Source of the DNA: Roseofilum reptotaenium CS-1145
GTDB lineage: Bacteria; Cyanobacteriota; Cyanobacteriia; Cyanobacteriales; Desertifilaceae
Direction of reading: 5' to 3'
Assembly (NCBI RefSeq): GCF_028330985.1
Contig: NZ_JAQMUE010000082.1
Span: forward strand, 1-64,000
Length of the DNA: 64,000 nucleotides
Shown here: positions 1-64,000 of the stretch, one piece after another
How positions within the stretch are numbered: position 1 is the first letter of the stretch
Layout: every line of letters starts with the position of its first letter
Translations under genes and position numbers: made by a program
Notes under the pieces: model-generated
The model's database searches: none
What the model was told of the DNA's origin: nothing
Seen by the model: the letters and a program-made list of their open reading frames with translations, nothing else

Positions 1-135
1 CTCGATCAGCTAGAAGAAGTGTTGTACCAGCGCTGCCAAACCTTATTGAAACAGCCAGAATTAATTGGAGGGTTAACCGATTTTTACGGGTGGAGTGAAC
101 TCACTGCTATATCACAACTTATTCAACGGACTTGA
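1..135 (+). CDS. IS630-like transposase, C-terminal end (partial)
   Basis: An open frame enters from the left edge and stops with TGA at 133-135, giving 44 residues. The string LDQLEEVLYQRCQTLLKQPE followed by a tryptophan-containing tail resembles the extreme C-terminus of IS630/Tc1-type DDE transposases that are common in cyanobacteria. The catalytic core lies outside the window, so this rests on a short tail only. A factor-independent terminator follows at 196-216. The right inverted repeat of the insertion sequence could not be recognised. Confidence 0.5.
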   Translation, partial: LDQLEEVLYQRCQTLLKQPELIGGLTDFYGWSELTAISQLIQRT

Positions 136-195
136 TATGATTTCTTTGTTGGGACACTTTAATTAAAACAATTTCTTGATGATACTTCACTCAAT

Positions 196-216
196 AAGGG
201 GCTTAACCCCCTTTTT
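196..216 (+). terminator. Rho-independent terminator behind the transposase tail
   Basis: AAGGGG (196-201) can pair with CCCCTT (208-213) around a six-base loop, followed by an uninterrupted T run to 216 and a further T-rich stretch. It fits the end of the plus-strand transcript of the transposase. Confidence 0.6.
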
Positions 217-229
217 AATTTTTAACTGA

Positions 230-320
230 TATAGCAGAGAAAGAGTTGGTGAGGACATGGTTCAAGAGTGAAACCTAGCTACCATCACCTATTCCCTATT
301 CCCTAGCGCGCAGCGCTATA
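230..320. repeat. 91-bp dispersed element, copy 1 (TATAGC...GCTATA ends)
   Basis: The element starts TATAGCAGAGAAAG and ends AGCGCTATA. Inside are heptamer repeats of the CCTATT type and a small hairpin, TAGCGC-GCA-GCGCTA. The same start, the same internal word TGAAACCT, the heptamers and the same end recur at 26938-27029; a third copy with the same left end is at 40015-40106. The element abuts the stop codon of the minus-strand gene at 321, exactly as copy 2 abuts the tmk stop codon. Confidence 0.65.
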
Positions 321-1835
321 TTACTGGGGGCGACAAGAACGCCGTTGACGATCGATCTGCGGTTCTTGCCAAGAAAAGGCAAAATGGCTAATGGCTGAAA
401 TGCGGCCCTGCCAGCGTTGAAGGTCGCGCATCTGAGCTTCTAAAGAAGGTCGATTTCTGTAGGTTTCCCCCCATTGTCCTGCTAAGACGGGCTTCACTTG
501 CACCTCTTGAGTCGCCATACTCAAGACTCGCTCCACTTGTTCCGTAATACATTCAGTTCCTCCACAAACGCCATAGGACATGGGATGCCATTCCATAGAA
601 GCTGGGAATCGATCCCAAGGTTGTAATCGGGAATCATAACCTTTTCCCACGACTTTGTTGGCATCCGGGAAAAAGACCGCTCCAGTGGGTAACCCTTGGC
701 GTTGAGCTGGGGCACTAGCGAGAGCGAGAAAGTCGATGACTCCTTGCAGAGCATGGGCAACGGTGAGTAACCATAATTCCTGTTGGAGACGATTCTGCTG
801 TTGCCCTAAACTGAGGGAGCTTTGAGGGGCTTGGCGACCTTGCCAGAGGGGTTGACCTTCTTGGGGATGGCGACGATTGGCAGCTTGAATATCGTCGATG
901 GTAATATACCCCTTGCTGATATAGGCTTGAATTAAGTCCCGACCTTTGTTATTGGTGGCTCGTTGATAGAGGGATTGTTGAGATGCCGGGCCATAAATCC
1001 ATAAATCTTGGACTTTTGTCGCCACCGAAGCGGGGCCAGTGAGCCGAGGATAGCGAATATAATCAAACAGCATTCCATCGGGCTGGCGTTTGAGGATGGA
1101 ATTAACTAAGTAATAATAGTCTCGTTTGGCTTGGGGATGATAGGGATCGATAAATACATTCTCTGTATCGCCTCCGGTCACATCATAACTGGTATCTTTT
1201 TGATCGTGGACGGAGAGACTGGTATCATTATTGCCATTGCGAGCCAGGACTTGTTGGCGATCGCCAAGCAGACTATAGTTATACCCAAAATTCATCGAAA
1301 ACAACCAGGCATAAACTCGTAATCCCCTTTGTCTGGCTTTCTGAATCGCTAAGGCTAACAAATCCGCGTTTTCTTGTCCTTGAAGCCGAACGACAGAGGG
1401 CCAAGGTGTGGGGTTATCATTGACCGGTAAGAGGACTTGGCTATCATAAAATACCTCAACATAGACTTCGTTATATCCCTTATTAACAATCTCATCCATC
1501 ACTCGATCCAAATTCCCGTTGAATAGATCGCAGGGATAGAGCCGTAGCCAAATAGCCTGGGTTTGCGGCCAAGTGCGATTGCGACAATTTTGCAGTTGGG
1601 CAGTATGTTGTTGAATCAAAGCTTGATAGCGCTGTTGGGCTTCTGAATTTCCACTCAGGGCTGCTTGACGGATCTGTTCCTTTTCTTGCCGCTCTCGATC
1701 GGATAACTGACAATAGGCATTGACTGCCGCAAAGCTCGATTTGACTTGAGTTAAGGTTCCTAAAATCGGCGACAGAACCAGCAACAGGGCAAGCCAAAGA
1801 TTCAACTTTTGAAGTCTCAAGAATGGAAAAGTCAT
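321..1835 (-). CDS. Secreted GHL10-type (family 10-like) glycosyl hydrolase
   Basis: 504 residues. The first 37 form a signal peptide with a hydrophobic core (LNLWLALLLVLSPILG) and an Ala-rich cleavage region, so export is expected. Residues 40-85 are polar and helical. From about residue 90 the chain follows the GHL10/DUF187 pattern: WLRLYPCDLFNG, then alternating beta-strand and helix, with DGMLFDYIRYPR as the characteristic strand carrying the acidic and arginine residues of the TIM-barrel fold. It probably cleaves a cell-surface or extracellular polysaccharide or peptidoglycan-linked glycan; the substrate is unknown. The ATG at 1835 is followed directly by the signal sequence. The gene stands alone and its stop codon touches a dispersed repeat. 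Confidence 0.75.
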   Translation of the reverse strand: MTFPFLRLQKLNLWLALLLVLSPILGTLTQVKSSFAAVNAYCQLSDRERQEKEQIRQAALSGNSEAQQRYQALIQQHTAQLQNCRNRTWPQTQAIWLRLYPCDLFNGNLDRVMDEIVNKGYNEVYVEVFYDSQVLLPVNDNPTPWPSVVRLQGQENADLLALAIQKARQRGLRVYAWLFSMNFGYNYSLLGDRQQVLARNGNNDTSLSVHDQKDTSYDVTGGDTENVFIDPYHPQAKRDYYYLVNSILKRQPDGMLFDYIRYPRLTGPASVATKVQDLWIYGPASQQSLYQRATNNKGRDLIQAYISKGYITIDDIQAANRRHPQEGQPLWQGRQAPQSSLSLGQQQNRLQQELWLLTVAHALQGVIDFLALASAPAQRQGLPTGAVFFPDANKVVGKGYDSRLQPWDRFPASMEWHPMSYGVCGGTECITEQVERVLSMATQEVQVKPVLAGQWGETYRNRPSLEAQMRDLQRWQGRISAISHFAFSWQEPQIDRQRRSCRPQ

Positions 1836-2103
1836 GAAAAAAGGATTAATCGGGTTGTAGTACCTTGTAGAGGCAGGGAGAATCTGGATTAGGCGATCGC
1901 CAAATATTGCTCGTCATCTTAACATTAATTCAATTGAGCCAGATCGTCGATCCGTACTTTTCCCAATCTTCATACCCCTGTGAAGAGTTGGTAAAGAAGG
2001 GGATTTAAGCTAGTCATCAGAGGAACTGGCAGCTTAAATTAGGCATATGACATGCACTTAATCTTATTGAAACCCCTAAAGATAGCCTACCTCAGGAGAA
2101 ATA

Positions 2104-2844
2104 ATGATGAAATCTTCTCAAGTCTTTGCTGCGATCGCCACTACCACCACCTTAAGTGTAATGGCAATGACTAGCGCTGCCCAAGCCTTCACCATCGGTG
2201 GCCATCTGAACGGGGCAGAATTTGACGCTTTAGGTTTAGACATTCCCTGGGCAGCCGAAAGCCGCATTGGTCGCGTAGGAGACCATGAACTTAATATTCA
2301 TGACTATACCAACAGTGCCCAAAATCGGGTTCAAGCCAACTACGACAACTGGGTGAGTGGCGAAGCTGTTGATTTTTCCTTGGTTTTTGACAGTGCGCTC
2401 AATACCCTTACTTATACAGTAGCTGGTATTGAACTGAGTAAAACTGAGATCTTCGAGGATAATTTTTCTGACCTCTACATCCGCACAGCCGCTCGCAAAG
2501 AAGGAACCAGCATGGTAGTCAATAACTTATTCTTGAGCGATGCAACCCTGTCATCAAGTATTGGAGATTTCTCCAGTGCCTCCTGTTCTGGAGGAGTCGG
2601 TTGTGGATACAATGATGCCGACTACCTTCACATTGGCAATATTGTGGGTGACTTTACCCTAACTGGACAATCAACCATGACTTGGGGCGCAGTGCAACCC
2701 AAGAACTCTAATCTTGCCTATCAAATTAAATTGGTTGAAGGCGGTGGAGATGTTCCAGTTCAAGTCCCTGAGCCTGCTACTTTATCACTGTTCTCCCTGG
2801 GCTTGGTTGGTGTGTTAGCCAGTCGTAAACGCCGTCAATCCTAA
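2104..2844 (+). CDS. PEP-CTERM sorted exported protein (choice-of-anchor type)
   Basis: 246 residues. It has an N-terminal signal peptide (about 1-28, ending AAQA) and a C-terminal sorting tail: VPEPATLSLFSLGLVGVLAS followed by RKRRQS. This is the PEP-CTERM signal recognised by an exosortase (EpsH/XrtA-like), so the mature protein is exported and processed at the C-terminus. The middle part, with the YTNSAQNRVQANYDNW region, recalls the 'choice-of-anchor W' domain, but I am unsure of that name. A GGAG ribosome site at 2094-2097 lies 6 bases before the ATG. Two more PEP-CTERM proteins lie a few kilobases downstream; no exosortase gene is in the window. Confidence 0.75.
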   Translation: MMKSSQVFAAIATTTTLSVMAMTSAAQAFTIGGHLNGAEFDALGLDIPWAAESRIGRVGDHELNIHDYTNSAQNRVQANYDNWVSGEAVDFSLVFDSALNTLTYTVAGIELSKTEIFEDNFSDLYIRTAARKEGTSMVVNNLFLSDATLSSSIGDFSSASCSGGVGCGYNDADYLHIGNIVGDFTLTGQSTMTWGAVQPKNSNLAYQIKLVEGGGDVPVQVPEPATLSLFSLGLVGVLASRKRRQS

Positions 2845-2982
2845 TTAAAAATTAGTCAACAAGGTTGTGATGCTGTAGGGGCGTGTTCTCCAAAATCTAG
2901 GATACCGATCATCAATGAAGTAAACCCGCCCCACCCTCAACAATTGGATTTGGCGATCGCCTCAATTGATTGATGCAAAGCT

Positions 2983-5900
2983 TTAGTCTTGTTTAGCACC
3001 TAAACTCATTAAAGCCTGTATCTGGAGTTCCGTTAATCCACCGATCCCTGTAATATTCATTCCTTCATAAGGACGAGGAATGGTTAGAATTTTCAAGCAT
3101 TCTCCCGTATGAACATTCCACGACCGAATAGTACAATCAGCGCTACCACTAACCAGGGTTTGACTATCTGGAGTAAAAGCAAGTGATCGCACCGTATGTT
3201 TGTGTCCTTGTAGGGTATAGAGGCATTGCCCGGTTTGCACATCCCAGAGTTTGATTTTTGCCCCTCGATCGCCAGGAAGATAACCACTCGCGAGGATTTG
3301 ACCATTTGGACTCGAAGCAACAGACCAAACTCCTTCAGTCTGTTCGTCCATAGTCTGTATGCATTCTCCCGTAGAAACCCTCCACACTTTGATCGTGCAA
3401 TCATCGCTACCGCTCACTAGACATTCACCATCGGGACTAAATGCGATCGCCTCTACTTTACTCTCATGTCCGTTCAGAGTTCTAATCTGGCTTAGAGTTT
3501 GAATATCCCAAAGTTTAATCGTTCCATCATGATCCGCTCCAGCCAAAATGGGATAATTTTGGAAGGGAACAGCAGGATTGAACGCTAATGACCAACTCCA
3601 GGTCACTTCACCCGGTAAAGCTGTCCATTGCTTAGTGCTAAAGTTCCAGACCTTAATTTGTTTCGCTTGATACGAACAAGCCATCAGTTGGCGATCGGGA
3701 CTCCAGGCGATCGCCCCCACAATTCCGTGAAATTCATCAGTATTGGGCACTAGAGTCGTCCATAACCGACCCGTTTGTGCATCGTAAATGCGAATCGTTT
3801 CATCCTCACTACTGCTCGCCAACCATTTCCCATCAGGACTAAAGGCCACAGCCCAAATCCAAGCCGTATGTCCAGGCAAAGTTTTCACACAATTTCCTGT
3901 TTCAATTTCCCAAATTCTCACTTGGCGATCTAAATGTCCGCTCCCTATATACTTTCCATCTGGACTAATCGCAATTGACCAAATCCAATTCACATATCCC
4001 TGCCAAGTTTGCAAGCATTCTCGGCTTTGAATATCCCAAAATTTTACTGTTTGTTCATTATCTCCGCTAACTAAAAGAGTACTATCTGGATTAAAAGCAA
4101 TCGTTCGGATCGGAGCCGTATGGCCAGATAATATTTTCAGGCATTCACCAGTCTGGATCTCCCAGAGTCTAATCACATTATCAAAACCGCCACTTGCAAC
4201 TATTTTTCCATCTGGACTAATCGCTAATGCTTTGATCGCTTTCGTATGACCTTTTAGAGTATGAGTACAGTCTACAGTTGAAACATTCCATAATTTCACC
4301 TCTGGTTCAAATCCAGAACTCGCCATTATTTTCCCATCTGGACTAAGAAATACTGACCAAATTCCCTCTTTATGCTCCGTTAAAGTCTTCAGACATTGAC
4401 CCCTATCAATATCCCATAGCTTAATCGTAGCATCTTTACTAGCACTGGCAAAAACTTGACCATCACCGCTAAAAGCCACCGATAAAACCCATTCTTGGTG
4501 ACCTTCTAATACCTGCAAACATTTTTGAGTAGTAGCATCCCAAATCCTAATCGTTTTATCGTCACTTCCACTCGCAATAATTGAACGACAAGGATGAAAA
4601 ACTGCCGTCCATATCAGTTCTGTATGTCCTTCTAAATTCCATACTTCTCCTGTACTGATATCCCACAACTGTAACACAGACGATCCATAGCTACTACTGA
4701 CAATTTTTTGGCAGCAAGGACTAAAAGATAATGAAGTAATCCACCATCCCTTACTCTGAAAAGTTTTAATCAGATTTCGATCGTGCGCCGTAAAAATGCG
4801 AATTTGACATTTGGAATCACCTAGAGCTAAGAATTTACCATCTGGACTAAAGGTAGCAGCATGAACACCTCCCAATTCTTGGGTAAAGGAAGACCGTTTA
4901 AAATGACAATTAGAAAAATCAACATCAGGTAATTCAACACCTTGTAAATCTGCTTGTAAAATAGATAGTCCGGAAAAATCATACCCCTTCAGATCAACCT
5001 CCAAGGAACAGAGTAAATTAATCATATTTCCAGCAAAATATCCAAAATCTCTTCTCAGATCTTTCTCCCGAACAATCAAATTATTCAGTTTTTGGATTAA
5101 TTGATATCGAGATCCAAGCCGATCGAGCAGATTTTCTTTGATCGGATTAATAATCGTTCGTTTTTGACTTGCTTTGATATAATCTTTTCCGAATACTTTA
5201 AGTAAAGCATGAGAATTCAATAATTGGATATCGCCTGTATTGACTTCATCACAAATTCCCTCGATAAATCTCTCAGTCCAGTATTCAATTAACATCGGTT
5301 GTAGCGTAAACGTATTTTTATAACTCCCTCTTTCCAGAGGAAGTCTTAATTCTAGGGAATATAAAGTTTCGGTTAACTGTTTTTGAGCGCTTGTGGATAT
5401 CAAATCCTCTTTCAACTCTGCAATAGAGACAGGCTGACGATTTATTGCTAACCAGTACATCACTTCTTGTTCGCGTTCAGAGAATCTCTGAAAATACCAA
5501 TCGAGTAACTTGCGAAGGTCATCTCTTTCATTCTCACTCTCATTCAGAGGTTCTCCTAAGATTGGTCTCCCTTCTTTTAAAAATTCGGCAATATCACCTT
5601 GATAAACTTGCTTGATATGCTGGGAAACTAGCTCTAATGTCAAAGGATTTCCATTATACCATTGAATTAATTTATTCCATTGTTCATCTGTCGCCTCAAA
5701 ATCCGTGGAAATCGTTTTAAAAATATTTTTCCCGGCTTGAGTATCGACTCCTTCTAGCTTGAGCAAACGAACCAGCTTTTTATCCCCTGATAAATTTTGA
5801 ATTGTTTTAGGCACTTCCCTACTGGTGAATAAAACACAGCTTTGATGTCTAACTCTGCCCAACTGTTCAAAGAACTGACCATAATTGTGATAGCCTTCCC

Positions 5901-6687
5901 TGTACTGTCCAGCCATGCCACCTTCTTGCAAGATTGTTTCTACGTTATCGAGAATAATCAAACATTTATGTCGATCTAAATGATTCAGTAGCCAAAGGAT
6001 TTTTTCGTCTGTTCTTTGACTGAATAAAGTTTCACTTTGTTTGTCAAAAAAATGAATAATATCGTCCAAGAGATCGTCGAGTCGTGGAGCGTTAAGCAAT
6101 TTTCGCCAAATGATGTATTTAAACCGATCTTTAATGCGATCGACTAGGGTTAAAGAGAGATCGGTTTTACCTATACCGCCTTTATTGAACTGGAGGGATA
6201 ATCCAGTTTTCCCGACTCCTGCAAGTCCCACAATTCCAACTAATCGACATTGCTCGTCAACAATCCATTTTATGAGAGTAGATAATTCATCTTCCCGTCC
6301 AAAGAAATGGGTGATTTCTGGAGCATCTCCCCAGTCTTGATAAGGAGAATTTGCATCAGGATCAATACCACCCAGCTCATTTGAGGGATCATCTACAATT
6401 CCCTGCCACTCCAGTCCTAGCATTTGGCATAAAGCTTGGAAAATTTCTAGGACTATTTTCTGTTTCCCTCTGCGAAATCGATGCCAAGTGGAAACTGAAA
6501 TACTTGTCGGAATTTCAGTTTCTTTCCCTCCATGTTTGATGGTTTCGCTAGGTAGAAATTGATTGGCTCTATCTGCCCAATCTTCACCTTTCAAGTTCGC
6601 CTGTTGTTCCCGTTCTATTTTTGCTATGGCTCGCTTTATTTTTTCTAATCCTTCCGGGGAAGCTTTGGCCGTTTTTCTGTTTCCCAT
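2983..6687 (-). CDS. HTH-NB-ARC-WD40 STAND protein with two P-loops
   Basis: 1234 residues. An N-terminal helical, XRE-like DNA-binding segment (about 1-110, with the TWHRFRRGK stretch) is followed by an NB-ARC-type NTPase. The P-loop region is unusual: GLAGVGKT is followed 14 residues later by GGIGKT. The Walker B-like strand is CLIILDNVE. A winged-helix region, a short pentapeptide-like stretch (residues about 560-600) and then 14 WD40 repeats follow, enough for two seven-bladed propellers. Known relatives are STAND NTPases that oligomerise after ligand binding by the propeller; some act in anti-phage defence, others in signalling. Its target is unknown. It is flanked by PEP-CTERM genes and transcribed against them. 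The ATG at 6687 starts the only plausible N-terminus. Confidence 0.85.
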   Translation of the reverse strand: MGNRKTAKASPEGLEKIKRAIAKIEREQQANLKGEDWADRANQFLPSETIKHGGKETEIPTSISVSTWHRFRRGKQKIVLEIFQALCQMLGLEWQGIVDDPSNELGGIDPDANSPYQDWGDAPEITHFFGREDELSTLIKWIVDEQCRLVGIVGLAGVGKTGLSLQFNKGGIGKTDLSLTLVDRIKDRFKYIIWRKLLNAPRLDDLLDDIIHFFDKQSETLFSQRTDEKILWLLNHLDRHKCLIILDNVETILQEGGMAGQYREGYHNYGQFFEQLGRVRHQSCVLFTSREVPKTIQNLSGDKKLVRLLKLEGVDTQAGKNIFKTISTDFEATDEQWNKLIQWYNGNPLTLELVSQHIKQVYQGDIAEFLKEGRPILGEPLNESENERDDLRKLLDWYFQRFSEREQEVMYWLAINRQPVSIAELKEDLISTSAQKQLTETLYSLELRLPLERGSYKNTFTLQPMLIEYWTERFIEGICDEVNTGDIQLLNSHALLKVFGKDYIKASQKRTIINPIKENLLDRLGSRYQLIQKLNNLIVREKDLRRDFGYFAGNMINLLCSLEVDLKGYDFSGLSILQADLQGVELPDVDFSNCHFKRSSFTQELGGVHAATFSPDGKFLALGDSKCQIRIFTAHDRNLIKTFQSKGWWITSLSFSPCCQKIVSSSYGSSVLQLWDISTGEVWNLEGHTELIWTAVFHPCRSIIASGSDDKTIRIWDATTQKCLQVLEGHQEWVLSVAFSGDGQVFASASKDATIKLWDIDRGQCLKTLTEHKEGIWSVFLSPDGKIMASSGFEPEVKLWNVSTVDCTHTLKGHTKAIKALAISPDGKIVASGGFDNVIRLWEIQTGECLKILSGHTAPIRTIAFNPDSTLLVSGDNEQTVKFWDIQSRECLQTWQGYVNWIWSIAISPDGKYIGSGHLDRQVRIWEIETGNCVKTLPGHTAWIWAVAFSPDGKWLASSSEDETIRIYDAQTGRLWTTLVPNTDEFHGIVGAIAWSPDRQLMACSYQAKQIKVWNFSTKQWTALPGEVTWSWSLAFNPAVPFQNYPILAGADHDGTIKLWDIQTLSQIRTLNGHESKVEAIAFSPDGECLVSGSDDCTIKVWRVSTGECIQTMDEQTEGVWSVASSPNGQILASGYLPGDRGAKIKLWDVQTGQCLYTLQGHKHTVRSLAFTPDSQTLVSGSADCTIRSWNVHTGECLKILTIPRPYEGMNITGIGGLTELQIQALMSLGAKQD

Positions 6688-7075
6688 CTTATAGAGTTGA
6701 CTAAGAAGATCGCATTGACTGAGTTATTATTGTATCACGACTCTACTAACGATCGCAAAAGCGAATCCTTGGTTTGTAAAAATATATGACATGATATCCG
6801 ATTCATTAGCTTCCTGATTCAAACTGATTTTTACTGATTGTAACTGATATTTAATGATTCCAATTGAATGGATAAGGTTGAGAAAGTCACTGGCATCTTA
6901 TAAATAGCGTTATTTCCAGTCAGTTCAATAATTATAAAAGAAATATTGTGGCGTTTTAATTGTTTTCTAATTTCAAAAGTTCGTCCGTATTTTTACGATG
7001 GCTCTCATCCTGGTTAGGATTATGATTGTTAACAAAGCTATTTTAGCTGTTGTTTTTGAATAGAGAAACAAAGCC
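6688..7075. other. Intergenic region between STAND gene and PEP-CTERM gene
   Basis: This 388-base AT-rich gap separates two divergent genes and must hold both promoters. I see no coding frame. ACTGAT-like words are repeated around 6824-6858, which could be a protein-binding cluster, but nothing supports a specific factor. Confidence 0.4.
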
Positions 7076-7765
7076 ATGATCCACTACAATCGCAAATACT
7101 TAATGCCTCTACTAACGAGTATAGCTACTATTGGCGCAGTGTTTACAACCAACTCAGCTCGTGCTTATTCAGGCTTTGATAATCGCAGTTATTGGGAAAA
7201 GGCGGTTTCTGAGTACACTATTATTACAGAAGATTTTAATTCTGTTGTGGGTTCAGTCAGTTCAGATACCCAATTACCCAGTACGTTGTTTACAGAAATT
7301 CCTTTAACTGTGAATAATGGTCAAGCGGAGTCAGAATGGGCAGCATTTGATTTTGTCTTTCCAGATGAAGTCATTGCCTTTGGTTTTGACATGATTTCAC
7401 CCAATTACTCTCCCAATCGGGATGCTATCTTGGGCAACGTTAAGTTTTTTGACGAAGACAATAATTTAGTCAATCACTTGGGCGTACAATTCACGAGCTA
7501 TGATGAAGATTTTGTTGGTTTCTTTTTAGGTGAAAACTCAGGAGTTCATCGGATAGAGTATCTTTGGTGTGGGGTTTGGCAAGGAGAAGGTAAGCCTTTA
7601 GATTATTGTAGACATGATTCGGCTCAACAAACCATTGATAATTTCAGTTTTGTCACCCCTAATACAGAATCTAAGTCAGTCCCAGAATCTGATGCTAATT
7701 TTGCACTTTTAGCATTGGCTATTTTGGGAACAGGTAACCTGATAAAACGCAAATATATTCATTAG
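7076..7765 (+). CDS. Exported protein with degenerate PEP-CTERM tail
   Basis: 229 residues. A signal peptide spans about 1-30 (ending NSARA). The C-terminus has VPESDANFALLALAILGTGN followed by LIKRKYIH: a sorting-like tail in which the usual PEP is PES, then a hydrophobic helix and basic end. The body is rich in Asp, Phe and Tyr and is likely all-beta, with two cysteines in the C-terminal third. No enzymatic motif is visible. The gene lies 64 bases before another PEP-CTERM gene on the same strand and may share its transcript. Confidence 0.65.
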   Translation: MIHYNRKYLMPLLTSIATIGAVFTTNSARAYSGFDNRSYWEKAVSEYTIITEDFNSVVGSVSSDTQLPSTLFTEIPLTVNNGQAESEWAAFDFVFPDEVIAFGFDMISPNYSPNRDAILGNVKFFDEDNNLVNHLGVQFTSYDEDFVGFFLGENSGVHRIEYLWCGVWQGEGKPLDYCRHDSAQQTIDNFSFVTPNTESKSVPESDANFALLALAILGTGNLIKRKYIH

Positions 7766-7829
7766 AAAGGATTGAGTTTTGACTTGAATAAGAATACTGT
7801 AACTGAATTGACTGGAGAATTCAACTATT

Positions 7830-8441
7830 ATGAAGATTAAATCCGTCATTGAAATTACGGCAATTGCCAGTACCATTTCCCTATTGAGTTTCTCTAAACC
7901 GGTTTCAGCCTTTACTCTAGTTTTTGATGATGTCACTGCTGGAGTAACTCACATTAACGATCTAGAAATTGACGAAAAAATTTATGATGTTTCGTTCGTT
8001 GGTGGATCGTTTCTGTCCCTTTTTGGTTTGCCCGATAGTCCAGATTTCAAGGCTCCTACATTTTGGGGTGATGATTCTGGCGGACTGAATGCTTTGAATG
8101 CCATCATGACAGCTTTGGGTGATAATACTTTCATTGTAGATAATGGATTCGTTACTTGGGATGCATTTTTTCTTCCTACTAAAAGTTGTGAAGATTGTCC
8201 TCCTGGGTGGACTGGATATCCATGGATTAAAGGTTTAACTGATGGAAATCATGGTTCGTCCATCGATACGATATCTGGTTTTTCAGCAGATATATCTTGG
8301 AAAACCTCTAACTCCGTTTGGAGGTATGCTGTATTCCAAGAGTCACAGAGTAGAAGCGTACCCGAACCTGTCAGTGCGATAGCTCTTCTAGGGGGAGCGA
8401 GTGCCATCCTCTTAACCCATAGAAAGTCTAAAAATAAATGA
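7830..8441 (+). CDS. PEP-CTERM sorted exported protein
   Basis: 203 residues with a signal peptide (about 1-27, ending PVSA) and a clear sorting tail, VPEPVSAIALLGGASAILL followed by RKSKNK. A CEDCPP cysteine pair sits near residue 117 and may form a disulfide after export. The body is otherwise unlike families I recognise. A GGAG site lies about 11 bases before the ATG. It ends 13 bases before the small HTH gene, so the three plus-strand genes from 7076 to 8763 may form one operon. Confidence 0.7.
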   Translation: MKIKSVIEITAIASTISLLSFSKPVSAFTLVFDDVTAGVTHINDLEIDEKIYDVSFVGGSFLSLFGLPDSPDFKAPTFWGDDSGGLNALNAIMTALGDNTFIVDNGFVTWDAFFLPTKSCEDCPPGWTGYPWIKGLTDGNHGSSIDTISGFSADISWKTSNSVWRYAVFQESQSRSVPEPVSAIALLGGASAILLTHRKSKNK

Positions 8442-8454
8442 TGGATTGAGGATT

Positions 8455-8763
8455 ATGAAACGATTGCTTCAGGTCGCAGAAATTTATCTATACAGACAAA
8501 GAAACCGATATTTAACTGATGTCGAACGTCAAGTGCTGGAGTTGTGTTTAGATGGACAATCTTATCCGAAGATGGTATTAGAGACGAAGCGAAGTCAGGA
8601 ACAGCTCAAGCGCATTGGTTCGTATCTTTGGAAAGATTTGTCTGTAGCTTTAGGAGAACCAGTACAAAAAAAGAATATTAGGGGGGCTTTGGAGCGCTAT
8701 GTAGAGTTTCAGGAAAACGATCGCGATCGCTGCTGTTGTCGAAGCAAGCTTCGCTCTGTCTAA
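8455..8763 (+). CDS. Small HTH protein like the N-domain of STAND/vWA-MoxR proteins
   Basis: 102 residues from the ATG at 8455; a TTG at 8446 would add three. The stretch LTDVERQVLELCLDGQSY, the middle helices and LSVALGEPVQKKNIRGALE resemble the helical N-terminal domain found on cyanobacterial NB-ARC/WD40 and vWA-MoxR-associated proteins. Here it stands alone, which makes it either an adaptor or the remnant of a larger gene. The last 15 residues (DRDRCCCRSKLRSV) are encoded by a doubled HIP1 site and a small palindrome (GAAGCAAGCTTC) and look like accidental read-through, so the ancestral frame may have gone on. A terminator follows at 8831. Confidence 0.5.
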   Translation: MKRLLQVAEIYLYRQRNRYLTDVERQVLELCLDGQSYPKMVLETKRSQEQLKRIGSYLWKDLSVALGEPVQKKNIRGALERYVEFQENDRDRCCCRSKLRSV

Positions 8764-8830
8764 CACAAGGCAGTCGGCTCGTTATTTGAGTTTGGATGAC
8801 AATGATTAACATAGGATTTAGATAAGACAG

Positions 8831-8857
8831 GGGGCAAAGCGATCTTTGCCCCTTTTT
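8831..8857 (+). terminator. Rho-independent terminator
   Basis: GGGGCAAAG (8831-8839) and CTTTGCCCC (8844-8852) form a perfect nine-base stem with a CGAT loop, followed by TTTTT (8853-8857). It ends the plus-strand PEP-CTERM/HTH transcript and lies 12 bases before the end of the convergent moxR-type gene. Confidence 0.85.
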
Positions 8858-8868
8858 ACAGGAACCCT

Positions 8869-9780
8869 TTAAGTCCCGGTGGGAACCGATCGCAACAACC
8901 GCTCGATAATCACCCTCGCTTGTCGTCCTCCGGCCGGAATCATGCGATGACATAGTACGTGGGGAGCTAAAAACTTGACATCATCGGGGGTGACATAATC
9001 GCGGTTTTCCAGGAAGGCAAGGGCTTGGCTGGCTCGTTGTAGGGAGATCGCCCCCCTGGGACTCACCCCTAACGTAATCTCTTCATCTTCACGGGTTGCG
9101 CGCACCAAATCCACAATATATTGCTGTAAGGGCACTTCCACCTTTACTTGCAAACACTCATTTTGCAGTGTCTTTACTTCCGCCAGAGAAATACAAGGTT
9201 TTAAGCGATCGACCGGTTTTGATCCCGAATGTTGTTGCAACATCTTTAACTCTTCCGATTCCGTGGGATAACCCAGAGAAAACGACAACGCAAACCGATC
9301 CATTTGCGCTTCCGGTAAGGGAAATGTGCCTTGATATTCCACCGGGTTTTGCGTCGCAATCACAAAAAAGGGAGACTCTAGAGTATGGGAAACCCCATCC
9401 ACAGTTACCTGCTGTTCTTCCATCACCTCCAAGAGCGCTGACTGGGTACGAGGAGTGGCGCGGTTAATCTCGTCGGTGAGCAGCACATTGGCAAAAATTG
9501 GCCCTGACATAAACTTAAATTCCCCCGTATTTGGGTTCCAGATATTGGTTCCGGTAATATCACTAGGGAGCAGATCGGGGGTACATTGAATCCGTTGAAA
9601 CTTACCATCGATCGAACGAGCTAAGGATTTAGCCAGTAAGGTTTTTCCTACTCCAGGAACATCTTCTAAAAGGGCATGACCTCCAGATAAAAGGGCTACA
9701 AGTACGAGACGAATTGGATCGTTTTTACCGACGATCGCTTGATTCAGGTTATCGATTAATTGCTGGATATGCTCTCTCAT
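8869..9780 (-). CDS. MoxR-family AAA+ ATPase
   Basis: 303 residues. Walker A is GVGKT (about 43-47), Walker B is LLTDEINRA, and the sensor and arginine-finger region follows IATQNPVEYQGTFPLPEAQMD. These are hallmarks of MoxR AAA+ ATPases, which act as chaperones that help metal or cofactor insertion or complex assembly, often with vWA-domain partners. The length is normal for the family. No vWA or DUF58 partner gene is adjacent, which is common in cyanobacteria. The promoter must lie in the 111-base gap shared with the divergent CPBP protease gene. Confidence 0.9.
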   Translation of the reverse strand: MREHIQQLIDNLNQAIVGKNDPIRLVLVALLSGGHALLEDVPGVGKTLLAKSLARSIDGKFQRIQCTPDLLPSDITGTNIWNPNTGEFKFMSGPIFANVLLTDEINRATPRTQSALLEVMEEQQVTVDGVSHTLESPFFVIATQNPVEYQGTFPLPEAQMDRFALSFSLGYPTESEELKMLQQHSGSKPVDRLKPCISLAEVKTLQNECLQVKVEVPLQQYIVDLVRATREDEEITLGVSPRGAISLQRASQALAFLENRDYVTPDDVKFLAPHVLCHRMIPAGGRQARVIIERLLRSVPTGT

Positions 9781-9891
9781 CCGCTTACTTACTCCCCAAG
9801 CTTATTGTTTATAGAATAGCTTGGTTTCGATCCAGGATGTCTAGAATACTCCGGTACAATGGGATCTTGCCATCCCACCTAGAAGTGTTCT

Positions 9892-11439
9892 ATGACCTCT
9901 GAAAAGCAACCTCTAACCATTAAGCGAATTGGGCTATTGTTCTTAACGGCGATCGCCCTTAGCCTGATTACCCTCTTTTTGTATAACAGTTGGAGTCAAC
10001 CCCAGTTTCAAGGTCAGTTAGAACTCTATCAGACCAATTTACTCCTGAATTCGTCTGTGTGGAAGGGGGAAAATTTAACCCCCCAAGCCCAAGGGGTGTT
10101 GCGTCAAACGCTGATCGGAGTTGAACCGGTGTCAACGGCGATCGCCCAATATGAGGATGCTCAAAAAGATAGCCAAAATCATCTGGAGAAAACGCAACAG
10201 CAACTCACCGAGTTAAACCAGCAACCGGTAGCAAATCCGACTCAAGAGACCCTCCTAAAACAGGCGATCGCCTCTACACAAGAGAGTTTAGAAAAGATTA
10301 ATCTTAATTTAGGTCTGTTAAAAACCCAGGCGGATCGAGTTCCAGAGGCTTTGCAATTATGGCAAAAATTAGCCGATGCTCCTCAATCTTTTACCGGAGA
10401 TACAGCACAGGCTTTAATCGGGTTATGGGAAGAGCCGCCCCAGATTCTCTCAGATGCCCCATTGATGTTGGATCTGGAGTTATCGGGATGGTTTCGTTAT
10501 CAGGCATTATCACAACTGTATGAGATCCAGGGTGACGCATTAGCGTTAAGGGAGTTGGAGAGTCAGCAACAGGAAATCGCGTTTCAAGGGATTCGTAAAC
10601 TGCTGATTGTGGCTGGGGTGCAGTCAGTGGGAATATTCTTAGGAACTGCCTTATTGGTGCTAGTCGTACTGCAATGGATCATTCAACGGAAAGAGTCTTG
10701 GTTATCTCAAAATCAGGGGGTTAGCGAAGTCCCCTGGAATTGGGACACTATCTTGTTAGTCTTAGTCGCGGGATTTTTCTTCATTGGCCAATTGATTTCG
10801 CCAGTCATTTTCCGGGAATTCTTAAGTCTATTTTCCTTTACTCGTGGCAGTGGAGTTCGCGCCGATGCCATTATTATTTTAATGTCTTACTTGGTGAGTA
10901 GTGCTGGAGCATTAGGGATTTTATATGTGGCGGTGAATCCCTTTAAACCCTTACCACAAAACTGGTTTAAGTTTGAAGTTAAAACTTCAGGTATAGTGTG
11001 GGGAATAGGGGGATTTCTAGTTGCTATTCCCGTGGTGTTATTGGTATCTTTAATCAATCAAATTCTATGGCAAGGTCAAGGGGGTAGCAATCCAATTTTA
11101 CCGTTAGCGCTGCAAGGGAATGATTGGGTTGCGATCGCCTGTTTTGCCTTTACCGCCTCTGTTGCGGCACCAGTCTTTGAAGAAATTATGTTTCGCGGTT
11201 TCCTACTTCCATCCCTCACCCGCTATGTTCCAGCATGGTTAGCGATTACGTTGAGTGGGTTTGTTTTTGCGATCGCTCACCTGAGTCTATCAGAAATCAT
11301 TCCCCTCGCCACCTTAGGTATAATTATGGGAATAGTTTATAGCCGTTCCGGCAACTTACTTGCGCCCATTCTCCTCCATAGTTTATGGAATGGGAATACC
11401 CTGTTAAGTTTATTTCTCCTAGGCAGTAGTCTTTCTTGA
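9892..11439 (+). CDS. CPBP-family intramembrane metalloprotease (CAAX protease-like)
   Basis: 515 residues. There is one N-terminal membrane helix (about 11-30), a long polar part with a probable coiled coil (residues 85-145), and then several membrane helices. The catalytic motifs of the CPBP/Abi family are in the last 90 residues: EEIMFR (E430, E431, R435), H463 in AHLSLSE, and HSLWN with H496 and N500. These residues form the metal site in the Rce1-like fold. The large N-terminal extension is typical of the cyanobacterial subgroup. The substrate is unknown. The ATG at 9892 is followed by the membrane helix and the gene seems monocistronic. Confidence 0.88.
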   Translation: MTSEKQPLTIKRIGLLFLTAIALSLITLFLYNSWSQPQFQGQLELYQTNLLLNSSVWKGENLTPQAQGVLRQTLIGVEPVSTAIAQYEDAQKDSQNHLEKTQQQLTELNQQPVANPTQETLLKQAIASTQESLEKINLNLGLLKTQADRVPEALQLWQKLADAPQSFTGDTAQALIGLWEEPPQILSDAPLMLDLELSGWFRYQALSQLYEIQGDALALRELESQQQEIAFQGIRKLLIVAGVQSVGIFLGTALLVLVVLQWIIQRKESWLSQNQGVSEVPWNWDTILLVLVAGFFFIGQLISPVIFREFLSLFSFTRGSGVRADAIIILMSYLVSSAGALGILYVAVNPFKPLPQNWFKFEVKTSGIVWGIGGFLVAIPVVLLVSLINQILWQGQGGSNPILPLALQGNDWVAIACFAFTASVAAPVFEEIMFRGFLLPSLTRYVPAWLAITLSGFVFAIAHLSLSEIIPLATLGIIMGIVYSRSGNLLAPILLHSLWNGNTLLSLFLLGSSLS

Positions 11440-11449
11440 CTTGATATAT

Positions 11450-11508
11450 ACTAGATTTAGTGAATATGTTGTATCGGTTAAATGATAGATATTATTTTCA
11501 CTAGATCT
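11450..11508. promoter_or_regulatory. Candidate promoter/operator region of the parDE-type operon
   Basis: ACTAGAT occurs at 11450-11456 and again at 11500-11506. TAGTGAATA (11458-11466) and TATTTTCACTA (11493-11503) form an imperfect inverted repeat. The region lies 30-90 bases before the antitoxin gene, where ParD-type autoregulation usually acts. This is a pattern-based guess. Confidence 0.3.
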
Positions 11509-11536
11509 ATTTTGATTGAACGGGTAAATTGTTGTC

Positions 11537-11815
11537 ATGAATATCGTTTTAAGTCCAGAACAAAAACAATTCATTGAATCTCAAATCAAGAAAGGAAAGT
11601 ATCTGAATAGTCAAGAGCTAATTAACAAAGCTTTGCAATTATTAGAAAAACAAGATCGAGAATATGAAAGATGGATTGAAGATACTCGCAAAAAAGTTGT
11701 TGTTGGAATTGAACAATTAGAAAAAGGAGAAAAAATGGATGGGGAAGTTGTGGTGGCACAATTGCAAAATAAATTTAAGCAAATGCGGGAAGGTGTAATG
11801 GATGAAGAGGTATAG
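11537..11815 (+). CDS. ParD-like (ribbon-helix-helix) antitoxin
   Basis: 92 residues. The start MNIVLSPEQKQFIESQIKKG and the following helix (LNSQELINKALQLLEKQ) match the short ribbon-helix-helix domain of type II antitoxins of the ParD/CopG class. The C-terminal half is charged and would wrap around the toxin. Its last 14 bases overlap the start of the next gene, the typical arrangement of a toxin-antitoxin operon with the antitoxin first. It should bind its own promoter together with the toxin. Confidence 0.8.
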   Translation: MNIVLSPEQKQFIESQIKKGKYLNSQELINKALQLLEKQDREYERWIEDTRKKVVVGIEQLEKGEKMDGEVVVAQLQNKFKQMREGVMDEEV

Positions 11816-12104
11816 TATTTCTCAAGAAGCGATTCAAGATCTTGATGAGATTTCTGACTATTTAGCCAGTTTTAGTATTGAAGCCGGTGAACAGTTTATT
11901 CAGAAATTTACTGAAAAATGTAGGCACTTAGTAAGGTTTCCTAATATGGGGAAGAACTACCCTGAAATTATGCCTAACTTAAAGGGTCTTATTTTGGATA
12001 ATTATCTGGTTTTCTATCAAATCAAATTAGAAGAAGTGGAAATTGTGAGGGTTGTGAGTGGATATCGAGATTTAGAATCTGTCTTTGTAGATGATGACAC
12101 TTAA
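11802..12104 (+). CDS. ParE/RelE-family toxin
   Basis: 100 residues. The sequence SQEAIQDLDEISDYLASFSI, the RFPNMGKNYPEI region and LVFYQIKLEEVEIVRVVSG have the order and spacing of ParE/RelE-fold toxins: two N-terminal helices, then a four-stranded sheet with a basic and aromatic C-terminal strand. ParE proteins poison DNA gyrase and RelE proteins cut mRNA; the sequence alone does not decide between them. The reading frame overlaps that of the antitoxin by 14 bases. Confidence 0.8.
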   Translation: MKRYSISQEAIQDLDEISDYLASFSIEAGEQFIQKFTEKCRHLVRFPNMGKNYPEIMPNLKGLILDNYLVFYQIKLEEVEIVRVVSGYRDLESVFVDDDT

Positions 12105-12293
12105 GCAGAGTCGAAACCAGAGCGTCGGGGAGTAACGCTGACACCATTTCTCCATAATATTGCGCTTAATGAGAAGGTCAGACAATTGTTCCCACAGAAA
12201 ACATTAGTTGCAAGATTAAACAGAAATGGTATGACTCCGTGAGAGGATCGTCGATCGGCAAGTTATTCCCCAAAACAATCAGCTTGATACTGT

Positions 12294-13685
12294 CTATGAT
12301 GACCCATGATTGTCTAATCCGTAATGTTCTAAGATCGCTTTCACTACCCGATCCAAACCTACAGAATGGGATGCTTTAAATAAAATGCGATCGCCAGGTT
12401 GCATGAATTCTTTAAGTCGTTCAATCAAGGATTCCTGGGTACTATAGACTTCACAGGGCATCTTGCGGATACCCTCGTTAATACCTTCTACATCTTGGTC
12501 ATCTTGTAAGACCATCATTCTATCTAAGGATGGCAGTTGTTCTGCCCATTCTCCCAATTGGCGATGATATTCAAAGGAATTCTCGCCTAATTCTTTCATG
12601 GCTCCCAAGACGGCGATGTGGCGATATCCTGGAGTTTGATCCAATAACTCTAAGGCGGCTTTCATGGATTCTATGCCTGCATTATAGGTTTCATCAAGCA
12701 GGACGATATCATTCGGTAAAACATAGCGTCCCGATCGCCCGCTGGGTAAAGTTACAGATAATCCGGCTTGTAGTGGCTTCCAGTCTAATCCTAAAACCTT
12801 AGCCACGGCGATCGCGGCCAGATAATTAGATGCATTATGACGGCCCGGAAGCGGTAAGGGTAAGCGTACTCCTTCTAACTCCAAGGTTTCTGTATCGATC
12901 AATTTTCCCTGACAGTCCCCTGCACTCAATCCATAGGTCAGGGTTTGACCCGACCACACTCGATCCGCCGTTGCCAGTAATCTCTCATTATCAGCATTTA
13001 AAATTGCTACTGAGTCTTTCGGCATTTTTTCGAGTAATTCACATTTTGCTTCGGCGATCGCCTGTTCTGACCCCAGCAGACCAATATGAGCAGTGCCCAC
13101 ATTTACAATCACCCCAATTGTCGGCTCGGCCAACTCCGAAAGCAAAGCGATTTGCCCCCGACCCCGCATAGCCATTTCCAGCACCGCATAGTTATGAGTC
13201 CCTGATAATTCCAAGAGTGTTTTTGGCACCCCTATCTCGTTATTAAAATTTTTTTGCGTTTTGAGAATTTTTTTGGTATAATTACTGTCTTTGAGGTGGG
13301 CTAAAACAGCAGCAATTAATTCTTTTGTAGTAGTTTTGCCACAAGATCCAGTGACCGCAATCACTGGAATATCGAACGTCCTTCTCCACCAACTGCCTAC
13401 AGTTTGATAGGCAACCAATGTATCTTCAACTACAAGTTGAAGACCCCCATCGGGAACAGGAGTATCGACAATAGAGACAACTGCGCCCTTGGCGATCGCC
13501 TGGTCAACAAAATCATGACCATTAAAGGTTTCCCCCCGCAAAGCCACAAAAACCGATCCAGGAACCAGAGAACGAGTATCAGTCGAAATACCTGTCACTT
13601 CTAACGTCTGGTCTAATTGTGGCTCATGGATTACCGTAGCCCCTAGAACATCAATTAACTGGGCAAGGGTGACCTGAAATGTCAT
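12294..13685 (-). CDS. murF: UDP-N-acetylmuramoyl-tripeptide--D-alanyl-D-alanine ligase
   Basis: 463 residues. This is the last cytoplasmic Mur ligase of peptidoglycan synthesis, joining D-Ala-D-Ala to the UDP-MurNAc tripeptide with ATP. The ATP-binding motif VTGSCGKTTTKE lies at about 111-122. The central domain has NFNNEIGVPKTLLEL and MAMRGRGQI, and the C-terminal domain begins around LPSGRSGR. The length is normal for the family. The start ATG at 13685 precedes the usual LAQLIDVLGA N-terminus. It is isolated from other mur genes, as is common in cyanobacteria. Confidence 0.95.
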   Translation of the reverse strand: MTFQVTLAQLIDVLGATVIHEPQLDQTLEVTGISTDTRSLVPGSVFVALRGETFNGHDFVDQAIAKGAVVSIVDTPVPDGGLQLVVEDTLVAYQTVGSWWRRTFDIPVIAVTGSCGKTTTKELIAAVLAHLKDSNYTKKILKTQKNFNNEIGVPKTLLELSGTHNYAVLEMAMRGRGQIALLSELAEPTIGVIVNVGTAHIGLLGSEQAIAEAKCELLEKMPKDSVAILNADNERLLATADRVWSGQTLTYGLSAGDCQGKLIDTETLELEGVRLPLPLPGRHNASNYLAAIAVAKVLGLDWKPLQAGLSVTLPSGRSGRYVLPNDIVLLDETYNAGIESMKAALELLDQTPGYRHIAVLGAMKELGENSFEYHRQLGEWAEQLPSLDRMMVLQDDQDVEGINEGIRKMPCEVYSTQESLIERLKEFMQPGDRILFKASHSVGLDRVVKAILEHYGLDNHGSS

Positions 13686-13903
13686 GATGACCTAACTATT
13701 CCTCTAAGCAATACACTTTGTTGTCCTTCATTGCTGAAGTCTTAATTTCCAGGATACCTCATAAATTCACTGAAGTTTTACAGAAAACTCGGATCAAGAG
13801 GAGGTACTTTACCAAAACTTTAAAAAAAACGCTCTCAATTGCCGGTCAATTATAGAGGAGAATTATTGGGAGTCTATCATTTGATCTCTCAAATGCACCG
13901 ATT

Positions 13904-14065
13904 GATCGGGGTTTATCCCGATCTAGGGCAGATAGATGCTCTTTCAAAATTCCCAGAATTAACGGATGCAGGGTGACCCCATTCAGGGGGAAAATAGGGG
14001 ATAATAAGAGTTATATAATTTACGGACAAGAAAAACGAAGGGTTCCCAGATCTTAATTGGGAACC
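13904..14065 (+). other. Structured leader before the 14193 gene
   Basis: The 507-base gap between murF and the next gene has no coding frame I trust. It contains two clear hairpins: GATCGGG/CCCGATC (13904-13910 with 13917-13923) and GGTTCCCA/TGGGAACC (14041-14048 with 14058-14065). Neither is followed by a proper T run, so they look more like leader structure than terminators. They lie on the side of the plus-strand gene, which has its own AGGGGGA ribosome site before its ATG. Confidence 0.4.
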
Positions 14066-14192
14066 ATCCATATACTGAAATAGAATAGATGAAAGAATAG
14101 ATAAACCTATAGAGGCAAGGTCTCGATCGTATTGAGTAAAGCACGAAAGGGGATAACCCCCATATATATATTCAAATCTAGGGGGATATACA

Positions 14193-15476
14193 ATGAACAG
14201 GCGAACAACCACTGCTTATAACCAATCCAACCGAATTGCTCAAGAACAGGTGATCTATGAGCATCTCCTCGAATGTGTCCAAGCAGAAACCCCCGAGCAA
14301 CTCGTTGATCGATTCCGGACATTATTTATCAATGGACTCGGATACGATAATCAAGAAGTAGTCACTGCCTTAAACGCCCTAACCTCGGCTAAAGGGGCAG
14401 AAGAGGACTTCAAATTTGTCATTAACCGCTGTTGTCATATTCTAATTAACCAGTGGCGAACCTATCCCCAACATCAAAATAGCATTCCGGATTTAGTCCA
14501 CCTATTCGATCGCAGCAGTAAGGGACTCAATGGTGGATTCACCCAAATGCGCTCCGTTCGTCGTCTGCGCTCTTTAGTTCAAGACTTTACAAACACAGAA
14601 CAATATGTAACGCTCTCTCGGTTAGCGGAAGTCTTTAGCGCCACACCCAAGCCAGCAGGGGATCAGGTTCCTCTGAAACAGCTTATTCACCGCTATCCCT
14701 ATCTCTATTCCCACTGCATGTTAAGCGACCAAAGCAGTTCAGAGCAACAGAATACGGTCAGACAAGTCCAAACTCAAATGCAACAAAAATTTGAGAAAAA
14801 CCTGTCCCAATATGTTACCTATCGAGTTCGGCAAAGCCAGATGCTGCGCTTATGTTCCCCAGAAAAAGCCAAACGACTGGTCAAACCAGAAGAAAATCCT
14901 ACTCTATTGAGCGATCGCGAATTAGTCGGCGCACTCAAACACTATATTGGTAAAGTTGAAGGATCATATACTCACCAAGACTTAGCTCAATCCTTTATCA
15001 CCCATACCCATCAAGTTAGAACCTTCAGAGAGTACAAAGACAGTCTTTATGAATATCTCTCAACCTCCATCGAATCCAGCTATGGTCAACGGAAGTTTAA
15101 TCAACAACTCTACGAGCATCTCAGTAATACCCTCCCCCAAAGCGACGATCAAAAACCAAGTGATTTCCTCACAATCCGTACTTGTAGTCAACTTTTAAAC
15201 TTTATGATAGTTCAAGGGCAACAGAACCCTCAACACTATACCTTTATTGACCTCCTCTCCAATAACGGTCCCACAGCCACCATTGGACTATTGCTCAAAA
15301 TTGTCCTAGTCTGCCGTAAAGTCAAACCCTACTTAGAAAAGCGCCTCGCTATCCTCTATAACCACTATGAAAACTCCACGAAGTCCACTGTTTCTTGGTT
15401 GGTTCATGCTCTAGAACATATGAATGTCGCCCTAAGTACCAACTTCGGTAAAGTCGATCTCTCGATTATCCGTTAA
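14193..15476 (+). CDS. Conserved cyanobacterial protein of unknown function
   Basis: 427 residues, mostly alpha-helical, soluble, without signal peptide or membrane helices. I believe similar proteins of about this size exist in many filamentous cyanobacteria, but I know no function. Visible landmarks are INRCCHILINQW near residue 87, a serine- and glutamine-rich linker near 180-200, and a highly regular helical C-terminus (IVLVCRKVKPYLEKRLAILY). No nucleotide-binding or catalytic motif is apparent. The repeated-helix look suggests a scaffold. An AGGGGGA ribosome site about 9 bases before the ATG supports the start, and a long structured leader precedes it. Confidence 0.7.
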   Translation: MNRRTTTAYNQSNRIAQEQVIYEHLLECVQAETPEQLVDRFRTLFINGLGYDNQEVVTALNALTSAKGAEEDFKFVINRCCHILINQWRTYPQHQNSIPDLVHLFDRSSKGLNGGFTQMRSVRRLRSLVQDFTNTEQYVTLSRLAEVFSATPKPAGDQVPLKQLIHRYPYLYSHCMLSDQSSSEQQNTVRQVQTQMQQKFEKNLSQYVTYRVRQSQMLRLCSPEKAKRLVKPEENPTLLSDRELVGALKHYIGKVEGSYTHQDLAQSFITHTHQVRTFREYKDSLYEYLSTSIESSYGQRKFNQQLYEHLSNTLPQSDDQKPSDFLTIRTCSQLLNFMIVQGQQNPQHYTFIDLLSNNGPTATIGLLLKIVLVCRKVKPYLEKRLAILYNHYENSTKSTVSWLVHALEHMNVALSTNFGKVDLSIIR

Positions 15477-15546
15477 ACTGAGGGATTGGGCGATCGCCCA
15501 AAAAAACAGTCCGATCAGCAAGCGTACACTTACTAGCGCAAATCAC

Positions 15547-15571
15547 TAGGGAATGGGGAATAGGGAATAGG
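15547..15571. repeat. Heptamer repeat array (GGGAATA type)
   Basis: Three to four tandem copies of the heptamer GGGAATA/GGGGAAT. It is one of several such arrays in gaps of this window, resembling the short tandemly repeated repetitive (STRR) sequences known from cyanobacteria. Confidence 0.6.
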
Positions 15572-15714
15572 ATTGTGGTACATGACTTTGGGGATTCGGT
15601 ATCGTACTCCATAACATCGCAAAGCGCTTTCTCCTGCTTAGTTTGGGTTTGTAGATATCAGTTCGTCTAAAATGGAGTTAGGTCATCCAAGCCATGGGAA
15701 ATCTATAAAAACGT

Positions 15715-16284
15715 ATGGTTGCGCTCCCTAAATCCTATTTTATCAGTCCAGAAGAGTATCTGGAAATCGAAGAACAGAATACCATCAGACATGAATATAT
15801 TGATGGTCAAATGTATGCCATGTCAGGAGGCACTGATAGCCATAATGTGATTGGTGGTAATTTGTATATGTTGCTCCGCAATCATTTACGAGGAACGGAT
15901 TGTCAGGTCTATTTCAACGATGTAAAGGCACAGATAGAAAAACAGAATCGGTTTTACTATCCCGATTTGATGGTTACTTGCGATCCGAGGGATCGGGAAA
16001 CTCCGCTGTATAAGCGATTTCCTAAATTAATTGTGGAGGTGTTATCTCCCAGTACAGAAGGATTCGATCGCGGGGATAAATTTAATGATTATCAAACCTT
16101 GGAGACGTTGGAAGAATATGTGCTAGTGAACACAAAACAGCAGCGAGTAGATATTTTCCGTCGCCAGGGCAAACAGCAGTGGTCTTTTCAATCCTATACC
16201 CAAGAGTCGGGAACATTTGCACTACAGAGTTTAGGGTTAGAGGTGTCTTTTGAACCATTGTACGAAGATGCGGGGATTGATTAA
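15715..16284 (+). CDS. Uma2-family endonuclease (DUF820)
   Basis: 189 residues. The order ISPEEYLEIEE, RHEYIDGQMYAMSGG, YPDLMVTCDP, LIVEVLSPST and EYVLVN is that of the Uma2/DUF820 family, which has a PD-(D/E)XK nuclease fold: the Asp of YPDLMV and the Glu of VEVLSPST are the metal-site residues. These proteins are extremely expanded in cyanobacteria; some are linked to mobile elements, but the biological role is unknown. The gene is monocistronic. A second, divergent paralogue is at 58925. Confidence 0.85.
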   Translation: MVALPKSYFISPEEYLEIEEQNTIRHEYIDGQMYAMSGGTDSHNVIGGNLYMLLRNHLRGTDCQVYFNDVKAQIEKQNRFYYPDLMVTCDPRDRETPLYKRFPKLIVEVLSPSTEGFDRGDKFNDYQTLETLEEYVLVNTKQQRVDIFRRQGKQQWSFQSYTQESGTFALQSLGLEVSFEPLYEDAGID

Positions 16285-16373
16285 AAATCAACAATTTTCA
16301 AGTCGGCGGCAGCCGAAACAATTAACCGGTAGTGGCAAGTTTAGGGAATTAATTTTTTATTTTTAATTGATCC

Positions 16374-17783
16374 ATGAGTGCAGCAGATTTTGAGCAAGAA
16401 CTGGAACAAACCGTTCTGAGTTTCGCCGATATTCAAGCGGAATTAAACTATAAACAGGCCACGGAATCTTTACAGTCCTTGGTGTCAAATTTAGATTTGA
16501 GCCATTCAGAACGGTCAGGTCTAGAAGCAGAAATTGAAGATTTACAAGGAATGCTCGACAAGTTAGAACAAAGTCGGGTACAAATTGCTGTGTTTGGTTT
16601 GGTGGGACGGGGTAAATCTTCAGTGCTGAATGCACTGTTAGGAGATCAAGTGTTTGAAACCGGCCCCATCCATGGAGTTACTCGCGCTATTCATGGAGCG
16701 TCCTGGGAAGTTTGCGATCAACAGGAGTCAGAGTTAGTACGGGTGACCATTGGTCATCAAGGACAGGCCCAAATTCAGCTCATAGATACGCCAGGAATTG
16801 ATGAGGTCAATGGTCAGCAGCGAGCGGCTCTTGCTCACGAGGTGGCGAAGCAGTCAGACTTAATTTTATTCGTGATTGCTGGGGATATGACCCAGGTAGA
16901 ATACGAAGCTTTGTCCCTCTTGCGAGCCGAGAGTAAGCCGATTTTGCTGGTGTTTAATAAGATCGATCAATATCCGGATACTGACCGGATGATGATTTAT
17001 GAAAAAATTCGCGATGAACGGGTGAAGGAGTTATTGTCCCCAGACGAAATTGTGATGGCGGCTGCTTGTCCGTTGGTTCCAGAAGGGGTGCTACAGCCGG
17101 ATGGCAGTTTGGGGGTGAAACTGGTGCGGGGAGAACCGCAAGTGGAGGATTTGAAACTAAAGATTTTGGAATTGCTCGATCGCGAAGGCAAGTCTTTAGT
17201 CGCGTTAAATACCATGCTCTACGCCGATACGGTGAATGAGCGGTTAGTCCAACGAAAGATGGAAATTCGGGAGGGGAAGGGGAATCAAATCATCTGGAAT
17301 TCGGTGAGGGTCAAGGGATTAGCCATCGCTCTAAATCCAGTTACGGCGATCGATTTACTCAGTGCAGCGATCGTTGATGTGGTCATGATCCTGAATTTAT
17401 CTAAGCTCTATGGTATACAGATGACCCAACAAGGGGCTTTGAATTTACTCCAAAAAATTGCGATCGCCATGGGAGGCATTAGCGCGGGAGAACTCTTCGC
17501 CAACCTGGGACTCAGTAGCCTCAAAGGTCTACTCGGTTTAGCGACTCCCGTGACGGGAGGAGTTGCCTTAGCACCCTATTTATCTGTCGCTATCAGTCAA
17601 GCGGCTATTTCTGCCCTATCTTCCTATGGCATTGGCCAAGTGACGAAAGAATATTTAGCCAATGGTGCATCCTGGGGCCCGGATGGGCCAAAAGCAGTCG
17701 TTAGCCGCATTTTATCGGGCTTAGATGAGAGTTCTATTTTAAATCGGATTAAGGAGGAATTATGGACAAAACTCCATAATTAG
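16374..17783 (+). CDS. Dynamin/Era-like GTPase with C-terminal DUF697 membrane region
   Basis: 469 residues. G1 is GLVGRGKSS (about 75-83), G3 is DTPGID and G4 is NKID, so it is a TRAFAC-class GTPase of the HSR1/YeeP-like type. Residues 30-72 are helical and likely coiled. The C-terminal 170 residues contain hydrophobic segments (IALNPVTAIDLLSAAIVDVV and a Gly/Ala-rich stretch) matching DUF697, which associates with the inner or thylakoid membrane. The role is probably membrane or envelope organisation but is not established. ATG 16374 follows an AT-rich spacer without a strong ribosome site. Confidence 0.8.
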   Translation: MSAADFEQELEQTVLSFADIQAELNYKQATESLQSLVSNLDLSHSERSGLEAEIEDLQGMLDKLEQSRVQIAVFGLVGRGKSSVLNALLGDQVFETGPIHGVTRAIHGASWEVCDQQESELVRVTIGHQGQAQIQLIDTPGIDEVNGQQRAALAHEVAKQSDLILFVIAGDMTQVEYEALSLLRAESKPILLVFNKIDQYPDTDRMMIYEKIRDERVKELLSPDEIVMAAACPLVPEGVLQPDGSLGVKLVRGEPQVEDLKLKILELLDREGKSLVALNTMLYADTVNERLVQRKMEIREGKGNQIIWNSVRVKGLAIALNPVTAIDLLSAAIVDVVMILNLSKLYGIQMTQQGALNLLQKIAIAMGGISAGELFANLGLSSLKGLLGLATPVTGGVALAPYLSVAISQAAISALSSYGIGQVTKEYLANGASWGPDGPKAVVSRILSGLDESSILNRIKEELWTKLHN

Positions 17784-17803
17784 GGTTTGCTGAAAAATGG
17801 TTT

Positions 17804-17839
17804 ACCCATTACCCATTACCCATTACCGCGCGCAGCGCT
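17804..17839. repeat. CCCATTA heptamer array plus small GC hairpin
   Basis: Tandem ACCCATT units (17804-17827) run into a GC palindrome around CGCGCAGCGC that ends directly at the stop codon of the minus-strand gene at 17840. The same arrangement, heptamers then a small palindrome touching a minus-strand stop codon, occurs at 230-320 and 26938-27029. Confidence 0.6.
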
Positions 17840-18708
17840 TTATCTCGGTTGAAAGACAATCTGGTCTTGGCGAATAATCAGGTCATAATCGCCAAAAAAG
17901 TCATGACCCAGTAAGCCAATGTCCAACTGGGAACCGGCAATAACCACGGGTAAATTCTGCACCACTAAACCTTTAACGGCAATAGATTCGGCCAAACCGA
18001 TGGGGACTGTAACTCCTTTGGCGCTTGCAGTATCCATTTTTGCAGATCCGATGAGGGGAATATTCAGGGATTGGGCCATCTTTTCGGTAATCACTACTCC
18101 TGTCGCTCCTGTATCAACGATCATTTCAAAGCTTTGGGTCTGATTAAACACCACATCAATCACCGGTGTTCCTCCCTCTCGGCGCTTAATGGGAGTTTGA
18201 ATACTGCCCGGTTGAGCAGAATAGGGTCTGCGTCGAACCGGTTGAACGGGGGTGACGGGTTGAACGGCAATGATTTGGGGCGTGGGAGCAGGCGCTGGGG
18301 AAGCGGTTTTACTTTGGGTTTGAGCGTAAGTCAGGTTTTTCTGATATTCGTTAATTTTTTGTTGAGCCAGGGCATAGTGGGGACTTTGGGATGGGATTTG
18401 CTGAAGCAGCGCGATCGACTGTTGCCATTGCCGTGTGACTAACTGCCAATCCCCTGGAGATGCGGCAGACTGGGCGATGCTGGCGGCACCATAGGCTTTA
18501 TCTAAGGCTCGTTGTAGGGTTTTTTGATTTGGACAACTGGAGAGGGAGCTACCGAGGGAGAAGGGGAAGGGGAGGCGATCTCCTGGGGGACTTCTGGCAT
18601 TGGCGGATCGGACCCCTCAACCGGCGATCGCCCACAGGCCACGATCCCGACTGCCATTCCTAATACAATTAATCCTTTCACCGGTTCTAACCCGATCTGA
18701 GTATTCAT
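17840..18708 (-). pseudogene. Retropepsin-like aspartic protease lipoprotein, interrupted by a frameshift
   Basis: Two frames together make one protein. The first starts at ATG 18708, has a membrane segment and a lipobox (IVACGRS), then a Pro/Ser linker, and stops at 18502. The second is open from before 18540 to 17840: TLQRALDKAYGAASIAQ, a helical repeat, a Pro-rich linker, then the retropepsin core with the catalytic IVDTGATG and the LLGHDFFG flap-side motif. The second frame has no start codon before the protease core (a GTG at 18163 is already inside it). A -1 change at the six-A run (18520-18525 on the plus strand as T) would join them. This may be a real mutation, a slippery site or a base-calling error. 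Confidence 0.75.
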
Positions 18709-18784
18709 TGGCAAAAACAATCTAAAAAAACTATAGCTTCCTTTTCCCCTGTGCGATAATAACCAGCGTTCTTAATCCTGCTTG

Positions 18785-19936
18785 ATGCCTATGCCACTCA
18801 AAGATGCTCAACCAGCCCTCCTCGTCCTTGCTGATGGCACAGCCTATCGCGGTTGGTCTTTCGGTGCAACTGGAACCACCCTCGGCGAAGTTGTGTTCAA
18901 TACGGGAATGACAGGCTATCAAGAAGTCCTCACCGATCCCAGTTACTGTGGCCAAATTGTAACATTTACTTATCCAGAATTGGGCAACACTGGGGTTAAC
19001 TTAGATGACGAAGAATCCGATCGCCCCTACGTCAAAGGGGCGATCGCTCGCAACATTTGCAGCCTGCCCAGTAATTGGCGCTCTACGGAATCCCTACCCG
19101 ACTATCTTAAACAACATAATATTATCGGCATTTACGGCATCGATACCCGTTCCCTAACCCGCAAGCTCCGGGGTTTTGGAGCCATGAATGGGGGCATCTC
19201 CACCGAAATCCTTGAGGAGAACCAACTGCTCGAAAAAGTCAAACAAGCCCCCAACATGAGCGGTCTGAACCTAGTTCGTGAAGTAACCACCGCTTCCACC
19301 TACGAATGGTCAGACACCACGCCAGATCTCTGGGAATTTAACCCCGAAGGTATTAAAAATAATGCACAAAAATATACCGTAGTTGCGATCGATTTTGGAG
19401 TCAAACGGAATATCTTGCGTCGGTTAGCCAGCTATGGTTGCCGGGTCATTGTAGTTCCGGCCAATACTCCCTCTGAAGAAATCCTTCGGCATAACCCCGA
19501 TGGTATCTTCTTGTCCAATGGGCCAGGAGACCCTTCTGCGGTGACTGAAGGCGTTGAAACGGCGAAACAGCTACTCACGGCTGGAAAACCCATGTTTGGT
19601 ATTTGTATGGGTCACCAAATTCTGGGACTCTCCCTGGGAGCGCAAACCTATAAACTCAAATTTGGTCATCGAGGTCTCAATCAACCCGCTGGACTGTCGC
19701 AAAAAGTGGAAATTACCAGTCAAAACCATGGATTTGCCATTAGTGGGGAATCTCTCGATCCCCAAGTGGAAGTCACCCATCTGAACTTAAACGACAAAAC
19801 CATCGCTGGACTACGTCATAAAGAACTACCAATCTTCTCCGTTCAGTATCACCCAGAAGCAAGTCCTGGCCCCCATGATGCCGATTATCTGTTTGAAAAC
19901 TTTATTCAGGCTATGGAAAATTACCGCGCGGCCTAA
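18785..19936 (+). CDS. carA: Carbamoyl-phosphate synthase small (glutaminase) subunit
   Basis: 383 residues from ATG 18785; an in-frame ATG at 18791 is equally possible. It hydrolyses glutamine and passes ammonia to CarB for carbamoyl phosphate, the start of arginine and pyrimidine synthesis. The N-terminal domain has [12 protein letters not shown] and [12 protein letters not shown]. The class I amidotransferase domain has the nucleophile in FGICMGHQ (about residue 274) and the catalytic His in [13 protein letters not shown]. Its length is normal. carB is not nearby. The promoter lies between it and the divergent lipoprotein gene. Confidence 0.97.
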
Positions 19937-20060
19937 GTTCCCTGGAAACTATGGCATAAGGGACATCAGAAATGTTAATCTAGATCTCCGACTGTCCAAT
20001 CTTGAATAGTCCTTTCACGGGGTTTACCCCTAAAAATTTGTTGATTTGATCTGAAATCAA

Positions 20061-20066
20061 AGGAGG
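20061..20066 (+). promoter_or_regulatory. Perfect AGGAGG ribosome-binding site deciding an ATT start
   Basis: AGGAGG lies 5 bases before ATT at 20072-20074. No ATG, GTG or TTG occurs in this frame between the upstream TGA at 20042 and the STAS core, so this site is the best evidence for where translation begins. The same spacing is used by the TTG-started gene at 26072. Confidence 0.7.
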
Positions 20067-20071
20067 GTAGA

Positions 20072-20440
20072 ATTAAGGCTGAACCACTCACCCTGACTGT
20101 TAGTTTAAGAGGCACACGCAGCGTCAGCGGTAATGCACAAATTTTTCGCCTCACGGGTTTATTAGATGCATTTTCTGAACCCGCATTTCGTAAGGCCATC
20201 GGTAAATGTATTGATGAAGGGCCAAAGCACATTATCCTAGACCTGTCTAAGATTGATTTTGTGGATAGTTCTGGACTAGGAGCTTTAGTCCAATTGGTGA
20301 AAAAAGCTCAGACTGAAGAAGGAAGTCTACAAGTGGTTGCCAATGCTCGTGTATTGCAAACTGTAAAACTGGTTCGACTAGAAAAGTTCCTATCGGTGTG
20401 TGACACGATTGACCAAGCCCTTGAAAATACGAAGAACTGA
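20072..20440 (+). CDS. STAS-domain anti-sigma factor antagonist (probable ATT start)
   Basis: 122 residues. From TVSLRGTRSVSGNAQIFRL through LLDAFSEPAFRKAI to LDLSKIDFVDSSGLGALVQL it follows the SpoIIAA/RsbV-type STAS fold; the first Ser of VDSSGLGA is the expected phosphorylation site. Such proteins switch partner kinases and sigma-factor inhibitors by phosphorylation. The frame has no ordinary start codon: ATT at 20072 sits 5 bases after a perfect AGGAGG and gives the N-terminus IKAEPLTLTVSL expected for the family. It lies between carA and mini-RNase III, and a hairpin terminator follows at 20464. Confidence 0.8.
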   Translation: MKAEPLTLTVSLRGTRSVSGNAQIFRLTGLLDAFSEPAFRKAIGKCIDEGPKHIILDLSKIDFVDSSGLGALVQLVKKAQTEEGSLQVVANARVLQTVKLVRLEKFLSVCDTIDQALENTKN

Positions 20441-20463
20441 TGACCAGGATAGGTCTTAACTGG

Positions 20464-20497
20464 GCTATCCAGTCCTTTTACTGGATAGCTTCCTATT
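20464..20497 (+). terminator. Hairpin terminator after the STAS gene
   Basis: GCTATCCAGT (20464-20473) and ACTGGATAGC (20480-20489) form a perfect ten-base stem with a CCTTTT loop, followed by a moderately T-rich tract. It separates the STAS gene from the next gene and may be partly leaky. Confidence 0.65.
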
Positions 20498-20519
20498 TTA
20501 ATTGTGGTGGGGGCACTTA

Positions 20520-20918
20520 GTGGTACTCGACCCGCGATCGATAGTTCCCGATCCTATCGACTTGCAACGATTATCGCCAGCGGCTTTAGCCTATGTGGGG
20601 GATGCTGTATATGAGTTGTACATGCGGACTTATTATCTAATGCCTCCTAAGAAATCGCCACTCTATCATCAAGCGGTTGTCCAACAGGTTCGCGCTGAAC
20701 AGCAAGCTCAACATCTACAAACCCTAATTCCCTACTTAAATCCAGAAGAGTTAGACATGGTTAGGCGGGGTCGCAATAGTGTCCATCGTTCCCCCCGACG
20801 CTTAGACCCCCAAATTTATCAACAAGCGACTAGCTTAGAAACCCTCATTGGTTATCTCTATTTAAGCGATCCCTCTCGATTGCATCAGTTATTGGGGATG
20901 CTTAATTTTGATGAATAA
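20520..20918 (+). CDS. mrnC: Mini-ribonuclease 3
   Basis: 132 residues from GTG 20520; a TTG at 20502 would add six. LSPAALAYVGDAVYELYMRTY holds the RNase III signature with the conserved Asp of the metal site, and VRRGRNSVHRSPRR follows as in MrnC. It has the catalytic domain of RNase III without a dsRNA-binding domain and in the known family processes 23S rRNA precursors. The GTG start has a GGTGGGGG sequence 8 bases ahead. It ends 6 bases before the rRNA methyltransferase gene, a sensible functional pair. Confidence 0.85.
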   Translation: MVLDPRSIVPDPIDLQRLSPAALAYVGDAVYELYMRTYYLMPPKKSPLYHQAVVQQVRAEQQAQHLQTLIPYLNPEELDMVRRGRNSVHRSPRRLDPQIYQQATSLETLIGYLYLSDPSRLHQLLGMLNFDE

Positions 20919-20924
20919 CTAAAA

Positions 20925-21953
20925 ATGTGTCCTGTTCGACAGACAGCCCAAAAAGCGATCGGGCAAACTACACCTTTAGATACGATTAATCCTATGGCAG
21001 CATTCCATAAACCCCGTCCTCAACGGAAATCCGAGGGGAGACGTTTTTCACGTCCTCAACTCAAAGGCAAACCCAAACCCGTACTCAAGCATCGCCCATC
21101 TGTGGTGGAAACTCCCCAAGAGTTACCCAAAGAGCGATCGCCAGAAGTCGTGGAGGACTCCAACCCCGACCTGATCTATGGTCTCCATCCCGTACTAGCC
21201 GTCCTTAAAGGAGAACGGCATATCAATCGTGTCTGGATTACCGCCAAAATGAGGTATGATTCTCGCTTTCATACCCTCCTTAACCAGGCTAAAGCGAACG
21301 GAACCGTCATTGATGAGGTAGACTATCGCCGACTCGACCAAATTACAGAGCGGGGAAACCACCAAGGAGTTGCCGTTCAGGTGGCTCCTTATCAATATAT
21401 AGAGTTATCCGATCTGATTACCAGAGCCAAAGAACAAAGCCCCAATCCGGTCTTAGTTATTGCTGATGGAATCACCGATCCCCATAACCTAGGGGCAATG
21501 ATTCGCACGGCTGAAGCCTTGGGATCTCAGGGTCTCGTGATCCCCCAACGGCGAGCTGTGGGGATCACCTCCACCGTGGTTAAAGTTGCAGCCGGATCTT
21601 TAGAATCTTTCCGGGTTTCTAGGGTTGTCAATCTAGCTAGGGCCTTGGAAGAATTGAAGGCATCTGGATTTTGGATTTATGGAACTGTTGCCGAATCAGG
21701 AGAAGCTCTCCCTAAAGTTAACTTTTCTGGGGCGATCGCCCTCGTCATTGGTTCAGAAGGCAGTGGGCTAAATTTACTAACCCAGCGCCATTGTGATTTT
21801 CTCATTTCTATCCCTCTCCAAGGTAATACTCCCAGCCTCAATGCTTCTGTTGCTGCTGGAATGAGCCTTTATGAAATCTACCGGCAACGGTGGACTACCC
21901 CCTTGGATATTTCTGGTCAGAGCAATTGCCAAAATAAATTGAACCATGTATAA
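20925..21953 (+). CDS. rlmB: TrmH/RlmB-family 23S rRNA 2'-O-ribose methyltransferase
   Basis: 342 residues; an in-frame ATG at 20994 would skip a poorly conserved start. A basic, low-complexity extension (to about residue 75) is followed by the substrate-binding domain ([20 protein letters not shown]) and the SPOUT domain: [31 protein letters not shown] and the knot region [20 protein letters not shown]. RlmB methylates G2251 of 23S rRNA; the exact target here is inferred. It forms an operon with mrnC, six bases upstream. Confidence 0.9.
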
Positions 21954-22038
21954 CAAAATGTAAAGAAATATGACCATCGCTCAATATCGTCCGCTCAACT
22001 TTATTGTCCATCGGCAGAGTCAATAGGCAGGCTAGTCA

Positions 22039-22326
22039 ATGAATAACGTCCAAGATTTGTTAGTGAATACCCAAAACTTCCTTGGTTTCGCCTACTGGAT
22101 TGAAATCAAAACCCAAACCCCCTCTTGTACTTACTACTTTGGCCCCTTTCAGAGCATAGAAGAAGCGGAAGAAGCCCAACACGGTTATGAAGAGGATCTC
22201 AGAGCTGAAGCTGCTGAAGGCATCAGTAGCCTGATTAAACAGTGTAAGCCTGAATCCCTTACTATTTCTGGAGACTTGGGGGAAATCGGTAATCGGCAGG
22301 AGGCGATAGGGAATTATCGGGAATAG
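22039..22326 (+). CDS. DUF1816 protein (CpcD/linker-like)
   Basis: 95 residues. The part FAYWIEIKTQTPSCTYYFGP, then FQSIEEAEEAQHGYEEDLRA, matches DUF1816, a small domain nearly restricted to cyanobacteria and distantly like the phycobilisome CpcD linker domain. The role is unknown. The last 15 residues come from a G/A-rich repeat-like stretch and vary between species. ATG 22039 has an AGGCAGG region upstream. Confidence 0.8.
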   Translation: MNNVQDLLVNTQNFLGFAYWIEIKTQTPSCTYYFGPFQSIEEAEEAQHGYEEDLRAEAAEGISSLIKQCKPESLTISGDLGEIGNRQEAIGNYRE

Positions 22327-22351
22327 GAAAGCCGGGTTTCAAAATTACCCA

Positions 22352-23164
22352 TTACCAGGCCTGAGAGTCTAACCAATGGTCAATATCGGCTAAAACCAGG
22401 TTAGGGACTTCCCAAGGGAACAAATGGGCCGTTTGTGGATAACAGCGCCATTGACTCTTGGACAGAGCTTGTGCGGTTTCCCAACTGGAATCGGCTGTAA
22501 TATGACAATCATGTGACCCAGCTAAAACTAAAGCTGGGCACTTAATCTGAGCGAGAGCATCTCGGCGATCGTAGCGCTCTCTCAGGGCCCGATTCAAGGC
22601 TTGATGGGCTGCCTGAGAAGTCGAGAGATACGCTCTTGTGCCCTCCTGAGCTAAATAGCGATAGGCTTGGGGGGTATGTTGTCGGATTAAGGTGCGAAAG
22701 AGCGATCGCCTCCCAAACTGCTCAATATTCCACTCCCATCCTGGCTTGATCCCATTCAACAGGGCGGCTATCCCCGTATACAGATAATCCCTCCAATTGA
22801 CTGGAGGATGATTCCCACGGGGGCGAGCTGCTGTAGCAATCAGAATTAGCCCCTTCACCCGTTGCGGATGTCTCAAAGCCAACTCCAGGGCCAAAATCCC
22901 CCCCAAAGACCATCCCAACAGCAAAAATGAGTCAATTCCCAACCGTTCTAGAAGCGCCTCAAGATCGGCCAAATGATCCGTTAACTCAAACTCTTCTCGT
23001 ACCTGGGAACGACCATAACCGCGTAAATCTGGGGCTAACGTCCAAAACTGTTGAGAGAGGCGATCGGTAAATACGGACAGGCAGCCACTTGTCCCTGGAT
23101 GGCCATGTAAACACAATACCGGGAACCCTTCCCCCTTCGACTCCACAAACAAATCCTGGCTCAT
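22352..23164 (-). CDS. Alpha/beta hydrolase
   Basis: 270 residues. LCLHGHPGT forms the oxyanion-hole strand, LLLGWSLGGILALELALRH carries the nucleophile Ser in GWSLGG, LAGSHDCHI supplies the acid region, and TAHLFPWE supplies the catalytic His. The fold is the ordinary alpha/beta-hydrolase; the substrate cannot be told. Its ATG overlaps the stop of the gene before it (23161-23164), so the two are translationally coupled. Confidence 0.85.
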   Translation of the reverse strand: MSQDLFVESKGEGFPVLCLHGHPGTSGCLSVFTDRLSQQFWTLAPDLRGYGRSQVREEFELTDHLADLEALLERLGIDSFLLLGWSLGGILALELALRHPQRVKGLILIATAARPRGNHPPVNWRDYLYTGIAALLNGIKPGWEWNIEQFGRRSLFRTLIRQHTPQAYRYLAQEGTRAYLSTSQAAHQALNRALRERYDRRDALAQIKCPALVLAGSHDCHITADSSWETAQALSKSQWRCYPQTAHLFPWEVPNLVLADIDHWLDSQAW

Positions 23165-23637
23165 GGCAAAACCTGAAATTCCCTTAATGCGGGGACGAAA
23201 TTGTGATTTTCATGACTGGGACGACTCAGTTTAATTAAGGCAAAACGCTGGGCCGGAGTCAGTTGTGCCCATTGCTCCAGAGTCAAATTAACCGCTACAC
23301 TCTCCGCTTTTTCCACTACAACTGTGGGTATAACGCTTGCATCCATCCAAGGGCGATCGGGATCGATCGCCAGATCCCTGGGAAATTCGCCCATTTTCGC
23401 GAAGACCAACTCTCGCAACTGTTCTCGATAGGTCTGCTGCTCCTCTAAAGTTTCACAAGGTAAAGCCATCAGCTCTTCTCTCTCCTCTACCATCAATTGA
23501 TGCCAATGGGTTAACTTCAGCTTCACGCCACAAGTATCCAATTTCATCCGTACCTGCATGGGAATACAGCGCAGGTCTTGCACAAAATCAGCTTCAAACT
23601 GAAAGAAAGATAGGTTTTTGCCCTGATTATCACTCAT
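23161..23637 (-). CDS. Nitrate reductase-associated protein
   Basis: 158 residues from ATG 23637; a GTG at 23718 would extend it by 27 poorly supported residues. FFQFEADFVQDLRCIPMQVR and LDTCGVKLKLTHW are the conserved words of this small, largely cyanobacterial family, which was named for its frequent proximity to nitrate reductase. There is no nitrate gene here. The biochemical role is unknown. It overlaps the hydrolase gene by four bases (ATGA). Confidence 0.8.
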   Translation of the reverse strand: MSDNQGKNLSFFQFEADFVQDLRCIPMQVRMKLDTCGVKLKLTHWHQLMVEEREELMALPCETLEEQQTYREQLRELVFAKMGEFPRDLAIDPDRPWMDASVIPTVVVEKAESVAVNLTLEQWAQLTPAQRFALIKLSRPSHENHNFVPALREFQVLP

Positions 23638-23875
23638 GAAGGATCTGTCGATGGGGGTTTCTACAGAGTGTAGCAACGAATGGAGTTGTGCGATCGAATC
23701 GCACAACAGAAGTGACACAAAATACTGATGATTCGGTAGAACTTTACTGAATCTTTGAACTGATCTCGAAGCGATCGCTTCATTGGGCTTTGCGCCCTTC
23801 GCAAATCCCTATCCTCGTTCAATCCCCTAGAGATGACTTAACATAAAAATAGAAACACAATTTACAAACTATCCC

Positions 23876-24853
23876 ATGACCAAAACAGCAATCATTACAG
23901 GAGTGACAGGTCAAGACGGTTATTACTTGAGTCAGCTACTCTTAGGAAAAGGATATCATGTAGTCGGGTTAGTCTCTCCTCAACGCAAAAAAAATGTTTC
24001 TAAACTAGGAGAGTTAGCAGAACAGATCGAGATTTATCCTGTAGAATTAACGGATAGCGAGGCTCTGATTGAAATGGTTGAAGCCAAGCATCCTGATGAA
24101 ATTTATAATCTAGCTGCCCCTAGTTTTGTTCCGGATTCTTGGAATGATCCGTTAGGCACTTTAGACTTAGTAACTGGAACTGCAACTCGCTTACTCGATG
24201 CTGTTCGCAAAGGAGATTTAGACACCCGATTTTATCAAGCCAGTAGTTCGGAAATGTTTGGCGATGTGCAGTGTTCTCCCCAGGATGAAGAAACCGCCTT
24301 TCGACCCAAAAATCCCTATGCTGCCGCTAAACTTCATGCCCATTGGACTATGGTACATCACCGAGAACGATACGGTTTATTTGCCTGTAGCGGAATTTTA
24401 TATAATCATGAATCTCCTCGCCGACCCCAAAATTTTGTTACCCGAAAAGTGTCTTTAGCAGCCGCTTCAATTAAGTTGGGTTTGAGAGAAAATTTAGAGA
24501 TGGGAAGTTTGGAAGCTAAACGGGATTGGGGCTATGCTGGCGATCACGTGGAAGCCATGTGGCGAATGCTGCAAGCAGATGAACCAGAAGAATATGTAAT
24601 TGGGACAGGAAAACTACATAGTGTTCAGGATTTGGTTGCGACGGCGTTTGCTTGTATCAATTTAAATTGGGAAGACCATGTCACGATTAATCCCAAGTTT
24701 TTACGAAAAGATGAACATTTTCAATTGGTCGCGAATCCTACCAAGGCAAAGACGAAATTAGGATGGCATCCGCAGGTGAGTTTTGAACAATTGATTGAGA
24801 AAATGGTAAAACAGGATTTGGAGTTATTAAAACAGGGAGAGATAGGGAGATAG
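23876..24853 (+). CDS. GDP-mannose 4,6-dehydratase-family sugar nucleotide enzyme
   Basis: 325 residues. It is an extended short-chain dehydrogenase: GVTGQDGYY (about 9-17) binds NAD(P), SSSEMFG and PYAAAKLHAHW carry the catalytic Ser/Thr, Tyr and Lys (YxxxK), and RDWGYAGDHVEAMW is typical of GDP-mannose dehydratases. It would make GDP-4-keto-6-deoxymannose for surface glycans. The next gene on the same strand is a glycosyltransferase, which supports a role in exopolysaccharide or glycolipid synthesis. Confidence 0.88.
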   Translation: MTKTAIITGVTGQDGYYLSQLLLGKGYHVVGLVSPQRKKNVSKLGELAEQIEIYPVELTDSEALIEMVEAKHPDEIYNLAAPSFVPDSWNDPLGTLDLVTGTATRLLDAVRKGDLDTRFYQASSSEMFGDVQCSPQDEETAFRPKNPYAAAKLHAHWTMVHHRERYGLFACSGILYNHESPRRPQNFVTRKVSLAAASIKLGLRENLEMGSLEAKRDWGYAGDHVEAMWRMLQADEPEEYVIGTGKLHSVQDLVATAFACINLNWEDHVTINPKFLRKDEHFQLVANPTKAKTKLGWHPQVSFEQLIEKMVKQDLELLKQGEIGR

Positions 24854-24869
24854 AGGGACACGGAGATCT

Positions 24870-24899
24870 CCTATTCCCTATACCTTATTCCCTATTCCT
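24870..24899. repeat. CTATTCC heptamer array touching a start codon
   Basis: About four imperfect units of CCTATTC fill the gap up to the ATG at 24900, so the usual ribosome-site position is occupied by repeat sequence and no purine-rich site is present. Confidence 0.6.
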
Positions 24900-26015
24900 A
24901 TGGATATATTTGTTTTTTTAGAAATCTTTAGCCTGGAAGGAGGTATCCAATCCTATGTTAAAGATATTCTCAGCAGTTATACACAACTGTGCGCTCAAGA
25001 CCCCGATCAAAGGGCTGAAGTTTACCTGTTGCGAGATAAAGCGGGATGTGATAATCCTTTTGAGGGTGAACCGGGTCTGAAGTTTTATTACTTCAAAAAA
25101 GAACAAGCTTGGTTAGGTCGAATTCATTTAGCCAGTACGCTCTTTCTTCATTTACTCCAAAAACGACCCCGTCGCGTGTTTTGTGGCCATGTGTATTTAG
25201 CGCACTTGATACAACTGTTGTGCAAACCTTTGGGCATTCCTTATACGGTATTAACCTATGGTAAAGAAGTGTGGGAACCTTTAGCGCCGAAATATTACAA
25301 TGCCCTCCAAAAAGCGGAATGGGTTTGGACGATTAGCCGTTATAGTCGAGATCGGACGAGTATCAATAATCAAGTCGATCGCCAGAAATTTGAGCTGCTT
25401 CCCTGTGCGATCGATGGGGATGTGTTTACCCCAGGGCCTAAAAATCTGGAGTTAGTGCAAACTTACCAGCTAGAGAATGCCAAAGTGTTGATGACTGTTG
25501 CTCGGTTGTGGAGTGGAGATATTTATAAAGGGGTTGATGTGACTATCCGAGCGTTGCCTAAAATTGCCCACGCTATCCCAGATGTGAAGTATTTGGTGAT
25601 TGGACGGGGAGACGATCGCCCCCGGTTAGAGAAATTAGCTGAGGATCTGGGGGTGAGCGATCGCATCGTCTTCGCTGGTTTTGTGCCTGATGAGGCCCTT
25701 GTCGATCACTATCGTCTTGCCGATGCTTATATTATGCCATCCCAAGAAGGCTTTGGTATTGTATATCTTGAAGCGATGGCTTGCGGTGTATCCGTATTAT
25801 CAGGGGATAATGATGGTTCCGCCGATCCCCTGGAAGATGGGCGTTTGGGGTGGCAAGTCCCCTACCGAGATCCGGAAGCGGTGGCAACAGCATGTATCGA
25901 AATTCTGCAAGGGGGCGATCTCCGCTGTGACGGTTCCTGGTTACGGGAGCAAGCTCTCTCTGGGTTTGGAAAACCGGCCTTTACCCAACGGTTAGCTCAA
26001 CTTCTCCATAACTGA
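24900..26015 (+). CDS. Group 1 (GT4) glycosyltransferase
   Basis: 371 residues. The GT-B fold is seen from LEGGIQSYVKDIL at the N-terminus, the central VARLWSGDIYKGVDVTIRAL, and the nucleotide-sugar site PSQEGFGIVYLEAMACGVSV with the E-x7-E motif of GT4 enzymes. It likely adds a mannose- or rhamnose-type sugar, given the neighbouring dehydratase, but the donor is not shown by sequence. It has no visible ribosome site because a heptamer repeat runs up to its ATG. Confidence 0.88.
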   Translation: MDIFVFLEIFSLEGGIQSYVKDILSSYTQLCAQDPDQRAEVYLLRDKAGCDNPFEGEPGLKFYYFKKEQAWLGRIHLASTLFLHLLQKRPRRVFCGHVYLAHLIQLLCKPLGIPYTVLTYGKEVWEPLAPKYYNALQKAEWVWTISRYSRDRTSINNQVDRQKFELLPCAIDGDVFTPGPKNLELVQTYQLENAKVLMTVARLWSGDIYKGVDVTIRALPKIAHAIPDVKYLVIGRGDDRPRLEKLAEDLGVSDRIVFAGFVPDEALVDHYRLADAYIMPSQEGFGIVYLEAMACGVSVLSGDNDGSADPLEDGRLGWQVPYRDPEAVATACIEILQGGDLRCDGSWLREQALSGFGKPAFTQRLAQLLHN

Positions 26016-26071
26016 CAATTGGGTAACTGAGCCATTATCCTAGGAAGAGAAAATTCCATAAGGAGGCGATC

Positions 26072-26461
26072 TTGAACTTAAACGATTGGAAAAAACTTCA
26101 GATTAACCTATCCGGTATTGGCTTTTGGTTAGCCCTTTTTGGGGGAATTTGGCTCTTAGGATCGGTGGGTTTGGGCTGGATTGTCCATTCAATTCTGATT
26201 CTGATTGTCCTATTGGCGATCGCCCCTGTTATTTTTCTTATTGCTCTGCGCTGGTGGTTGCAACGAAATCTGATTGAGTCCTCTTGTCCCGTGTGCCAAA
26301 CCTCATTTCCGGCGTTAAATAACACTCAAGTGCGCTGTCCTGGTTGTGGGGAACCCCTGAAAGTTGCCTCTGGCAAGTTTACGCGTTTAACTCCCGATGG
26401 CACAATTGATGTTGAGGCGATCGATGTGTCTGTACAACAAATCGATGACCGAGGAAGTTAG
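26072..26461 (+). CDS. Membrane protein with C-terminal zinc ribbon
   Basis: 129 residues from TTG 26072. The rare start is supported by AGGAGG at 26061-26066, 5 bases ahead. Two hydrophobic segments (about 13-32 and 38-64) are followed by a four-cysteine zinc ribbon, CPVCQTSF...CPGCGE. The C-terminal 35 residues are acidic and soluble. I do not know a function; the layout resembles small cyanobacterial membrane proteins with a rubredoxin-like knuckle. Confidence 0.65.
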   Translation: MNLNDWKKLQINLSGIGFWLALFGGIWLLGSVGLGWIVHSILILIVLLAIAPVIFLIALRWWLQRNLIESSCPVCQTSFPALNNTQVRCPGCGEPLKVASGKFTRLTPDGTIDVEAIDVSVQQIDDRGS

Positions 26462-26500
26462 GAATGACACGGCTTGAGGCGGTAAATCTGAAATTCATCG

Positions 26501-26911
26501 CTATTCTCCAGATTTTAACTGGCTTTGCTCATTGAGTTTCTCTCGTAATTCCACTTGTTCCACTAATTCCTGATTCAAGAAATAATTGAGGAATGTTCGG
26601 ATAATCGAGATCGCTCCCAATTTTCCCAAACTTTCCCAACTCGGCGCAACGGTTGTCGCTAAAATATCCGCCCCTAGCTGAAACTCCAGCGCCAACGCCA
26701 ACCAAGACCCCAATTTAATTCGCAGCAGTACAAAAGGAGTATCCGAATTCCCTTGTGGCATCAGCTTCATTTGAGGCAGTAGCTGGATCGCTAATCGCAG
26801 AGTTTGCACCAAACCAAGGAGAATGCAAAATACAGCGATCATCTCAAAGGCTAGTTGAATGATTCCAATGAAGCCACTAAAGGCTTCTTCAACATGATGT
26901 ATCCATTTCAT
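26501..26911 (-). CDS. DUF1622 membrane protein
   Basis: 136 residues with about three membrane helices: FIGIIQLAFEMIAVFCILLG, a central LRIKLGSWLALALEFQLGAD, and IRTFLNYFLNQEL near the end. The order and the QLGADI motif fit DUF1622, a small integral membrane family of unknown role. It converges on the zinc-ribbon gene; a short inverted repeat (AAATCTG...CAGATTT) lies between them. Downstream-strand neighbours belong to a different functional class. Confidence 0.8.
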   Translation of the reverse strand: MKWIHHVEEAFSGFIGIIQLAFEMIAVFCILLGLVQTLRLAIQLLPQMKLMPQGNSDTPFVLLRIKLGSWLALALEFQLGADILATTVAPSWESLGKLGAISIIRTFLNYFLNQELVEQVELREKLNEQSQLKSGE

Positions 26912-26937
26912 AGTTTCAGGTTGGTGTGGTTTTCTCC

Positions 26938-27029
26938 TATAGCAGAGAAAGAGTCAGTTAGGACTCCGGCTCAATATTGAAACCTATTCCCTATTCCCCA
27001 TTCCCCATTCCCTAGCCCACAGCGCTATA
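26938..27029. repeat. 92-bp dispersed element, copy 2
   Basis: It begins TATAGCAGAGAAAGAG like copy 1 at 230, shares the internal word TGAAACCT and heptamer repeats, and ends AGCGCTATA. The last base touches the tmk stop codon at 27030, mirroring copy 1. Confidence 0.65.
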
Positions 27030-27683
27030 TTAACCGTTCATTCTGATTTTAAGGGCAGTCCGAATCTGAGCTTGTACCCGATCTTCGGGCAAATTGGCAT
27101 CAATACGAATCATGCGCTCTGGATAGGTGTGGGACAGACTCTCAAAGCCCTGTTGGACGCGATGATGAAAGGCCAGATCTTCTTGTTCCATGCGATCGGC
27201 TGATGCCCTTTGGCGCATTCGTTTAAGTCCGGTTTCCACATCGACATCCAACCATAAGGTGACATCACTTTGGATACCTTGTGTAGCAATTTGATTGAGT
27301 TGATGGATTAAGTCTAAACTTAAACCACGACCGTAGCCCTGATAAGCAAGGGTCGAATCGGTGAAGCGATCGCATAAAATAATTTTGCCTGCCTTCAGTG
27401 CCGGTTGGATGAACGCTTGGATATGTTGGGCGCGATCGGCTGCATAGAGTAACAACTCTGGAGTATCATAAATCCAACTATCCCCCAATAACACCTCTCG
27501 TAACCGTTCACCCAAAGGTGTACCTCCGGGTTCCCTGGTGATCAGGACTTCTTGAGAGAGCCAAGACCTTAGCCAATCTGAGGTTTGCTGGATTTGGGTT
27601 GTTTTTCCTGCACCCTCAATTCCTTCAAATACAATTAACTTGCCTAACCCAGGGGAAAAACGCTCTAATGGTTCTACAATCAT
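27030..27683 (-). CDS. tmk: Thymidylate kinase
   Basis: 217 residues. The P-loop FEGIEGAGKTTQ lies at 19-30, the DRFTDSTLAYQGYGRG motif binds dTMP, and the lid region has RMRQRASADRMEQEDLAFH. It phosphorylates dTMP to dTDP for DNA synthesis. The length is normal for a bacterial enzyme and ATG 27683 gives the short N-terminal extension common in cyanobacteria. Its stop codon lies against a dispersed repeat. Confidence 0.95.
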   Translation of the reverse strand: MIVEPLERFSPGLGKLIVFEGIEGAGKTTQIQQTSDWLRSWLSQEVLITREPGGTPLGERLREVLLGDSWIYDTPELLLYAADRAQHIQAFIQPALKAGKIILCDRFTDSTLAYQGYGRGLSLDLIHQLNQIATQGIQSDVTLWLDVDVETGLKRMRQRASADRMEQEDLAFHHRVQQGFESLSHTYPERMIRIDANLPEDRVQAQIRTALKIRMNG

Positions 27684-27805
27684 AGTTTTTTGGCGATCGT
27701 ACCCACCTCACTCATTCTCTCGTGTCAACAAGAGAGGGAATGACTGGTAAGATGAGTTTCGATAATATAGTTAAAATTATCCGTGTTTTACGTCCGGAGT
27801 GTTTT

Positions 27806-28153
27806 ATGGCTCGGTACACTTGTTTATTTACAGTAGCGCTTCCCAATAACAATCTCCGGCAGTCGTTGATTGAGATTCTCAAATCCTTGAATATTGAGGT
27901 TCAATACGATAGAGCCGAGTACCTCATGGGACGCGAAAAGCCTGGCAAAGTCCCTTTTGGCAAATTAGTTACCGTGGAAGTGTTGATTGATAACACAACC
28001 GCTACTGAAACGGAAATTAAAATGACCTTAGTGGCCAAAAACGAAGAGCTACCTTTACAACTGGACAATCACTGTCATCAACTGTTTCAACAGGTTAGCA
28101 AGCAAATTCAAGACAGCAGTCAATTGAAGTTGATTGATACAGTTCCTGGATAA
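27806..28153 (+). CDS. Conserved hypothetical protein
   Basis: 115 residues from ATG 27806, which has GGAG six bases ahead (27796-27799); a GTG at 27722 in the same frame would add 28 poorly supported residues. The sequence alternates beta strands and helices (YTCLFTVALPNNNLRQSLIE, KLVTVEVLIDNTTATETEIK), as in small cyanobacterial conserved proteins without assigned function. No catalytic residues can be named. Confidence 0.6.
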   Translation: MARYTCLFTVALPNNNLRQSLIEILKSLNIEVQYDRAEYLMGREKPGKVPFGKLVTVEVLIDNTTATETEIKMTLVAKNEELPLQLDNHCHQLFQQVSKQIQDSSQLKLIDTVPG

Positions 28154-28171
28154 CCCGATGGCGAGTAGTGG

Positions 28172-28262
28172 AGTAGGGAGTGGGGCGTAGGGCGTAGGGG
28201 ACGATCCCCAATGACCTGTTACCGATTACCCATGACCTATTACCCATTACCGGTACGTAGGG
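28172..28262. repeat. Mixed heptamer repeats with terminal palindrome
   Basis: GTAGGGA/GTAGGGC-type units (28172-28199) are followed by TTACCCA/TGACCTA units to about 28250, then a short GTACGTAGGGCTAC palindrome that touches the stop codon of the FHA gene at 28263. It is the same architecture as the other repeat blocks that end at minus-strand stop codons. Confidence 0.55.
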
Positions 28263-28697
28263 CTACATATCTTCTTCGCCCATCATACCGGGGCTAATTA
28301 AGGTAATATCGAATTCATCTGATGCGGGAGTTGTGACCACACTTTCCCGGACTAATAGATAATAACTAGCTCTTACTTGGGGGCCGAAGACAATTTCATC
28401 TTCATTCTTGAGGTCATGGGTGGGGACTTTTTTACCATTGACCATAATCCCGTTAGCGCTTCCTTTGCCTTTAAGATTACCGTCAACGATGCGGTAATAG
28501 TAATTTCCGTCTTCTTTGGGTAACCGGACTAGGGTCGCATGGCGACGAGAGACGAACTGGGAATATAGGCGAATATCGCTCTGTTCATGGCGACCGATGG
28601 AGTAAACCGGGGCTTCGAGTGTAAATTCTCGCCGTCCCTTATCGTCTTCAATAATGAGGAGATGATTTTGGTTAGATTGAGCAGAAGTTTCGGTCAT
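28263..28697 (-). CDS. FHA-domain protein
   Basis: 144 residues, nearly all one forkhead-associated domain: YSIGRHEQSDIRLYSQFVSR, then RRHATLVRL and SANGIMVNGKKVP. The Gly-Arg, Ser-Arg-Arg-His and Asn-Gly residues form the phosphothreonine pocket. It should bind a phosphoprotein from a Ser/Thr kinase pathway. The acidic tail (LISPGMMGEEDM) is unusual and may interact with a partner. No kinase gene is adjacent. Confidence 0.88.
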   Translation of the reverse strand: MTETSAQSNQNHLLIIEDDKGRREFTLEAPVYSIGRHEQSDIRLYSQFVSRRHATLVRLPKEDGNYYYRIVDGNLKGKGSANGIMVNGKKVPTHDLKNEDEIVFGPQVRASYYLLVRESVVTTPASDEFDITLISPGMMGEEDM

Positions 28698-29025
28698 TAT
28701 TTAGATTACACCTATTCAATAACATCAATAACTTAGGGTTTAGTCCTCATTTAAGAGGTTTTAGGGAAGGGGCAAAGGACACGAAGCCTTGTTAACCGTA
28801 GATTTTGGGATTCCTTTTCTAGTTTAAACGCTCTTGATGGAGATAGTTACTCTAATTGGGCGTATTTTTAGAGAAACCATGAGTACAATCACTGGAGAAT
28901 GGAAGCCCCCAGATGAGTACAACAAAGTGACAATTTTAATCGATTCTAGCCATATTGTGAAGTAGGGGCGCGAATCTGCCCACAGTAGTGTCTATTCCCT
29001 ATTCCCTGGCGCGAAGGTTAGGCTG
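28698..29025. other. Gap between FHA and copper ATPase genes
   Basis: 328 bases without a gene I can support. A 28-codon frame at 28879-28965 has no recognisable homology. Heptamer repeats occupy 28992-29007, shortly before the ATPase stop codon. Confidence 0.4.
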
Positions 29026-31338
29026 TCAAGTTGGGTAACGTCGGCGCAACAGCAGAGAGTTGGTGACGACACTGACGGAGCTAAAGGCCATGAATGCACC
29101 CGCAGTGGCTGGAGAGAGGAGAATACCGAATTGCGGCAGAAACACCCCCGCAGCTAGGGGGATGGCAAGGATATTGTAGGCAAAGGCCCAAAAGAGATTT
29201 TGGCGAATTTTGCTAAAGGTATCTCGACCGAGGGCGATCGCGTGGGGAATGTCGGCGAGCCGATCGCCGATCAACACCAGTTGTGCTGTATCCATAGCTA
29301 CTTCAGTAGCACTCTGTAGAGCAATTCCCACATCGGCTTGAGCTAAGGCAGGCCCATCGTTAATGCCATCTCCCACCATGGCAACACGGGCGGATTTTTG
29401 TAACCGAGCGATCGCCTCGGCTTTGGCTTCGGGTTTCACTTCTGCCTGAATTTCGTCCTGACTCAGTCCCAGTTTTTCACCCACAGCGTGGGCGGTTGCT
29501 TGGCGATCGCCGGTTAGCATCATCACGCTTAAGCCCATCTGCCGGAGAGTTTCCAGGGTTTCCCTTGCTTGGGGACGCAGGGGATCGATAATCCCTAACC
29601 ATCCAGCCCATTGGCCATTAAGGGCGATCGCTACGACGGTTTTACCCTCTTGGGCAAGTTGGTCAATTTCTTCAGTATTCGCGGGTAAAATAACATCTTG
29701 TTGCGCTAGCCATTCGGGGGTTCCTAACTGTACCCGTTGTTGCTCTACCCAGGCTTGAACGCCGTAACCGGGAAAGGTTTGGAAGCTTTCCGCCGAGGGT
29801 AAGGTGAGTTCCTGCTTTTGGGCTGCATCTAAAATAGCACGGGCGAGGGGATGGTTTGTGCCTTGTTCGACGGCTGCCGCAGTTCCCAGGAGGCGATCGC
29901 TACTCCAACCTAGGGCCGGATTGGGGATACAATCGGTGACTACGGGACTGCCTTGGGTGAGAGTTCCGGTTTTGTCAAAACTGATTACGTCGATGGCGTT
30001 CAGTTGTTGTAGAGCTTGTCCACCTTTGATCAGAATGCCTTGTTTTGCGCCAATTCCTGTACCGACTAAGATGGCGGTGGGAGTGGCTAACCCTAGGGCG
30101 CAGGGACAAGCGATGACTAAAACGGCGATCGCCAATTTTAAGCTCAGTAGGACGGGAGAATAGGGGGTTTCCCCAATTGCTAGTACATGGGGCCAAAGTT
30201 GCACGCCCAACAGTTCCCAGAAGAGAAAGGTTAACGTGGCGATCGTCATAATGCCGTAAACAAAATAACCAGCTACCGTATCGGCCAGTTGTTGAATGGG
30301 CGCTTTACGGGTTTGGGCATTTTCCACCCATTGGATAATTTGACCTAAGGTTGTATCTGAGCCAATGCGGGTTGTTTCCAGAGTGATGAGTCCGGAATCA
30401 TTGACCGTTCCCGCACTAACCAAATCTCCCGCCTGCTTGGGTACGGGGATCGCTTCCCCGGTAATCATACTTTCGTTGACCGTGGTTTCTCCACCGACGA
30501 CGCGCCCATCCACGGGAAAGCGTTCTCCGGGTAATACTCGCAACCATTCCCCCACTTTCACGGTTTCAGCCGCAATATCAACGGGGGTTTCATCCGGCGT
30601 TGAACCGACGGGAATCAGGTGCGCTCGTTTGGGCTGTAGGGCTAAGAGGGCACTGAGATCGGCGGCAGCTTGGCTTCTGGCTCTGGCTTCTAGGGTACGA
30701 CCGAGGAGAATAAAACCCAGGAGCATCACTGGTTCGTCAAAGAAGCATTCCCATCCCGTTTGGGGAACGAGTAGGGCAATGGTGCTGGTGGTGTAGGCAG
30801 CGATCGCCCCTAAGCCGACTAAACTATTCATATTGGGGCTATTGTTCCATAATCCCCGCGCCCCTTCGATAATGATGTTTCGTCCGGGAAAGAGGAGAGC
30901 AAGGGTGGCTAAACCCCAGTGAAACGCCATGGAACTCAGAAGGGGTAAATCGTGAAATCCATGGCCGGTAAAGGATAACAGCAATAAAGAGGCGGCGATC
31001 GCCAATTCTTTTTGATGTGCTTTAAGTTCCTGTTGATACCGGTGTTGGGGAGAAAGGGAGGAATTTCCGAGATTTTCCGGCGATCGTAGTTGGCTGGGAA
31101 ATCCTGATTCTGTTAGCTTTTCAGCCAATTGAGTCCCATTGACCGCGCCACTCTCATATTCTACTGCCGCTACAGCCGTCACTAAATTAACACAAGCAGA
31201 CCGGACTCCTGGCTGTTGAATCAGTTGCCGTTCTACAGCTTGGACGCATCCGGCACATTTCATTCCCGTCACATCTAAGGTTAGGGTTTCGAGGGGCATC
31301 GAGTCTTGGGGGACTGGTGTTTGGGGAACGACTTGCAT
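29026..31338 (-). CDS. ctaA: Copper-translocating P1B-type ATPase
   Basis: 770 residues. An N-terminal heavy-metal-associated domain has GMKCAGC (Cys28 and Cys31). Eight membrane helices are expected, with the copper site CPCALGLATPT in the sixth. The phosphorylation motif is DKTGTLT, the actuator has TGEAIPVPK, and the hinge is GDGINDGPALAQADVG. In cyanobacteria such pumps deliver copper to the cytosol (CtaA) or to the thylakoid lumen for plastocyanin (PacS). The GMKCAGCVQAVERQL form favours CtaA, but the choice is uncertain. Confidence 0.9.
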   Translation of the reverse strand: MQVVPQTPVPQDSMPLETLTLDVTGMKCAGCVQAVERQLIQQPGVRSACVNLVTAVAAVEYESGAVNGTQLAEKLTESGFPSQLRSPENLGNSSLSPQHRYQQELKAHQKELAIAASLLLLSFTGHGFHDLPLLSSMAFHWGLATLALLFPGRNIIIEGARGLWNNSPNMNSLVGLGAIAAYTTSTIALLVPQTGWECFFDEPVMLLGFILLGRTLEARARSQAAADLSALLALQPKRAHLIPVGSTPDETPVDIAAETVKVGEWLRVLPGERFPVDGRVVGGETTVNESMITGEAIPVPKQAGDLVSAGTVNDSGLITLETTRIGSDTTLGQIIQWVENAQTRKAPIQQLADTVAGYFVYGIMTIATLTFLFWELLGVQLWPHVLAIGETPYSPVLLSLKLAIAVLVIACPCALGLATPTAILVGTGIGAKQGILIKGGQALQQLNAIDVISFDKTGTLTQGSPVVTDCIPNPALGWSSDRLLGTAAAVEQGTNHPLARAILDAAQKQELTLPSAESFQTFPGYGVQAWVEQQRVQLGTPEWLAQQDVILPANTEEIDQLAQEGKTVVAIALNGQWAGWLGIIDPLRPQARETLETLRQMGLSVMMLTGDRQATAHAVGEKLGLSQDEIQAEVKPEAKAEAIARLQKSARVAMVGDGINDGPALAQADVGIALQSATEVAMDTAQLVLIGDRLADIPHAIALGRDTFSKIRQNLFWAFAYNILAIPLAAGVFLPQFGILLSPATAGAFMAFSSVSVVTNSLLLRRRYPT

Positions 31339-31373
31339 AGGCGGCTCTAGAACTCTCCACTACGATCTCTGGT

Positions 31374-31670
31374 CTAGTTTAGAGCAAGTCTATGGAACAA
31401 GAAAATTAAAAAATTCCTTCTAAGCAATAGCTCATTAACAATTCCTTCTTCCTTCCAATCTTTTTCAATATCAATTTTCTCATTTTTAATCGGAATATGA
31501 ACATGAATATTTCTGATTTTCTTCTTCCCTTCCCACCCCAGAAACATCCAAAGATATTGATCGTGAGTTTCATCAAATACCAAACACCTTGCTCGAGCAA
31601 GGTTCGATGAACCAGAGATCCATTCATGATCTTCAGTTAAAATTGGTTGAATTCGAGTCTCGATCGTTTT
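31374..31670 (-). pseudogene. XisI-family gene remnant (N-terminus and start lost)
   Basis: The minus-strand frame runs from a TAG at 31671-31673 to a stop at 31374. It contains VFDETHDQYLWMFLGWEGKK, the HVHIPIKNEKIDIEKDW strand pair and EEGIVNELLL, which match the fdxN-element excision factor XisI family. There is no ATG: the open frame begins with KTIETRIQ and only a TTG occurs, already inside the domain. The N-terminal 10-20 residues and the usual partner xisH are missing, so I read this as a decayed copy. Confidence 0.6.
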
Positions 31671-31762
31671 CTAGTTGAGCGATTATAGGCTGGTGGTTTT
31701 CATTGATCTCTAGCCGATAATTTGATATAATATCAGACCGTATTTATATACAGGCTTTAACT

Positions 31763-32149
31763 ATGCAATCTGATAATTATGAATTTGATGGTTCCCAGAA
31801 TGTACTGATCGGGCAATTAGCCAGTCGCATGAAATTTGTCAGTATTTTTTTAATGATTGGTGGAGTTCTGACAGTCATCTTTGGGCTGCGCGGATCGCAA
31901 GAAGGCATCGGAGCGATGATCTCAGGAGTGGCTGATTTTTTAATCGGCATTTGGACATACCAAGCCTCTACTGCCTTTAAGCGAATTGTCGATACTGAAG
32001 GTCAGGATATAGAACACTTAATGGGTGCGTTAGGAGAGTTGCGAAAACTTTACACCTTACAATATTGGGTTTTGATCGTTACATTGGTGGCTCTCATTTT
32101 GGTCTTGGTCTTAGGTGTGTTTTTAGGATTGCTTGAGGGTTTAGGCTAG
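31763..32149 (+). CDS. Small integral membrane protein of unknown function
   Basis: 128 residues with three hydrophobic segments: FVSIFLMIGGVLTVIFGLRG, GAMISGVADFLIGIWTYQAS and a long VLIVTLVALILVLVLGVFLG near the end. The loop between the second and third is polar and helical (IVDTEGQDIEHLMGALGELR). No family name could be given. It is the last gene before the NRPS locus and is on the same strand; 490 bases of non-coding DNA separate them. Confidence 0.6.
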   Translation: MQSDNYEFDGSQNVLIGQLASRMKFVSIFLMIGGVLTVIFGLRGSQEGIGAMISGVADFLIGIWTYQASTAFKRIVDTEGQDIEHLMGALGELRKLYTLQYWVLIVTLVALILVLVLGVFLGLLEGLG

Positions 32150-32639
32150 AGTGATGACGCTAAAACTAACTATAGTCAAAGTTCTATACAGGGCTTAAAG
32201 CATTCTTTACAAAATCAAGAAATCAATACTGATGCAGTATGAATTTCTGTCAAACTCCTCAATTTGAGATCGTTTGTCAACCAATTTGCATTGAGACTCT
32301 TTGCCGTTGTCACCACTATAGCATCGGGAAGCTTTAACTTGTAATTTTTACGGAAAGCGATCGCGAACTCTTTAATAGACTCTCACTTTTATTGACTATA
32401 TATATAAGTGATTTATTATAGCATTTTTTTGTAGATCGAGTGAAAATATGTAGAGATTCAATGATTGAAATAAAAATAACCTTAAACTTGAAAAGCCTCC
32501 TCAATTTAACCTACCGTTAAATTGAGGAGTGCCAATCATAAAGTGTTATTTACAGAAGATTCTACGAGTAGGAGCGATCGCCCTGTAAACTAAACTAGGA
32601 ACTTACTCTGGTTCCCAAGTTAAACCGAAAAATCAGTCT
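32150..32639. other. Long leader region before the NRPS locus
   Basis: 490 bases, AT-rich in the middle (TATATATATAAG near 32397), with no coding frame I trust. It should contain the NRPS promoter. The 12-mer CTCCTCAATTTG/A occurs at about 32257 and 32497, the second as part of a long hairpin. The NRPS ATG at 32640 has no clear ribosome site. Confidence 0.45.
32497..32529. promoter_or_regulatory. 14-bp hairpin in the NRPS leader
   Basis: CTCCTCAATTTAAC (32497-32510) and GTTAAATTGAGGAG (32516-32529) are a perfect inverted repeat with a five-base loop. There is no T run after it, so it could be an operator or RNA structure rather than a terminator. It lies 110 bases before the NRPS start codon. 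Confidence 0.5.
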
Positions 32640-35600
32640 ATGGCAACAACATCAGCAGGCGATCGCCCATTACCCTCCTGGAACAATACTCAAGCCGACT
32701 ATCCCCAAGATAAGTGCATCCATCAGTTATTTGAAGCCCAAGCCGAGCGAACCCCTGACTCGGTGGCTGTTGTATTCGAGTCTCAACAACTAACCTATAG
32801 GGAATTAAACGCCAAAGCCAATCAACTGGCTCGCTACTTGCAAAGGTTGGGAGTCGGACCAGAGGTATTGGTGGGTCTATGCGTCGATCGCTCCTTGGAC
32901 ATGGTAGTGGCTATGTTGGGAATCCTCAAAGCCGGTGGCGCTTATGTACCCTTAGACCCGGCCTATCCAGCAGAGCGTTTGGCTTTCATGCTCGCGGATG
33001 CTAACCTGTCAATCGCAGTCACTCAAGAGAAACTAGCATCAGGACTGCTGAATTCGAGCGCCCAGGCAACGCCTTTTGAGATCGTTGGCTTGGACAAAGA
33101 CTGGGAGAAGATATCGCAGCAGAGTGCAGAAAATGTAAATAGTACCATTCATTCTGACAACCTAGCCTACATTATCTACACTTCAGGTTCTACTGGAAAG
33201 CCAAAAGGCGTACAGATTACCCACAAGAGTGTGGTTTGTTCGCTCGACTACACTTGCAAGTATTTTGAACTAACAGAGTGCGATACCTTAGTTGCAGTAG
33301 CTAGTATTTGCTTCGATACCTCAGTAATGGAAATTTACTCTCCCCTGAATGTAGGGGCACGTCTGGTAATTGCAAGTGACGAAGCTACCAAAACCGGAAG
33401 GATATTAGCGCAGTTACTGACCTTATCCGGCGCTACCATTATGGTCAGCACTCCCTCTACTTGGCATATGGTGCTAGAAGCTGAGTGGGATGGTAACAAA
33501 CAGTTCAAAATAATTTGTGGTGGCGAAGCCCTATCGCGAAATCTAGCCAATCGGTTGCTAGAAAAAAGTTCTTACTTATGGAATTGCTACGGACCCACAG
33601 AAACGACGATATATTCAACTACATGCCAAGTTAGCCCGGGCGAAGGTTGCGTCCCCATTGGAAAACCAATTGATGGTGCCGAGGTTTATATACTCCTAGA
33701 ATCAGGAAAGCCAGCTCCTACAGGAGTTCCTGGAGAATTACATATTGGCGGTGCGACACGTCTGGCACGAGGTTATCTTAGCCGACCGGAACTCACTGAA
33801 GAAAAATTTATTCCTAACCTATTTTGTACGGGCGATCTCCTTTACAAAACAGGTGACTTAGCTCGCTACCTACCAGATGGCAACATTGAGTACCTAGGTC
33901 GGATCGACGACCAAGTAAAAATTCGCGGCTTCCGCATCGAACTGGGAGAAATTGAAGCGGTACTGCTCGAACACCCCGCCGCGAGCCAAGTTGTCGTAGC
34001 GGCGAGGGAAGATATAGCTAACAACAAGCGCCTAGTAGCTTATGTTGTCTCTTCCTTGTCCGATCCATCAAAAATAACTGTCGAAGAAGAGCAGGTTAAG
34101 CAATGGGGTAAACTATGGGATGAAGCCTACAAAAAGCCAGCAGAAGAGTGGGATTCTGCTCTCCACATTGGTGGCTGGAACGATAGCTATACCAAAAAGG
34201 CATTGCCGACCATCCAAGTGCAGGAGTGGGTGGACTGTACGGTAAAACGCATTCTCGCTTTGCAGCCGAAACGAGTGCTGGAAATCGGTTGTGGAACGGG
34301 GATGTTACTATTTCGCATCGCACCCCACTGCAAGCATTATTGGGGCACCGATGTTTCTGTAGAAGCAATCCGTTATGTCCAGCAAGAGATTAAGGACAAA
34401 ACTTTAGCACCGAACGTGACGCTGCGTGCAACTCCAGCAGACGACTTGGAGGGAATAGATGCTGGCTTGGATACCGTAGTAATTAATTCGGTCATTCCCA
34501 TGTTTCCCAGCATGGACTACCTCGTTCGCGTTTTGGAAAAGGTTGCCACTTTAGTCAAGCCTGGAGGTGCAATTTTTGTTGGAGATGTGTTGAGCAGACC
34601 GTTGCTAGAAGCATTTCATACCTCAGTGCAGTTGTATCAAGCCCCTGACTCTCTATCTACAGCGGCACTGCAACACGACATCCAGGAACGAATAGCCAGA
34701 GAAAAAAGATTAAATATTGACCTAGAATTCTTCGCAGCCCTAAAAGAGCATTTGCCGCAAATCAGTCATGTAGAAATTCAACTCAAGCCCGGCTATTCCC
34801 AAAACGAACTGACTCGCTTCCGTTATGATGTGGTTCTCCATATAGGCAAAAAAGCGCCCGCTTCCAATGCTCCAATTTATCTAAACTGGCAGCAAGATAG
34901 TTTGACCATAGCCGCCGTTCGCCAACAACTTCTAGAAGCATCCCCAGAAATGCTCGTAGTCGCTGGCGTTCCCAACCCCCGGACATGGGCAGATCTGCAA
35001 GCAATAGAATGGCTCGCCAGTCCCGAATGTCCCGAAACTGTAGGGGAACTGCGTCAAAATATTTCTCAAGCAGGAATTGAGCCGGAAGACTGGTGGCAAT
35101 TGCAGTCCGAGGTAGATTATCGAATTAACGTTACTTGGTCTAGCAATACCAGCGAGGCTTACTATGATGTCGTATTTGTCCGCAAGGATAGCAACATTAT
35201 TCCAGACAGCAGCATTATTTCGCCTCAAGAAACCCCTCAGCAAAACGAACCCAAACCTTGGAGTGCTTATGCCAATCTGCCCTACACCGGCAGCAAACCC
35301 AGTCAATTAATCCCTCAGTTGCGCCAGTTCCTGCGAGAAAAACTGCCGGATTATATGGTGCCATCGGCGTTTGTCCTTCTGGACGAACTCCCCCTGAACC
35401 CCAGTGGAAAAATTGACCGGCGCGCCCTGCCCGCACCCGATCGCTCCCGCCCGGTTCTGGATGTAGAGCTGGTATCGCCGCGAACTCCCACAGAAGAAAT
35501 TATCGCCGGAATTTGGGCAGAAGTATTGAGCCTGGACGAACTCGGAGTTTTAGACAATTTCTTTATGCTGGGGGGCGACTCCATCCAAGCGACGCAACTG

Positions 35601-38600
35601 GTATCGCGCGTACGCGATACCTTTGGTGTAGAGCTGTCATTGCATCAGTTGTTTGAATCGCCGACAGTGGCAGAATTAAGCGAAACCCTCTCAGGCGCTT
35701 CTCGCCAAAAATTGGCCCCGATCCAACCCGTGCCGCGAGATGGAGAAATGCCCCTATCTTTTGCCGAGCAACGCCTGTGGTTTCTGGATCGCTTGCAGGA
35801 AAAAAGCATCGCCTATAACGAGCAAGAGGCTTTGCGCTTGACGGGTTCGCTTTCTGTAGAAGCGCTACAAGGGGCGTTGCAAGAAATAGTGCGCCGTCAC
35901 GAAAGCTTGCGGACAAATTATCAAGCAGTTGATGGCTCTGCGGTGCGAACGATCGCGCCGGAACTGGATTTGCATATTCCCACGATTGACTTACAGCATT
36001 TGTCACCAGAAGAACAGCTATCCCAAGTACAGCAATTGAGCGATCGCGAAAGCGAGCAACCCTTTGACTTAGCCAACGATCCTTTGCTTCGAGTAACCCT
36101 ATTGCGGTTAGGGACTGATGACCATGTATTATTGCTGGGGATGCACCACATTATTACCGATGGCTGGTCGATGGGGGTATTTGCCAACGAGTTGGAAGCA
36201 TTCTACGGAACCCAAGTGTTGGGCTTGCCCTCACCGTTAGCCCAACTGCCAATCCAATATGCCGATTTTGCTTGCTGGCAGCGGCAGCCGGCGATCGCAG
36301 AAATACTTTCCCCACAACTGTCTTACTGGAAGCAACAGCTCGCAGGAGTTCCTCCTTTATTAGAACTGCCGACAGACTATCCCCGCCCGACGGTGCAAAC
36401 CTCGCGAGGGGGCAAAGAGTTTTTCGAGTTTGACTTTGAATTCACCGAACGACTCAAGCACCTGAGTCGAGAAAACGGAGTGACTCTCTTTATGACGCTG
36501 TTTGCCGCCTTTAGCACCCTACTATATCGCTATAGCAGCCAGCCCGATATAGTTGTAGGCACGCCGATCGCCAACCGAAATCGCAGCGAAATAGAAGCAG
36601 CGATCGGCTTTTTTGTCAATACGCTGGTGTTGCGATCGCGCTTTGAGGGCAATCCCAGTTTCGTTGAATTATTGGCTCGGGTACGGCAGGTATCTTTGGA
36701 TGCCTACACGAACCAAGATTTGCCCTTCGAGCAGTTGGTGGAGGCACTGCAACCCCCGCGCACTCTCTCGCACTCGCCCGTATTTCAGGTGATGTTCGCC
36801 TTGCAAAATGCGCCTCGGAAACCTGTGGAATTACCGGGATTGAGTTTTAATTGGTTGCCTTTGGAAACGGCAAAAGCCAAGTTTGACTTGTTCCTGTCGA
36901 TGGAAGAAACAGAAGCGGGATTAATTGGCTACTGGGAATACAATCGCGATTTGTTCGAGCCAGGAACTATCCGCCGCATGATGGGACATTTCCAGACTGT
37001 GCTAGTGGCAATATTGGCAAACCCAGAGGCGCGAGTTGGCGAATTGCCCTTGCTGAGTGCAGCAGAGAGCCACCAGTTGTTAGTAGAGTGGAACGATACT
37101 TTTGCCGAATATCCCCAGGAAAAGTGCATCCAGGAGTTGTTCGAGGAACAAGTAGAGCGGACTCCCGATGCCGTAGCAGTAGTTTTTGAGGAGGAACAAC
37201 TAACCTATCGGGAGCTGAATGCGAAAGCAAACCAATTGGCGCGATATTTGCAAGGCTTGGGAGTCGGGGCAGAGGTGCTGGTAGGGATATGCGTAGAGCG
37301 ATCGCTCTCTACGATCGTAGGATTGTTGGGAATTCTCAAAGCAGGTGGTGCTTATCTGCCTTTAGACCCGAATTATCCATCAGAACGAATAGCCGATATA
37401 CTGGCAGATGCTGGAGTTTCGATGTTATTAGCGATAGGAAAAGGAGTAGTCCCACCGCAGAACCAAACCCAAGTCATATGTCTCGATACGGCTTGGGAAG
37501 AAATCGCCAAACAGAGTGAAGGAAATCTGCCGATCTCGGTAACGGTAAATAACTTAGCGTATGTCATCTACACATCAGGCTCTACGGGCAAACCAAAAGG
37601 AGTTGCGATCGAACATCGCTCTATTTTGAATCTGGCGCGGGCAATCGAAGGAGCGATCGCAGCCACAAGTGACGAGCCTCTATGTAAAATCACTTTAAAT
37701 GGGCCTTTATTTTTCGATACTTCAGTAAAACAAATCGTACAACTCCTGTACGGTCGCACACTTTATATCGTGCCGGAAAACATTCGATTGGATTCGAGGC
37801 GCTTGTTATCCTACCTACTCGATTGCCAAATCGACCTGTTTGACTGTACCCCATCCCAACTCAGACTGCTTGTGGCGGACGGATTCCTAAACAGCGATAC
37901 CCCTCCTAAGTATGTGTTAGTGGGAGGAGAACCGATTGATGAATCCACTTGGACTGCTTTGAGACAGGCTAAAAGTCGTCAATTTTATAATCTTTACGGA
38001 CCGACTGAATGCACGGTAGATGCAACGGTTTGTGCTTTAGGAAAGACTGGCGATACGCCCACGATCGGTCGTCCCATTGCCAATACCCAAATTTATATTC
38101 TGGACAACTATCTCCAACCCGTCCCTATCGGCGTACCGGGCGAACTCCATATCGGCGGCGCGGGTTTAGCGCGAGGTTATCTGAACCGTCCCGAATTAAC
38201 TGAGCAAAAGTTTATCCCCAATCCTTTTAGCGACGAACCCGGTTCGCGCTTATACAAAACTGGCGATAAGGCGCGCTATCTTCCCGATGGCAACATTGAA
38301 TTTATCGGACGCATCGACAATCAGGTGAAAATCCGAGGTTTCCGCATCGAACTGGGGGAAATCGAAGCAACGCTGACTCAACACCCAGAAATCCGTGAAG
38401 CCGTGGTTATGGTTCGCGAAGATACTCCAGCAGATAAACGACTTGTCGCGTATATCGTCACCAAAGAAGAAGTGACATCCGCCGATTTGCGCAGTTTCCT
38501 GAAAACTAAGCTCCCTGACTACATGGTTCCCAGTGCATTTGTCTTTTTAGAGGCAATCCCTCTAACTCCCAATGGCAAATGCGATCGCGAAGCGTTGCGG

Positions 38601-39731
38601 ATGCAATATCGCCGCGCCCTACCCGCACCGGATACAGAACATCGAGAAGAAGGCGCGATCGCCCCCCGCACTCCCACCGAACTGCACCTGTCCCAAATTT
38701 GGTCGGAAGTTCTCAGTATTCCCACCGTGGGAGTCCGAGACAACTTCTTTGAATTGGGCGGTCATTCCCTGTTAGCAGTACGCTTGATGGCTCGCATCGA
38801 ACGGCACTTTGGTCAAAATCTGCCTCTGGCCACTCTATTTCAAAGCTCTACGGTTGAGGAACAAGCAAAACTTCTGGATTCGGATCAAGATTTTCAGCTC
38901 GGATCTCCCCTAGTGAACATTAAGTCGGGGGGAGAGGGAGCGCCACTGTTTTTGATTCCTCCCAGCAGCGGCCAAGTCTTATTTTATCTAGACTTAGTTC
39001 GCAATCTGGAAACCGAGCGACCGATTTACGGTTTGCAATTGCCCGGTTTAAACGGAGAACGAGAACCGATAACTTCCCCAGAAGAACTAGCGGCGTTTGC
39101 TGTCCGAGAGATAAAAGTAGTGCAGCCGCACGGACCTTATTATCTGGCAGGTTTTTGCGTGGGAGGTCTCTTAGCATTTGAAATCGCCCAACAGTTAAAG
39201 CAGCAAGACGACACTGTAGAATTGCTCGCAATGATAGAAACTCACTCTCCCAAGTTACATAAACTTCTCAACGATCGCATGGCAGAAGAAAACTTAGGAT
39301 ATGAGATCCTGTATGCAATCGGTTTTGCTCAAGAACTCAGCGCTAGTTCTGGCAAACCCTTATCCGTGTCTCCTCAACAATTGAAGCGTCTGAACTTGGA
39401 GGAGCAGTTGGAATACATCCTGGAACAGGCAAAGCTCCAGAATATTATCCCCTCAGAGGTAGGAGTACAGCAGATGCAAAACCTGTATCGAGTTTATCAC
39501 GCAACGGGATGGGCAACCTATGACTATCAGGCGCGACCCTACCTTGGTGCAATTCACCTGTTCAATGCCAGTCAACCTTCGATGGAACTTGACACTGATG
39601 CAACTCTGGGTTGGAAAGATTTAGTTAAAGGTCAAATCGAAGTTCATCAGATTCCGGGGGATCATTATTCTATTATTCGCGAGCCAGGTGTCGGTCTTTT
39701 AACTCAAAAGTTAGCAGTCTGTCTGAGATGA
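32640..39731 (+). CDS. Two-module NRPS: A-N-methyltransferase-PCP-C-A-PCP-TE
   Basis: 2363 residues. The chain starts with a C-A linker remnant (WNNTQADYPQDKC) and an adenylation domain; a SAM-methyltransferase is embedded in it (VLEIGCGTG, residues 546-554), typical of N-methylating A domains. Carrier serines are S981 (GGDS) and S2043 (GGHS). The single condensation domain has HHIITDG (H1169, H1170, D1174). The second A domain, by hand alignment to the GrsA pocket, reads near DTKDLGLVDK, close to the published Glu code. The thioesterase has GFCVGG with C2173 and E2200 where Ser and Asp are usual. The expected product is an N-methylated dipeptide. The missing first C domain makes it a self-loading starter. 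Confidence 0.92.
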   Translation: MATTSAGDRPLPSWNNTQADYPQDKCIHQLFEAQAERTPDSVAVVFESQQLTYRELNAKANQLARYLQRLGVGPEVLVGLCVDRSLDMVVAMLGILKAGGAYVPLDPAYPAERLAFMLADANLSIAVTQEKLASGLLNSSAQATPFEIVGLDKDWEKISQQSAENVNSTIHSDNLAYIIYTSGSTGKPKGVQITHKSVVCSLDYTCKYFELTECDTLVAVASICFDTSVMEIYSPLNVGARLVIASDEATKTGRILAQLLTLSGATIMVSTPSTWHMVLEAEWDGNKQFKIICGGEALSRNLANRLLEKSSYLWNCYGPTETTIYSTTCQVSPGEGCVPIGKPIDGAEVYILLESGKPAPTGVPGELHIGGATRLARGYLSRPELTEEKFIPNLFCTGDLLYKTGDLARYLPDGNIEYLGRIDDQVKIRGFRIELGEIEAVLLEHPAASQVVVAAREDIANNKRLVAYVVSSLSDPSKITVEEEQVKQWGKLWDEAYKKPAEEWDSALHIGGWNDSYTKKALPTIQVQEWVDCTVKRILALQPKRVLEIGCGTGMLLFRIAPHCKHYWGTDVSVEAIRYVQQEIKDKTLAPNVTLRATPADDLEGIDAGLDTVVINSVIPMFPSMDYLVRVLEKVATLVKPGGAIFVGDVLSRPLLEAFHTSVQLYQAPDSLSTAALQHDIQERIAREKRLNIDLEFFAALKEHLPQISHVEIQLKPGYSQNELTRFRYDVVLHIGKKAPASNAPIYLNWQQDSLTIAAVRQQLLEASPEMLVVAGVPNPRTWADLQAIEWLASPECPETVGELRQNISQAGIEPEDWWQLQSEVDYRINVTWSSNTSEAYYDVVFVRKDSNIIPDSSIISPQETPQQNEPKPWSAYANLPYTGSKPSQLIPQLRQFLREKLPDYMVPSAFVLLDELPLNPSGKIDRRALPAPDRSRPVLDVELVSPRTPTEEIIAGIWAEVLSLDELGVLDNFFMLGGDSIQATQLVSRVRDTFGVELSLHQLFESPTVAELSETLSGASRQKLAPIQPVPRDGEMPLSFAEQRLWFLDRLQEKSIAYNEQEALRLTGSLSVEALQGALQEIVRRHESLRTNYQAVDGSAVRTIAPELDLHIPTIDLQHLSPEEQLSQVQQLSDRESEQPFDLANDPLLRVTLLRLGTDDHVLLLGMHHIITDGWSMGVFANELEAFYGTQVLGLPSPLAQLPIQYADFACWQRQPAIAEILSPQLSYWKQQLAGVPPLLELPTDYPRPTVQTSRGGKEFFEFDFEFTERLKHLSRENGVTLFMTLFAAFSTLLYRYSSQPDIVVGTPIANRNRSEIEAAIGFFVNTLVLRSRFEGNPSFVELLARVRQVSLDAYTNQDLPFEQLVEALQPPRTLSHSPVFQVMFALQNAPRKPVELPGLSFNWLPLETAKAKFDLFLSMEETEAGLIGYWEYNRDLFEPGTIRRMMGHFQTVLVAILANPEARVGELPLLSAAESHQLLVEWNDTFAEYPQEKCIQELFEEQVERTPDAVAVVFEEEQLTYRELNAKANQLARYLQGLGVGAEVLVGICVERSLSTIVGLLGILKAGGAYLPLDPNYPSERIADILADAGVSMLLAIGKGVVPPQNQTQVICLDTAWEEIAKQSEGNLPISVTVNNLAYVIYTSGSTGKPKGVAIEHRSILNLARAIEGAIAATSDEPLCKITLNGPLFFDTSVKQIVQLLYGRTLYIVPENIRLDSRRLLSYLLDCQIDLFDCTPSQLRLLVADGFLNSDTPPKYVLVGGEPIDESTWTALRQAKSRQFYNLYGPTECTVDATVCALGKTGDTPTIGRPIANTQIYILDNYLQPVPIGVPGELHIGGAGLARGYLNRPELTEQKFIPNPFSDEPGSRLYKTGDKARYLPDGNIEFIGRIDNQVKIRGFRIELGEIEATLTQHPEIREAVVMVREDTPADKRLVAYIVTKEEVTSADLRSFLKTKLPDYMVPSAFVFLEAIPLTPNGKCDREALRMQYRRALPAPDTEHREEGAIAPRTPTELHLSQIWSEVLSIPTVGVRDNFFELGGHSLLAVRLMARIERHFGQNLPLATLFQSSTVEEQAKLLDSDQDFQLGSPLVNIKSGGEGAPLFLIPPSSGQVLFYLDLVRNLETERPIYGLQLPGLNGEREPITSPEELAAFAVREIKVVQPHGPYYLAGFCVGGLLAFEIAQQLKQQDDTVELLAMIETHSPKLHKLLNDRMAEENLGYEILYAIGFAQELSASSGKPLSVSPQQLKRLNLEEQLEYILEQAKLQNIIPSEVGVQQMQNLYRVYHATGWATYDYQARPYLGAIHLFNASQPSMELDTDATLGWKDLVKGQIEVHQIPGDHYSIIREPGVGLLTQKLAVCLR

Positions 39732-39787
39732 TGCAGCAGCCTCACCTCTGGGTTCTCGCCCAAAAGTTGGCAGCTTGCTTGAATTAG
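39728..39787 (+). pseudogene. Orphan thioesterase 3' end left behind the first NRPS gene
   Basis: The frame ATGATGCAGCAGCCTCACCT... reads MMQQPHLWVLAQKLAACLN and stop. The second NRPS ends MMRSPHVGVLAQKLGACLN with the same bases beyond its stop (GTTAAAGAGCGATC). So a second thioesterase tail lies in another frame directly after the stop of the first NRPS, whose own tail ends in LLTQKLAVCLR. Confidence 0.8.
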
Positions 39788-40014
39788 GTTAAAGAGCGAT
39801 CGCAGTTAAATTGAAAAGCTAAATTGAGCAAAAATAATTGACGCGATCGCCCTTTACGCTACTTTAGAGATTGCCAACCCAGCTCTTTCCTGGCAGGTTG
39901 CTCCACAATCAAGAGGAGCATTAAGACTATTCTCTCAATCTCTAAAAAGCCGCTCTCTTGTCTTCATCCCATCCATCAATTCACGGGGTTTTCAGCATAT
40001 CTCTGATAATGATA

Positions 40015-40106
40015 TATAGCAGAGAAAGGGAGAGTTACGACATTTTCTATTGCCTCTTGCCTCAAACCATAACCTCACTGTCCTAATCAACTCTTTCACT
40101 GCTATA
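40015..40106. repeat. 92-bp MITE-like element with 14-bp terminal inverted repeats, copy 3
   Basis: The left end TATAGCAGAGAAAG and the right end CTTTCACTGCTATA pair with one mismatch in 14. The left end is shared with copies 1 and 2, but the interior (CCTCTTGCCTCAAACC) is different. It lies 12 bases before the ATG of the second NRPS gene. Confidence 0.7.
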
Positions 40107-40118
40107 GCAAAAATATTT

Positions 40119-43100
40119 ATGTTCGCTGACAAAACACTTAATCGCCCCATCGGTATAGTCTTTGAGGAACAAGTATGGAAAGCTCCCGATCGGGTGGCGA
40201 TCGCCAGCAACAATCACCAATGGACTTATCAAACCTTAAACAGTCGTGCCAATGCAATAGCCAATGATATCCTCAAGAGTTGCGACAATGGTTTAGAGAG
40301 AATCGCCCTACTGCTAGAACATGACGGGCCAGCGATCGCCAGTATCTTGGCAGTCCTCAAAGTTGGCAAAACCTATATTCCCCTCGATCCAACCTATCCC
40401 AGTTCCAGACTGAAATCTATTGTGCAAGATTCCCAACCCCAAATTATCTTGACCAATAATAGAAACTGGGATTTAGCACAAAAGATAACTCAAGCAAAAA
40501 TAGCGATCGTCAATATCGATAATCTAGAGTATGCAACGACTGTCTCTAACCTCGTATTGTCAATTTCTCCAGAAACACCAGCCTATATTCTCTACACATC
40601 TGGTTCGACAGGAGTTCCCAAAGGAGTCGTGCAAAATCACCGCAACATTCTCCATTTCATCAGAGCTTATCGTAAAACGATTCATCTTTCGAGTTCGGAC
40701 AAACTCACCCTGCTATCTTCCTATAGTTTTGATGCCGCAATAATCGATATATTTGCCGCCTTGCTAAATGGAGCAACCCTATGCTTATTTGACCTAAAGC
40801 AAGAAAAAATCACAATTTATCACTCAACCCCAACAGTTTATCGGCAATTAATCGATATTTTGAACGAAAATAGTCAAGCGGTTCGGACTGAGCTAGACTC
40901 AATTCGTTTAGTAGTATTGGGAGGAGAAGCTGCCTTAACAACAGACTTTGAATCCTATAAAAAATATTTCGCTCCAGACTGCCTATTGGTAAATTTGATG
41001 GGATGTTCTGAATCGTCCTTCAACTTCCAATATACCCTAAACAAGGAAACAGAACTCAGCGATCGAGGCTTACTTCCAGTCGGTTATCCAGTTCCAGAAA
41101 CAGAGTTATTATTGCTCGATGAAGCAGGAAATCCTGCACTTGACTCTGGAGAAATTGCCATTCGCAGCCCCTATATAGCCTTGGGATACTGGCAAAATCC
41201 AGAACTAACAAAAGTCGTATTTCTACCCGATCCAGAAGGCAGAAAACAGTGCATTTATCGCAGCGGAGACTTGGGTAGATTAAGAACAGATGGGGTATTA
41301 GAGTTTTTAGGACGCAAGGATTTTCAAGTCAAAATCAGAGGGTTTCGCGTCGAACTTGGAGAACTCGAAGCCACTCTCGGGCAGCACCCAAAGGTACTAT
41401 CCTCCGTAGCAACTAGCTCCAAAGAGAGTCCGGGGAACCTGTATTTAGTCGCTTATATAGTTCCCGATCGCCAACGGGTCCCAACTATAAGCGAATTGCG
41501 TAGCTTCTTGTCGGAAAGACTGCCAGACTACATGATGCCAAGTGCGTTTGTCATGCTAGATACTTTGCCCCTGACTCCCAACAATAAAATAGATCGTCTC
41601 GCTCTGCCAGCTCCGAAATTTTCCCGTCTCCATCTATCAACACCTTTCGTGCAACCCAGTAGCAAGAACCAAAAAGTTTTAGTAGATATTTGGAGTGCTT
41701 TGCTAAACGTAGAAGTCGGCATACACGACAATTTCTTTGAACTGGGCGGACATTCCCTACTGGCCACTAGGATTTTAAGTCGCATCCGCAATGCGTTCGA
41801 TCTCGATTTACCCGTTCGTGCCTTATTTGAATGTCCAACTATTGCCGAGTTAACCCTGGCGATAGAGACACGCATTAAGGGAGACTTAGAACCAAAAAAA
41901 AATGCGATCGCACCAGCTCCGCGAAGTCAAAACTTACCGTCATCTTTTATTCAGGAAGAATTTTGGTATCTGATTCACCTAGCTCCAAATAGTGCCATCT
42001 ACTATACGATTAAAGCAGCATGGCGTTTAACAGGAACTCTGAATCGAACTGCCCTAAAACGAGCCATCGCCGAAATGGTCAGCCGTCACGAAATTTTGCG
42101 CACCACATTCAAATTGACTGAGGGTTTGTTGGTGCAAGTCGTAGCTTCTTCTTTACAGATATTCGTGCCAGAAATCGATTTGCAAAACCTCTCACCAGAG
42201 GAACAATCAGAAACGCTTAAAAGATATTCCCAAAAAGAATTAGAACGTTCTTTTGACCTAGTTAACGGTCCTTTGTTCAGAGTTATGGTCTTGCAGTTGG
42301 GAGTAAAATCCCATGTTTTACTGTTAACGATGAGCCACATTATTGGTGATGCGTGGTCAACGGGAATATTTTTCCAAGAGTTGATGACTATTTACTCGGC
42401 TTTTGCCTCCGGTAAACCCTCACCTTTGCCAAAGCTGTCCGTACAATATGCTGATTTTGCTTGCTGGCAACGGGAGCGGTTAACCGACCAAATGTTAAAA
42501 CCTCAGCTTGAATATTGGAAACAACAACTCTCAGAGAGTCTACCCCTTTTGGAACTTCCTACAGACCGTTCTCGGCCTTTAGAGCAGAGTTTCCGAGGAG
42601 GCAGACAATCTTTTCACGCACCCGCCGACCTGACCGAAAAACTATTGGAGTTAAGTCAGGGAGAAGGAGCGACTTTATATATGACTTTATTGGCAGCGTT
42701 GGCAACGTTGCTCTTTCGCTACAGCTCTCAAGAGGAGATTAATATTGGCACCCCAGTCAGCCAGCGAAATGTTATAGAAACTGAATCTTTAATCGGTCCA
42801 TTTTTGAATGTGCTGGTGCTGGGGATTAAATTACAAAACAATCCCACTTTTCAAGATTTGCTTTCTCAAGTAAGGCAAACCGTTCTAGAAGCTTTGGTTC
42901 ATCAAGAGGTGCCATACCCAAAAGTTCTAGAAACCATACAACCAGAACGGCAACTCAGCCACAATCCTCTGTTTCAGGTGATATTGGATTGGGTTAACCT
43001 ACCAACGAGCAAACTAGAGCAACTAGAAACTTCTAGTCTGACAACCGAGCCACTGCTGGAAATCCAAGATATTGAGGATAAAACGACTGCGGTCGATCTA

Positions 43101-46100
43101 TGCCTTTTGGTGTGGGAAACTGAAGGCGAATTGAACGGATATTTCCAATACAGCACGGATTTATTTGATGCGGAAACTATCTCGCGGATGGCGGAACATT
43201 TTCAGGTTTTGCTCCAAGCAATAGTGACTAATCCTGAAGTGCAAATTAGCCAACTTCTGTTGCTGACTCAGTTGGAACGCCATCAGTTGTTCGTAGAGTG
43301 GAACAATACAACGACGGAGTATCCCCAGGATCGGGGTATACATCAGTTATTCGAGCAACAAGTTGAACGAACTCCCGATGCTGTTGCAGTTATTTTTGAG
43401 AACCAGGGACTAACTTATCGAGAATTGAATGGGAAAGCCAATCAACTGGCGCGGTATTTGCAATGTTTGGGAGTCAAACCAGAGGTGCTAGTGGGGATTT
43501 GTGTAGAGCGATCGCTGGAAATGATCATAGGATTATTGGGGATTCTCAAAGCTGGTGGGGCTTATGTACCCTTAGATCCAGATTATCCAAGCGATCGCAT
43601 CGCCAGCATCTTTTCTTCTTCCAAGCTCAAGGTGTTGGTGACTCAGGAAACCGTATTGACCTCTTTACCGCAACATTCTGCACGTTCGGTATGTTTAGAT
43701 GCAGAATCAGAGCAAATAGCTTGGTTTAGCGATCGCAATCTCGACATAACTTCTCAACCTGAGAATCTAGCATACGTCATTTATACCTCCGGCTCTACCG
43801 GACAACCCAAAGGCGTAGAAATAGGCCACCAATCCCTTGTTAACCTGGTGAGTGCAATGCAAGTCACCCTCGGTTTCAGCAACAGCGATTCTATTCTGGC
43901 AGCTACCACGATCGGTTTTGACATGGCAGTTCCGGAGATTTATTTGCCACTGATCGTAGGGGGAAAAACGATTGTAGTCTCTAGGGAAGTGGCTACCGAC
44001 GGCAAGCAGCTCTTGTCAACCTTGAAAAACTCCGGTGCTACTGTGATGCAGGCAACTCCAGTCACGGCGAAAATGCTGCTAGCGGCTGGTTGGCACAGTA
44101 GTAGTGGATTCAAAATGATTTGCGGTGGCGAAGCCGTACCGCGAGAACTCGCTGTTCGTCTGATAGAAAAAGGCGCTTGTCTCTGGAATCTATATGGTCC
44201 TACCGAGACTACAGTTTGGTCAACTGCCTGCCATCTCAATGCCTCCAGTTATTCCTCCCAGCGCCAAGAGATCGACTACTCAATTGGCACTCCCATTGCC
44301 AATACCCAAATCTATATTCTCGACAAGCATCTCCAACCCGTCCCTATCGGCGTATCTGGAGAACTCCACATTGGAGGTGCGGGGCTAGCCAGAGGCTATC
44401 ACAACCATCCGGAATTAACTGCCCAAAAATTTATCCCCAACCCCTTGAGCAACGAACCTGGTTCTCGCCTTTACAAAACAGGTGATTTAGCTCGCTATCT
44501 CCCGGATGGCAACATCGAATTTATCGGACGCATCGACAACCAAGTAAAAATCCGAGGCTTCCGCATCGAACTCGGAGAAATAGAAGCCACGTTAACTCAA
44601 TATCCAAGCTTGCGCGAAGCCGTGGTTGTTGTCCGTGAAGATTCGACCGGGGATAAACGCCTCGTTGCCTATATTGTTACTCAGGAACAAGTAGCGGTAT
44701 CTGTTTTGCGAATGTTCCTGAAAACCAAGCTACCTGACTACATGGTTCCAAGCGCATTTGTCTTTTTAGAGGCAATACCTCTAACTCCCAACGGCAAAAT
44801 AGACCGCCGCGCCCTACCGAAACCCGATGCTTCTAGTTTCGGCACTTTAACAAAAATCGTCCCTCGCACTCCTACGGAAGAACTGCTAGCCGCTATCTGG
44901 ACTGAAGTATTGGGATTGGACAAGGTGGGAATAGAAGAGAACTTCTTTGAAATTGGGGGACATTCTCTGAAAGCGATGCAAGCGATATCGAGGATAAGCG
45001 ATACATTTTCCGTAGATATCCCGTTAAAAAAGCTATTTCAATTACCGACAATTGCAGAACTGGCTAAAGGAATAGAAACGGATCGCACTGAGGGAAAAAC
45101 TGGGTTGCAACTGCCAGCAATTGCTGTAACAGCAAGAGATACAACTATTCCCTTATCCTTTGCCCAACAAAGACTGTGGTTTCTCTATCTCCTGGAAGGG
45201 AAAAATGCCACTTACAATATTCCCGTAGCAATCCACCTAGATGGTTTTCTGAATATTGCCGCCCTACAGGCAGCTTTAGTAGAAATAGTTCGCCGTCACG
45301 ACATTTTGCGCGTCACGTTTCAAGCAGAGAACGGGACTCCATTTCAAGCGATCGCCACCCCGTCTAACGGAGAATTTCCAGTTATAGACCTACAAAATAT
45401 ACCCGAAGCCAGTCAAGAACGCAAAGTACACCGATTCCTCACAGAAGAAGCAAGCCATTTTTTTGACATCACTACCGAACGATTAGTCCGCTTCAAGCTA
45501 TTGCGTCTGAGTCCCCAGTCTAATATCCTACTGCTTACGATGCACCATATCGTCTCTGATGATTGGTCTTTGGGGGTATTCTTCCGGGAGTTACAGGTTT
45601 TATATGCAGCGTTTTCTCAACAACAACCTTCCCCTTTACCAGAGCTGCCCATCCAATATGCAGATTTTGCCATTTGGCAGCGTCAGTACTTGACTCCAGA
45701 AGTCCTGGCTACCCAAGTAAACTACTGGAAACGGCAGTTAGCTGAAATTCCGCCTCAATTAGAATTGCCAACAGACCGACCCCGCCCTTCAGTTCGGGGA
45801 TTTCGAGGTGCGAGTGAGTCTTTTTCTGTACCTGTAGAATTGACGGCTAAACTTTTGCAAGTCAGCGAACAATATAGTGCGACTCTATTCATGACTCTCT
45901 TGGCAGCTTTTAGCACCTTACTTTATCGTTATAGCGGCCAAACAGATATTGTGGTGGGGTCTCCCATTGCCAACCGCGATCGCCCGGAAATAGAGTCCCT
46001 AATTGGCTTCTTTGTCAATACCTTAGTGTTGCGAACTACCTTTGCCGAAAATCCCAGTTTTGTTTCCTTGCTACATCAGTTACGAGAAACCTGTCTGGAT

Positions 46101-49082
46101 GCCTATTCTCATGGAGATGTACCCTTCGAGCAATTGGTAGAAGAATTGCAACCCGAGCGCAACCCAAGCTATACACCCCTATTTCAAGTCATGTTTGCAC
46201 TGCAATATGAAGAGGAGGAAAAGACTGGGGAAAGTTGGGAATTATCCGGATTAAAAGTCAGCCGTTTGGCAACGAATAGCGCAACTTCCAAATTTGACAT
46301 GACTCTGTGGATGAGAGTAACAGAGTCAGGATTAACGGGAAGGTGGGAATACAATACCGATCTGTTTGATGCCGAGACTATCTACCGGATGGCCTTACAT
46401 TTCCAGAATGTATTGGAGGCGATTGTCGCTTGTCCTGAAGAAAAGGTGGCTTTTTTGCCCTTGATGGCCCAAGCCGAACGAGATCGACTGTTGCTAGCGT
46501 CGAACAATACTCGTGCGCAATACGCGGATAATTATTGCCTTCATCAGGTCTTTGAACAGCAAGTAGAACGAACGCCAGATGCGATCGCAGTAGTATTTGA
46601 GGAAGAACAAGTTACCTATTGGGAGCTGAACGCACGGGCCAATCAACTGGCGCGTTACCTGCAAAGCTTGGGGGTAGGGCCGGAGGTGCTAGTGGGGATT
46701 TGTGTAGAGCGATCGCTCTCTACGATCGTAGGATTATTAGGAATTCTCAAAGCAGGCGGAGCATACCTACCTTTAGACCCAGATTATCCACCAGAGCGTC
46801 TCGCCTATATCTTTTCTAACTCCCAAGCTGCGGTATTAGTAACAACGCAGGAATTAACCGTCCGATTACAGGTCTTACCCGATCTCGTTGTCTGTTTAGA
46901 TAGTGACTGGGAATTGATATCGAGTTGCAGCACTGACAATCTATCATCTCCAGTTCGTCCTGAGAATTTAGCATACATAATTTATACGTCCGGTTCCACA
47001 GGAAAACCCAAAGGAGTGGAAATCTGCCATCAATCTCTGGTCAACTTTCTTCGTGGGATGGCAATAAAACCCGGCTTAACTGATACTGATATTATCTTAG
47101 CCGTCACTACTCTCAGTTTTGATATTGCTGCCCTAGAGATTTACTTACCCTTAATCGTGGGAGCAAAAATAGTCTTAGCGAGTCGAGAGGTCGCTACTGA
47201 CGGTCAACAACTGTTGTCCAAATTGGAGCTAGAGGGCACGACCGCGATGCAAGCGACTCCAGCAACTTGGCAAATGCTGCTAACTTCCGGTTGGCAAGGG
47301 AATTCGCACTTGAAAATACTTTGTGGTGGAGAACCCTTGTCTAAGCAACTAGCCATTCAACTTCTGGAAAAAGGCTCTTCCCTCTGGAACCTATATGGTC
47401 CTACAGAAGCGACAGTGTGGTCAACAGTTTGCCCGGTTAGTGCTTCCGATCTCATAGAGAGCAAAGAAAATGTGTCAGTGGCGATCGGTCGTCCGATCGC
47501 TAATACCCAAATCTATATTCTCGATAACTATCTCCAGCCTGTCCCCATAGGCGTACCAGGAGAACTCCATATCGGCGGTGCAGGGTTAGCGCGAGGCTAT
47601 CTCAATCGCCCCGAATTAACCGAGCAAAAGTTTATCTCCAATCCCTTTAGTGACGAACCGGGTTCGCGCCTTTACAAAACCGGCGATAAGGCACGCTATC
47701 TCCCGGATGGCAAGATTGAATTTATCGGACGCATCGACAACCAAGTAAAAATACGAGGCTTCCGCATCGAACTCGGAGAGATTGAAGCAACTTTAGCCCA
47801 ACATCCCAATGTGGGTGAAGCCGTGGTTATTGTTCGCGAAGATACTCCAGCAGATAAACAACTGGTCGCCTACATGGTCACTAAAGAAGAAGTGACCTCC
47901 TCTGATGTGCGCAGTTTCTTGAAAACGAAGCTACCCAACTATATGGTTCCCAGTGTGTTTGTCTTTTTAGAGGCATTGCCTCTAACGCCTAATGGCAAAG
48001 TAAATCGCCGCGCCCTCCCTGCACCAGATACAGAACAGAGAGAAAAAGGAGCGATCGCCCCCCGCACCACTACCGAACTGCAACTATGCCAAATTTGGTC
48101 GGAAGTTCTCAAGATTTCCACCCTTGGAGTACAAGACAACTTCTTTGAATTGGGGGGTCATTCCCTGTTAGCCGTTCGCTTGATGGCTCGCATCGAACGG
48201 CAATTAGGCATTCACCTACCTTTGACTACTCTGTTTACAGAACCGACAATCGAAAGCCAAGCTAATCTGCTCAAGGCAAAGAATGATATTAGCTCCCATT
48301 CCCCCTTAGTGCCGATTCAAGCTTCAGGAGAGTTGCCACCATTTTTCTGCGTGCATCCGGTTGGCGGCAACGTTCTGTGCTACGCACAGTTAGCCCGACA
48401 CCTGGGCAACAACCGACCGTTTTACGGCTTGCAGTCTGTGGGGTTATCTAGCGAAAAAGAACCCTTAACCAAAATAGAGGAGATGGCAGCTATTTATATA
48501 GAAGCATTGCAGGAAATTCAGCCTCACGGGCCGTATTATTTAGGCGGTTGGTCGATGGGTGGAGTCGTTGCTTGGGAAATGGTACGGCAGTTGCAAACTT
48601 TGGGGCAAAACGTTGAGCTATTGGCGTTGATTGACAGCTATGTACCGAGCCAGAATCAAAAACCGATTGATGATGCTTTTTTGATTAATGCTCTATTGGG
48701 CGATCTCGGCGGTATATTTGGCACAGAGTTCTCAATTTCGACCCATGAACTTCATCAACTTCAACCCTCAGAACAGTTAGGTTGCATCCTCACTGAAGCT
48801 AAACGCCTGAATATTTTGCCGCGAGAAATTTCCCTGAAACAGGTGGATCGGTTGTTTGAGGTTTTCAAAGCAAACCTGAAGGCGATATACGATTATCAAC
48901 CTCAGCCTTATTGGGGTCGAGTAGCTCTATTTTCAGCCAATGAACTAGAAGAAGACCGAGGGTGGAGTAGTTGGGTGACAGGGAAGTTGGAAACTTATAT
49001 GATTCCCGGCGATCATTATGGGATGATGCGATCGCCCCACGTCGGGGTTCTCGCCCAAAAGCTGGGAGCTTGTTTGAATTAA
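40119..49082 (+). CDS. Three-module NRPS: A-PCP-C-A-PCP-C-A-PCP-TE
   Basis: 2987 residues from ATG 40119 (a TTG at 40050 lies inside the repeat and is unlikely). Carrier serines are S546, S1616 and S2682. The two C domains depart from HHxxxDG: SHIIGDA (S739, H740, A745) and HHIVSDD (H1809, H1810, D1815). The first A domain appears to lack about 15 residues between its A4 and A5 regions. Hand alignment of the third A domain gives DILQLGLVWK, which matches the glycine code; the second (DMPQIGLVWK) is similar. The thioesterase is ordinary, with GWSMGG (S2812) and D2839. A tripeptide with a C-terminal Gly is the simplest product. Same strand as, and 387 bases after, the first NRPS. Confidence 0.92.
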   Translation: MFADKTLNRPIGIVFEEQVWKAPDRVAIASNNHQWTYQTLNSRANAIANDILKSCDNGLERIALLLEHDGPAIASILAVLKVGKTYIPLDPTYPSSRLKSIVQDSQPQIILTNNRNWDLAQKITQAKIAIVNIDNLEYATTVSNLVLSISPETPAYILYTSGSTGVPKGVVQNHRNILHFIRAYRKTIHLSSSDKLTLLSSYSFDAAIIDIFAALLNGATLCLFDLKQEKITIYHSTPTVYRQLIDILNENSQAVRTELDSIRLVVLGGEAALTTDFESYKKYFAPDCLLVNLMGCSESSFNFQYTLNKETELSDRGLLPVGYPVPETELLLLDEAGNPALDSGEIAIRSPYIALGYWQNPELTKVVFLPDPEGRKQCIYRSGDLGRLRTDGVLEFLGRKDFQVKIRGFRVELGELEATLGQHPKVLSSVATSSKESPGNLYLVAYIVPDRQRVPTISELRSFLSERLPDYMMPSAFVMLDTLPLTPNNKIDRLALPAPKFSRLHLSTPFVQPSSKNQKVLVDIWSALLNVEVGIHDNFFELGGHSLLATRILSRIRNAFDLDLPVRALFECPTIAELTLAIETRIKGDLEPKKNAIAPAPRSQNLPSSFIQEEFWYLIHLAPNSAIYYTIKAAWRLTGTLNRTALKRAIAEMVSRHEILRTTFKLTEGLLVQVVASSLQIFVPEIDLQNLSPEEQSETLKRYSQKELERSFDLVNGPLFRVMVLQLGVKSHVLLLTMSHIIGDAWSTGIFFQELMTIYSAFASGKPSPLPKLSVQYADFACWQRERLTDQMLKPQLEYWKQQLSESLPLLELPTDRSRPLEQSFRGGRQSFHAPADLTEKLLELSQGEGATLYMTLLAALATLLFRYSSQEEINIGTPVSQRNVIETESLIGPFLNVLVLGIKLQNNPTFQDLLSQVRQTVLEALVHQEVPYPKVLETIQPERQLSHNPLFQVILDWVNLPTSKLEQLETSSLTTEPLLEIQDIEDKTTAVDLCLLVWETEGELNGYFQYSTDLFDAETISRMAEHFQVLLQAIVTNPEVQISQLLLLTQLERHQLFVEWNNTTTEYPQDRGIHQLFEQQVERTPDAVAVIFENQGLTYRELNGKANQLARYLQCLGVKPEVLVGICVERSLEMIIGLLGILKAGGAYVPLDPDYPSDRIASIFSSSKLKVLVTQETVLTSLPQHSARSVCLDAESEQIAWFSDRNLDITSQPENLAYVIYTSGSTGQPKGVEIGHQSLVNLVSAMQVTLGFSNSDSILAATTIGFDMAVPEIYLPLIVGGKTIVVSREVATDGKQLLSTLKNSGATVMQATPVTAKMLLAAGWHSSSGFKMICGGEAVPRELAVRLIEKGACLWNLYGPTETTVWSTACHLNASSYSSQRQEIDYSIGTPIANTQIYILDKHLQPVPIGVSGELHIGGAGLARGYHNHPELTAQKFIPNPLSNEPGSRLYKTGDLARYLPDGNIEFIGRIDNQVKIRGFRIELGEIEATLTQYPSLREAVVVVREDSTGDKRLVAYIVTQEQVAVSVLRMFLKTKLPDYMVPSAFVFLEAIPLTPNGKIDRRALPKPDASSFGTLTKIVPRTPTEELLAAIWTEVLGLDKVGIEENFFEIGGHSLKAMQAISRISDTFSVDIPLKKLFQLPTIAELAKGIETDRTEGKTGLQLPAIAVTARDTTIPLSFAQQRLWFLYLLEGKNATYNIPVAIHLDGFLNIAALQAALVEIVRRHDILRVTFQAENGTPFQAIATPSNGEFPVIDLQNIPEASQERKVHRFLTEEASHFFDITTERLVRFKLLRLSPQSNILLLTMHHIVSDDWSLGVFFRELQVLYAAFSQQQPSPLPELPIQYADFAIWQRQYLTPEVLATQVNYWKRQLAEIPPQLELPTDRPRPSVRGFRGASESFSVPVELTAKLLQVSEQYSATLFMTLLAAFSTLLYRYSGQTDIVVGSPIANRDRPEIESLIGFFVNTLVLRTTFAENPSFVSLLHQLRETCLDAYSHGDVPFEQLVEELQPERNPSYTPLFQVMFALQYEEEEKTGESWELSGLKVSRLATNSATSKFDMTLWMRVTESGLTGRWEYNTDLFDAETIYRMALHFQNVLEAIVACPEEKVAFLPLMAQAERDRLLLASNNTRAQYADNYCLHQVFEQQVERTPDAIAVVFEEEQVTYWELNARANQLARYLQSLGVGPEVLVGICVERSLSTIVGLLGILKAGGAYLPLDPDYPPERLAYIFSNSQAAVLVTTQELTVRLQVLPDLVVCLDSDWELISSCSTDNLSSPVRPENLAYIIYTSGSTGKPKGVEICHQSLVNFLRGMAIKPGLTDTDIILAVTTLSFDIAALEIYLPLIVGAKIVLASREVATDGQQLLSKLELEGTTAMQATPATWQMLLTSGWQGNSHLKILCGGEPLSKQLAIQLLEKGSSLWNLYGPTEATVWSTVCPVSASDLIESKENVSVAIGRPIANTQIYILDNYLQPVPIGVPGELHIGGAGLARGYLNRPELTEQKFISNPFSDEPGSRLYKTGDKARYLPDGKIEFIGRIDNQVKIRGFRIELGEIEATLAQHPNVGEAVVIVREDTPADKQLVAYMVTKEEVTSSDVRSFLKTKLPNYMVPSVFVFLEALPLTPNGKVNRRALPAPDTEQREKGAIAPRTTTELQLCQIWSEVLKISTLGVQDNFFELGGHSLLAVRLMARIERQLGIHLPLTTLFTEPTIESQANLLKAKNDISSHSPLVPIQASGELPPFFCVHPVGGNVLCYAQLARHLGNNRPFYGLQSVGLSSEKEPLTKIEEMAAIYIEALQEIQPHGPYYLGGWSMGGVVAWEMVRQLQTLGQNVELLALIDSYVPSQNQKPIDDAFLINALLGDLGGIFGTEFSISTHELHQLQPSEQLGCILTEAKRLNILPREISLKQVDRLFEVFKANLKAIYDYQPQPYWGRVALFSANELEEDRGWSSWVTGKLETYMIPGDHYGMMRSPHVGVLAQKLGACLN

Positions 49083-49434
49083 GTTAAAGAGCGATCTAAT
49101 ATCAAGTCCAGTTAATTGGCTATGATGCAATAGTTCGCCTTGGGGAACAGGAAACAGGCAACAATGTAGGAGTGGAAACGCACTATCCATAGCGAAACTT
49201 AGAAGAATCTTTCGACTAAAATAACCTGTAATCCAGTCAGGGTAAGGAAACCAGGTCGAAGACTGAAAAATAGCTGAAACTCTAGCCCTAACTGGATTGG
49301 TACTTGATCGATGTTAAATCCTTGTTCTGTATAGCTTTGAACTAGATATCAGTGCTGATTTTTGTCTAAGTCCCATGACTGTTGTTGCTACCCTGGTCTT
49401 TAATGACTTCCCTAAATAGGTTAGAGTTTTGCGA
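49083..49434. other. Gap after the NRPS genes, with a long inverted repeat
   Basis: 352 bases without a gene. AATCCAGTCAGGG (49230-49242) and CCCTAACTGGATT (49286-49298) form an inverted repeat with one mismatch and a 43-base loop. The first arm's TCCAGTCAGGGT recurs at about 55557. It lies between convergent transcripts and may act as a terminator or be the trace of a small mobile element. Confidence 0.4.
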
Positions 49435-49956
49435 TTAAGCTCGTGGGAATTGATCCTTAAGATTTGCCAAAGCTGACCAACGGGAATCCATAGCAGTATC
49501 GTCAGGTGCAGCCATTTGCTGAGTGACCTCAATTCCTGGACAATCTTGATCACATAATTGCCGATGGGGAAGTCTTAAGCAAAGCTGTTCGTAGAGCCAA
49601 GCTTCAGGGTCAAAATGACCTTGAGGGGAGAGGGTTTCCACCAAATCCTCTAAAGCCACTTCTCGCTCTAACGGTAGATTATCGTTGAGAGTCTCAGCAT
49701 TGGGATCGAGCCAAATCATTTCCTTCGCTTTTGCCCGCAGTCGATAATTATATTGTTGCAGACAACGATCGCACTTCAGGGTTACAATCGTTTCGGCGAT
49801 CGCCTTCACCTCCAAGTAACTCCCTTGGTGAATCATCTTAATCCAGCCCTCGACAGGCATCAAAGAATCCAACCCATCTAAATACTCATCAACCTCAATC
49901 TTGAGTTTTCCATCTGGGCACTTTAACAACCCAGGAATATGGATCATCTGCATCAT
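49435..49956 (-). CDS. yceD: DUF177/YceD-family protein
   Basis: 173 residues. LECx-type features of YceD are present: VTLKCDRCLQQYNYRLR, then a conserved acidic stretch and a second Cys group near CDQDCPGI. YceD proteins are linked to 23S rRNA accumulation and ribosomal protein L32 in other bacteria. Here it closes the rpmH-rnpA-PH-yidC-jag cluster. AGGAGG lies just before the double ATG, and the second ATG (49953) has the better spacing of six bases. Confidence 0.85.
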   Translation of the reverse strand: MMQMIHIPGLLKCPDGKLKIEVDEYLDGLDSLMPVEGWIKMIHQGSYLEVKAIAETIVTLKCDRCLQQYNYRLRAKAKEMIWLDPNAETLNDNLPLEREVALEDLVETLSPQGHFDPEAWLYEQLCLRLPHRQLCDQDCPGIEVTQQMAAPDDTAMDSRWSALANLKDQFPRA

Positions 49957-49971
49957 CCACCTCCTTGCAAA

Positions 49972-50475
49972 CTACTCCCTGAGCTGGGGTCGCACGCGCA
50001 CAATCAAGCATCGATGAGGCTCTTTACCCACACTCTCCGTCTCCAGATCCTCATACGATTGCAGAAACTGATGCACTTCTCTCCTTTCCGCTGATGAGAG
50101 CGCCTTCATCTCAAACTCAACCGCCGTTTGACGTACTGTATAAGCCGCCACCTCAGCCATTTTCTGCACTTCCTGCTGTCGCTGGTGACGATAGCCATTC
50201 AACTCGACTGTAAACGACCCCTGTTCCTCTCGGTCTTGTCCCAGATTGAGAATTGCATTAATCAGATACTGAATGGCATCTAAACTTTCGCCCCCCGTAC
50301 CCACCAACTGTTCAATCTGGGACGTATTTAAAGGCGAAGGGTCAATCGTTAACCAAGACGTTTCCTGTCCTGACCATCCTTCAATTACCTCCACCCTCAC
50401 CGCAGTGGCTAGTCCCATCTTCTTTAACAGGTTTTCTAGCCACTCCTGGCCGCGCTTTTGCATGGTTTCCTTCAT
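49972..50475 (-). CDS. Jag/KhpB-like RNA-binding protein (KH and R3H)
   Basis: 167 residues. The KH-like domain has the GTGGESLDAIQYLINAILN loop and helices; the R3H domain has VHQFLQSYEDLETES and RCLIVRVRP. Such proteins bind RNA and act near YidC, and are encoded next to it in many bacteria, as here with 15 bases between the genes. The N-terminal 'Jag-N' extension is short. Confidence 0.88.
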   Translation of the reverse strand: MKETMQKRGQEWLENLLKKMGLATAVRVEVIEGWSGQETSWLTIDPSPLNTSQIEQLVGTGGESLDAIQYLINAILNLGQDREEQGSFTVELNGYRHQRQQEVQKMAEVAAYTVRQTAVEFEMKALSSAERREVHQFLQSYEDLETESVGKEPHRCLIVRVRPQLRE

Positions 50476-50490
50476 CGCTGCTACCGAGGC

Positions 50491-51681
50491 CTATTTCTTT
50501 TTCGATTCCGGTTTAGTCTTCTTTTTAGACCGTTTTTCAAAAGGCAGATCCGCGCGATTCTCGGATAGTGTACCCGCAGGACTAACGCTCAGGCCTTTTT
50601 CCTCGACCAACTTCTGGAGATTTTCCGGCAACGGTTCCTTAGACAAAATAAACGTTTGTGCCGTTTGGAAAATATTGGCAATCACCATATACATCAAAAC
50701 CCCAGCCGGTAAGGGAAAGAATAAGAACATCCCTGTAAAGATAATGGGCGTAATCTTATTAATGGTTTGTTGCTGGGAATTGGTATCATTATTGGTACTG
50801 GTTCCTCCCTGGCCAGACAGCACCTGGTTCAGATACAAACTGACCCCGAAGAACAACACCATTCCGAGGATGTCGAAGTTAATATTGCCATTATCATCAA
50901 CAGCCCCAACTCTTCCGAGAGCTTTAATAAATAAAAATCCTTTCTCTGCTGCTAATCCTGGAACTGTCCCTTGAAGGGTCACTTCTCCCGGTTGAAGAGC
51001 AACCAAAGAGCCATCGGGATTAACCTCAACAAACTCTTCACCCTTAGTTATCGTCCAAGTCGGTTGTAGCTTTTGTACCTGATCCGGATACTGAGCCACC
51101 AACTCGTTAACCGTTTTTCCTTCTACAGTTTGTAGGTTAATTTGGGTTTTCTCGCCTACCCCAATTTTATTACCTCCAGGCAAAATTGCCGCTACTTTAG
51201 CATGAACCCCATCTTCGATATAGATGTTTTGGGGTTTGGTGGCATAAATTTGGGGTTGAATTCGCTGAATCTGTTCTTGGGGGAAAATCTGCACATCCAC
51301 TGTATAGTTAACATCGGCAAAGGGCGATCCTCGCAATGTGGCAAACAGAGCAAATAGCACCGGCATTTGAATCAGGACTGGCAAACACCCGGCTAAGGGA
51401 TTCCCCACCTCTTTGAAGAGTTTAGCCATCTCTTCTTGTTGTTTTGTGGGGTCATCTTTGTAGCGATTGCGAATTTCTTCTTGTCGCTTTTGCATGTAGG
51501 GCTGTACCACACGGGTGCGGCGCATACTGCGAATTGATCCGGCACTCAGGGGATACAGAGCAAACCGAATGACCAAGGTTAGGGCGACGATCGCCAAACC
51601 ATAGCTCGGTACGATCCCGTAGAAAAAATCCAGGATCGGTAGCATAACGTTGCTAGAAAGAAAACCAATACCAAAGTCCAT
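50491..51681 (-). CDS. yidC: YidC/Oxa1/Alb3 membrane-protein insertase
   Basis: 396 residues. The insertase core is seen from [20 protein letters not shown] with the conserved arginine, through the coiled loop [15 protein letters not shown] and the [20 protein letters not shown] helix, to the last two helices. A BIG2-like beta insert (around [20 protein letters not shown]) sits between membrane helices, as in other cyanobacterial YidC proteins. It inserts proteins into the thylakoid and plasma membranes. It belongs to the rnpA-yidC-jag operon. Confidence 0.93.
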
Positions 51682-51799
51682 TCGTCGTGAGTTAACCTTT
51701 GCGCTGAGGAACTGCCTCTTCAGTGTATCTGATTGTCGGAGGCTTGATCTGATTAATTTTCACCGAGAACAGTCAGACTGTCCTCGGACTGATAAAGAA

Positions 51800-52201
51800 T
51801 TAGGCGTTAACCTTACTCCCAGAGCCACTTTTCGTTTGGGCATTTTTGGAGATTTTGCCATTGATATAGTCATACAGTTCCCGAAACTGGGGGAGCGATC
51901 GCAGTTCTAGACGACTGCCATCCTTGAGCGTAATCACCATATCTCCCCACGATCCAAATCCCCTAGGAACAACGACCACTTGGGAGATTTCCGAGTAAAT
52001 TACATCCGTGCGGTTGCGTCCCATCCATCCTCCAACACTGGAAACCCGGCGGCTGGTAATCCGATATCGAGACCAAATCGCTCGAATAATCGAACCAATG
52101 GTTAAGGGGAGAGCAATAATGGTAAAACCGATAAAAATATTGAAGATTAAATCTCCAATATGGGGGCCGCCATCATAGATGACATCTTCTTTAATTCCCA
52201 T
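51800..52201 (-). CDS. PH-domain (DUF304/YdbS-like) membrane protein
   Basis: 133 residues. Two hydrophobic segments near the N-terminus (LIFNIFIGFTIIALPLTIG) are followed by the bacterial PH domain: RYRITSRRVSSVGGW and VVVPRGFGSWGDMVITLKDG. Proteins of this type are commonly found between rnpA and yidC in cyanobacteria. Its start overlaps the rnpA stop by 11 bases, so translation is coupled. The function is unknown but is presumably linked to membrane protein insertion. Confidence 0.82.
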   Translation of the reverse strand: MGIKEDVIYDGGPHIGDLIFNIFIGFTIIALPLTIGSIIRAIWSRYRITSRRVSSVGGWMGRNRTDVIYSEISQVVVVPRGFGSWGDMVITLKDGSRLELRSLPQFRELYDYINGKISKNAQTKSGSGSKVNA

Positions 52202-52568
52202 TCAGTACCTCTGCCTGTGCCAATAACTGCTCTAATTCTTGCAGAAATTCGTCCCAATTGCAGGATTGAACACTTGGGCGCACAATAAACACCAATCTCC
52301 ACCCCCTCTGAATTTTGGGGAGCAGTTGGCGGAGTTTGGCCCGCATTTGCCGTTTTATCCGATTACGATAAACGGCTCGTTTATCAACTTTTTTGCCAAT
52401 CGCAATGCCAATTTGGGTAGGGTGGCTTGGACGATGGGCATTTTGCGAACGAGAAAGTTTTGGCCCTAAAGCTCTTAGGGTCAAGTGGGCACTCTCATGT
52501 CGGCTTCCTTGACGATAGACTCCGACAAAATGTCGTCTATTTTTCAGTCGGTTAGCTTTGGGGAGCAT
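52191..52568 (-). CDS. rnpA: Ribonuclease P protein component
   Basis: 125 residues from ATG 52568; the longer frame to 52628 includes a heptamer-type repeat and is not part of the protein. LPKANRLKNRRHFVGVYRQG is the usual start, and KKVDKRAVYRNRIKRQMRAKL contains the RNR signature that binds the RNase P RNA. It follows rpmH by 112 bases. A small palindrome (AGCGCTTCGCGCT) lies just upstream of its ATG. Confidence 0.93.
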   Translation of the reverse strand: MLPKANRLKNRRHFVGVYRQGSRHESAHLTLRALGPKLSRSQNAHRPSHPTQIGIAIGKKVDKRAVYRNRIKRQMRAKLRQLLPKIQRGWRLVFIVRPSVQSCNWDEFLQELEQLLAQAEVLNGN

Positions 52569-52680
52569 GATATAGCGCTTCGCGCTGGTCATGGGTAAGA
52601 GGTAATGGGGGATTTCTCCCAATTGCACCCTTACCTCTTACCCAGCAAGGATTTCCTCTCATCCACATTAGCCGTAAATC

Positions 52681-52818
52681 TTAAACCGTTAACCGATGAC
52701 GGCCTTTTTTACGACGGGTGCGAATGACTCGGCGGCCAGTATTACTGCGCATCCGGGCCCGAAACCCTGACGTTCTCTTTTGTTTGCGGTTGGTTCCTTC
52801 TAAGGTTCGTTTACTCAT
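52681..52818 (-). CDS. rpmH: 50S ribosomal protein L34
   Basis: 45 residues, too short for many gene finders. [20 protein letters not shown] followed by [20 protein letters not shown] and HRLTV is a complete L34. It stands at the head of the rnpA-yidC cluster, the universal bacterial order. Confidence 0.97.
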
Positions 52819-52961
52819 AGAATTGCTTTCACTTAAAGGGTTAGCGACTCAAATAAAAATGTCACAATCATTCATTATACCATAGTTCAGGGGATGTTCC
52901 CTGAAGGGGAAAAGGGAATAGGCCATCTCCCCATCCCCCATCCTCCAAGGGAATGAGGCAG

Positions 52962-53507
52962 TTATGGACTGATGCTTAATTCCCAAGTTCCGATATAGCG
53001 GGGGAGAGGAACCTCACCAGGGGTAAAAATTAGGCACTTAAACCGATAAATCCCAAATCCGGGGTTTTTGACATTGGAAAAGACTAATTCTAATCCAGGA
53101 GTACCTGCGGGGATGGGGTTTTCTGGATAAATCTCCACCAGTTTATTGTCTTCATCCCAAATCACCTCTTGTAGGGGTTGGGCCTCTCCTTTAATACGCA
53201 CTTCTACTTTATCGGGGTCAATTTGGCCCGTATAGTTGGCGGGACTTTCAGAGTAGGAGATGGTAAATTGCTGAACTGCTTCTGTGAGTTTCTTTTGAGG
53301 CACTCGAAGCCGATAGCGATCCCATTGATTGGCAATGCCATCATAGTCAAGGCGGAAGGGTAGAGTATTTTCCCGTCCAGGACCCCCAAAGATAGTCAGT
53401 CCCGGTAAACCATTGGCGAAGGTTAGGGTAGGCACAGCCGCCACCAGACCTGTGGCGATCGCCGCAGCCAACAGAGGATACTTGATTGACTTTAATGTTT
53501 TAAGCAT
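52962..53507 (-). CDS. DUF2808 exported protein
   Basis: 181 residues from ATG 53507, which has GAGGAG about seven bases before it; the ATG at 53522 is less likely. A signal peptide (about 1-31, ending TFANG) is followed by a beta-rich DUF2808 domain, with WDRYRLRVPQKKLTEAVQQF and DEDNKLVEIYPENPIPAGT. This family is nearly confined to cyanobacteria and is predicted to be periplasmic; function unknown. The gene is alone on its transcript. Confidence 0.82.
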   Translation of the reverse strand: MLKTLKSIKYPLLAAAIATGLVAAVPTLTFANGLPGLTIFGGPGRENTLPFRLDYDGIANQWDRYRLRVPQKKLTEAVQQFTISYSESPANYTGQIDPDKVEVRIKGEAQPLQEVIWDEDNKLVEIYPENPIPAGTPGLELVFSNVKNPGFGIYRFKCLIFTPGEVPLPRYIGTWELSISP

Positions 53508-53664
53508 AGGAAAACTCCTCAACTCATCCTTAAATTTAAGACACCGTTACTTAACTTTACCAAAAGACACCCAAAGATTGACAAACGTCACCTCTATAGG
53601 GCCGTAGTGGGGACGCAAGGCGGGGTGCAAAAGTGCCAAAATACTTTAGGAGCAATCGCCAAAC

Positions 53665-53726
53665 AGCATCCCCAGAACCCGGTTTCTAGATCCTATGACG
53701 AATTAGAACGTAGGGGTTAAGATTGA
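53665..53726. repeat. Direct repeat left of the PIN toxin operon
   Basis: The 62-base sequence starting AGCATCCCCAGAACCCGGTT matches 54523-54584 in 53 of 62 positions by eye and in the same orientation. The pair brackets the two-gene operon at 53739-54431. Confidence 0.75.
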
Positions 53727-53738
53727 GCGCGATCGCTC

Positions 53739-53954
53739 CTAACTAAGGCTTGTTTCCTTTGCTTTATCGCCAACCAACCGTTGACTCCAACGGGTTTTTA
53801 GACCCGGTTTGCGCGACAAAGTGACCACTTCTGTGCCCCTTTCTGCTTGCTTTTTGCGTAAGTCTTCAAATATGGCATTCAAATCATAGTTGAAAGACTT
53901 GGCATAGGCTTCACGAATTTGGTGAATTTCTTCTACAATTTCATCTTTCCACAT
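53739..53954 (-). CDS. Putative antitoxin partner of the PIN protein
   Basis: 71 residues from ATG 53954 (a TTG at 53957 touches the PIN stop codon). MWKDEIVEEIHQIREAYAKS and FNYDLNAIFEDLRKKQAE resemble the small conserved proteins encoded after PIN-domain toxins in cyanobacteria. The charged, helical make-up fits an antitoxin, but the toxin-first order is reversed from the usual. There is no recognisable DNA-binding domain. Confidence 0.6.
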   Translation of the reverse strand: MWKDEIVEEIHQIREAYAKSFNYDLNAIFEDLRKKQAERGTEVVTLSRKPGLKTRWSQRLVGDKAKETSLS

Positions 53955-53957
53955 CAA

Positions 53958-54431
53958 CTAATCTCCCATCAGTTCATTGGGGGTACAGAGAACGGGCAGC
54001 ACATAGCCAAAATCTAAACTAATTTCTGCTAGTTTTCCTTGAATTTGGGCGTTGGCAATATGTTTACAGTTCCAGGTTAACAAATAATCCAAGCCGTGAA
54101 CCGTTGCGGCAGCGATGTGGATGGCATCTATCTTGGCTTTGGGGGGTAAATTACTTCGGGCTAAAAATTCTGTTGCTAAACCTTGTACCGCCTGATTCAA
54201 GTCTAACACAGGAAGATCGCGTAAAATCTCTAGTCGTTGGGTGGCGATCGCCGGATCTCCTTGTGCTACTTCATCTAAAACGGCTTCTGAGGTATAGAGC
54301 GTGAACTCTCTCCGACGCAGTTCCCACCAGTCCCTTGTAATCTCCATGTTGGCAGCGATAATCAAGTTTTTGGTCGATCTAGCGGTGAGATAGCCTAAAA
54401 TACTTGTTTCAATGTAAACTGTTTCACTCAT
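53958..54431 (-). CDS. PIN-domain protein (VapC-like toxin)
   Basis: 157 residues. The N-terminal VYIETSILGYL carries the first acidic residue of the PIN site (Glu in place of Asp), SEAVLDEV a second, and the C-terminal KIDAIHIAAATVHGLDYLLT and NCKHIANAQ supply the remaining acidic and Asn residues. PIN proteins are metal-dependent ribonucleases. The gene overlaps none, and the small downstream gene starts at the base after its stop. Direct repeats flank the pair. Confidence 0.8.
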   Translation of the reverse strand: MSETVYIETSILGYLTARSTKNLIIAANMEITRDWWELRRREFTLYTSEAVLDEVAQGDPAIATQRLEILRDLPVLDLNQAVQGLATEFLARSNLPPKAKIDAIHIAAATVHGLDYLLTWNCKHIANAQIQGKLAEISLDFGYVLPVLCTPNELMGD

Positions 54432-54522
54432 ATCGATAAAGGTTAACTCACTCTATTTTAGGCTACGGCGATCGCCACCTGTACAAAGAAACCGGGTTGG
54501 TGGTTTGACCTCGATAGGGGGC

Positions 54523-54584
54523 AGCATCCCCAGAATCAGGTTTCTAGATCTTATGACAAATCAGAAACTAGGAGTTAAGATAGA
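54523..54584. repeat. Direct repeat right of the PIN toxin operon
   Basis: Second copy of the 62-base repeat at 53665-53726. The ATG of the truncated PIN gene at 54553 lies inside it. Confidence 0.75.
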
Positions 54585-54870
54585 ATCTGAAGCGATGTAT
54601 TTCTTATCAGAATTACGAGGTTGGTCAGCACAGGCAATCTTATGGGATTTTATCAAGAGAAAAGCTTTGTTTCTTTATGCAATTCATGAAGCAGAATATC
54701 AACGCATGGAAGTTTTGATGGAAAAATATCAAGACTTGCCTATGGATTTAGCTGATGCTTCTCTTGTTGCTGTGGCAGAAAGTCAAAAGATTAAGCGAAT
54801 CTTTACATTAGACAGTGATTTTTATGTTTATCGACTATATGATAAAGATGCTTTTGAAGTCATTCCTTGA
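54553..54870 (+). pseudogene. N-terminally truncated PIN-domain gene
   Basis: The frame from ATG 54553 encodes 105 residues. DLPMDLADASLVAVAESQKI and RIFTLDSDFYVY are the third and fourth PIN motifs of the VapC-like type, but the expected first strand with LLDTG is absent: the N-terminal part is encoded by a dispersed repeat instead. The protein would lack the first catalytic Asp, so I call it a decayed toxin. A partner antitoxin is not seen upstream. Confidence 0.6.
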
Positions 54871-54938
54871 GTTGAAATTTGGCGATTGCCCTTCAGTTTC
54901 GTCTCCTTCATCTTATGAGATTCATTCTGGAGAGTTCG

Positions 54939-55358
54939 TTAAAAGTCATACTCCCCTTTGAGTTGTTCTGGCTTGATGGGGATTGAATAGCGCTTCTTGA
55001 TAATTGGTTCCACCTGCTCTTGAGCATTTCTCTTGGTTCCTACAAGCATCTCTAGTTCATTCCCATGGGATATTGCTTGTAAGGTTGCGTATCTGTAACT
55101 TGATTGGCTCCACACCCAATTCAGATCGATAGTCATGGTTCGATTACGGAAAGATAAGTCTATGTTAGGTACGGCCGAAATCTTGTCATCTTCTGATGGG
55201 GGTTGCGGTTCATATCGATTCATGATTTCGGCTAACTCTGAGATATAGATGCGGGTTAGTTCCGTAGCGCGATCGCGATCGCCGACAGCGCCCTCAAGAA
55301 AATCAGTAAGCATCCCCTTAATCGTTGTCAGTCTGGCTCGGTTTGTTTCATTAAGCAT
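54939..55358 (-). CDS. Hypothetical protein
   Basis: 139 residues, soluble. The N-terminal half is helical with LTTIKGMLTDFLEGAVGDRD, the second half contains beta strands (MTIDLNWVWSQSSYRY, LEMLVGTKRN). No family was recognised. The composition and lack of any domain leave its function open. It is transcribed convergently to the truncated PIN gene. Confidence 0.55.
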   Translation of the reverse strand: MLNETNRARLTTIKGMLTDFLEGAVGDRDRATELTRIYISELAEIMNRYEPQPPSEDDKISAVPNIDLSFRNRTMTIDLNWVWSQSSYRYATLQAISHGNELEMLVGTKRNAQEQVEPIIKKRYSIPIKPEQLKGEYDF

Positions 55359-55463
55359 CAGTCTGTTCTGCCTTTTATTTCCTGTTAGATTTGGGACTCC
55401 GACAGTAACAATACTATCACTAAGAATGTTAGATCAAATCCCAAAAATCGCGCTACATATCAA

Positions 55464-55487
55464 TCTCCGTGTCTCCGTGTCTCCGTG
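55464..55487. repeat. TCTCCGTG tandem repeat in the pre-pntAA gap
   Basis: Three exact units of TCTCCGTG. The 381-base gap 55359-55739 holds nothing else I can name; the promoter of the transhydrogenase operon should lie within it. A GAGGAA stretch stands 8 bases before the pntAA ATG. Confidence 0.55.
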
Positions 55488-55739
55488 TTCCCGCGTCAAC
55501 CATCTGTAGCACATATCTAAGAATTTCATATTACTCACCTTGATCGCGTACCTATCCAGTCAGGGTCTTGAAATCCCGCTAATTCATAAAATAAGTTAAA
55601 GATCCCCTTGGGTTTCCAGGGATCGGCCTACGATCCATAGGAACCAAATGCAAATGACTCAAATCCAGTCGGTGCTATCTATCCAGCAATAATGCTGGTT
55701 CGACCATAGCCCATTGATCGCTATAGAAGAGGAATATCC

Positions 55740-56891
55740 ATGAAAATAGGAGTTGCGAAAGAAGTTGAGTATCGAGAACGCCGAGTTGCTCTAATTCCCG
55801 ATGCGATCGCCAAGTTAACCAAACAGGGGTTAGAGATTTGGGTTGAATCTGGATTAGGCGAGCAGTCCTGCTTTGAGGATTCTGCCTATGAGGAAGCGGG
55901 AGCGCAAGTTATTTCTGATAAAGAGAAATTATGGAAAGAAGTAGATGTATTGTTAAAAGTTGGCTCTCCAGTCGAAGAAGAACTCGGTCTACTGACTCCC
56001 GGAAAGGTACTGATTAGCTTTTTGAATCCCTTGGGCCAACCAGAAATGATCCAGAAACTGGCCAATGCTCAGGTAACAGCTTTAAGTATGGAACTGATTC
56101 CCCGTACCAGTCGTGCCCAAAGTATGGACGCTTTATCCTCCCAAGCGGGGGTAGCGGGTTATAAGGCGGTTTTGATTGCGGCTGCGGCTCTGCCTAAGTT
56201 CTTTCCTATGTTAACCACGGCTGCGGGAACCATTCGACCGGCGAAAGTATTTGTCATTGGCGCTGGAGTTGCGGGTCTACAGGCGATCGCCACGGCTAGA
56301 CGACTGGGAGCTGTCGTAGAAGCCTTTGATATTCGTCCCGCCGTCAAGGAAGAAGTACAAAGCTTGGGCGCTAAATTCGTGGAAGTAACACTCAATGAAG
56401 AAACCGTAGCCGAAGGAGGCTATGCACGGGAAATTTCGGAAGACTCCAAACGCCGTTCCCAAGAATTAGTCGCCGAGCATGTGAAAACGGCAGATGTGGT
56501 GATTACCACGGCTCAAGTTCCGGGTAAAAAAGCACCCCGGTTAGTGACGAAAGAAATGGTGGCACAAATGAAACCGGGTTCAGTGGTGGTTGATTTGGCC
56601 GCTGAACAAGGAGGTAACTGTGAAGTTAGCGAAGCAGGTAAAGATGTTGTCTATGAAGGAGTAACCGTCATTGGCCCCATTAATCTTCCGGCATCTATGG
56701 CCATTCATGCCTCACAAATGTATGCCAAAAATATCTCCACTCTGCTGAATTATCTGGTGAAAGAAGGCGAATTAAATCTCGACTTTGACGATGATATTAT
56801 CAGCGGCACTGTAGTCACCCACGGCGGAGAAATCCGCAATCAGCGAGTTAAAGATGCCTTGGCTAGCGAACAATCTCCTGTTGCCAATTAA
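55740..56891 (+). CDS. pntAA: NAD(P) transhydrogenase subunit alpha part 1
   Basis: 383 residues. It is the NAD(H)-binding domain I of proton-translocating transhydrogenase. The N-terminal domain has KEVEYRERRVALIPDAI, and the dinucleotide-binding part has VIGAGVAGLQAIATARRLGA, TTAQVPGKKAPRLV and the MAIHASQMYAKNISTLL end. In cyanobacteria the alpha subunit is split in two genes, as here. It pairs with pntAB and pntB downstream to make NADPH from NADH and the proton gradient. Heptamer repeats follow it before the next gene. Confidence 0.95.
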   Translation: MKIGVAKEVEYRERRVALIPDAIAKLTKQGLEIWVESGLGEQSCFEDSAYEEAGAQVISDKEKLWKEVDVLLKVGSPVEEELGLLTPGKVLISFLNPLGQPEMIQKLANAQVTALSMELIPRTSRAQSMDALSSQAGVAGYKAVLIAAAALPKFFPMLTTAAGTIRPAKVFVIGAGVAGLQAIATARRLGAVVEAFDIRPAVKEEVQSLGAKFVEVTLNEETVAEGGYAREISEDSKRRSQELVAEHVKTADVVITTAQVPGKKAPRLVTKEMVAQMKPGSVVVDLAAEQGGNCEVSEAGKDVVYEGVTVIGPINLPASMAIHASQMYAKNISTLLNYLVKEGELNLDFDDDIISGTVVTHGGEIRNQRVKDALASEQSPVAN

Positions 56892-56930
56892 CTGGGTTAT
56901 GTAGGGATAGGAAAATCGAGAGATATGAGC

Positions 56931-57018
56931 GCTCCCTTCGACTCCGCTCAGGGAGCAGGGACGCAGAGAAGGTCTATTCCCTATTCCCTATTTCCCCTGT
57001 CCATTACTCATTACCTAT
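56931..57018. repeat. GCTCCCT/AGGGAGC hairpin and heptamer array between pntAA and pntAB
   Basis: GCTCCCT (56931-56937) pairs with AGGGAGC (56950-56956). Then CTATTCC units run from 56974 to about 57000 and CCATTAC-like units to 57018, ending four bases before the pntAB ATG. Confidence 0.6.
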
Positions 57019-57022
57019 CATC

Positions 57023-57310
57023 ATGACAGAATCATTAATCGGCGCTTTATTTGTCTTTGTGCTTGCCAGTTTTGCTGGCTTTGAAGTAATTAACAAAGTT
57101 CCGCCTACGCTGCACACCCCTTTGATGTCTGGGGCGAATGCCATTTCTGGAATTGCCTTAATTGGGGCCTTAATTGTGGCCGGCGATCGCACCCTCAGCA
57201 TTAGCGTAATCCTCGGTCTAATTGCCGTTGTCTGCGCCACAATCAACGTGGTGGGCGGTTTTTTGGTCACCGATCGCATGTTGCAAATGTTCAAGAAGAA
57301 AGAAGCCTGA
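57023..57310 (+). CDS. pntAB: NAD(P) transhydrogenase subunit alpha part 2
   Basis: 95 residues with three membrane helices: GALFVFVLASFAGFEVI, GANAISGIALIGALIVAG and ISVILGLIAVVCATINVVGG. This is the membrane part of the alpha subunit that, with pntB, forms the proton channel. A heptamer repeat runs up to its ATG and no AGGAGG site is seen. It is ended by a second repeat block before pntB. Confidence 0.93.
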   Translation: MTESLIGALFVFVLASFAGFEVINKVPPTLHTPLMSGANAISGIALIGALIVAGDRTLSISVILGLIAVVCATINVVGGFLVTDRMLQMFKKKEA

Positions 57311-57331
57311 ACGCGAAGATTGGGAGATTTT

Positions 57332-57369
57332 CTATTCCCTATTCCCTATTCCCTATTACCTATTACCCA
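57332..57369. repeat. CTATTCC/TTACCTA heptamer array touching the pntB start
   Basis: Five or more tandem units fill the gap between pntAB and the pntB ATG at 57371. Only one base separates array and start codon. Confidence 0.65.
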
Positions 57370-57370
57370 A

Positions 57371-58786
57371 ATGACAGCATTAATGGATTATTTACCCACA
57401 GGGATTCAACTGGTTTATCTGGTTTCTGCGTCCTTGTTTATCATTGGTTTGAAACAACTTGGCTCTCCAGCAACGGCTCGCAATGGGAATTTATTAGGAT
57501 CTGTTGCGATGTTTTTAGCCGTTGTAGTTACCCTGCTCGATCAGCAAGTTCTCAACTATGAACTGATTCTAGTGGGGATTATTATTGGTTCTCTGATTGG
57601 GGCGATCGCTGCTAAACAGGTCGCTATGACGGCCATGCCTCAGATGGTAGGCTTATTTAATGGTTTGGGGGGAGCTGCATCTGCTCTAGTGGCGATCGGT
57701 GAATTTTGGCGGCGCTTAAACCAGCAGCAACCGATTCCCATTGATGCCAATCTCTCCATTATTCTCAGCGTCTTTATCGGTGGCGTTACCCTCACCGGTT
57801 CTCTAATTGCCTTCGGAAAACTCCAAGGCTTACTCACCGGAGCGCCGATTAAATTTCCCCTGCAACAACCCATTAATATCCTCCTGCTGATTGCTTTTCT
57901 GGGTACAACCGGCTATTTACTCTACGACTCCATCAACGCCCCGGTTTTCCTGGTGATGACCGGAATTTCCTTACTCCTAGGTATCCTATTCGTCATTCCC
58001 ATTGGCGGTGGCGATATGCCCGTAGTTATCTCCCTCCTCAACTCCCTTTCAGGTTTAGCCGCCAGCGCCGCCGGATTTGTGGTGATGAATAACGTCCTGA
58101 TTATCTCCGGTGCATTAGTCGGAGCCTCTGGTTTAATCCTCACCCAAATCATGTGTAAAGCCATGAACCGCACCCTCACCAATGTTCTCTTTGGGGGCTT
58201 TGGAACCGCTGAAGGAACCAGTAGTAGTGGAAGTTCTGGAGGAGCAGTACAACAAACCGTTCACAGCATCGACTCCGAAGAAGGAGCCATGATGCTCGGC
58301 TATTCCAAATCCGTCGTAGTCGTTCCCGGATATGGCATGGCAGTTGCCCAAGCCCAGCATGTCGTCCGGGAGTTAGCTGATTTACTCGAAAAACAAGGAG
58401 TTGAAGTCAAATATGCCATTCATCCCGTAGCTGGACGGATGCCAGGACACATGAACGTCCTGTTAGCAGAAGCCAATGTTCCCTACAACCAACTCTATGA
58501 CATGGATGACATCAATCCCCAATTTGACCAAACCGATGTGGCGCTAGTTATTGGAGCGAATGATGTTGTTAATCCTGCCGCTCGCAGTAATCAGGATAGC
58601 CCCATTTATGGGATGCCCATTCTAGAAGTAGACCGCGCCAAGCATACCATTGTCATTAAGCGCAGTTTGAATACTGGGTTTGCCGGTGTAGATAATGAGT
58701 TGTTTTACAAGGATAAAACAATGATGCTCTTTGGTAGCGCTAAGGATATGGTCAATCAACTCGTTTCTAGTGTCAAAGAGTTGTAG
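57371..58786 (+). CDS. pntB: NAD(P) transhydrogenase subunit beta
   Basis: 471 residues from ATG 57371; the TTG at 57320 lies in the repeat block. It has eight to nine membrane helices (domain II), then the NADP(H)-binding domain III with VVVPGYGMAVAQAQHVVREL, HPVAGRMPGHMNVLLAEA, GANDVVNPAAR and GMPILEVDRAK. It completes the transhydrogenase complex in the membrane. A perfect-stem terminator follows at 58815. Confidence 0.95.
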   Translation: MTALMDYLPTGIQLVYLVSASLFIIGLKQLGSPATARNGNLLGSVAMFLAVVVTLLDQQVLNYELILVGIIIGSLIGAIAAKQVAMTAMPQMVGLFNGLGGAASALVAIGEFWRRLNQQQPIPIDANLSIILSVFIGGVTLTGSLIAFGKLQGLLTGAPIKFPLQQPINILLLIAFLGTTGYLLYDSINAPVFLVMTGISLLLGILFVIPIGGGDMPVVISLLNSLSGLAASAAGFVVMNNVLIISGALVGASGLILTQIMCKAMNRTLTNVLFGGFGTAEGTSSSGSSGGAVQQTVHSIDSEEGAMMLGYSKSVVVVPGYGMAVAQAQHVVRELADLLEKQGVEVKYAIHPVAGRMPGHMNVLLAEANVPYNQLYDMDDINPQFDQTDVALVIGANDVVNPAARSNQDSPIYGMPILEVDRAKHTIVIKRSLNTGFAGVDNELFYKDKTMMLFGSAKDMVNQLVSSVKEL

Positions 58787-58814
58787 TTGTAGTCATTTCC
58801 AATAAAATGGAGAG

Positions 58815-58851
58815 AGTAGTGGCTCAAAGTTTTGAGCCACTACTGCTTTTT
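58815..58851 (+). terminator. Strong terminator of the pnt operon
   Basis: AGTAGTGGCTCAAA (58815-58828) and TTTGAGCCACTACT (58831-58844) form a perfect long stem, followed by GC and TTTTT (58847-58851). Confidence 0.9.
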
Positions 58852-58924
58852 ATTCCCTGGCGATCGTTGGTTAATTCATCGGATTTGATATAATCAGGAT
58901 ATTCGCGCAAACCAGGACAAACTC

Positions 58925-59494
58925 ATGAAACTTTCTACAGCATTAATTTCCGTAGTAGATTATCTTGAAGGTGAAAAAAAGAGTCCCATCCGCCATGAAT
59001 ATCTTGGCGGCCAAATATTCGCCATGTCTGGTGGCAGCGAAGAACATAATCGTATTACTCTCAATATTGCTAGTTTCTTAAACTCTCACTTACGGGGCAG
59101 TGGTTGTAAAACATTCATGTCAGATATGAAAGTTAATATGCCCATGGCTCGCGATACTGCGGAGCTTTTTTATTATCCCGATGTCATGGTGACTTGTGAC
59201 CCTCAAGATACGGAAAGATACTATAAAACTCGTCCTTGTTTAATTGTAGAGGTCCTTTCTCCTTCCACTCAAAGTTTAGATCGACGAGAAAAACGATTGA
59301 ATTATCAAAGTTTGCCCAGTTTACAGGAATATTTTCTTGTTTCTCAAACCCAAATGAAGGTGGAAGTATATCGACGGGATACGGACGGAACCTGGTCTCT
59401 AGAAATCTTAGAGTCCGATGATAATTTAGAGTTAAATTCAGTGGGTTTAACCTTGACAATGGCAGAGATTTATGATGAGGTTTTGACACAGTGA
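58925..59494 (+). CDS. Uma2-family endonuclease (DUF820)
   Basis: 189 residues. It has RHEYLGGQIFAMSGGSEEHN, YYPDVMVTCDPQDTERYYK and CLIVEVLSPSTQSLDRREK, the conserved words of the family, with the PD-(D/E)XK acidic residues (Asp of YPDVMV, Glu of VEVLSPST) intact. It is a distant paralogue of the protein at 15715. Target and role are unknown. It is 33 bases upstream of the monooxygenase gene on the same strand and may be co-transcribed. Confidence 0.85.
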   Translation: MKLSTALISVVDYLEGEKKSPIRHEYLGGQIFAMSGGSEEHNRITLNIASFLNSHLRGSGCKTFMSDMKVNMPMARDTAELFYYPDVMVTCDPQDTERYYKTRPCLIVEVLSPSTQSLDRREKRLNYQSLPSLQEYFLVSQTQMKVEVYRRDTDGTWSLEILESDDNLELNSVGLTLTMAEIYDEVLTQ

Positions 59495-59527
59495 GAGATG
59501 ACCGAGTAATAGATTTCAATTCTATCC

Positions 59528-60922
59528 ATGACTAAAGTTCCTATCTATGATGTGGTAATTGTGGGCGCTGGCCCAGTAGGGTTAGCTACGGCAATCGGTT
59601 TGCAAAAACGAGGTCTAGAAAATATCCTAGTTATTGATAAAACTCGTGAATTTCGTCAAGTTGGTCAGGGATTTGATTTACTACCAAATGGTTTAAAGGC
59701 GCTGAAACTGATTGCTCCAGATGCATATGACGCAGTTAAACAATCTGGAACTTTATATTTAGCTTCTCCCGATCAGCCTAGTTCCCCATCTCCTCAATGG
59801 GTCTATAAAAATACCCAAGGTGAAATTTTACGGGCTGTTCCTCTGAGTTTTGACCATTGGTTCAAAACCTATGGAGAAGGGCGCGTATCTATCGGTTGGT
59901 ACACTTTGCAAACAACTTTAAGAACGCTGCTGTCTGAATCCCAAGTTCAAGCCAATTGCCGTTGTGTTAATATCGTACAAGAATCAGATACAGGATATCT
60001 GAGAATTGACTATCAATCTAATGGTCAAGAATCCCCAAATATTTATGCTCATTGGCCAGAAAGTTTCACAGAAAATCCCTCTACAGAACCGACTTCTATT
60101 CAATCTATTCGCGCTAAATTGGTAGTTGCTGCTGATGGCATTAATTCTACAGTTCGCCGTCTGATCTATCCAGACGATCGCCCTTTGTATTCCGGTTATG
60201 GTCTAATTGGATGTACGGGGACTGAAACAATTCCTGATACTTTAGCACAAACTATCTATGAAAAATTTATCGGCCAATTGCCTTTAGTCTCTATATTTAA
60301 CGAACATTCAACACAGGGAATCAATAACAACAAGTCGCGTTTAATTTTGGCGAAAAGACCGAATCATCAATTTGCTTACATCATGCATCATTGTTTTTCT
60401 GTAGAAGAATTAACTCAACAAAGCAAGCCCGAAATTATCGATCGTACCATTCATATTCTGACCCAGGAAGAATTTCCAGAAGAATTGCTTGAGTTATTAC
60501 GCTTATCTCCGGCAGACTCTATGGTAGCTCGTCCCTATTATATCTATCCGGTTACTGCTGATTTATCGTTTCCAGAAACGGCCGATCCTCGATTAAAAAC
60601 AGCTTGCATCCCTGAGTTTTCATGGCATCGAGACAAAATAGTTTTAGCTGGAGATGCAGCTCACGGAATGCCGCCTTTTGCTGGACAAGGCGCTAATCAA
60701 GGTTTGGAAGATGCTTGGTGTTTGTCTAGGGGAATTTCTCGGTTATTTGAGCAAGGTTATGAAGAGAATTTAGAGAAAATTAATGAAGTGTTTGATGAGT
60801 ATGAAAAAACTCGCTATCCAATTATGGCCCAAGTGCAACAAGCCACGTTGAGGGGATTATATCAAACTGACCAAGAATGGCAGGATTATAATCAAAGGAT
60901 ACATGGCAGGTCTTTAAGTTGA
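59528..60922 (+). CDS. FAD-dependent aromatic-ring monooxygenase-like protein
   Basis: 464 residues. IVGAGPVGLATAIGL (about 11-25) binds the FAD ADP moiety, VVAADGINSTVRR is the DG motif, and VLAGDAAHGMPPFAGQGANQ the second FAD motif. This is the PHBH/UbiH-like flavoprotein hydroxylase fold. A polar insert is seen around residues 165-195. The substrate is unknown; such proteins in cyanobacteria act in secondary metabolism or ubiquinone-like chemistry. ATG 59528 has no strong ribosome site. Confidence 0.85.
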   Translation: MTKVPIYDVVIVGAGPVGLATAIGLQKRGLENILVIDKTREFRQVGQGFDLLPNGLKALKLIAPDAYDAVKQSGTLYLASPDQPSSPSPQWVYKNTQGEILRAVPLSFDHWFKTYGEGRVSIGWYTLQTTLRTLLSESQVQANCRCVNIVQESDTGYLRIDYQSNGQESPNIYAHWPESFTENPSTEPTSIQSIRAKLVVAADGINSTVRRLIYPDDRPLYSGYGLIGCTGTETIPDTLAQTIYEKFIGQLPLVSIFNEHSTQGINNNKSRLILAKRPNHQFAYIMHHCFSVEELTQQSKPEIIDRTIHILTQEEFPEELLELLRLSPADSMVARPYYIYPVTADLSFPETADPRLKTACIPEFSWHRDKIVLAGDAAHGMPPFAGQGANQGLEDAWCLSRGISRLFEQGYEENLEKINEVFDEYEKTRYPIMAQVQQATLRGLYQTDQEWQDYNQRIHGRSLS

Positions 60923-60953
60923 GATTGGACGCATCTCTCTTGCGATTAACTAA

Positions 60954-61217
60954 CTCAAAGCAGCGATTATTGAGTCAATTTTAGAGCATTCAGTTTTAGG
61001 CGATCGCCTGCTCGAATGTACAACAACCGTTTTAGGGATAGCTGGGCGATCGGCACATGACATGTTTGGCTCCCCTGATGACCTGAAATTGCGATCATGT
61101 GCCACCTTATTTTCAGTCGTGCCACCCCCTGATTCTGTGTTTGTACAAGTGTTGGATCGGTTTTACAACGGGGAACGAGACAGGAAAACGTTGGAGTTGT
61201 TGGGATGCAATCAATAA
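60954..61217 (+). pseudogene. DUF1810 gene remnant (C-terminal part, no start)
   Basis: An open frame of 87 codons without a start codon at its head begins after TAA at 60951. SVLGDRLLECTTTVLGIAGR, SAHDMFGSPDDLKLRSCATL and RFYNGERDRKTLELLG match the second half of DUF1810 proteins. The N-terminal 55-60 residues are absent. The 525-base gap 60923-61447 also has a small hairpin (CTTCAATA-CAA-TATTGAAG, 61402-61420) followed by T6 at 61431. Confidence 0.75.
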
Positions 61218-61447
61218 TACAGCGCCAAGCGCTCTCCGTGGAGGAATAGGGGAGTGGGTGGAGTGAATAACATATTCAAAGCTCCACCAAGTCTGTTCTT
61301 TGCTCCCTCTAGTTCCCCATCACAGCACCAAGCACTATAAAACAAGTCTGGGCTACGAAGACCCAATCAAATAACATCTTTTCGTCAGACAAGAGGACAC
61401 CCTTCAATACAATATTGAAGTAATTGAAAGTTTTTTACTTGAGCTTT

Positions 61448-62041
61448 CTAAGAGCCTTTGAAGTACTGATTGAGATGCGATTCAAATCGGATAAAGTCAT
61501 TTTCAATATCTGGGTTTTTCATCACATCAAAACAGACAAACGTTGGTAAAGGCTCCATGTCAAAAAACTTAAAGTTGAGATGCATCGGCCAGAATAAATC
61601 ATCTACACTTTTGCCTTCAAATAACCACTGATTGGGATCGTTAAAGGCTTCTTTTGGTGCGTTAAACGTCAGGGAAAGCATGTATTTTTTACCAGTCAGC
61701 GTTCCACCCGTACCATATTGCTTGCTGGGGTCTTTGCGAGTTCTGCCATCACCGTTACAGAGCCGACTATCCAGACCAGAAGAATACACATAATCCATGT
61801 ATTTTTTGAAGCTCCATGATACCCCCATCCAGTTGACGGGAGTTTGAAGAATAATTGCATCAGCCCACTGGTGTTTTGCGATTTCTTCTTCAATGTCGTA
61901 ATCATCTTTCATCGTAGTGATTTTGACGGTATATCCTTTGGCACTCAGAAGAGTTTGGGCTTTTTCAACTAACGCGGCATTGAGTTTGCCGGGGGAGATA
62001 GCATATTCTTCGTGGCCATTGATGATGAAGATATTTGGCAT
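61448..62041 (-). CDS. MdaB-like NAD(P)H quinone reductase / flavodoxin-fold oxidoreductase
   Basis: 197 residues. [40 protein letters not shown] and [20 protein letters not shown] are typical of the modulator-of-drug-activity (MdaB) branch of flavin quinone reductases. It would reduce quinones in a two-electron step, which prevents radical formation. It is the last of three genes after the GST and peroxiredoxin genes and probably shares their regulation by the divergent HxlR gene. Confidence 0.85.
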
Positions 62042-62087
62042 GGTTGAAATTTCCTGGGGTTATGGTTGATAGGGGCAATCGAAGTTA

Positions 62088-62732
62088 TTACAGCCCTTTC
62101 AAAGCATCTACAATAACACTCGGTTCTGCCCGTTTGGTGTAATCGACATCTGTAAAGGCATACACAATTTCGCCATTGGGTTGGATGACATAGGTGGCGG
62201 GAATGGGTAATTCAAAATGGTCATTGCCATTATGAGCCGCCACATCAATGCCGAAACTTTGATAAATAGGAAGCAGAGAAGCGGGCAACTTAAAGACCAG
62301 CCCAAATTGTCGAGCGACCTGATTGTCCACATCACTTAAGACGGGAAACGCTAACTCATTTTTCTCTTGCGTGGTTAAGGAATTATCTGGAGTTTCGGGC
62401 GAAATGGCGACTAGAGTGGCTCCAGTCTCTTCAATACTTGCCAGGGCATTTTGCAATGCCTGGAGTTCTAGGTTGCAGTAGGGACACCAACCGCCGCGAT
62501 AGAATGCGATCGCTACAGGGCCTTTCGTCAAAAGTTCTTTAATACTCACAGGTTGCCCTGTAGCGTTTGGCAAAGTGAAGTCTGGAATGGTATCGCCCAC
62601 CTTGAGCGTTTGCTTCAGAATCCCGGAGTCCCCTAAGTCCGTGGTAGCCTGCTGCATTACATTCTGTGTTTCTTGGGGAACATTACTGCGAAATTGTTGT
62701 TGGAAAGCTTGTAAGTCGTTTGCGAGCGTCAT
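62088..62732 (-). CDS. Peroxiredoxin-like AhpC/TSA-family protein
   Basis: 214 residues. The thioredoxin-fold motif FYRGGWCPYCNLELQAL has a CxxC with the peroxidatic Cys first; the rest (VGDTIPDFTLPNATGQP, FPVLSDVDNQVARQFGLVF) is ordinary peroxiredoxin. It reduces hydroperoxides using thiols. Encoded between the GST and MdaB-like genes on the same strand, 46 and 32 bases away. Confidence 0.88.
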   Translation of the reverse strand: MTLANDLQAFQQQFRSNVPQETQNVMQQATTDLGDSGILKQTLKVGDTIPDFTLPNATGQPVSIKELLTKGPVAIAFYRGGWCPYCNLELQALQNALASIEETGATLVAISPETPDNSLTTQEKNELAFPVLSDVDNQVARQFGLVFKLPASLLPIYQSFGIDVAAHNGNDHFELPIPATYVIQPNGEIVYAFTDVDYTKRAEPSVIVDALKGL

Positions 62733-62764
62733 GTTGAATTCTCCAATGGGTATTAAGTGTGAGT

Positions 62765-63469
62765 TTACGCATTAAACCGTGAGGCATTTTCGGCTTGGGA
62801 AGCGGCTTCATCCCCTTTGCCAAAGAATGCTGAGAAGGGTTTGGGAATCGTGACGGCCTTTTGAGTGGCAGGTCGAGCATCGATGCGATCGCACCAAGCT
62901 TGGAGGTTATCGAGTCCCTCAATGGAAACTTTTGCCCAAGGGTACGATCGCACCCAGGGATACGTGGCAATATCAACAATGGTGAAGTCGTCTCCCAATA
63001 AATAGGCTTTGCCTTCGAGTTGCTGGTCTAGCACTTCTAGCAATCTCCGTGACTCGGCCACGTAGCGATCGATCGCGTATTGGTCTTCAATTCCTTTAGG
63101 GGCGGCAATGCGTTGAAAGTACATGGCTTGCCCCATCATTGGCCCAATGCCACTCATCTGAAACATCAGCCATTGCAAGGCTTGAGACCGGGCTTTTTCG
63201 TCGAGCGGAAGAAACTTCTGGTACTTTTGTGCGAGATACCAGAGAATTGCTCCCGACTCGAAAACGACAAAGTCATCATTGCCGCGATCAATAATTGTCG
63301 GAATGCGGCCATTGGGGTTGAGCTTCATATACCACTCAGATTTTTGCTCTTTTTTCCCAAAGTCAATGTAGGTCAGTTCGTACTCAACCTCCGCCTCTTC
63401 GAGAAAGATGACGGGCTTCCAACCATTCATCGTGGAAGCGGTGTACAGATGAATATCGGGGGATGCCAT
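62765..63469 (-). CDS. Glutathione S-transferase family protein (Ure2p/YghU-like)
   Basis: 234 residues. The N-terminal thioredoxin-like domain has YTASTMNGWKPVIFLEEAEV and NPNGRIPTIID; the helical C-terminal domain starts around FLPLDEKARSQALQWLMFQM. It matches the nu-class/Ure2p-like GSTs with the TxNG(x)KP entry. It probably conjugates or reduces electrophiles with glutathione. First gene of the three-gene minus-strand group. Confidence 0.87.
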   Translation of the reverse strand: MASPDIHLYTASTMNGWKPVIFLEEAEVEYELTYIDFGKKEQKSEWYMKLNPNGRIPTIIDRGNDDFVVFESGAILWYLAQKYQKFLPLDEKARSQALQWLMFQMSGIGPMMGQAMYFQRIAAPKGIEDQYAIDRYVAESRRLLEVLDQQLEGKAYLLGDDFTIVDIATYPWVRSYPWAKVSIEGLDNLQAWCDRIDARPATQKAVTIPKPFSAFFGKGDEAASQAENASRFNA

Positions 63470-63569
63470 AACAACCTCTGATCATGAAAGGATGTAAATC
63501 GGATATAGGAGACGGCTAGTGCTTGTCGTCATCCCAAAATCCGGCCAGTGATGGTACAGGTGAGCTATA

Positions 63570-63621
63570 TATCTTAAGATAAATAATCTAGTAACTAGCG
63601 TCAACCAGTATACTTTTAGTA
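63570..63621. promoter_or_regulatory. Candidate HxlR operators between divergent genes
   Basis: Three inverted repeats stand in the gap: TATCTTAAGATA (63570-63581), CTAGTAACTAG (63588-63598) and TACTTTTAGTA (63611-63621). TACT-n3-AGTA resembles the operators of YodB/HypR-type HxlR repressors. The last one overlaps the region just before the regulator gene and fits autoregulation. Confidence 0.45.
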
Positions 63622-63633
63622 ACCAAATTTATT

Positions 63634-63996
63634 ATGAGTACTGTTACCAACATCACCACAGATAGCAAGGGTCGCAAGAGTGCAGTAGAGCCTTGTTTAG
63701 AACCCTGCCCCATTGAGCGAGGAATGCGCGTGTTGGGGGGCAAATGGAAAGGCTCAATTCTCTGGCATCTCAAAGATGGCCCGGTGCGCTTCAATGATTT
63801 GGTGCGACAGTTAGGGGGAGCCAGTAAAAAGATGGTGAGCCAGCGGCTGCAAGAAATGGAAGAATCGGGTTTGGTCAAACGGGAAGTAGTGAGCGATCGC
63901 CCGATCGCCGTCGCCTACGAAATCACCGAGTTTGGCCAAACTGCGCTCGGCTTTTTGGAAGAACTCAAAAATTGGTCAGAAGCTAATAATATCTAG
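63634..63996 (+). CDS. HxlR-family transcriptional regulator
   Basis: 120 residues, complete, ending four bases before the window edge. CPIERGMRVLGGKWKGSILW, the winged helix FNDLVRQLGGASKKMVSQRL and EITEFGQTALGFLEELKNW follow the HxlR/DUF24 family. Cys residues near the N-terminus (EPCLEPCPIE) could sense thiol-reactive electrophiles, as in YodB and HypR. It is divergent to the GST-peroxiredoxin-quinone reductase genes and is their likely repressor. Confidence 0.88.
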   Translation: MSTVTNITTDSKGRKSAVEPCLEPCPIERGMRVLGGKWKGSILWHLKDGPVRFNDLVRQLGGASKKMVSQRLQEMEESGLVKREVVSDRPIAVAYEITEFGQTALGFLEELKNWSEANNI

Positions 63997-64000
63997 AGGA

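Follow-up and report, generated by a model that had tools for sequence, protein, structure and literature searches.

Why does the end of a thioesterase (TE) lie directly behind an NRPS gene that already carries a complete TE with a different end? This question is raised by a locus of Roseofilum reptotaenium CS-1145, in a stretch of 64,000 nucleotides of contig NZ_JAQMUE010000082.1 (the window), where two NRPS genes, NRPS1 and NRPS2, follow each other on the forward strand. R. reptotaenium is the predominant organism of coral black band disease mats (PMC9967302), and no description of the gene pair was found in the accessible part of that Roseofilum paper. NRPS1 ends in a TE by profile, since PF00975 matches aa 2102-2347, behind the PCP, with 101 bits (cut-off 26.4). 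We argue that the TE of NRPS1 was very probably replaced in this strain and that the tail of the old TE was left behind. The features are collected in Table 1.

The locus was also compared with that of a close relative, genome G001. There, ten flanking genes (five per side, 93-100% protein identity) surround one NRPS gene instead of the two present in the window (32640-49082), and therefore the locus has been rebuilt. Behind NRPS2, about 300 bases (49116-49412) have no counterpart at the corresponding site of G001. Segments of 49105-49420 occur again at 13 further places of the genome, at 72-88%, and are probably small repeats; a search for inverted repeats of 12 or more bases found none in this region.

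Table 1. Features of the NRPS1-NRPS2 locus (positions in the window)
Feature	Position	Strand	Evidence
NRPS1, 2363 aa, A-MT-PCP-C-A-PCP-TE	32640..39731	+	ORF, Pfam domains
Putative exchanged core of second A domain (aa ~1601-1820), closest to Sy3, the third gene of the Symploca SIO1C2 array	37440..38099	+	
Left breakpoint of the swapped TE, inside the last PCP behind GGHSLLAVRLMARIE	38799..38815	+	Change point of informative sites
Putative acquired segment: PCP end, linker, complete Cys-type TE, stop codon	38816..39731	+	77% to Sy2 vs 39-44% to seven other relatives (aa 2059-2363); clade 100/100
Codon of predicted nucleophile Cys2173 (GFCVGG)	39156..39158	+	
Glu2200, at the usual place of the catalytic Asp after strand beta-6	39237..39239	+	Alignment, model secondary structure, codon
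Predicted catalytic His2342 (GDHYS)	39663..39665	+	
Right junction: donor stop codon joined to recipient Met-Met codons; possible microhomology up to GATGA	39724..39731	+	Alignment of window, Sy2 and orthologs
Remnant: last 20 codons of the former TE, stop included	39728..39787	+	blastn, alignment to NRPS2 and orthologs
3' flank that once belonged to the old gene, GTTAAAGAGCGATCGC	39788..39803	+	15/16 to G003, 14/16 to NRPS2, 14/16 to G004, 10/16 to G001
NRPS2, A-PCP-C-A-PCP-C-A-PCP-TE	40119..49082	+	ORF, Pfam; listed ORF starts at TTG 40050, ATG 40119 is the chosen start
NRPS2 TE, Ser type (GWSMGG), the class formerly borne by NRPS1	48237..49082	+	

A thioesterase remnant behind NRPS1

A sequence-only reading of the window had claimed that a TE C-terminus like the end of NRPS2 overlaps and follows the NRPS1 stop codon, that the similarity continues past the stop codon, and that the present NRPS1 TE has another tail. 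All three observations were borne out. The 20 codons of the remnant, ATG ATG CAG CAG CCT CAC CTC TGG GTT CTC GCC CAA AAG TTG GCA GCT TGC TTG AAT TAG, translate as MMQQPHLWVLAQKLAACLN and a stop, one frame back from NRPS1, whose stop is the TGA at 39729-39731. The remnant shares 49 of 60 bases with the end of NRPS2 (MMRSPHVGVLAQKLGACLN and stop), and behind the stop codon 14 of 16 bases agree with those that follow NRPS2, GTTAAAGAGCGATCTA. The tail of NRPS1 proper, EPGVGLLTQKLAVCLR and stop, differs from both.

Chance similarity, which the reading had named as a ground for refutation, was rejected by blastn, resampling and a scan of other TE tails. When 39600-40050 was searched against the window with blastn, one strong match besides itself was found (52 nt at 92%, E 6.6e-15), and the seven remaining matches were exact words of 13-15 nt with E of at least 0.022. 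Over 39728-39803, 63 of 76 bases are identical to the NRPS2 end, while the best that any of 200 Markov-resampled 76-mers reached anywhere in the window was 42. In the strain's own genome (5.67 Mb, 113 contigs), 39680-39830 matched only itself and the NRPS2 end at E 0.001. The 300 bases 3' of 54 TE ends (distinct strings, from the fetched loci) were also scanned; the remnant reached 76, against 36 for the next region and a maximum of 42 among 108 shuffled controls.

The first ATG of the remnant overlaps the NRPS1 stop codon (ATGA) and leaves a 19-codon ORF open, probably by chance. We consider it very improbable that the 60 bases have a function of their own, for example as a coupled 19-codon ORF at this ATGA or as a conserved 3' mRNA signal. 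The overlap does exist, the ORF is still intact, and the flank behind the stop is common to relatives; however, the same bases are an in-frame TE end in those relatives, and nothing alike was seen in the other 53 regions scanned behind TEs. The 11 differences between the remnant and the NRPS2 tail also speak against this reading by their even spread over the codon positions (4, 3 and 4), a number too small to prove relaxation. Relative to the in-frame tails compared, two of the 60 bases were private to the remnant when judged by eye, the first base of CTC and the middle base of the first CAG. Two bases are not enough for dating the remnant or for showing relaxed selection.

NRPS1 in relatives

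An NRPS1 ortholog is present in four of five other genomes of the genus (G001, G003, G004 and G005), and each ends in an NRPS2-like TE of the Ser type; in the fifth, G002, there was no NRPS1 match at the cut-offs used. The ortholog of G008, from the same family, is split into two ORFs and also ends in an NRPS2-like TE. The last TE codons are in register with the remnant in all five of these genomes and in Oscillatoria SIO1A7, with some variation in where the ortholog ends: its stop comes two residues sooner in G005 and three residues further on in G001. In G005 (locus L050, 9537-9539), the early stop leaves the old last codons behind it, a small natural truncation. The stretch behind NRPS1 is a gene remnant: its homologs in the relatives are read in frame as coding sequence, and here it lies out of frame.

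Named loci that were fetched through the MT region gave the same picture. Six of the 12, which include G001, G004 and G008 again, have a TE at E 1e-20, and the other six have no TE match. The seven TE places on these six loci resemble the NRPS2 TE (58-86%) more closely than the NRPS1 TE (36-43%), without exception. In the family sample, the 23 TE places besides that of NRPS1 all have a Ser nucleophile.

The remnant could descend either from NRPS1 itself or from a copy of the NRPS2 end that was moved behind NRPS1. With the NRPS1 ortholog in G003 it has 52 of 60 bases in common, plus 15 of 16 behind the stop; for NRPS2 the counts are 49 of 60 and 14 of 16, and in register with the G005 ortholog it shares 49 of 61. 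Because it is slightly closer to the G003 ortholog than to NRPS2, the remnant is probably the former end of NRPS1 itself, and a moved copy is the less likely source, by this small margin of bases.

Source of the present thioesterase

Similarity between NRPS1 and its orthologs falls sharply at aa ~2053. Upstream of this point, over aa 1851-2053, NRPS1 is 89, 84 and 89% identical to G004, G001 and G005, 69% to Sy2 and 71-83% to the remaining four relatives, with G003 at just 71%. Downstream of it, the closest gene is Sy2 (Table 1), the middle one of three NRPS1-like genes on one strand in Symploca sp. SIO1C2 (G528). Sy2 bears the nearest TE found, at 76% identity, and it ends in EKLAVCLT and a TGA stop at the same codon where NRPS1 ends in QKLAVCLR. 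No remnant was found within 222 bases behind the Sy2 stop. The three Symploca genes (loci L119 and L120) stand in a row and carry two Ser-type TEs and one Cys-type TE.

Searches were carried out in samples of larger groups at family, order and phylum level. In the order sample (388 genomes), relatives of the NRPS1 TE at 54-76% occur at eight places in seven genomes; besides the Sy2 TE, the six further genomes and a second place in G528 hold TEs that are 54-57% identical. No TE place in the family sample (10 genomes) exceeded 45%, the best other match in the phylum sample (386 genomes) was 43%, and the best match on plasmids was 38%. No donor was found in the strain's own genome, where the best TE outside the window is 33% identical.

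The sequence-only reading had proposed that an NRPS2-like TE was replaced and that its 3' end stayed in place. This proposal is supported by the comparison with relatives that the reading itself had asked for: the NRPS1 orthologs of G001, G003, G004, G005 and G008 carry the ancestral TE in register at this site. The drop in similarity at aa ~2053 and the gain in similarity to a different TE clade also show replacement.

Breakpoints and the proposed event

The left breakpoint was located through informative sites from 38400 on, defined by agreement of four or more of the five recipient rows against Sy2; where NRPS1 matched neither side, the site was left out. At the best single change point (Table 1), NRPS1 follows the recipients at 71 of 74 sites on the left and Sy2 at 203 of 248 sites on the right. 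On the right side, similarity to Sy2 reaches the stop codon, similarity to the orthologs begins at 39727 (GATGATGC), and TGA is common to both. The new TE runs directly into the remnant with nothing between them. Inside the tract, then, NRPS1 is closer kin to another gene than to its ortholog, with a breakpoint at each side, as in a domain exchange.

The left end lies in conserved PCP DNA. The right end shares TGA with Sy2 and GATGATGC with the recipients, and the right joint is out of register, as the donor end was placed 20 codons ahead of the recipient's own end. The tail remained because of this; an in-register joint would leave nothing. With Sy2, at 77% identity, as the proxy for the donor, a microhomology joint is our inference.

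From these joints, a sequence of steps can be proposed. The ancestral NRPS1 would have ended in a Ser-type TE, as its orthologs do, and the incoming DNA would have brought the Cys-type TE of an NRPS1-like gene from another filamentous cyanobacterium. The 5' end may have been set by homologous recombination in the conserved PCP stretch. The 3' end would have been joined illegitimately over a few bases of microhomology, donor stop to resident ATGATG, 20 codons before the old stop. NRPS1 would thereby have gained an entire TE that ends at a stop of its own, and the old gene's final 20 codons and 3' flank would persist behind it, unread. That a single event of this form, with homology in the PCP and a microhomology joint, produced the present gene seems to us more likely than not. 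What the sequences show directly is the earlier state in relatives, the new TE, both breakpoints and the scar; the single event, how the DNA was transferred, the joint over microhomology and a change of release chemistry are inferences beyond these.

Three other routes to the same joint were weighed. The first is a deletion within a tandem array, in which a Cys-TE gene stood upstream of a Ser-TE gene and about 7 kb was lost from the first stop to 20 codons before the second. A single deletion of this kind accounts for a junction at the stop codon, and Symploca SIO1C2 does have a Cys-TE gene followed by a same-strand Ser-TE gene, with an opposite-strand ORF between them. However, the body of NRPS1 (aa 701-1540) is 86-88% identical to the Ser-TE orthologs of SIO1A7 and G003 and 73% to Sy2, so that a chimera in the PCP would be needed first, and no Cys-type TE was present among the same-genus TEs found outside the window. 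We regard this deletion as unlikely.

Insertion of the Cys TE upstream of the whole old TE, followed by trimming of the latter to its last 20 codons, would leave the same final arrangement, and old TE DNA that was no longer used would be free to decay. Such a history requires two events, though, and the new TE abuts the remnant directly; we hold it to be quite unlikely. An assembly artefact that joined two haplotypes or paralogs is highly improbable. No more than about 5 bases are shared across the right joint, which is unexpected from an assembler, the reading frame and a proper stop are kept, and the genome has no near relative of the NRPS1 TE elsewhere; set against this are the repetitive nature of NRPS modules, the draft state of the genome (113 contigs) and the theoretical possibility that a misjoined repeat produced the left breakpoint. 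Replacement of the TE with its old tail left in place is the reading followed below.

Predicted class of the acquired thioesterase

To place the NRPS1 TE, a set of 53 hits was reduced to 52 by dropping one truncated duplicate. The nucleophile place is occupied by GFCVG in nine of these TEs and by Ser in 43. The nine Cys TEs form one clade at 100/100 (all 200 bootstrap trees), within which the window and Sy2 pair at 100/99. This placement of the acquired TE implies that the swap changed the TE class. The NRPS1 TE carries the putative signature of a type I TE, a GxSxG or GxCxG elbow with a catalytic His, in the form of GFCVG and GDH. The residue after beta-6 is Glu in eight of the nine Cys TEs and Gln in one. 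The alignment also places a D after beta-7 in all nine (9/9), and the corresponding strand is at 239-244 of the model.

The AlphaFold model of the NRPS1 TE had a mean pLDDT of 82.7 and a pTM of 0.85, with residues 1-21 under 50. In a fold search, AB3403 of Acinetobacter baumannii (PDB 4zxh) was the best match (Z 32.7, rmsd 2.1, 274 aligned) and the next had a Z of 27.8. AB3403 is also the best solved relative by sequence (E 6.5e-37), and it likewise has a Cys nucleophile; it has Asp after beta-6 (MIDTRAP), whereas the NRPS1 TE has Glu (MIETHSP). According to the accessible part of PMC11298585, AB3403 is uncharacterised and, besides ObiF and SulM, is the sole TE with a Cys nucleophile among the structurally characterised NRPS TEs. 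ObiF1 and SulM are like the NRPS1 TE in having a Cys nucleophile in a type I TE (PMC11298585; PMC6668435, in their accessible parts). Their Asp stands after beta-7, and their products are a beta-lactone or a monobactam (PMC11298585, same part). The fold match of ObiF1 to the NRPS1 TE is weaker than that of AB3403 (Z 21.5), and SulM is absent from the 50 fold matches listed. The Gln-Cys-Asn motif given for SulM in that part of PMC11298585 is replaced by Phe-Cys-Val in the NRPS1 TE. Judging by residues and clade, a Ser TE would have been replaced by a Cys-class TE of unnamed chemistry, and product release may have changed with it.

Other tracts of NRPS1

The TE is not the only part of NRPS1 with shifted kinship. 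The second A core stands out, with aa 1601-1850 being 77% identical to Sy3 versus 36-45% to seven other relatives, and the Asub and PCP that follow it return to the genus type. A motif rule for substrate codes parsed some but not all A domains. For the second A domain of NRPS1 we tentatively take the code as DTK-D-LGLVDK, with its fourth letter set by eye, and it may resemble a Glu code. Over aa 401-700 (the A1 end and MT; 33840-34739), NRPS1 is close to G005 (83%) and more distant from the seven others (59-70%). For the A1 core (aa 101-400), none of the eight relatives is a near one, with identities of 36-58%. Because kinship shifts at aa 401-700, in the second A core and in the TE, NRPS1 is a mosaic that includes at least three such tracts, the TE among them.

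A fuller reading is possible, and we offer it tentatively. The TE class would have been exchanged from Ser to Cys/Glu/His through a cut in the PCP after LLAVRLMARIE, and the last A core would have been exchanged as well, at some time. The last building block and the release of the product would both have changed, and the scar would mark a natural working junction.

Relation to known systems

The papers cited in this section are compared on the basis of their accessible parts. NRPS genes diversify by recombination in which A cores are exchanged and the Asub-T interface is kept (PMC8097286, Mol Biol Evol 2021). NRPS1 resembles these mosaics in that its tracts come from other clusters or species and its A2-core tract keeps the Asub and the Asub-T interface. 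A break inside a T domain also has precedent, because one exception in that study exchanged part of the T domain too (PMC8097286). Unlike the A-core swaps, which change the amino acid (PMC8097286), the unit exchanged in NRPS1 would be the terminal TE, and a piece of the replaced domain remains. Cusperin and nostocyclopeptide offer another natural change of release domain in cyanobacterial megasynthases; the difference there is between a TE and a reductive domain, and no scar is described in the accessible part of that source (PMC12184294).

The proposed mechanism also has a known counterpart in homology-facilitated illegitimate recombination, reportedly treated by de Vries and Wackernagel in 2002. 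In this process, one end is set by homology and the other over 3-10 bp (cited in PMC6382021). It is known from transformation experiments (PMC6382021), while for NRPS1 it is suggested by a natural joint. A literature search, with subscription journals largely outside its reach, found no natural TE swap with a scar. The shuffling of NRPS domains is already known; an exchange of TE class with a retained scar and sharp joints is a useful and unusual example of it.

To our knowledge, natural swaps in NRPS genes are usually deduced from mosaic similarity alone. Here, thanks to the retained piece, a single genome reveals the state of the recipient, which way the exchange ran and the 3' joint. Should the enzyme be functional, it would represent a natural TE exchange that was cut inside the PCP and not in the PCP-TE linker, which bears on the engineering of release domains. 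The finding also points to a Cys-type TE clade of filamentous cyanobacteria for which even the nearest solved relative, AB3403, is uncharacterised.
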